Shown one piece after another: positions 1-22,717 of a DNA stretch of 22,717 nucleotides. The translations under genes and the position numbers were made by a program. This DNA is from a virus: positions 1 through 22,717 of the IMG/VR virus record IMGVR_UViG_3300031514_000008. One strand, given 5' to 3'. The notes under the pieces are model-generated. The model did no database searches. It saw only the letters and a list, made by a program, of their open reading frames with translations, and was not told the origin of the DNA. How positions within the stretch are numbered: position 1 is the stretch's first letter; the number at the start of each line of letters is the position of its first letter.

Positions 1-2
1 AC

Positions 3-1613
3 GGCCACGAGTATCACGGGCCGCTGAACGTGGTCCGCAAAGCCGTACTGGGTGAAATCAGTTTCGTCGATCTGGGGGCCGACCCGGACACCACTGTCTC
101 GGTCGCCGCCGCATCAAAGGAGTTCAATCTCATGGACAACGCAACCAATCCTACGGACAGCAACCAAAAAACCATCGGTGCCGGCAACACGACCGATACG
201 GCCGTCGCACCGCCTGCGGCCGATGTTACGGCGGCTGCGGTGACAGACCAGCCGCGTCCCTCGGCGGCCGAGATGGCTAAGACCATCCGGTTAGAACTGG
301 CCGCGGAAGTCAAGCGGATCGCCGCCATCCGCAAGCTCTGCGCGGGCAAGCATCCAGAGATCGAGATCAAGGCCATCGAGGAGGGCTGGGACGAGCAGCG
401 TGCCGAACTGGAAGTTCTGCGGGCCTCCCGAGCGCATGCCCCGGCCATCCACGCCAATCCGCCGGCCATCACCGCCGAGGCGATCGAGGCGGCGCTGTGT
501 ATGACCGCGCGGATTGCAGAAGACAAGCTGGCCAAGTGGTACGACGCCAAGACGCTTGAACAGGCCAATTCCCGCCACCTTCGCGGCATGGGCCTCAGCG
601 AGCTTTTCCACATGGTGATTAGAGCGGCTGGGCTGTATGCCCGACCGGGGCGGCTCACCGAAGAAGCCGTCCGCACAGCCTTCGAGGCCGATCGGATGTT
701 GCGGGCTTCGGCTGTAGGCTTCAGCAGCTTGAGCCTGCCAGGCATCCTGAGCAATGTGGCCAACAAGGCCCTGCTCGAATCGTACCTGGCTGTGGAGGCG
801 GTCGGCCCGCAAATCTGTGCCCAGACCGATGTCAACGACTTCAAGCAGGCTTCGCGCTATCGGCTGACGGGCGTGGGACTGTTCGAGAAGGTGGGGCCGG
901 ACGGTGAGCTCAAACATGCCCGCCTGAGCGAACAGGCCTACACCAACCAGGTCGAGACCTATGGGACGATCATCAGCCTGACCCGGCAGATGATCATCAA
1001 CGACGACCTGGGGGCCTTCTTGCAGATTCCGCGAATTCTCGGCCGACAGTCCGCCTTGGCCGTGGAAAGTGCAGTATTCACGCTGTTGCTGAGCAACCCG
1101 AATAGTTTCTTCAGCACCACCAACAAGAACCTGTCCACCGGGGCCGATTCCGCGTTGTCCATCGGCGGGATCACCAAGGCCGAGCAACTGTTCCTCGATC
1201 AGGTGGATCAGGATGGGCGGCCCATCTTGCTGGCCCCCAAGCTGTTGCTGGTGCCGACCAGCTTGAAGGTCACGGCAGAGCTGTTGATGAAGGAAACCCG
1301 GGTCAACGAGACGACAACCGCCAACAAGCCTTCGCCGGCTGCGAACCCGCACGCGGGCAAGTTCAAGGTGCTGTGCTCGCCTTATCTGAACGCCCAGGGG
1401 TTGGCCGGTTCCAGCTCGACCGCCTGGTATCTGTTTGCCGACCCGGCCGACGTGGCGGCGATGGAAATCGCCTATCTGCGCGGCCAGCGAACGCCGACGA
1501 TCGAATCCGGCGAGACGGATTTCGACACCCTGGGCATGAAGTGGCGCGGGTATTTTGATTTTGGCGTGGCCATGCAAGACCATCGCGCAGCGGTCCGGTC
1601 TACAGGAACTTGA
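3..1613 (+). CDS. Prohead protease C-terminus fused in frame to major capsid protein (5' partial)
   Basis: The reading frame is open from the window edge. Its first ~40 codons read VRKAVLGEISFVDLGADPDT, the typical C-terminal end of phage prohead proteases, and run without a stop into a Mu gpT/HK97-like major capsid protein. After a variable 45-residue stretch comes a scaffold-like, charged helical segment (about nt 270-430, containing AGKHPEIEIKAIEEGW), then the capsid domain, ending in LGMKWRGYFDFGVAMQDHRA, a C-terminus usual for Mu-like major head subunits. The protease would mature the shell and the capsid part would assemble it. An internal ATG at 132 has a strong Shine-Dalgarno sequence 9 nt upstream, so a separate 493-aa capsid (132-1613) is likely made as well. 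The catalytic part of the protease lies outside the window. Family assignment is from recognised motifs; capsid identity is also supported by the DUF2190-like neighbour. Confidence 0.85.
   Translation, partial: GHEYHGPLNVVRKAVLGEISFVDLGADPDTTVSVAAASKEFNLMDNATNPTDSNQKTIGAGNTTDTAVAPPAADVTAAAVTDQPRPSAAEMAKTIRLELAAEVKRIAAIRKLCAGKHPEIEIKAIEEGWDEQRAELEVLRASRAHAPAIHANPPAITAEAIEAALCMTARIAEDKLAKWYDAKTLEQANSRHLRGMGLSELFHMVIRAAGLYARPGRLTEEAVRTAFEADRMLRASAVGFSSLSLPGILSNVANKALLESYLAVEAVGPQICAQTDVNDFKQASRYRLTGVGLFEKVGPDGELKHARLSEQAYTNQVETYGTIISLTRQMIINDDLGAFLQIPRILGRQSALAVESAVFTLLLSNPNSFFSTTNKNLSTGADSALSIGGITKAEQLFLDQVDQDGRPILLAPKLLLVPTSLKVTAELLMKETRVNETTTANKPSPAANPHAGKFKVLCSPYLNAQGLAGSSSTAWYLFADPADVAAMEIAYLRGQRTPTIESGETDFDTLGMKWRGYFDFGVAMQDHRAAVRSTGT
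116..134 (+). promoter_or_regulatory. Internal ribosome binding site and in-frame start for the capsid
   Basis: AAAGGAG at 116-122 is followed after 9 nt by ATG at 132, in the same frame as the protease-capsid fusion. Such a good site inside a coding region, exactly at the protease/capsid boundary, suggests independent initiation of the capsid (or scaffold-capsid) polypeptide. Confidence 0.6.
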
Positions 1614-1664
1614 TCCCTTTAAGGCGTTCTGACAGTCCAGAAACTCTCTAAAGGAGCCGACGAT

Positions 1665-1988
1665 ATGAAGGCCATCATGATTCACGAAGGTGCGGCGATC
1701 GACTATACGCCGACCAGCGCTGTGAGCGCCGGCGATGTGATCGTACAGACAGATTTGATCGGGATCGCCAAGCTACCCATCGCCGCCAACACGCTCGGTG
1801 CGCTGGCGATCGAAGGCGTCTTTGATGTCGTTAAGACCAACGTCGCCGTCAACGCAGGGCAGATGATCTACTGGGACGCGGCCAACCAGTACGCAACGAC
1901 CAGTTCCTCTGGCACCAAGTATATGGGCAAGGCCGTCAGGGCGGCGGCTGCCGGTGACGCCCGCGTCCGAGTAAAGCTCTCGCCATGA
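1665..1988 (+). CDS. DUF2190-like capsid decoration protein
   Basis: The product is 107 aa and starts at an ATG preceded by AAAGGAG with 8 nt spacing. The sequence has the small beta-rich pattern of DUF2190 proteins: SAVSAGDVIVQTDLIGIAK, then ALAIEGVFDVVK and a Gly/Ala-rich C-terminus with GDARVRVKL. In many phages DUF2190 proteins directly follow the major capsid gene and are thought to decorate or cement the capsid lattice; position here agrees. The stop overlaps the next start (ATGA). The family call is by motif recall and gene order, not by search. Confidence 0.75.
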   Translation: MKAIMIHEGAAIDYTPTSAVSAGDVIVQTDLIGIAKLPIAANTLGALAIEGVFDVVKTNVAVNAGQMIYWDAANQYATTSSSGTKYMGKAVRAAAAGDARVRVKLSP

Positions 1989-2356
1989 GCACCGACCTGT
2001 TGCAAAGCGCCACTGCGACGCTGGCGCAGCAGTTGAAGACCCATGCCTCGCGGTCGGTCCGCTACCGGCGCGGCCAGACTGTGTTGGTTATCCAAGCGGT
2101 AGTCGGCAGGACGCAGATCGAGCTTTCGGATGAGCTAGGGGCTGTCCAGGTTCAGTGGACCGACCGCGATTTTTTGATATCCGCCGAAGACCTTGTGATT
2201 AACGGACAGCGGTCTAAACCACAAGCCGGCGACCGAATCGAGGATGGCAACCAGCTTTATGAGGTGCTGGTCCTTGCCGGCGAGCCGCAGTGGCGTTATT
2301 GCGATCCCTACGGGTTGACGATGCGGATTCACACCAAGCTGGTAGCTGTGACATGA
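1985..2356 (+). CDS. Phage head completion/connector-type protein, uncharacterised
   Basis: The product is 123 aa. Its start overlaps the DUF2190 stop by 4 nt. After an N-terminal helix (residues 1-25, LLQSATATLAQQLKT), the rest is beta-rich (VLVIQAVVG, AVQVQWTDRDFLISAEDLV, LYEVLVLAGEPQWRYCDPYG, MRIHTKLV). That is the usual look of small head-tail joining proteins with a RYxDPYGxxxRIHTK ending. Position between capsid decoration and tail genes fits a connector or stopper. No catalytic motif is visible. The function is inferred from position only. Confidence 0.6.
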   Translation: MSTDLLQSATATLAQQLKTHASRSVRYRRGQTVLVIQAVVGRTQIELSDELGAVQVQWTDRDFLISAEDLVINGQRSKPQAGDRIEDGNQLYEVLVLAGEPQWRYCDPYGLTMRIHTKLVAVT

Positions 2357-2607
2357 ACCAACTGATTGCTCGCAAATTGGTGTTGGGTGCCAACTATGCA
2401 CCGCTGACGTCCGATACGGTGATCGCCTCAGGCACGCTGACCGCGCCGATCACCAACGCAGACACCGCTTACATCCAGGGCGATTTGGGCGACGATATTC
2501 CGCTGCAACCTGGCGAATGGCACGTGCTGGTGCACGTCGATCTTTCCCGGATCAAGGCCAAAGGTACCAGCAATGACCTGATCACCTTTGTGGGAGGAAC
2601 CTGGTAA
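2353..2607 (+). CDS. Small virion-module protein, unknown
   Basis: I place the start at ATG 2353, which overlaps the upstream stop (ATGA), rather than at an earlier in-frame ATG at 2290 that would lie deep in the upstream gene. The product is 84 aa and beta-rich (LVLGANYAPL, TVIASGTLTAPITN, WHVLVHVDLSRI), with no recognised motif. The last codon is followed by TAATG, coupling it to the next gene. It could be a minor capsid or neck component; nothing in the sequence decides this. Confidence 0.6.
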   Translation: MNQLIARKLVLGANYAPLTSDTVIASGTLTAPITNADTAYIQGDLGDDIPLQPGEWHVLVHVDLSRIKAKGTSNDLITFVGGTW

Positions 2608-3395
2608 TGGGTTACTTCACCGCCTTGATGCGGCGCGGCACCGTCGGCCACCTGGGCCAGCGCAACCAGTACAACCTCGTCTGGGAAGGTGCAGCCGGGC
2701 AGCCGCCTGACCCACGCGGCGAATACTCAATCGACCTGCAGACAGCTCGTGCCTTTTCGTCAAATGTTCCGATTGCAACTCGCCCCGGTCCGACCCGCGA
2801 GGCTTGGGGCGGCATCTGCATTGGCCAGAACAACGCCGCTGGCGACTGGTGTACGGCAATTGGCTACGGCAATGACTCGTGTTACGAAGCCTCCTTCGGT
2901 TGCGGCTGGCAGACGCACGCATACACGTCCGGCATGTTCGCCTACAGCAGCGGGGCTTTTGTCTCTCCCGGCGATTGCCAATGGACGTTGACCGTGCTGA
3001 AGGCCCAGACCACCGACGCCACACCGGCAGAAGTCACTACAGGGGCCTATCTGACCTATTCGCCCAAAACCCGGATTCTCTGGGGGTATGGGAAGAAGAC
3101 TTACGATTGCTTCATCCGTATCGTCGGTCGCCGGGTCGGTACCGCTGAATGTGCGTCGTTCTGGCGGCGGTGCCTGGTAACGCAGGAAGGTGCCGTGGGA
3201 GGACAGATGATTGGCACCATCCAGACGATTGGCACCGATTACAATCCGAATGGCTTCGGGACGCCTAGCATCGACGTGACCGCTGACCCGCCGCACAATG
3301 CATGGCGCATCCGCGTACGGGTTACTGGCAAGGCGGGCGCCACTGTCCGCTGGACGGTGGCGATGGAAATTTTGGAAGTAGCTGATACCCCATAG
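2607..3395 (+). CDS. Fibre/decoration protein with YadA-head-like and phage-spike C-terminal features
   Basis: The product is 262 aa and starts at TAATG on the previous stop. Residues ~70-125 are Gly/Ala/Ser-rich with short repeats such as AIGYGNDS, ASFGCGW and AYSSGAFVSPGD, resembling the A-x-G repeats of trimeric YadA-type heads. Next comes CQWTLTVLKAQTTDATPAEVT, which matches the recurring GDAQ...VLRAxTTDATPTEL element at the C-terminal end of phage tail-spike and fibre proteins. The remainder is beta-rich (FIRIVGRRVG, MIGTIQTIG, WRIRVRVTGKAG). The expected role is surface attachment. It sits between head-completion and tail-terminator genes, so it may be a head fibre or neck whisker rather than a tail fibre. 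Six cysteines are unusual for a fibre. Host receptor is unknown. Confidence 0.6.
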   Translation: MGYFTALMRRGTVGHLGQRNQYNLVWEGAAGQPPDPRGEYSIDLQTARAFSSNVPIATRPGPTREAWGGICIGQNNAAGDWCTAIGYGNDSCYEASFGCGWQTHAYTSGMFAYSSGAFVSPGDCQWTLTVLKAQTTDATPAEVTTGAYLTYSPKTRILWGYGKKTYDCFIRIVGRRVGTAECASFWRRCLVTQEGAVGGQMIGTIQTIGTDYNPNGFGTPSIDVTADPPHNAWRIRVRVTGKAGATVRWTVAMEILEVADTP

Positions 3396-3397
3396 CG

Positions 3398-3850
3398 ATG
3401 CCGCTAGCATATGACGTTGCCGCAAACGTTACGAACCTGATTAATGAGCAGATCACCGAACCGCCAGGCATCCAAGCGCACTTGTGTTACCGCTGGAGTC
3501 TGGCATTGGAGAATCTGTCCAGCACGCCAGTGGTGCTGGTCGTCCCAGGATCGACCGCCACAGAGCAGATCAGCCGATTTCACAGCCTTGAGACAGTCAC
3601 CGTCACCGTGGCGGTTGCCGCCAAGTTCGCCGATACAGATCAGTTGATGCTTGCTCGGCTGCTGGACATCTGCGAGGCGACCGATTTGCTATTGCGGCGA
3701 AAGGAATTCAACACCAATCCGCCGGTGGCCTGGCAAAAGACCGAATATCTGATGGACAGCGGCTTTGATGACAAGCTGCTGGATCAGCACAAGATTTTCG
3801 TGAGCACAATGCGGTTTACGTTCGTAGCCGGCCGGTTTGGCACAGACTAA
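3398..3850 (+). CDS. Putative tail terminator / minor tail protein (gpU-like position)
   Basis: The product is 150 aa, starting 2 nt after the upstream stop. The mixed alpha/beta sequence has an N-terminal helix (VAANVTNLINEQI), central strands with VTVTVAVAAKF and a C-terminal FVSTMRFTFVAGR, a pattern seen in small tail-terminator proteins that cap the tail at the neck. The order terminator - gp10-like - tail tube is standard for siphoviruses and is the main support. No signal peptide or membrane segment is visible. Identity is inferred from order and general fold pattern. Confidence 0.5.
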   Translation: MPLAYDVAANVTNLINEQITEPPGIQAHLCYRWSLALENLSSTPVVLVVPGSTATEQISRFHSLETVTVTVAVAAKFADTDQLMLARLLDICEATDLLLRRKEFNTNPPVAWQKTEYLMDSGFDDKLLDQHKIFVSTMRFTFVAGRFGTD

Positions 3851-3879
3851 AGGTTTGCGGAAGACGGAGTGCGCAGCAG

Positions 3880-4377
3880 ATGGCCCAAGGCTTGATCGTC
3901 GGTGCACGACTGTGGAAGTCGTTTTTCGATGAGAAGAAGGTCCGCGACCCGGCGGAGCGGGCAGCGCTGAAAGTGCTGGCGCGCTTCGGCGCCTACGTGC
4001 GGACCGACGCCAGGCAATCGATCAGGCGTGCGGCCAAGCCTTCGCCGCCAGGTCGACCGCCCCGGAGCGTGACCGGCAGACTCAGGCAGCATATCTATTT
4101 CGTTGTCGAGCGAGCTAAACGCAACGTGGTAATAGGTCCGGCACTATTCGCCAAGTCGGCACGCGACCTGCTGGCTACCGCAGCACTGGAATACGGCGGA
4201 CCGAGCTGGACGACACGCAGAGTGAAGCGGCGGACCGAAGCGGGCACAAAGCCCATCGTGGAGCGGCGCAAAGTAAAAGTAAAGATTCGCGCGCATCCGT
4301 TCATGCGGCCGGCGTTCCAGAAAGTGCAGCAGAAATTACCCGAACTGTGGCGAGAAGTCCTCGCCAAAACGACGTGA
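3880..4377 (+). CDS. HK97 gp10-like neck/tail completion protein
   Basis: The product is 165 aa and strongly basic. Residues ~38-75 carry FGAYVRTDARQSIRR followed by KPSPPGRPPRSVTGRLRQHIYF, the characteristic element of HK97 gp10-type proteins in which a Ser/Pro/Gly-rich turn precedes a G-x-L-R motif. The middle has NVVIGPALF, and the C-terminus has AHPFMRPAFQKVQQKLPELW, also typical (HPFMxPA). These proteins complete the head-tail interface. The start ATG is 29 nt after the previous stop with a weak CGGAG upstream. The next gene follows after an 18-nt gap that contains GGAGG. Confidence 0.75.
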   Translation: MAQGLIVGARLWKSFFDEKKVRDPAERAALKVLARFGAYVRTDARQSIRRAAKPSPPGRPPRSVTGRLRQHIYFVVERAKRNVVIGPALFAKSARDLLATAALEYGGPSWTTRRVKRRTEAGTKPIVERRKVKVKIRAHPFMRPAFQKVQQKLPELWREVLAKTT

Positions 4378-4395
4378 TAACGGAGGACCAGTCAC

Positions 4396-4827
4396 ATGAA
4401 ACTTGGAATGAAGGCAAAGCTTTACCGGGTTACGCGAGGGAACCCAAATATCTTTACCGAAGTCGGCAATGTGCGCGACCTGACGCTCAATCTGGAGGCC
4501 GGCGAGGCCGACGTCACCACCCGCAGCAATCAGGGCTGGCGCGCCACCGTGGCTACGCTCCGCGAGGCCAGCATCGAGTGGGAAATGGTCTGGGATGCAG
4601 CCGACCAGAACTTCACCGCGATCAAAAATGCGTATTTCAACAACACGCCGGTTACCCTGGCCGTGTTGGATGGCCCGCATGACCAAACGGGGACACAAGG
4701 CTTGCTGGCCGACTGTTCGATCAGCAAATTCAGTCGAAACGAGCCGCTGGAAGAAGCGATCACAGTCAGCGTTACTGCGAAACCGACTTATTCGGCGAAT
4801 CCGCCAGAGTGGTATGTGAAGCAATGA
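4396..4827 (+). CDS. Major tail tube protein
   Basis: The product is 143 aa, preceded by CGGAGGACC. The sequence has the beta-rich pattern of siphoviral tube subunits: GNVRDLTLNLEAGEADVTTRSNQGWRA, where the tube protein's Asp/Glu-rich strand precedes a Thr-Arg loop, then EWEMVWD and a C-terminal NEPLEEAITVSVTAKPTY strand. It would polymerise around the tape measure to form the tail tube. It is followed immediately (ATGA overlap) by the tail assembly chaperone, the canonical gene order. Confidence 0.75.
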   Translation: MKLGMKAKLYRVTRGNPNIFTEVGNVRDLTLNLEAGEADVTTRSNQGWRATVATLREASIEWEMVWDAADQNFTAIKNAYFNNTPVTLAVLDGPHDQTGTQGLLADCSISKFSRNEPLEEAITVSVTAKPTYSANPPEWYVKQ

Positions 4828-5249
4828 GGACTTTCACAGATAAAGCCGGTCGCACGTGGATGTTAGATGCCCGATTGGGCACGCTCAAGCGTGTAAAAGC
4901 CTTGCTGGGCGTTGACCCGCTCGATGTCGGGACGTTCGCCAATATTTTGGAGAGTGAGCTTTTCCTCGGAGATTTGCTTTGGGCCTTTTGCCGTGAACAG
5001 GCCGAGCGATTGGGAATCGATCAGACAGCCTTTGAGGAAGCAATCGACGGCGATGTTCTCGGCGAAGCAGCCGAAGCACTCATCGGGGAGCTTCTTGATT
5101 TTTTCCGCCACCCGAAGCACGCGGCCAAGCGGGAAATCCTCCAAACTCTTCTGCGGCTCCAGCAGGAGGCGAAGACAGAAGCCATTCAACGCGCGGAGAA
5201 GAGCTTGGCAGCTGCCATCGACAATGCGATGCCGATCCCTGGCGGTTAG
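4824..5249 (+). CDS. Tail assembly chaperone, G-type product
   Basis: I choose ATG 4824, which overlaps the tail-tube stop (ATGA), over an in-frame ATG at 4809. The product is 141 aa, acidic and mostly helical, opening with MRTFTDKAGRTWML (a tail-chaperone beta-hairpin start) and containing GEAAEALIGELLDFFRHPK. Position between tail tube and tape measure is diagnostic for the chaperone that binds the tape measure during tail assembly. A downstream reading frame in -1 lacks its own start and carries the T domain, so a G-T fusion by frameshift is expected. Confidence 0.75.
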   Translation: MRTFTDKAGRTWMLDARLGTLKRVKALLGVDPLDVGTFANILESELFLGDLLWAFCREQAERLGIDQTAFEEAIDGDVLGEAAEALIGELLDFFRHPKHAAKREILQTLLRLQQEAKTEAIQRAEKSLAAAIDNAMPIPGG

Positions 5250-5509
5250 TTTATCGCCTGGCCGGTGCCGTTGGTGTCGAACCGGACAACTTTACTCTGC
5301 GAGAGCTGTGCTGGATGTTCGAGGGCCGCGAGCAAGCCGAATGGAATCGGGTATCCGCGCTGATGGCCTTGCTGGCCAACATCTGGCGTGCGCCGCGATC
5401 CCGGGCGCTGAGCCCGGCCGATTTCAATCCTTACACTCAGCGGCAAAGCGTGCAATTTGAAGCTGATATAAGCGTGCTCAAGAACGTCTTCGTCGATCGC
5501 AAGAGGTGA
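5099..5509 (+). CDS. Tail assembly chaperone T domain, read by -1 frameshift from the upstream gene
   Basis: The -1 frame opens at 5099, right after a TGA at 5096-5098, and runs to TGA at 5507-5509. It has no ATG, GTG or TTG before 5315, yet the conserved domain starts well upstream, at about 5234: PWRLVYRLAGAVGVEPDNFT, then LRELCWMFEGR and ALMALLANIW, ending in PADFNPY. These are recognisable elements of siphoviral T-type chaperone domains. The canonical slippery heptamer T-TTT-TTC lies at 5099-5105 in the right phase for the upstream gene. Slipping there gives a fusion with a Gly/Ser/Pro-rich ~45-residue linker. A late slip near 5240 is the alternative, but no canonical heptamer is present there. 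Coordinates give the open frame, not a free-standing protein. Confidence 0.7.
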   Translation, partial: FFPPPEARGQAGNPPNSSAAPAGGEDRSHSTRGEELGSCHRQCDADPWRLVYRLAGAVGVEPDNFTLRELCWMFEGREQAEWNRVSALMALLANIWRAPRSRALSPADFNPYTQRQSVQFEADISVLKNVFVDRKR

Positions 5510-5512
5510 CAA

Positions 5513-7480
5513 ATGGCGGGTGCCTCTGCTGGAGCTGTTCGCGCAGGTCGTGCCTTCGTCGAGCTATTTACCGACGACAGGAAGCTCGTCGCAGGACTGC
5601 GCGCAGCCTCGGCCAAGCTCAAATCCTGGGGCGACTCGCTCAGCACGGTCGGCCGAAAATTGATGACCGCCTCCGCAGCGGTACTTACACCGCTTATCGG
5701 CGCGACGAAAGTCTTTGCGAACCTGGGTAGCTCACTGACAGCAATCAGTGAGCGGACTGGATTGAGCGTTAAAGCGATCCAGCTTCTTTCCCTGGCTGCT
5801 GACACGAGCGATACGAGTTTTGAAGCCGTCGAGACGGCACTGCGCAGGATGCAGAAGGCGATCCAGGAAGCTCGCCTGGGATCGCTAGAGGCCGCCGAGA
5901 CTTTCAGACGTCTTGGCCTGGATGCTGGTGTGCTGGCATCGATGTCGCCCGAGCAACAGTTACGGGCGGTCGCTGATGCCCTGGCGCGGATTAAGGATCC
6001 GGGTCAGCGCGCAGCAATGGCGATGTCTGTCTTCGGAAAATCCGGTACTGCGATCTTGCCGATGATCACTGAAGGCAGTAAATCCCTCGATGCGGTTGGG
6101 GCCAGACTCGAGCGAGTAGGTTACTTGAGCGAAAAAGAGGTGGCCGCTGGTGCTCGGCTAGCACAAGACTTCACCGACGCCTGGCGGGCGGTCAAAATCA
6201 CCTTCGCCAAAGTGGGAGCAGCGCTTGCACCAGTATTGCAGCCGATCCTTCGCGGTCTGGTCGGCCTGCTGCAACACCTGCGCAAGTGGATCGATGCCAA
6301 CCAGGGCGTCATAAGGTCAGTGTTTGCTGTTGCCAGCGGCGTTTTTGCCCTGGGCGCGAGCTTATTTGTCGGTGGGAAAGCCATGCTGGCTGCCAGCGCT
6401 TTCCTGAAAGGAATTGCGGTGATTCTGTCGCCTATACGTAAAGCCTTTTCAGGATTGCTTGCCATCATCAAGGCAATACCATCAGCAATCTGGGGGCTAG
6501 CTGGCGTGATAGCTACGGGTGCTGGATACATCGCCGTAGCCACCGGTTTAGTGCAGCGGTCGATAGAAACGGTCGTCCAGGCTTTGCGGGGCTTGCGCCA
6601 CTCAGTAAATGAGACTTTCGCTGGCATCGTTGATTCTTTACTGGCTGGCGACGTGGAACTAGCTGCCCAGGTGATGGGCTTGGGACTAAAGGCGGTTTGG
6701 CTTGAGGCTACCGGAGCCCTGGTGAAAATCTGGAGCGATACGAAAGCCACTTTTACGGCTGTCTGGGTCGCCGCCCAATATGAGGCCGCCAAGGCAATTG
6801 TCAGCGCTTGGTATTGGCTCCGAGAGCAGTGGGTCAAAGTCACCAGTGCAATCCGGATGTTCGGGCTGCAAGCCACCAAAACGGTCAAGAGCTACTGGGA
6901 TTCTGCCGTTACGTGGATTTCGAAGCGGCTGGCGGAGTTGTGGGCGCTGGTTGATGAAAGCGTGTCCGCCGAGGACCTTAAAGCCGAATTGGAGGCCGAT
7001 TATCGTCGGCGGGAAGCGGAACGCAACCGGGAACTAGATCAAGCGATGGCCGAAGCGTCGCACGAGCGAACTCAAGCGCTCAGCGACATCGATAAGCTGC
7101 GGCGGGAAATGCTCGGCACGCTGCAAGAGGATGAACGGCGTGCGATCGAGCGACGCATGCAAGAAGCTGAACAGCGCAAGCGGGCAGTCGAAAAAGAGAT
7201 CTCTGAGGCTAAGGGAAAACTGGCTGAAGCGCGGCGACGGGCAGCCGAGGCGCGCCAGAGAGCCGAGGCCGAGGAAGCCGTAAAACCGCAACTCCCGCAA
7301 GCACCCGACCTCTTGGAAGGCCTGCGACGACAGACTGTTGGCACTTTTTCGTACTTCGCCCATCAGGTGCTCGGCACCGGAACTGCGGAACGCACAGCTC
7401 GCGCGGCCGAGGCCACAGCCCGCAATACTGCCGCCATCCGCGAAGAGTTGCACCGCAAAAAAGCGTTGGAGTTCAGCTGA
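5513..7480 (+). CDS. Tail tape measure protein
   Basis: The product is 655 aa, preceded by AAGAGGTG. Residues ~1-60 have the tape-measure start pattern (FVELFTDDRKLVAGLRAASAKL, then a Lys/Trp/Gly-rich turn). Residues ~80-230 match the phage-related minor tail region (LSVKAIQLLSLAADTS, AAMAMSVFGKSGTAILPMI). Residues ~265-350 contain several hydrophobic segments. Residues ~480-590 are an uninterrupted, highly charged coiled coil rich in Arg/Glu/Ala. The C-terminus is an Ala/Arg/Thr helix. It sets tail length; at the usual ~0.15 nm per residue this predicts a tail near 100 nm. No lysozyme or peptidase motif is seen. The last codon overlaps the next start (TGATG). Confidence 0.85.
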   Translation: MAGASAGAVRAGRAFVELFTDDRKLVAGLRAASAKLKSWGDSLSTVGRKLMTASAAVLTPLIGATKVFANLGSSLTAISERTGLSVKAIQLLSLAADTSDTSFEAVETALRRMQKAIQEARLGSLEAAETFRRLGLDAGVLASMSPEQQLRAVADALARIKDPGQRAAMAMSVFGKSGTAILPMITEGSKSLDAVGARLERVGYLSEKEVAAGARLAQDFTDAWRAVKITFAKVGAALAPVLQPILRGLVGLLQHLRKWIDANQGVIRSVFAVASGVFALGASLFVGGKAMLAASAFLKGIAVILSPIRKAFSGLLAIIKAIPSAIWGLAGVIATGAGYIAVATGLVQRSIETVVQALRGLRHSVNETFAGIVDSLLAGDVELAAQVMGLGLKAVWLEATGALVKIWSDTKATFTAVWVAAQYEAAKAIVSAWYWLREQWVKVTSAIRMFGLQATKTVKSYWDSAVTWISKRLAELWALVDESVSAEDLKAELEADYRRREAERNRELDQAMAEASHERTQALSDIDKLRREMLGTLQEDERRAIERRMQEAEQRKRAVEKEISEAKGKLAEARRRAAEARQRAEAEEAVKPQLPQAPDLLEGLRRQTVGTFSYFAHQVLGTGTAERTARAAEATARNTAAIREELHRKKALEFS

Positions 7481-8259
7481 TGAGTATTATGGTTGCGGAA
7501 CGCCCGGAGTCGCCTGAATATCGCACCGGGACCAGCGAGACTTACACAGCTCGATACGTGGTCAGCGGCACGCCGTATGCAGCCGATGCGGCCGCGGCCG
7601 TCCGCAGTGCGACCCCAGTGCTTCTGTTCGGCCGCCTGGTACGATCTGAGATCGACATCAAGCCCTTGGCCGACCAGCGATGGGAGGCCGAGGTTACCTA
7701 TTCCGAACTGAAGAAGCAAGACCCGCTGGATTTCAGTTACGAGTTTTCGACCACTGGCGGCACCGAAAAGATCACGCAAAGCCTGGCGACGCGTCGTTAC
7801 CCTGAGAACGCTCCGAATATGGGCGGCGTGATTGGCTACAACGACGGCCAAGTCGAGGGCGTGCAAGTCCACATGCCCACGATGAAGCTGACTTATAAAG
7901 TCCAATTGGCGGCCGCCGACGTCACGCCAGGGTATCGGGCGATGCTTTTCTGGCTGACGGGCACGACCAACGACCGGACCTGGAATGGCTTTAACCAGGG
8001 CGAAGTGCTCTTTGTGGGAGCCACCGGCACAATCAAGAACCTCGAATACTGGGAAATCAGTTACGAGTTTCTGTGCCAGCCGAATCGAACCAATCTAGTG
8101 ATCGGGAATATCGTCGTGCCGCTCAAACGAGGATGGGAATACCTCGAAGTCCTTTACGAGGACGCGGCCGATCAAGGCAAGGCCATCCGCAAGCCGCTGG
8201 CTGTCTACGTTCACCAGGTCTATCGGGAAGCGGATTTCAGCTTATTGGGGATTGCCTGA
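7480..8259 (+). CDS. Conserved tail protein downstream of tape measure, uncharacterised
   Basis: The product is 259 aa, starting on the tape-measure stop (TGATG). It is almost entirely beta with no signal peptide. Visible elements are TARYVVSGTPYAADAAAAVRS near the N-terminus, a central IGYNDGQVEGVQVHMPTMKLTY and a C-terminal WEYLEVLYEDAAD followed by VYVHQVYREADF. The place after the tape measure is where distal tail and baseplate hub proteins are encoded, so a distal tail or hub role is plausible. No enzymatic motif is visible. Function is unknown. Confidence 0.6.
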   Translation: MSIMVAERPESPEYRTGTSETYTARYVVSGTPYAADAAAAVRSATPVLLFGRLVRSEIDIKPLADQRWEAEVTYSELKKQDPLDFSYEFSTTGGTEKITQSLATRRYPENAPNMGGVIGYNDGQVEGVQVHMPTMKLTYKVQLAAADVTPGYRAMLFWLTGTTNDRTWNGFNQGEVLFVGATGTIKNLEYWEISYEFLCQPNRTNLVIGNIVVPLKRGWEYLEVLYEDAADQGKAIRKPLAVYVHQVYREADFSLLGIA

Positions 8260-8277
8260 AGAGCCCGCGAAACCGCA

Positions 8278-9339
8278 ATGTTTGAAGAAGTCAGACCAGG
8301 ACAACCACTGCGTATCCGGGCGGACGTGTGGAACGCCCTGATGCGAATGGCTGCCGAATACTACGGCGGCCGAGCCGGACGTTCTGCGGCTTTTCCCACA
8401 CGCCACGACAGCCGCACCACGGTGCTGGCTCGCAACGACACCGGGCTGCAACTCAATCAGTTCGAGATTGTCGGCGTGGGAGGTCCACTGCTGGACTCAG
8501 GCGATTGGCGGGAACGGACGGCGATCAAGGCAGTTCTTCCGACCGAAAACCATCGGGGGTTGTTCGGCGTCGCCGTCGAGCCGATTCCGGCTGGCAAGAT
8601 GGGATTGGTCTGTATTGCGGGGGTCTGCTTGGCCTATGTCTGGTCTCACGACGTCGCTCACCAATTTTGCGAGGTCAGACCGAGTTACACGCATCTGGAG
8701 TCCAAGGTCGTCGGCTCTGGACAAATTCTATGGCGTCAAGCAGGCCCGACCAATCCTATCTTGTGTCTTGTGCGATTCGGAGTGCCGGTTAGTCACACGC
8801 AATGGGCAAAGGTTCAAGCCGGATTTACGAATGCGTCTGCCACGGTTCCAAGACAGGTGCCAGTGCGTCGTTGTGACTGGCAAGGAGGATCAGTCGAAGG
8901 CGACACGTTTTACGTGTACACGCCGATATGCCTGGGCAAAGCCACAGCCTTATTTGAGGACTCCGTGGTCGGCTATCAGCCAGATGCTGATGGCCACTTG
9001 ATGATTACGACTCCTTGTGTCGATGACGAATTCGGCACCATCAAAGCCTGGAATACCATTGCCCCGATTCCCAAAGGCTGGGAGGAGCTGACCGCAGCCG
9101 CTGGTCGATTTTTGGTCGGGGTTGAACAAGGAAAGCTGTGGTGGAATCCAGGCAATCAGGGCGGCCAGGCGCTTGAAACTCTCGCCCAGCACAATCACGA
9201 TGGGCACCTCGCAATAGGCAGCGTTTACTATCAATCAGGAACGAGTGAGCATGATCGCTTCGTCGCGCCCCTGACGCATTCTATTGAGGACGTGACGCCG
9301 GCTTGGTACTCCGTCCGCTGGATAATTCGGACGCATTAG
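8278..9339 (+). CDS. Tail fibre / tail-collar-like protein
   Basis: The product is 353 aa. The N-terminus (MFEEVRPGQPLRIRADVWNA) looks like an attachment segment. Residues ~40-180 are beta-rich. The C-terminal third has the features of tail-collar and fibre tips: PIPKGWEELTAAAGRFLVGV, then LETLAQHNHDGH with a His/Asp cluster, and the ending TPAWYSVRWIIRTH, like the PPYxxVRFIxR end of collar fibres. It would contact the host surface. The His-rich HNHDGH may bind a metal as in other fibre tips; that is inference. It is the last gene of the virion transcription unit; a 238-nt gap with a new promoter follows. Confidence 0.6.
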   Translation: MFEEVRPGQPLRIRADVWNALMRMAAEYYGGRAGRSAAFPTRHDSRTTVLARNDTGLQLNQFEIVGVGGPLLDSGDWRERTAIKAVLPTENHRGLFGVAVEPIPAGKMGLVCIAGVCLAYVWSHDVAHQFCEVRPSYTHLESKVVGSGQILWRQAGPTNPILCLVRFGVPVSHTQWAKVQAGFTNASATVPRQVPVRRCDWQGGSVEGDTFYVYTPICLGKATALFEDSVVGYQPDADGHLMITTPCVDDEFGTIKAWNTIAPIPKGWEELTAAAGRFLVGVEQGKLWWNPGNQGGQALETLAQHNHDGHLAIGSVYYQSGTSEHDRFVAPLTHSIEDVTPAWYSVRWIIRTH

Positions 9340-9490
9340 CGCTCCCCATCGGCCGTTGTAAGCTTCGACTCGCGGCCTAGCATCCCTTCTAGCATTGGGT
9401 GACTCTTCTTCCACCTGTCGCTGTCGGACCGCAAAGCCTGCTTGTCTTCTCGACGTAACCGCTTATTTTACCGAGGGTTGTGCCGACACG

Positions 9491-9532
9491 CAGATTTTTT
9501 GTATAGACTATTGTATATACAAAAAATATCTG
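9491..9532. promoter_or_regulatory. Large inverted repeat, operator-like
   Basis: Fifteen bases at 9491-9505 (CAGATTTTTTGTATA) are repeated in inverted order at 9516-9532 with a 2-nt insertion (TATACAAAAAATATCTG), 10 nt apart. The element covers the -35 box and most of the spacer of the promoter at 9511-9539, so a bound dimer would block RNA polymerase. The ribbon-helix-helix protein encoded downstream (10268-10447) is one candidate ligand. Confidence 0.55.
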
Positions 9533-9539
9533 CTATAAT
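9511..9539 (+). promoter_or_regulatory. Sigma-70 promoter for the 9578-10773 cassette
   Basis: TTGTAT at 9511-9516, a 17-nt spacer and a perfect TATAAT at 9534-9539 with an extended -10 TG (9531-9532). Transcription would start near 9546, giving a ~30-nt leader before the ATG at 9578. It is the first good promoter after the tail genes and marks an independently expressed cassette. Confidence 0.7.
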
Positions 9540-9577
9540 GTGCGACAGATGACGATAAAGAAACTGGGAGGCGACCA

Positions 9578-10255
9578 ATGCACAATGCAATTTCTGAAGC
9601 CCTGGAAGCGCTCGAACTGACCGCTAAGTGGGAGAAGGCAGCTTACAGAGCCGACGACGCGACAATTCGCAAGCTGCTGCTAGAAAAAATGCAATGGGAG
9701 GGGGCCGACGATCCCGAAGCCGAGGTCGAAGACACTGTCGAAGAATCTTATTCAGATGCGAAGCCACTGTGGGAATCGTTCTGCTTTGACCTCAGCCTCC
9801 TACGCAGAGACGCGCTCGAGACGATTATTTATTATGCTTCGAGTGTGACTCCGCTGGAAGCTGTCAAGGCGTTGGAAGCGGCTCTCAACTACGCAACCGA
9901 GGAGGCTGAACAGCACAAAGTCGAGCGAGCATTGAAAGAGTGCGCGATCGACTACCTAACCGATGTCATTTGCGAAGCAGCACACCGCAAATGCTATTTC
10001 TCGAATAAATCGCAGTCGCGATATTGGGAGATTGCCGATCGAAAAATCCGACTATCGGATCACGAAATCCCGAGCTATTATGCATCGAGCGACATCGAGA
10101 TCACGGTGGGCCGCCTCAATCCGGACACACACTATCACTTGGACATACCTTTTACCGCTGACGAGCTTGTTGCCTTCGCAGATCGCTTGCGTGAGCTGGT
10201 CGCCGGACTAGTCGCACAAGAGACGCAAGAAGAGGCCGACGGCGGCGATGATTGA
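9578..10255 (+). CDS. Acidic 225-aa protein of unknown function
   Basis: The start has GGGAGG 7 nt upstream and follows a consensus promoter. The N-terminal ~60 residues are helical and acidic (EALEALELTAKWEKAAYRAD). Residues 40-60 carry a dense Glu/Asp run. A central helical part contains LETIIYYASSVTPLEAVKAL and VERALKECAIDYLTDVICEA. The C-terminal part is beta-like (DIEITVGRLNPDTHYHLDIPFTADEL) with a Glu/Asp tail. I do not recognise the family. It heads an operon with a ribbon-helix-helix gene 12 nt downstream and a third gene coupled to that one. The location between tail genes and att is where phages often carry lysogenic-conversion or anti-phage cargo; that role is only a possibility. 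Confidence 0.7.
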   Translation: MHNAISEALEALELTAKWEKAAYRADDATIRKLLLEKMQWEGADDPEAEVEDTVEESYSDAKPLWESFCFDLSLLRRDALETIIYYASSVTPLEAVKALEAALNYATEEAEQHKVERALKECAIDYLTDVICEAAHRKCYFSNKSQSRYWEIADRKIRLSDHEIPSYYASSDIEITVGRLNPDTHYHLDIPFTADELVAFADRLRELVAGLVAQETQEEADGGDD

Positions 10256-10267
10256 TTGGAGAGTGCG

Positions 10268-10447
10268 ATGCGGAAGGGCCGACCCAGAAAGCGACCACAG
10301 GATCGGAAGACCAAACTGTTGACCGTTCGCGTGACCGACCACCAGCGGCGGGCAATCCGTGCCGCCGCCAAGCAAGCAGGGTTGTCGGTTTCTGAACTGG
10401 TCGTGCGTTCGATACTCGGCAGCAATACCGCCCCAAGGAGCCCGTGA
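10268..10447 (+). CDS. Ribbon-helix-helix DNA-binding protein (MobC/antitoxin-like)
   Basis: I choose ATG 10268, with GGAGAG at 10258-10263, over a TTG at 10256. The product is 59 aa and very basic at the N-terminus (MRKGRPRKRPQDRKTK), followed by LLTVRVTDHQRRAIRAAAKQ and AGLSVSELVVRSIL, the strand-helix-helix pattern of small RHH proteins (one beta strand with TVRV, then two helices). Such proteins act as dimers binding palindromic operators. It probably regulates its own operon through the inverted repeat at 9491-9532. It overlaps the next gene (GTGATG). Antitoxin, mobilisation accessory or plain repressor cannot be told apart here. Confidence 0.7.
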   Translation: MRKGRPRKRPQDRKTKLLTVRVTDHQRRAIRAAAKQAGLSVSELVVRSILGSNTAPRSP

Positions 10448-10773
10448 TGCAAGACAAGCCAAGAGAGTTCCTGAAAGAGTTTGCGGTTGGGGTTGCAAAG
10501 GAACTCGTCCCGACCAACATCGTGCTGTGGGATGTCTCTGAATCCGAGTTCCCTGCTTGGGACGCATTCACCCAGTCCGGTTTCAGCTCTCATGCTGAAT
10601 ATCAGCAATCCTTGGCTGAACTCGAAACATACTTATCGCAGCATGGCTTTCGGGTTGTGCGGGTGCGATGCTCAGTGGAAGAAATGGCGGCCGAGCTTCA
10701 GCAACGCGGCTGGGAAAACAATCCATCCAACCGCGCCGCTGTGCTTGCCTCGCTGGGTGCGACCAGTAGCTGA
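10447..10773 (+). CDS. 108-aa protein of unknown function, coupled to the RHH gene
   Basis: ATG 10447 overlaps the RHH stop by one base. Residues 1-15 form a basic helix. Residues ~40-65 (FTQSGFSSHAEYQQSLAELETYL) are helical. Then comes a strand, FRVVRVRCS, and the C-terminal VEEMAAELQQRGWENNPSNR followed by AAVLASLG, a short motif resembling small phage proteins of the form MLAELxRRGxxNTPxxRAAVI. It has no catalytic signature that I recognise. As the second coupled gene after an RHH protein it could be the effector of a toxin-antitoxin-like pair, but no toxin fold is visible. Confidence 0.6.
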   Translation: MQDKPREFLKEFAVGVAKELVPTNIVLWDVSESEFPAWDAFTQSGFSSHAEYQQSLAELETYLSQHGFRVVRVRCSVEEMAAELQQRGWENNPSNRAAVLASLGATSS

Positions 10774-10836
10774 CCACCCCTCGAGGGCCGGACTAGCTGT
10801 TCGCATATAGATCCGCCGCGGCCGCAGTGGCGAGTG

Positions 10837-11085
10837 GGACGGCCCTCGACGTCGGTAACGGCGATGCTGGCCGCCCTGGAATGTGTTGATTACGTGGTGC
10901 TTTTCGACCAATTGACACCGGCGGAATTGATAAGCACGATCCGGCCTGATGTTCTCATCAAAGGCAGCGATTACCAGCCGCAGCAGGTAGTTGGCCGGGA
11001 AGTGGTGGAAAGCTACGGCGGTCTGGTCGTCTGCCTGCCGATCAAAGGCAACTATTCAACCACTCGTTTGCTTGCCCAGGCCTAG
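10837..11085 (+). pseudogene. 3' fragment of hldE/rfaE-type ADP-heptose synthase (cytidylyltransferase domain end)
   Basis: The frame encodes AMLAALECVDYVVLFDQLTP, then ELISTIRPDVLIKGSDYQPQQVVGREVVE and a C-terminal YGGLVVCLPIKGNYSTTRLL. This is the C-terminal end of the nucleotidyltransferase domain of HldE (RfaE2), including the conserved IRPDVLxKGxDY and STT elements; only ~80 residues remain of a domain of about 140. The catalytic N-terminal HxGH part is absent, so it cannot be active. Similarity starts abruptly near 10837, at the right arm of an inverted repeat. The enzyme makes activated heptose for LPS in Gram-negative bacteria, so the fragment points to a diderm host. I infer it was picked up from or belongs to host DNA at an integration site. 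Confidence 0.7.
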
Positions 11086-11156
11086 CCGACTTCTCCACTG
11101 GCTGCCACTGAACATTTCCACCGCGGCGGCTCCCCTCTCTTATTGGTCTATGCGTT

Positions 11157-11213
11157 GGTTGGAGCGGTTCCCTCACACGGTGGAGGTCGCGCGTTCGAAT
11201 CGCGCGCCGCCCA
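11157..11213 (+). other. tRNA-Val(CAC)-like 3' half, candidate attachment-site identity block
   Basis: From about 11170 the sequence reads as the 3' part of a tRNA: anticodon loop CTCACAC (11172-11178, anticodon CAC), 3' anticodon strand GGTGG, variable loop AGGTC, a perfect 5-bp T stem GCGCG/CGCGC closing TTCGAAT, acceptor strand GCCGCCC and discriminator A at 11213. Upstream of the loop the match fails: the 5' anticodon strand is GTTCC (mismatches against GGTGG), the D arm is only vaguely kept and no 5' acceptor strand fits at normal distance. A half-tRNA with its break at the anticodon loop next to an integrase is the usual form of attP or of a displaced att. It is not a functional tRNA as it stands. 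Confidence 0.6.
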
Positions 11214-11284
11214 TTTGGCAGGTGCCCGGTGCCGTGAGGGCCGGGGGGCTAGCTCCGCTGCCTGAACACACCTGCCGCCTTTTC

Positions 11285-11313
11285 TTGCAAATTATTTCAG
11301 CGGCATATAGAAT
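11285..11313 (+). promoter_or_regulatory. Promoter of the excisionase-like gene, possibly leaderless
   Basis: TTGCAA at 11285-11290, a 17-nt spacer and TAGAAT at 11308-11313. The expected transcription start (about 11320) coincides with the ATG at 11320, so the mRNA may be leaderless; no Shine-Dalgarno is needed or clear. Confidence 0.45.
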
Positions 11314-11319
11314 AGGGGC

Positions 11320-11544
11320 ATGCGAGTGCTCGAACCCACCTCTGAGCGATTGTTGACCGTGGCCGAGGCTGCGGCGCTTTTGGGGGTTACGCCAGGCCGC
11401 ATCTGCCAAATGCTTTGGGCTGGCCAAATGGCAGGGCAAAAAGTTGGCGTCATCTGGCTGATCCCGGAACGGGAGGTCTTGCGCCACCGGGAGCGGCCGT
11501 CTAAGGTGGGCCGGCCGCGTTCTGGCGAGTTGCGGCGCAGCTAA
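11320..11544 (+). CDS. Excisionase-family helix-turn-helix protein
   Basis: The product is 74 aa. Residues 8-55 (SERLLTVAEAAALLGVTPGR, ICQMLWAGQMAG, then the wing GVIWLIPEREV) match the MerR/excisionase-type HTH-17 domain: a helix-turn-helix followed by a small wing. The C-terminus is basic (RHRERPSKVGRPRSGELRRS). Located just before the tyrosine recombinase, it is likely the recombination directionality factor that promotes excision and may also repress int. The family includes many plain transcription regulators, so Xis function is inferred from position. Confidence 0.7.
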   Translation: MRVLEPTSERLLTVAEAAALLGVTPGRICQMLWAGQMAGQKVGVIWLIPEREVLRHRERPSKVGRPRSGELRRS

Positions 11545-11577
11545 AGCAATCGATTTGGGCAAGAAGCGAGTTCCCTA

Positions 11578-11606
11578 TTGACGGATTTTATACGCCGCTA
11601 TATAAT
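11578..11606 (+). promoter_or_regulatory. Consensus sigma-70 promoter upstream of the integrase leader
   Basis: TTGACG at 11578-11583, a 17-nt spacer and TATAAT at 11601-11606. The spacer holds an imperfect inverted repeat (ATTTTATA 11585-11592 with TATATAAT 11599-11606, 7 of 8 complementary) that could be an operator. Transcription would begin near 11613. Confidence 0.7.
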
Positions 11607-11612
11607 GCGGCC

Positions 11613-11849
11613 GTTCAAAAGCGGAGCATTCTCTGAGCCTGCTGTAGCTCGCTTAGTGGGTGCTCCACCGGGCGTCCCAAGAGGGAAGCCAACTGACCAG
11701 AATTGCCGACGGAAAGGGGGCACCCGTGCTTTCGGATGGGTGGGTTGCTCTGCCTTATGCTACCAATAGAGGGATCGCCTGGTCCATCCGGCGGCCCTTC
11801 GGGAGCATGGCGGCCACCAGGGCTGCCAATGCTTCTGTGAGGTGCTGCC
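11613..11849 (+). ncRNA. Structured 5' leader or small RNA ahead of the integrase gene
   Basis: About 237 nt lie between the predicted transcription start and the integrase ATG. Complementary pairs are close together: GAGC/GCTC near 11635-11650, GTGG/CCAC around 11656-11668, CACCC/GGGTG enclosing a TTTCGGAT-type loop near 11722-11742, and a strong terminal hairpin AGCATGGCGGCC (11804-11815) with GGCTGCC-A-ATGCT (11821-11833), 12 bp with one bulge around ACCAG. I do not recognise it as a known riboswitch or T-box. It could regulate integrase translation or be a free RNA; no clear terminator precedes the gene. Confidence 0.4.
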
Positions 11850-12764
11850 ATGAGACTTGTCGAGTTGGCTCAACGCTATGCTGCCGTCCAGTATCTCCAA
11901 AAAGCGTCACGCGATCTGTATCTGCGCGTGGCTCGCACCGCCGAGGCTATCTGCGGCGCCGACGTTTCTTGCATCACCGAAGAATCCCTGCATATTCTGG
12001 CGGGACGATTGGTTGCTACCAGGAAATCCGAAACTGCCAGCGATTATCTGCGGCGTCTGAGAACCTTGTTGACCTTCGCTTGGCAATTGCGGCTGATCGC
12101 CGATTTGCCGCGGGTGTGGCCGAAAATCAGAACGGCCGCGCCGCTGCCAGAGGCATGGACTTCCGAGCAAGTTGCCAAGCTATTCCTGGTGGCCACCGAG
12201 CAACCAGGCCACTTGGGGCCCCACCGCGCGGGCGATTGGTGGCGAGCCTTCTTGAATGTGGCCTGGGAAACCGGCTTGCGAGTTTCGCAAATGTTTCGCC
12301 TCCGCTGGGCCGACGTGGATTACCAACACCGATGCATCGTGATTCAGGCCTGCCCAGGAACGAAGAGTTATCGGCCGCAGATCAAGCCCTTGTCCGTCGA
12401 GTGTCTGGCAGCGCTGGAGCTGCTGGCCGAGCCGCCCAGGGAACTGATCTTCTGCTGGCCGGAGTGGCCGAAGTCCAGGCGGGATTTCTTCTCGGTCTGG
12501 CGCTATCTGTGCTGGCTGGCCGGTATTCCGGCACCCCGCAGCCAAAGACAGCTCACGCATCGCTGGCGGCGGTCGAGCGTGACCGAAGCGGCCCGCAACA
12601 GTCTGGAAGCCGCACGCCGCCATGCTGGGCACACCAGCCCAGAGACGACACTGCGGCACTATATCGATCCCCGTCTGCTCCTCCAGCAGCCCCCGCCCGT
12701 TCCACCGCTGCACGTGCTGCTCAAAGCGAATGGACAGGGAAATGCCAAACCGGCCGCATACTGA
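11850..12764 (+). CDS. Tyrosine recombinase (phage integrase)
   Basis: The product is 304 aa. Residues ~1-95 form the helical N-terminal SAM-like core-binding domain. Residues ~100-275 form the catalytic domain with all expected residues: Arg144 (TGLRVSQMFRLRW), Lys172 (GTKSYR), His237-x-x-Arg240 (THRWRR), His261 (HAGHTSPETT) and nucleophile Tyr271 (LRHYIDP). The enzyme would cut and rejoin att sites through a 3'-phosphotyrosine. GTGAGGTG lies just upstream. The tRNA-Val half at 11157-11213 is its probable attP, and the HTH gene at 11320 its likely partner. The last ~30 residues are Pro/Leu-rich and lie outside the fold. All motifs are present, so it should be active. Confidence 0.9.
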   Translation: MRLVELAQRYAAVQYLQKASRDLYLRVARTAEAICGADVSCITEESLHILAGRLVATRKSETASDYLRRLRTLLTFAWQLRLIADLPRVWPKIRTAAPLPEAWTSEQVAKLFLVATEQPGHLGPHRAGDWWRAFLNVAWETGLRVSQMFRLRWADVDYQHRCIVIQACPGTKSYRPQIKPLSVECLAALELLAEPPRELIFCWPEWPKSRRDFFSVWRYLCWLAGIPAPRSQRQLTHRWRRSSVTEAARNSLEAARRHAGHTSPETTLRHYIDPRLLLQQPPPVPPLHVLLKANGQGNAKPAAY

Positions 12765-12941
12765 GGCCGGTACTGCCCCTAGCGGACAGCCGTTCAACGG
12801 CGGCGAAGCCATTGCAGCCAGCGGCCAAGGCGGTCACGCCACGACAATGGCTGGCCCGTCTTGGCCAACTGGGCCAGGCGGAAACCCTGTCCCGTCAAAG
12901 TGAACATGTTCGCCTTTATTACCTCCAAACCCGCCGACTGA
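12765..12941. other. Stretch without a supportable gene
   Basis: Downstream of the integrase stop. One frame (12742-12903) gives a 53-aa Gly/Pro-rich product with no good ribosome binding site. Another, with no start codon nearby, gives a more protein-like segment (PRQWLARLGQLGQAETLSRQ) but runs on through the terminator. I cannot support either as a gene. Confidence 0.4.
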
Positions 12942-13047
12942 CCAGCCGGGGGATTGTCCCGATTTCCGGGCGGGTGGTCCGCCCGGGGGCTGACTTACAC
13001 AAGCGGGTGCTTGCGACCTACGTGCCGCGTCCCCCGGCTGGTTTTTT
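12942..13047 (+). terminator. Multi-stem terminator downstream of the integrase
   Basis: A perfect 12-bp closing stem, CCAGCCGGGGGA (12942-12953) with TCCCCCGGCTGG (13030-13041), is followed by six T (13042-13047). The 76 nt inside hold further hairpins: CCGGGCGG/CCGCCCGG at 12966-12973/12979-12986 with loop GTGGT, and CAAGC/GCTTG at 13000-13004/13009-13013 with loop GGGT. The layout is a multibranch RNA with a terminator-like end, more elaborate than an ordinary intrinsic terminator. Confidence 0.6.
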
Positions 13048-13133
13048 GAGCTATTTTCTGACAGGGCAAGTCGTTACAATCGCCGCCCCGTTGTTAAGAC
13101 CATTGGTTTCAGCACGCTATCCAGGGGCAAAGT

Positions 13134-13394
13134 ATGACGCCAAAGCGAAAAGAGCCAGACATGAGCACCTACACTGGAAGAGTGGCAGCCCGGATAAGGC
13201 AATTACGCGAAGCGGCAAAAATTACCGTGCAGCAGTTTGCCGATCGGGTTTCGGAAAGCGCCGGCGAGAGGGTATCTGTGGCCACGGCTTATGCTTGGGA
13301 AAACGGCCACAGCACGCCGAACATCAAAATGCTGCCGCACATCGCCAAGGCACTTGGCCTCGCCAAAGCACGCAACGTGCTGCCGAACGAGTAG
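13134..13394 (+). CDS. XRE/Cro-CI family helix-turn-helix regulator
   Basis: The product is 86 aa from ATG 13134 (77 aa if the in-frame ATG at 13161 is used). It contains one XRE-type HTH: RIRQLREAAKITVQQFADRV, a recognition-helix region VSVATAYAWENGHSTPN and a final helix IKMLPHIAKALGL. It has no dimerisation or RecA-cleavage domain, so it resembles Cro or a small antirepressor-type regulator rather than a full CI. It lies just after the integrase terminator and just before a promoter with an inverted repeat (13402-13438), which is a natural operator for it. Confidence 0.8.
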   Translation: MTPKRKEPDMSTYTGRVAARIRQLREAAKITVQQFADRVSESAGERVSVATAYAWENGHSTPNIKMLPHIAKALGLAKARNVLPNE

Positions 13395-13401
13395 TTGTAG
13401 A

Positions 13402-13438
13402 TTTTCTAGAATCGGCTATTGACAGCTATTATAGAAAA
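13402..13438. promoter_or_regulatory. Inverted repeat overlapping the methyltransferase promoter
   Basis: TTTTCTAGAAT (13402-13412) and ATTATAGAAAA (13428-13438) are complementary at 10 of 11 positions and flank the -35 box. This fits an operator for the adjacent XRE protein. Confidence 0.45.
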
Positions 13439-13446
13439 GCTATAAT
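13419..13446 (+). promoter_or_regulatory. Consensus sigma-70 promoter of the early module
   Basis: A perfect TTGACA at 13419-13424, a 16-nt spacer and a perfect TATAAT at 13441-13446. Transcription would start near 13453, directly before the interleaved stems at 13460-13539. It probably drives the ParB-methyltransferase and the long chain of closely spaced genes after it. Confidence 0.75.
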
Positions 13447-13459
13447 GCTGGTAGCCTGT

Positions 13460-13539
13460 GGGCTGCCAGTCGATCCAGACAATTCAAACCCCGATGGGAA
13501 GACCGGCAGACTGGCAGCCCGGGCGCCCATCGGGGTTTT
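13460..13539 (+). promoter_or_regulatory. Leader with two interleaved perfect stems (pseudoknot or switch) and a terminator-like end
   Basis: Stem A pairs GGGCTGCCAGTC (13460-13471) with GACTGGCAGCCC (13509-13520), 12 bp. Stem B pairs AAACCCCGATGGG (13486-13498) with CCCATCGGGGTTT (13526-13538), 13 bp, and ends in TTTT. The order is A-B-A'-B', so the stems either form a pseudoknot together or exclude each other. B resembles a terminator; A would hold B inside its loop. The element fills the leader of the ParB-methyltransferase gene. Confidence 0.65.
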
Positions 13540-13559
13540 CGTTTGAAGGGGGCACGCCA

Positions 13560-15095
13560 ATGAAAAAAAGCGGCGATGTGGGCAATGCCCCGCATTTGCA
13601 CTTCCACGAGCTTGCCGACGTGTTTCCGCTACTGCCGGAGGCGGAACTTGACTCGCTGACCGAGGACATCCGCCAGCACGGGCTGCGGGAGCCGATCGTT
13701 CTTTATCAGGGCAAAGTGCTCGATGGCCGCAACCGCTGGCTGGTCTGCCAACGACTGGGCATCAAACCGGCGACGCGAGAGTTTCAAGGCGACGCGCTGG
13801 CGGCACTGGCTTACGTCTGGTCGGCGAATTTCCACCGGCGACATCTCACCCCAAGCCAGGCCGCCGTCGCCCAGGCCAAGCGGGAAAAATTGTGCCAGCA
13901 ATACGCCGCCCAGGTGGCTGAGGTAAAAGCCGAAGCAAGGCAGCGGCAGAAGGAAGCGGGCACGCACGGCAAGCTAGGCGGTCGAGGGAAGAAGAAAACC
14001 CTTCCCAAAATAATTGGGGAAGGGTTCGAGAGGCATGAGCGAGAAACCGATACGCAGCTTGCCCGTGCCAGCGGCACAAACCCGCAATACTTGCGTGATG
14101 CCCGCAAGCTGGTCGAGGCGGCCCCTGATCTGGCCGAGAAGGTGGAGGTCGGCCAACTGACGATCCCTCAGGCCAAGGTGGAACTCCAGCGGCGAGAGAA
14201 GCGGCAAGAGCTTGAAAAAAAGGCCGCTGCCGCCAAGAAGCATGATAGCCAGCAGTGGGAGATCATCTGCGGCGACTGCCTGGAGGTCCTCCCAAAAATC
14301 TCGGAAAAAGCCCGGCTCATTTTCGCCGACCCGCCGTACAACATCGGGATCGATTACGGCGAGGGCTCCAAGGCCGATCGATTGCCGCCGTGGGAATACT
14401 TGCAATGGTGTGCTCAGTGGATTCGAGCCTGCTGGGACGCTCTGACCGATGACGGAAGCTTCTGGTTACTGATCAACCACGAAAACGCCGCCGCCTTGGA
14501 ATTGATCGGACGCGGAGTTTACCAGCTTCATTCCAAAAAAAAAGGCCGGCCCTATGATTCCGTGGCATATATATTGATCGAAGGCCTGCTCGGACCAACG
14601 CCCAGCGTGGCAGCGGAGATCAAGGCGCTGTACGTCCGCTCCTGGATTACCTGGTACGAAACGTTCGGCGTCAACCAGGCCAACAACTTCAACCGCTGTT
14701 CTCGGCGATTGCTTTATTTCGTCAAGAACCCGAAGCGCTTCGTTTTCAACAGTACGGCGGTGATGCGGCCATCAGACCGGCAGGTCAAATACGAAGACAA
14801 ACGGGCAGCACCTGGCGGAAAAATCCTCGATGACGTATGGAGCGACATTCCGCGACTGGTGGGAACCGCCGCCGAACGCCTGCCGGATTTTCCCACGCAA
14901 TTGCCGGTGGCCCTGGTGCAACGAATAGTGGAGTGCGGCAGCGAGCCAGGCGACCTGGTGATCGACCCATTCTGTGGTTCAGCATCAACCGGTGTGGCTT
15001 GCCTGCGGACAGGCCGCCGATTCCTCGGCATCGAAAAATCCCAGAAGTTTGCCGATCTGGCGACCAAGAGGATGCAAGCGTGTTCCGCACAGTGA
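13560..15095 (+). CDS. ParB-domain / DNA adenine-or-cytosine-N4 methyltransferase fusion
   Basis: I place the start at ATG 13560, preceded by GAAGGGGG, giving 511 aa; the frame also extends upstream through the leader. Residues ~10-110 are a ParB-like nuclease/CTPase domain (ELDSLTEDIRQHGLREPIVL, VLDGRNRWLVCQRLG, SANFHRRHLTPSQAA). Residues ~110-230 are a charged helical linker with an HTH-like part (ARASGTNPQYLRDARKLVE). Residues ~235-511 form the methyltransferase: catalytic DPPY at 257-260 (FADPPYNIGIDYG) and the SAM site DPFCGSASTG at 469-478. With DPPY before the SAM motif the order is that of beta-class N6-adenine/N4-cytosine enzymes. ParB-fused methylases are common in phages and usually protect phage DNA from restriction. 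The neighbouring nuclease gene overlaps its 3' end. Confidence 0.85.
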   Translation: MKKSGDVGNAPHLHFHELADVFPLLPEAELDSLTEDIRQHGLREPIVLYQGKVLDGRNRWLVCQRLGIKPATREFQGDALAALAYVWSANFHRRHLTPSQAAVAQAKREKLCQQYAAQVAEVKAEARQRQKEAGTHGKLGGRGKKKTLPKIIGEGFERHERETDTQLARASGTNPQYLRDARKLVEAAPDLAEKVEVGQLTIPQAKVELQRREKRQELEKKAAAAKKHDSQQWEIICGDCLEVLPKISEKARLIFADPPYNIGIDYGEGSKADRLPPWEYLQWCAQWIRACWDALTDDGSFWLLINHENAAALELIGRGVYQLHSKKKGRPYDSVAYILIEGLLGPTPSVAAEIKALYVRSWITWYETFGVNQANNFNRCSRRLLYFVKNPKRFVFNSTAVMRPSDRQVKYEDKRAAPGGKILDDVWSDIPRLVGTAAERLPDFPTQLPVALVQRIVECGSEPGDLVIDPFCGSASTGVACLRTGRRFLGIEKSQKFADLATKRMQACSAQ

Positions 15096-15754
15096 CAGTC
15101 CGGTGCATTCCGTGCGATAGCGAGGGCGAGCTTCAATTGCCGCCGCCAGGGACGGTCGGACCGCTGGCCTGCCCGAACTGTGGCCGGGTGATTCGAGAGG
15201 TGCACGTTCATCAATGGCGACCCCTGATCGAGGCCAGGGCGCGGCGGATGGCACGGCTTCAGGCGGCAGGCGTCGTCGGCACGCGAAAGCAGTCACTCAG
15301 ACAGACTGATTGGGAAATCGATTGGGATGGACGGGAAGCCGAACTGGCGGCGTGTCTAATCTTGTGCCCTGGACATCTTGAGGATTGGCTGCGGCAGGAG
15401 GGAGCGAACCGGGGATGTGATTTGCGACCGGAGTGGACGGGACTAAGCAAACCGATCGAGGTCAAGCACACGCGCTACTGCACAAGCGAAAAGGGATATT
15501 TGCTGGTCCGGCCGCCGCGAGGCACGCCTGACCCGATGCTTCCACAATACATCGAGGACGTGCTTTACGTGCTGATGATCGGACAGCACGGCGTAATGTG
15601 TGCCGCCGGCTGGGCAGACCGCCGGCACCTCATCGAGGAAGGCCAGTTGAATCCCGTGCCGGTCAGACACGGGCAACGGCAGTGTTGGGGTATCCATTGG
15701 ATGAAGCTGTGGAACTTGGATGATATGGTTTTGCTTTACTCAAAGGCAACATAA
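15080..15754 (+). CDS. Zinc-ribbon PD-(D/E)XK nuclease-like protein
   Basis: I choose GTG 15080, with AAGAGG upstream; no ATG fits and the frame overlaps the methyltransferase by 16 nt. The product is 224 aa. Residues 9-34 form a zinc ribbon (C9-x2-C12 ... C31-x2-C34, ending CPNCGR). The C-terminal part has a PD-(D/E)XK nuclease pattern: Glu86/Glu88 in a helix (DGREAELAACLIL), Asp114 (RGCDLRP) and Glu127-x-Lys129 (PIEVKH). The core resembles lid-less resolvase/Cas4/restriction-type folds, with a late Gln/Trp motif (RHGQRQCWGIHW). It may cut or resect DNA during phage recombination or form a restriction pair with the methyltransferase. Motifs are visible; fold and role are inferred. Confidence 0.65.
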   Translation: MFRTVTVRCIPCDSEGELQLPPPGTVGPLACPNCGRVIREVHVHQWRPLIEARARRMARLQAAGVVGTRKQSLRQTDWEIDWDGREAELAACLILCPGHLEDWLRQEGANRGCDLRPEWTGLSKPIEVKHTRYCTSEKGYLLVRPPRGTPDPMLPQYIEDVLYVLMIGQHGVMCAAGWADRRHLIEEGQLNPVPVRHGQRQCWGIHWMKLWNLDDMVLLYSKAT

Positions 15755-15765
15755 GGAAATCGACA

Positions 15766-16065
15766 ATGGTCGCATGGACGCCTGCACGGAAGTATCCGGT
15801 GATCGCACTTTTCGACCCGACCGAGCATGTGCATGTCCTCCGGTTCGAGCCACAGCAGTGGCGACTGGCAATCCGCGTGCTTGTTCACTGGCACGCTGAC
15901 CTGGAGTTGATCGACCTGGCCGCCGCAGAGCATTTGGCCGACGAGGTTGAGCGAATCGGGCGGCGGTGGGAACAGACACAAGAAGGCCAGGGAGGAAATG
16001 GGGTGCTCGACAAGATAGCACAAATCGGGCGGGAAATGTTCACCAAGTTTTTGAAGGGGCAGTGA
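15766..16065 (+). CDS. 99-aa early protein, unknown
   Basis: Starts 11 nt after the nuclease stop with AAGGAAAT upstream. The product has an N-terminal beta-like half (PVIALFDPTEHVHVLRFEPQ) with several His and Trp, and a C-terminal helical half (AAAEHLADEVERIGRRWEQ, KIAQIGREMFTKFL). I do not recognise it. It is followed 1 nt later by another small gene, so both belong to the early operon. Confidence 0.6.
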   Translation: MVAWTPARKYPVIALFDPTEHVHVLRFEPQQWRLAIRVLVHWHADLELIDLAAAEHLADEVERIGRRWEQTQEGQGGNGVLDKIAQIGREMFTKFLKGQ

Positions 16066-16066
16066 T

Positions 16067-16282
16067 ATGGGGAAAAAGGAAACTGCGTTGCTCACAAGTC
16101 CTTCGTTGGCGGAAATCTTCGCCGAAGTCCAAGAAGTCTGGAATCGGATTCAAGCCACCAAGAGCGCGATTGAGGAACTGAAGGAAGAACTGAAGCAAAA
16201 AAAGGGCGAATTGGCTTCCGCCGAGGCCGAACTGGGACTCATCTTGGGGCGGACAGGGGATGAATCAAAAAAGATTGCATAG
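16067..16282 (+). CDS. 71-aa coiled-coil protein, unknown
   Basis: Starts right after the preceding stop (TGATATG). Residues 12-60 form one amphipathic coiled coil (EIFAEVQEVWNRIQATKSAI, EELKEELKQKKGELASAEAEL) with heptad-like Leu/Ile spacing. No enzymatic motif is present. It may be an adaptor or small accessory protein; a 106-nt gap with hairpins follows. Confidence 0.6.
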   Translation: MGKKETALLTSPSLAEIFAEVQEVWNRIQATKSAIEELKEELKQKKGELASAEAELGLILGRTGDESKKIA

Positions 16283-16329
16283 TGGTTACGGGCGGGCATT
16301 GCCCGGGGAGCATTCAAAAATCTCTTTTG

Positions 16330-16373
16330 GCCTGGTGGGGGACGCCTGCGTGCCCCCCGTCCCCTGTCCAGGC
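16330..16373 (+). promoter_or_regulatory. Long hairpin before the 16389 gene
   Basis: An outer 6-bp stem GCCTGG/CCAGGC (16330-16335/16368-16373) and an inner 7-bp stem GGGGACG/CGTCCCC (16338-16344/16358-16364) enclose a C-rich loop. No T run follows, so it is not a standard terminator. The ribosome binding site GGGAG (16376-16380) begins 3 nt after it, so it may influence translation or protect the downstream RNA end. Confidence 0.45.
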
Positions 16374-16388
16374 TCGGGAGCACGTATC

Positions 16389-16808
16389 ATGGCCGCAGAA
16401 GTGCTTGAACAACTGTCAAAAATGATCGCCAACGAACTGCGGCAGCAATTGCCGCAGCCGGCGCCACAACCGGCACCACAACAACCCCAGCCGACGACCG
16501 GCTGGCCCAGCCTTGGTCTGCCCGCCGGACAGATGCCATTTGGGCAGCAGCCGGCCCCTACGCCGTTCATTGGTGGGACGTTGCCACAACCGACAGGCGT
16601 CTCGGTGCCGGTGGTGGTACCACTGGCCGACGGACGCGAAGTCCACGTGCGGGTGCACTTCCCGGCGGAAGCACTGGCCAACCTTCAGAACCTATTGAAC
16701 TATTGTGCGCAAGCATGGGGCGATTGGCTGGTCGCACGGAGACCATATCGCAATGACGGCTATCGAGGCTGGGGGAACAGCTATTACGGCCGCGGCCGGG
16801 GGAGGTGA
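16389..16808 (+). CDS. 139-aa Pro/Gln-rich protein, unknown
   Basis: I choose ATG 16389 with GGGAG 9 nt upstream over an in-frame ATG at 16260, which would run through the long hairpin. Residues 1-20 are a helix (MAAEVLEQLSKMIANELRQQ). Residues ~21-75 are a disordered linker of Pro, Gln, Ala and Gly. A short beta-rich part follows (VPVVVPLADGREVHVRVHFP), then a helix, and the C-terminus is Arg/Tyr/Gly-rich (RNDGYRGWGNSYYGRGRGR), like RGG-type nucleic-acid-binding tails. I do not know the family. Binding of DNA or RNA via the tail is a guess. Confidence 0.55.
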   Translation: MAAEVLEQLSKMIANELRQQLPQPAPQPAPQQPQPTTGWPSLGLPAGQMPFGQQPAPTPFIGGTLPQPTGVSVPVVVPLADGREVHVRVHFPAEALANLQNLLNYCAQAWGDWLVARRPYRNDGYRGWGNSYYGRGRGR

Positions 16809-16811
16809 AAG

Positions 16812-17666
16812 ATGATCTGGGTTACGCCACCACAACATGTGACCATCGACATCGAAACCATTGCGGGCGATCCCACGGAGGCCGAGGCCTCGTTGCGGCG
16901 AACCTTCGCCCCCAATGCGAACTGGAAGCCAGCCACGATCGGAGAGCGCTACCTGGAAGCCCTGGAAAAGAAAAAGGAGCGTCTCGCACTTCTGGACACG
17001 GCCCCGATCATCTCGGTGGCCTTGAGAACGGAAGCAGACTGCCGACTGCTGCACTGGATGCCGATTGATGACCAGCAGATCGCCGGCGTGCCGTTGGAGC
17101 GGTTGGCCGATCAACGCTCGATGCTCCTGCGGCTGCGGGAATATCTGCTGGTCTGCGGGCCGGAGACCGTGCTTGTCGGCCACAACCTGCGGCATTTCGA
17201 TCTTCCCCGCTTGCGGCTGGCAATGATCCGCCACGGCCTCCGGTTGCCGCCGTGCCTGGCTGATCCTGAGCAACCCACATATGACACCATGGCCATGTGG
17301 CGATACTTCAGCTTGGAAGAAAAAACAATGACCAGCTTGGAGGAAGCACTGGAAGCGGCAGGACTGGTGAACCACAAGGCCGCCATGTCGGGCGTGGACG
17401 TTCCCGAAGTCTATCGGAAAGGCGACTACAAAACTTTGGCGGCGTATGCGCTCGCGGATGTACTGGCGCAAGACGCACTGTATTTGTGGATGACCGGCCA
17501 ATTGCCAGACCGGGAGGTTGAATCGCCCGCCCTTCAGCCTGTCGAATCGCAACAGCAAGCCGTCGAGGTACCGGTAGTCCAAGCGGAAATCGTTTCAACG
17601 TCGATCGTCGATGAGTACGACAAGCTTTTGCGTGAACTCGGTGTGCTCACAGGAGAACAATCATGA
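16812..17666 (+). CDS. DEDDy 3'-5' exonuclease (PolB-associated / DnaQ-like)
   Basis: The product is 284 aa. Exo motif I is Asp13-x-Glu15 (VTIDIETIAGD), motif II lies in VGHNLRHFDLPRL (Gly123-His-Asn, Asp130) and motif III is Tyr212-x3-Asp216 (YALADVLAQD), giving the DEDDy set used with two metal ions. The arrangement matches the family of predicted 3'-5' exonucleases related to the PolB proofreading domain. The last ~50 residues are a Gln/Val/Glu-rich tail outside the fold. Its stop overlaps the start of the coiled-coil ATPase (ATGA), so the two are translationally coupled and probably act together on DNA ends. Confidence 0.8.
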   Translation: MIWVTPPQHVTIDIETIAGDPTEAEASLRRTFAPNANWKPATIGERYLEALEKKKERLALLDTAPIISVALRTEADCRLLHWMPIDDQQIAGVPLERLADQRSMLLRLREYLLVCGPETVLVGHNLRHFDLPRLRLAMIRHGLRLPPCLADPEQPTYDTMAMWRYFSLEEKTMTSLEEALEAAGLVNHKAAMSGVDVPEVYRKGDYKTLAAYALADVLAQDALYLWMTGQLPDREVESPALQPVESQQQAVEVPVVQAEIVSTSIVDEYDKLLRELGVLTGEQS

Positions 17667-19093
17667 AACTGATCGAACTGCAAAACGTCGGCCCAATCGA
17701 GAAACTTGCAATCCCCTTGCCTGATGCTGGCGTAGTCGTCCTGAAAGGCCGCAACGGCATCGGCAAATCGCACGCCCTGGCGGCGATCGACAGCCTGGTC
17801 AGCGGTCGGGGCCGTCCGCCTTGCCGCGATGGTGCAGCCAAAGGCGTGATCGAAGGCTTTGGAGCCAAGCTGACGATTGGCAGAAGCCAGCGACGAACTG
17901 GCGAAGCGGAAGTGGTAACGCTGGAAGGACGGCTCGACCTTTCGCAGCTAGTGCAGCCTCCGATAAAGGATGACGAGGCCGCGGACCGACAGCGGATAAA
18001 AGCCCTTATTCAGTTATCCGGCCAGTCCGCGGACCCAACCACATTCGCGACCATTCTACCGCCCGACACTTCCATTGGCGAGCTGGTCGGCCCGTCTGAG
18101 CAGACCGACGATCCAGTGATCTTTGCCGGAAGGCTCAAGCGGGCGTTGGAAGCAGAAGCCCGGCGGTACGAACGCCAACTAGAAGATGCGCGCTCGCAAG
18201 TTTCCGCTTTGCGGCAGCAGTTACCAGGCCCGGTGCCCCAAGAGGCCACCAGCGAAGCCGCTTGCCAGCAAGCACGGCTGCAGGCCGAGCAGCAGCTTCA
18301 GCAGGCCCTGGTGAGGCTGAAAGAATTGGAAACCCGCCAGCAGATAGCGGCACAGCAGGCTGAACAAGTGGCCCATGCCAAGAAGCAATTGGCCGAATTG
18401 AAGGCGGCCAGCATCCGCGAGCCGGCCGAGTACGAGGCGGAACTGGTTGACCTGGACGCCAAGATCGCCAAGCTTCAGCAGGCATTGGCTGCACTGCGAA
18501 CACAGCGTGAACAGGTGAAGAAGCAGGCGGAAGATGCCGCCCGGCTTCGCAAGCAGATCGAGGAACTCCGGAAGGTGGTTGAGCAAGTGCCGCAGATCGT
18601 CGGCGACGAGGAACTGACTGCCGCCCAGCAGGCGGTCGAGGAAGCCCGGCGGAAGCACGCGGAAGCGGTCCACCTGGTTGGCATCGGAAAGATGATCGAC
18701 CAGATCAAGCAGCTTGCCGGCGTGGCGGCGGCAGCGGAAAAGCACGCGGAAGCGTACCGGGAAGCCGCGAAGTCGACCGATGATGTACTGACCAGCCTGG
18801 TGGCCGCCGTGACCAGGCGGCTGCGGGTCGAAAGCGGTCGGCTGGTGTGCGATACCGACCGTGGTGTGGAGGCCTTTAGCGAGCTATCGCCTGGCGAGCG
18901 GTGGCGGATCGCACTTGAGATTGCGGCTGAGCAGGTCGGCCAGGGTGGACTGGTTACCGTTCCGCAGGAAGCGTGGGAATCGCTCGATCCGGTCAATCGG
19001 GCCGAGGTAGCTGCGATCGCCCGCCAGGTCGGCGTGGTGATCCTGACGGCGGAGGCCGATGAGCATCAGGAAATCGTTGCGGAGGTCGCATGA
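17663..19093 (+). CDS. RecF/Rad50-like coiled-coil ATPase
   Basis: The product is 476 aa. Residues 1-45 start an ABC-type head with Walker A GRNGIGKS (29-36). Residues ~155-390 are a long coiled coil, broken near residue 190 by a Pro-rich turn. The C-terminal head has the signature LSPGE (408-412) and a D-loop SLDP around residue 442. Where Walker B should end in Asp-Glu the sequence is VTVPQEAW (Pro434, Gln435, Glu436), so the metal-binding Asp seems replaced. No zinc-hook CxxC lies in the coiled coil. The protein resembles SbcC/Rad50-type partners of nucleases, and the coupled DEDDy exonuclease supports this. ATPase strength is uncertain because of Walker B. Confidence 0.75.
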   Translation: MKLIELQNVGPIEKLAIPLPDAGVVVLKGRNGIGKSHALAAIDSLVSGRGRPPCRDGAAKGVIEGFGAKLTIGRSQRRTGEAEVVTLEGRLDLSQLVQPPIKDDEAADRQRIKALIQLSGQSADPTTFATILPPDTSIGELVGPSEQTDDPVIFAGRLKRALEAEARRYERQLEDARSQVSALRQQLPGPVPQEATSEAACQQARLQAEQQLQQALVRLKELETRQQIAAQQAEQVAHAKKQLAELKAASIREPAEYEAELVDLDAKIAKLQQALAALRTQREQVKKQAEDAARLRKQIEELRKVVEQVPQIVGDEELTAAQQAVEEARRKHAEAVHLVGIGKMIDQIKQLAGVAAAAEKHAEAYREAAKSTDDVLTSLVAAVTRRLRVESGRLVCDTDRGVEAFSELSPGERWRIALEIAAEQVGQGGLVTVPQEAWESLDPVNRAEVAAIARQVGVVILTAEADEHQEIVAEVA

Positions 19094-19389
19094 TGATCGC
19101 ACAAACAATTCAATGGAAGCGTTGGCGTCGCGCGGACGTTTCCTGGGCGGAGCGTCGCATTTTGCTTTCGCAATGCAAGCGATTCCGGATTGACCACTAT
19201 CGAGGCGGCGGACTTCCAGATCGCTACTACGCTCTCGCCTTGATACAAACACCCGACGGCCTGCGCTGGCACCCGATTTCCATACACAAGTGCTACCGCA
19301 CTCTGAGCGGAGCCAAACGGGCGTGCGAGCAATATCTTCCAAAGCGAAGAGGGAAAGTCCGCATATCCACTGGGCGGTCGCCCGCGTAA
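19090..19389 (+). CDS. 99-aa basic protein, unknown
   Basis: The start overlaps the ATPase stop (ATGATG). The product is rich in Arg, Trp and Tyr, with a beta-like middle (PDRYYALALIQTPDGLRWHP, a DGLRW turn) and a basic C-terminus (RACEQYLPKRRGKVRIS). It has no recognised motif. A basic protein in the DNA-metabolism operon may bind nucleic acid; that is inference only. Confidence 0.55.
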   Translation: MMIAQTIQWKRWRRADVSWAERRILLSQCKRFRIDHYRGGGLPDRYYALALIQTPDGLRWHPISIHKCYRTLSGAKRACEQYLPKRRGKVRISTGRSPA

Positions 19390-19412
19390 TCCGCAAAGGC
19401 ACAGGAAACGTC

Positions 19413-19664
19413 ATGGTTGTTCCGAAGACGATTCAGATTTGCACCGCAGGAGAATGTGGCGGCAGTTGCTACCGCTGTCGGTGCGAGAAGCTCCAACAGC
19501 GGGTCGAATCACTGGAGGCGTTTCGCCGTCTAGTAGGCTACATGCGCTTTTGCCAGCGGCAATTCTTTGAAACCCGCAGCCAGGCGGCACTGGCTGAAGC
19601 CAGACGATACGAGAAACGGGTTGACGACGTGCTGCGCGATTTGGAGTGTCCATCGCTTTTTTGA
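19413..19664 (+). CDS. 83-aa Cys-rich small protein, unknown
   Basis: I choose ATG 19413 with AGGAAA upstream; an earlier in-frame ATG at 19290 lies inside the preceding gene. The N-terminus has five cysteines in 16 residues (CTAGECGGSCYRCRC), suggesting a metal site, followed by a long basic/acidic helix (EKLQQRVESLEAFRRLV, then ALAEARRYEKRVDDVLRDLE). A small zinc-binding coiled-coil protein is a reasonable description. No function is evident. Confidence 0.55.
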   Translation: MVVPKTIQICTAGECGGSCYRCRCEKLQQRVESLEAFRRLVGYMRFCQRQFFETRSQAALAEARRYEKRVDDVLRDLECPSLF

Positions 19665-19681
19665 TTCAAGGAGGTGGTGCG

Positions 19682-20077
19682 GTGCTCGACCAGCAGCAGA
19701 CCAAGGTCACCTTCGCAATCGCGCCGTGGGACGGCCGTGACGTCAGACTAGTGCTTGTTCATCATGGTCAGCACGAGATATTCCGTGACCGGTTGGATGT
19801 CTGTAGCAGCAAGGCCCGATCAAGGCTCGCTCATCAAATTGCCTGGCAGTTGCAAATGGGCGGCGAAGACATGGCATACCTTTTGAAATACTGCCACGCA
19901 ACGCTGCCAGCCCTGGCCGACGCTGCCGACGAGCAGGCCGACCAATTGGCTCAACAGACCGGGCCGGTCGAAACCAATCCCCGTTTTCCCGCAACAACCT
20001 GTTGGGCGATGCGGGAAGCCTGGCGGCGGGCGGTCGAGCATCGGCGGCGTTTGCTGTTCGGAGACACACAGCAATGA
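19682..20077 (+). CDS. 131-aa phage protein, unknown (GTG start)
   Basis: The frame has an upstream ATG at 19646 inside the previous gene, but a perfect AAGGAGGT at 19668-19675 points to GTG 19682, 6 nt downstream. The product has a beta-rich N-terminus (KVTFAIAPWDGRDVRLVLVH) and helical remainder (ARSRLAHQIAWQLQMGGEDM, ALADAADEQADQLAQQ, MREAWRRAVEHRRRLLF). No family is recognised. A short terminator-like hairpin follows. Confidence 0.6.
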   Translation: MLDQQQTKVTFAIAPWDGRDVRLVLVHHGQHEIFRDRLDVCSSKARSRLAHQIAWQLQMGGEDMAYLLKYCHATLPALADAADEQADQLAQQTGPVETNPRFPATTCWAMREAWRRAVEHRRRLLFGDTQQ

Positions 20078-20082
20078 GCGAG

Positions 20083-20106
20083 AAAACGCCCATTTCGGGC
20101 TTTTCC
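20083..20106. terminator. Short terminator-like hairpin between genes
   Basis: GAAAAC-GCCC-ATTTC-GGGC-TTTT: a 4-bp GC stem extended by A-T pairs, with T4 on the + side and A4 on the other, so it could act in both directions. The stem is short, so termination would be partial. The next gene has its own AAAGGAG. Confidence 0.4.
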
Positions 20107-20127
20107 CTCAAAAAAGGAGCAGAATCT

Positions 20128-20817
20128 ATGGCACGCAGAAGAAGAACCGAGGTAGATGTTCCGATTCCCCCACTCCCTATCGAAACGTGTCAACTTTATC
20201 TGGTGGGCGATAGCCCGCTTATCTGCCACGCCTGGAACGCAAAGGCCGAGCAACAGATTCTCGGCAAGCAAATGAAAAAAGCGCGGCACGCAAAGCAAGC
20301 GAAAAATCCCTGGGAAGACTTCTGCAATTCCCTCTACTGGCTCACCGGGTGCCCGCCGCAGTATATCCTCACAGAGTGCCCGGAATCGCCCACAGAGGAA
20401 GACATTGAGAAAGGTGCGTTCGGCTTTCCCTCAATTGCCTTCAAGGCGGCGGCTGTCGAGGCCTGCCCACAGGTCGATGGCGTAGCCAAAACCAAAGCGC
20501 GGGCCGCAATGCACATCGTGGGCGAGTATGTGAAGATCGAGGGGACACCGAAGCGGCGGCGAGATTTTGTGCGGCTGCCCACGGGCGTGGCCGACATACG
20601 CTTTCGCGCTGAGTTCTGGCCGTGGCACACGTGTCTGACGATTCGCTTCAACGCCAACGTCCTCAGCCTGGATCAGATCGTGAACCTTTTCCAGGTGGCC
20701 GGGTTCGGCATAGGGGTGGGCGAAGGACGCCCGGAGCGCGGCGGCCAATGGGGATTGTTCCATGTGGCATCGCAAGAAGAAATAGTGGCCTTACAGCAGG
20801 AAAGGAAAAGCAGATGA
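20128..20817 (+). CDS. Conserved phage early protein, function unknown
   Basis: I choose ATG 20128, which has AAAAAAGGAG upstream, over an in-frame ATG at 20074 that would read through the hairpin at 20083-20106. The product is 229 aa and begins with a basic stretch (MARRRRTEVDVPIPPLP). It continues with LYLVGDSPLICHAWNAKA, a middle part FGFPSIAFKAAAVEAC, and a C-terminal VAGFGIGVGEGRPERGGQWG block followed by LFHV. This last block is recurrent in phage early proteins of unknown role. It stands in the DNA-metabolism region with the next gene coupled (TGAGG at its end), so a recombination or DNA-binding role is possible but unproven. Confidence 0.7.
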   Translation: MARRRRTEVDVPIPPLPIETCQLYLVGDSPLICHAWNAKAEQQILGKQMKKARHAKQAKNPWEDFCNSLYWLTGCPPQYILTECPESPTEEDIEKGAFGFPSIAFKAAAVEACPQVDGVAKTKARAAMHIVGEYVKIEGTPKRRRDFVRLPTGVADIRFRAEFWPWHTCLTIRFNANVLSLDQIVNLFQVAGFGIGVGEGRPERGGQWGLFHVASQEEIVALQQERKSR

Positions 20818-21299
20818 GGTACAGGTACGACTTCCGCAGCGGCTTCCGTCTTTGCGGCGACCCGCAAGTGGTCGGGGAGTGCCTGGAGGAAATCCGGCAA
20901 AAGAACGGGGGCTGGCTCCAGGCCGAAGCGGTAGTGAGAGAAGCCAGGAATCCAAAGAATCCCTTGCATCGGTACTTCGAGTGGGATGACCGCAAGGCAG
21001 CACATCAGTACAGGCTTCGCCAGGCTGACTATTTGATTCGAGCCGTGGTGGTCTGCCCCGAAGAAGGCGAGCACAAGTTCGAGCCGGTGCGGGCGTTTGT
21101 CTGTTTGGAGCGCGAAAGCGACAGCAAGGCGTACTCGCACGTGTGTGCTGCGATGCGAGACGAAACAACGCGGCAGCAGATTCTGGAGAGGGCCTACCGG
21201 GAACTCCAGTGGTGGCGGCGCAAATATGCCGCTCTAGTTGAGTTCGCGGATTTATTTGCGGTAATCGACCGCTTCGCATTTGCTGAAGCTGGGCATTAG
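20814..21299 (+). CDS. Conserved phage protein, function unknown
   Basis: ATG 20814 overlaps the previous stop (ATGA) and has AGGAAA upstream; the frame also extends to 20622 inside the previous gene. The product is 161 aa. Residues ~35-75 have the recurring phage pattern VVREARNPKNPLHRYFEWDD followed by RKAAHQYRLRQADYLIRAV. The C-terminus is helical (QQILERAYRELQWWRRKYAA). Similar proteins appear near recombination genes in siphoviruses; their role is not known to me. The pentamer repeat array begins 2 nt after its stop. Confidence 0.7.
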   Translation: MRYRYDFRSGFRLCGDPQVVGECLEEIRQKNGGWLQAEAVVREARNPKNPLHRYFEWDDRKAAHQYRLRQADYLIRAVVVCPEEGEHKFEPVRAFVCLERESDSKAYSHVCAAMRDETTRQQILERAYRELQWWRRKYAALVEFADLFAVIDRFAFAEAGH

Positions 21300-21300
21300 T

Positions 21301-21947
21301 TGGGCAAGGCGTGGCTCGGCCGGGCAAGGCAAGGCCTGGCTGGGCGAGGCATGGCATGGCGTGGCGAGGCTGGGCGAGGCATGGCAGGGCGGGGCATGGC
21401 AGGCTTGGCAGGCGTGGCATGTCAAGGCAGGGCGTGGCTAGGCGTGGCGAGGCCTGGCGCGGCTCGGCCTGGCGGGGCATGGCGTGGCGGGGCAGGGCAT
21501 GGCAGGCAGGGCTCGGCAGGGCATGGCGCGGCGCGGCAAGGCTCGGCGTGGCGGGGCCCGGCTCGGCCAGGCAGGGCAGGGCAGGGCTTGGCAGGCGGGG
21601 CCGGGCCCGGCGGGGCAAGGCACGGCGCGGCTAGGCAGGGCATGGCGCGGCGCGGCAAGGCATGGCATGGCAGGGCTCGGCCCGGCGGGGCAAGGCAGGG
21701 CATGGCATGGCAGGCGTGGCATGTCAAGGCAGGGCGTGGCTAGGCGTGGCGAGGCTTGGCAGGCTTGGCATGGCACGGCTGGGCAGGGCTTGGCTTGGCA
21801 CGGCGGGGCAAGGCGGGGCGGGGCCTGGCAAGGCATGGCTTGGCAAGGCTTGGCAGGCGTGGCTTGGCTGGGCGTGGCAAGGCTGGGCGCGGCGCGGCTT
21901 GGCTGGGCGCGGCACGGCAGGGCACGGCTTGGCAGGCTTGGCTTGGC
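21301..21947 (+). repeat. NNGGC pentamer array (123 pentamers and 8 tetramers)
   Basis: The 647 nt parse completely into units ending in GGC: 123 units of five bases and 8 of four. GGC is kept in 129 of 131 units; the two exceptions are both ATGTC, in two copies of a 48-nt duplicated block (21406-21453 and 21708-21755). The two leading bases take all 16 values. The array is strand-asymmetric, with GGC on + at every unit. It lies in a 672-nt gap between genes 20814-21299 and 21972-22190. Open frames exist on both strands but are by-products of the composition. I do not recognise it as a known repeat family. Confidence 0.95.
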
Positions 21948-21971
21948 GTTTGAAGAAAAGGACAGAATCAC

Positions 21972-22190
21972 ATGGAGATTTCCCCTGAACCCGGCACACC
22001 GGAGCGGATAGCCGACGGCCTTGACACCGTTTCCTTGAAGTTACACCAGACTGCGGAAAAGCTTCGCGTGCTGGCAGCCGAGGTACGGGAACTGGGGGAA
22101 TCTCTGAAAAACTGGATTGAAGTCGCAATGCGGGCCGGTGAAAAGATGGCCAGACAGGAAAGGGGAAACGACGATGAACACAGAAAATGA
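21972..22190 (+). CDS. 72-aa helical protein, unknown
   Basis: The start follows the repeat array after 24 nt, with AAAGGA 11 nt upstream. The product is mostly one amphipathic helical region (DGLDTVSLKLHQTAEKLRVL, then AAEVRELGESLKNWIEVAMRAG), ending in a charged tail. A small coiled-coil or dimeric accessory protein is likely. Its end overlaps the next gene by 17 nt. Confidence 0.6.
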   Translation: MEISPEPGTPERIADGLDTVSLKLHQTAEKLRVLAAEVRELGESLKNWIEVAMRAGEKMARQERGNDDEHRK

Positions 22191-22545
22191 AGCACGCAAC
22201 ACGCTGTCCATTAAAATGGACGGGCAACACCTGAGTGAAGATGACCACGAAGTGCTAATGCGTATGCTTCCGGATTGTTGCTGTGCGAAGTGCAAGCACT
22301 GGTCTGAGCTTTATTGTCCTCTATGGCCCGAGGAACAAGTGTGCTTTCATGAGTCACTGTTTGGTGGCCTGTCTTGCCTCTCGACACTCTACAGTCGCGT
22401 GGACTGGGCTGGCGAATGCAAACGCTTTCCGCCGGCAGTCGCGCCGCATGATGCCAGAGGGTTAGGCGACGTGTGGAAGTGGCCGACCACAAGTCACAAA
22501 GACCGTTGCGGTGAGTTCACACCGAAAGACCAGCCCACACGATAG
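22174..22545 (+). CDS. 123-aa Cys-rich metal-binding protein, unknown
   Basis: I choose ATG 22174 with GGGGA upstream over an in-frame ATG at 22117. The product has two Cys regions: CCCAKCKHWSELYCPLWPEE at residues ~35-54, and later DWAGECKRFPPAVAP plus a final DRCGEFTP. This is the pattern of small phage and bacterial proteins with CxxCxxW ... GECRRxPP ... WP ... WCGEF, probable metal or Fe-S binders of unknown role. Its last codons form the 5' arm of the tRNA-like minihelix. Confidence 0.65.
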   Translation: MNTENEARNTLSIKMDGQHLSEDDHEVLMRMLPDCCCAKCKHWSELYCPLWPEEQVCFHESLFGGLSCLSTLYSRVDWAGECKRFPPAVAPHDARGLGDVWKWPTTSHKDRCGEFTPKDQPTR

Positions 22546-22579
22546 GCGGCTAGGGCGGGTTCGATTCCCGCCGTGGGCT
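22533..22579 (+). other. tRNA-like acceptor/T-arm minihelix
   Basis: GCCCAC (22533-22538) pairs perfectly with GTGGGC (22573-22578), and GGCGGG (22554-22559) with CCCGCC (22567-22572) around the consensus T loop TTCGATT. The layout is the top half of a tRNA (12 stacked bp), but only 15 nt join the acceptor to the T arm instead of ~41, so there is no D arm or anticodon arm. The position after the acceptor is T and no CCA is encoded. Either a decayed tRNA, an att remnant or an RNA-processing signal; it lies just before the next gene's GGAGG. Confidence 0.55.
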
Positions 22580-22595
22580 CTGGAGGCCGACACGG

Positions 22596-22717
22596 ATGGC
22601 TGGTGACTGGGTTCCAATTCGCTGCACACTGCCGACTACGCGCGAAGTGCTTCTGCTGGCCAAGCAATGCGGATGCGAGTGCGATTTGATCCTGGGCCGG
22701 CTGGTGCGCTTCTGGAT
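22596..22717 (+). CDS. Replication-type phage protein, N-terminal part (runs off the window)
   Basis: ATG 22596 has GGAGG at 22582-22586. The 40 residues in the window read MAGDWVPIRCTLPTTREVLL, then LAKQCGCECDLILGRLVRFW, which matches the start of phage replication-initiation-type proteins (a DWIxMRxxLxxHPxV opening followed by a winged-helix region). The rest lies beyond the window edge, so the call is provisional. Confidence 0.55.
   Translation, partial: MAGDWVPIRCTLPTTREVLLLAKQCGCECDLILGRLVRFW

Follow-up and report, generated by a model that had tools for sequence, protein, structure and literature searches.

A phage-borne array of 131 NNGGC units beside a vipr gene, very probably a guide RNA array of a VIPR system

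Results

The window analysed here spans the 22,717 bases of the IMG/VR virus record IMGVR_UViG_3300031514_000008 and includes genes for a head protein and a tape measure protein. Near its end, on the plus strand, a gene for a RAMP (Cas7/Csm3-like) protein of 247 aa (20074..20817, phrog_4652), identified below as vipr, is followed by a gene for a 161-aa protein (20814..21299, phrog_15946) with the motif LHxxFEWDDxxAAxxYRxxQAR, the candidate accessory gene vap. For the start of the former we relied on L151, a different contig with the same genes, and on an ATGA overlap with the preceding gene. The array itself, at 21301..21947 (+), fills the intergenic gap between the small accessory gene (stop 21299) and a small gene directly 3' of it (21972..22190, +). 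The latter, taken from the list of open reading frames, had zero Pfam or PHROG matches and is probably not part of the system described below. The first-pass annotation had placed the array upstream of a replication-type gene; none lies downstream in the window, and exonuclease-like and SbcC/Rad50-like genes are found upstream, at 16812-19093. The SbcC/Rad50-like ATPase (17663-19093) gave weak PADLOC matches to LmuB of Lamassu and to other defence ATPases, and a DNA methyltransferase fused to a ParB-like N-terminal region is encoded at 13554-15095. A genome search for the phage host by means of three loci found nothing.

The 647 nucleotides of the array divide with zero remainder into 123 pentamers and 8 tetramers, exactly as the first-pass annotation had them: 129 of the 131 units end in GGC, and each of the 16 possible dinucleotides is found in front of it. 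The first free position is biased towards A and G and seldom holds C. A seven-unit GGCNN pattern has 78 forward matches in the window, 0 on the reverse strand and 0 for a mirrored (backwards) control; the pattern is strand-specific and far above chance. TRF reports the tract merely as a poor 70% period-5 repeat, and an Rfam scan yielded no match at the gathering threshold. A BLAST search of INPHARED with the array, under a low-complexity filter, likewise gave no match. A coding reading was rejected: NNGGC tracts are automatically open in all frames except at TAGGC, so long open reading frames on the array are meaningless.

Both units that depart from GGC read ATGTC, one in each copy of a single internal duplication of about ten units (approximately 21395-21455 and 21705-21760). 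Because these exceptions sit in the two duplicate copies, the array also expands by block copying. All eight tetramers are AGGC, each preceded by AT or TT, and from the unit parse they are proposed as guide boundaries 1 to 8, in this order: 21401..21404 (where the ten-unit peak in short-unit spacing of the whole class, given below, was also considered), 21410..21413, 21504..21507, 21593..21596, 21712..21715, 21761..21764, 21855..21858 and 21934..21937, all on the plus strand. The spacing between them ranges from 2 to 24 units. No structured 3' tail between guides is visible in the array.

L151, compared over 12.8 kb, carries the same genes, with a Vipr gene 95% identical to that of the window. 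Its array of 83 units occupies the same position between the same genes, with GGC intact in 83/83 units and NN largely rearranged. Aligned in unit space, the two arrays have only two long blocks in common, of 16 and 11 units, and differ in the remainder. GGC is held while NN turns over between homologous arrays, the behaviour that the first-pass annotation had proposed to look for. Since L151 is a separate contig with a homologous array, the array is not an assembly artefact. On the 3' side of the arrays, only GGCGTTTGA is common to the window and L151.

The search for such arrays elsewhere, suggested in the same annotation, was made with a ten-unit pattern and matched at least 120 viral and at least 120 genome stretches, the high-entropy viral ones being mostly located beside vipr. 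Among the matches listed, NN entropy reaches 3 bits or more at 71 of 120 viral loci versus 5 of 120 genome loci. A functionless pentanucleotide microsatellite accumulating mutations would find some support in the internal block duplications, which show growth by recombination too, and in the low-entropy GGC pentamer repeats that are common in bacterial genomes. However, it accounts neither for the near-fixed GGC next to all 16 dinucleotides, nor for the viral excess of high-entropy arrays, nor for the conservation of a homologous array in L151, and we give it hardly any credence. The earlier view that the pattern is meaningful, with three positions rigid and two free on a single strand, and is not a product of slipped-strand repeat growth, stands.

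The most frequent broken unit in the class is GGT (129 of 286), followed by GGA, as a GGY consensus predicts. This bears on a G-quadruplex tract (G2N3) working by structure alone, which the first-pass annotation had considered. GG does recur every 5 nt on one strand; but the C of GGC is kept, or replaced mainly by T, and a two-layer quadruplex built on GG requires neither a near-invariant C nor diverse NN. It would also leave the linked RAMP gene and the target matches described below unexplained, and its likelihood is minimal.

Short units in the class begin with A in 167 of 192 cases. They recur every 8-14 units, with a mode of 10, and thereby form a second, longer period inside the arrays; several arrays may occur in one phage. 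The interruptions that recur about every 10 units are phage-specific: GGCAAGGCT, GGCAAGGCC, GGCGTTCAG and GGACTTCGA in L130, L144, L035 and L224, respectively, parallel to TTGGCAGGC of the window. A terminator-like hairpin, as expected at the end of a small RNA, lies close 3' of the arrays in L130 (3383-3860; with a T run) and L144. Four bacterial genome contigs (L162, L168, L224 and L258) have a vipr-like gene together with high-entropy arrays and are presumably prophages; the first three belong to metagenome-assembled genomes of Fibrobacteres, Patescibacteria and Alphaproteobacteria, respectively.

Clustering of open reading frames from 117 array loci produced one dominant family, present at 63 loci and including the gene at 20074-20817, and a second family including the gene at 20814-21299. 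Among viral loci whose NN entropy was at least 3, a profile search found the first family at 68 of 80, versus 1 of 110 low-entropy genome loci; this figure is partly circular, the profile having been built from array-bearing loci. Arrays lie on the strand of this gene in 141 of 144 cases, most of them within about 1 kb of it. The candidate vap family occurs at 27 of the 80 viral loci with high-entropy arrays. Conversely, loci collected through vap, a search free of circularity for the array although a few contigs recur in both locus sets, contain vipr in 76 of 79 cases, a same-strand array in 41 and an opposite-strand array in 1. Among 80 relatives found through the head protein, vipr or vap was found in 0 and an array in one, the contig L280.

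VIPR, which a 2026 preprint introduced (PMC13142463), is a phage-encoded, RNA-guided, CRISPR-like system, carried mainly by phages and known from Escherichia phage SUSP1 and a Pseudomonas fulva prophage (PMC13142463; PDB 36pp). It combines Vipr RAMP proteins with vrRNAs in which GGY alternates with a free NN, each guide having 9-16 units; pairing with DNA is through the NN, one target base being skipped per unit, and the systems act against competing phages (PMC13142463). The preprint distinguishes seven VIPR types, describes a structured invariable 3' tail after the vrRNA repeats and an accessory protein, vap, and mentions "staggered arrays" (PMC13142463).

The profile of the dominant family (81 sequences) matched a single PDB chain, 36pp_D, "SUSP1 Vipr protein", with E=1.8e-43, while the next PDB matches had E>0.6. 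The link depends on the family profile: phmmer with the single Vipr sequence of the window did not reach the SUSP1 chain. For the window protein AlphaFold gave a model with pLDDT 89.7, whose top Foldseek and VIA-align matches are Csm3/Cas7 RAMPs throughout, with best Z scores of 9-11, up to 11.1, and the family conserves the Gly-rich loop residues G210, G214, G216, R219 and G227. Profile and model together identify the product of the gene at 20074-20817 as a Vipr protein with a predicted Cas7/Csm3 RAMP fold. The candidate vap at 20814-21299, recognised by its co-occurrence with arrays and vipr, has no detectable relation to the SUSP1 vap. The SUSP1 locus served as a positive control for the array scan, which recovered two arrays there, one of 11 GGT-type units ahead of vipr and another following vap.

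To examine the targeting code, every guide was decoded and compared with about 3.5 Mb of DNA on both strands, up to 2 mismatches being allowed per 10 units. A skip of 1 gave 42 matches versus 17, 23 and 15 for skips of 0, 2 and 3; most of this excess comes from one array, that of L280. A first target scan against unrelated loci gave no excess for skip 1. L280 is a 14.7-kb fragment of a related phage, with a head protein 65% identical to that of the window; vipr was not found in this fragment. The gene 5' of its solitary array of 11 units (1238-1292) is small and lies between terminase and portal. When one base is skipped per unit, this array agrees at 20-21 of 22 nt with sites in 17 related phages, which are homologous and count as one event; with skips of 0, 2 and 3 it matches none. 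The target site is antisense within a 65-aa gene between terminase and portal, and the skipped base falls on codon position 3. The copy of this gene in L280 itself, directly upstream of the array, has 7 mismatches in 22. Judged from these sequences, the pattern fits targeting of rivals with self-avoidance.

For the window array no convincing target emerged. Of the decoded patterns, four of 18 nt were compared with 2.9 million viral contigs, one taken from L151 and three common to the window and L151; they gave 2, 3, 0 and 0 exact matches, which is the chance level. Apparent targets were rejected. Units 16-24 of L151 match vap of Gordonia phage ODay at its 3' end (18/18 nt), but the same pattern also matches two unrelated genes. 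Rival vap genes as a group gave 31 antisense matches in the wobble register versus 1 to 30 in shuffles, barely above them. A match of one window guide pattern to one gene family (three contigs) stops exactly at the 9 units searched and is at chance level.

A cis-acting DNA element, that is an origin, packaging, centromere or recombination site where a protein reads GGC every half turn as DNA, would suit the intergenic position of the array. It also has precedents, as iteron-like and centromere-like arrays of short degenerate repeats exist, heptad and tetramer centromeres among them. On the other hand, the preference for the vipr strand and the possible presence of several arrays per phage are as for a transcribed RNA, the linked protein is a RAMP of the guide-RNA-binding kind, and the free dinucleotides of L280, decoded by the VIPR rule, spell out a DNA match. 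The origin, packaging and recombination roles entertained in the first-pass annotation are therefore not supported by our data, and we consider such an element very unlikely. Half-turn spacing as such explains neither the fixed C nor the RAMP gene.

A decoy or sponge RNA for a ring-forming, triplet-reading protein of the TRAP type, acting with no target pairing, would share the triplet-plus-spacer architecture of TRAP sites, which are NAG repeats with spacers of about two bases. Yet the linked protein has the RAMP fold, from which the TRAP fold differs, and the decoded match of L280 is not predicted by a sponge. It seems scarcely conceivable here.

Discussion

Our data bear directly on the anatomy of the array, on the family and fold of the Vipr protein, on the genetic linkage of the two and on how a single array of a related phage decodes. 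Taken with the homologous array in L151, the arrays beside vipr genes elsewhere and the published GGY/NN architecture of vrRNAs (PMC13142463), they make it very probable that the array at 21301..21947 is a vrRNA guide array of a phage-borne VIPR system. The locus is a new and unusually long example of this very recently described kind.

By analogy with the published systems (PMC13142463), we infer that the window array would be transcribed, processed and assembled into a ribonucleoprotein that pairs with DNA and silences genes. Transcription would proceed on the plus strand together with the early genes. Vipr copies would then align along the RNA, each occupying one five-base unit and holding its GGC (GGY) triplet, and the exposed dinucleotides would pair with double-stranded DNA, two bases being paired and one skipped per unit; on this reading, the skipped base can fall on a codon wobble position. 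The bound complexes would silence genes of competing phages, with the accessory gene at 20814-21299 probably aiding DNA binding. The role in filament nucleation suggested by the first-pass annotation survives only in a loose sense, since RAMP proteins oligomerise along RNA.

The window resembles the SUSP1 and P. fulva systems in its RAMP-fold Vipr, the adjoining candidate accessory gene, the intergenic same-strand arrays of GGY with hypervariable NN and its location in a phage. In contrast to SUSP1, where separate arrays of about 11 GGT-type units are each followed by a tail, it has a single unbroken tract of GGC-type units with one-base-short AGGC units and no evident tails, and its candidate accessory protein belongs to a different family. 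Class 1 CRISPR effectors (Cas7/Csm3 RAMPs) have in common with VIPR the fold, the Gly-rich loop, oligomerisation on the guide RNA and periodic unpaired target positions; the window system differs from them in its discontinuous two-of-five code, which replaces a contiguous spacer, and in its single short RAMP. A Class 1 CRISPR array was rejected as a reading of the tract, where the units are 5 nt long with free NN and there are no identical repeats with contiguous spacers. Neither CRISPR repeats nor cas1 were seen in the window. TRAP binding sites (NAG triplets with spacers of 2-3 nt) are similar in having a fixed triplet, a free spacer and a multimeric RNA-binding protein as the reader, although the TRAP spacers carry no information.

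The short units allow a further, tentative suggestion, to which we give slightly less than an even chance. The window may contain a tail-less polyguide array, in which a single GGC tract is subdivided by units one base short (in this phage [A/T]T-GGC-A-GGC, while others use different motifs) that shift the register and end each guide of about 10 units, whole guides being swapped between phages as recombination blocks. This arrangement may correspond to the "staggered arrays" of the preprint (PMC13142463). If true, it would constitute a distinct guide architecture and mode of inheritance within VIPR.

Of the RNA-guided systems reported, VIPR is the first whose targeting code is non-contiguous; it has been proposed as a forerunner of CRISPR and rests on one preprint so far (PMC13142463). 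To this the window adds an array of 131 units with a clear vipr neighbour, and L280 provides an independent natural test, in which the site read from one array is present in 17 relatives and the phage's own gene is spared. Each of the two proteins is found in 33 records of cultured phages with the same make-up (27 Mycobacterium phages, 5 Gordonia phages and 1 cyanophage), and arrays are present in 4 of the 4 such records examined. Because the linked mycobacteriophages and Gordonia phages are in culture, VIPR can be tested in laboratory hosts that are safe. Some genes annotated as hypothetical in these phages are probably guide arrays: gene 43 of Gordonia phage Pipp (3617-3886 in L273) and gene 47 of Mycobacterium phage Pippy (2647-2835 in L272), both labelled "hypothetical protein", lie largely or wholly on GGC arrays and are likely mis-calls, because GGC tracts are open in almost every frame.
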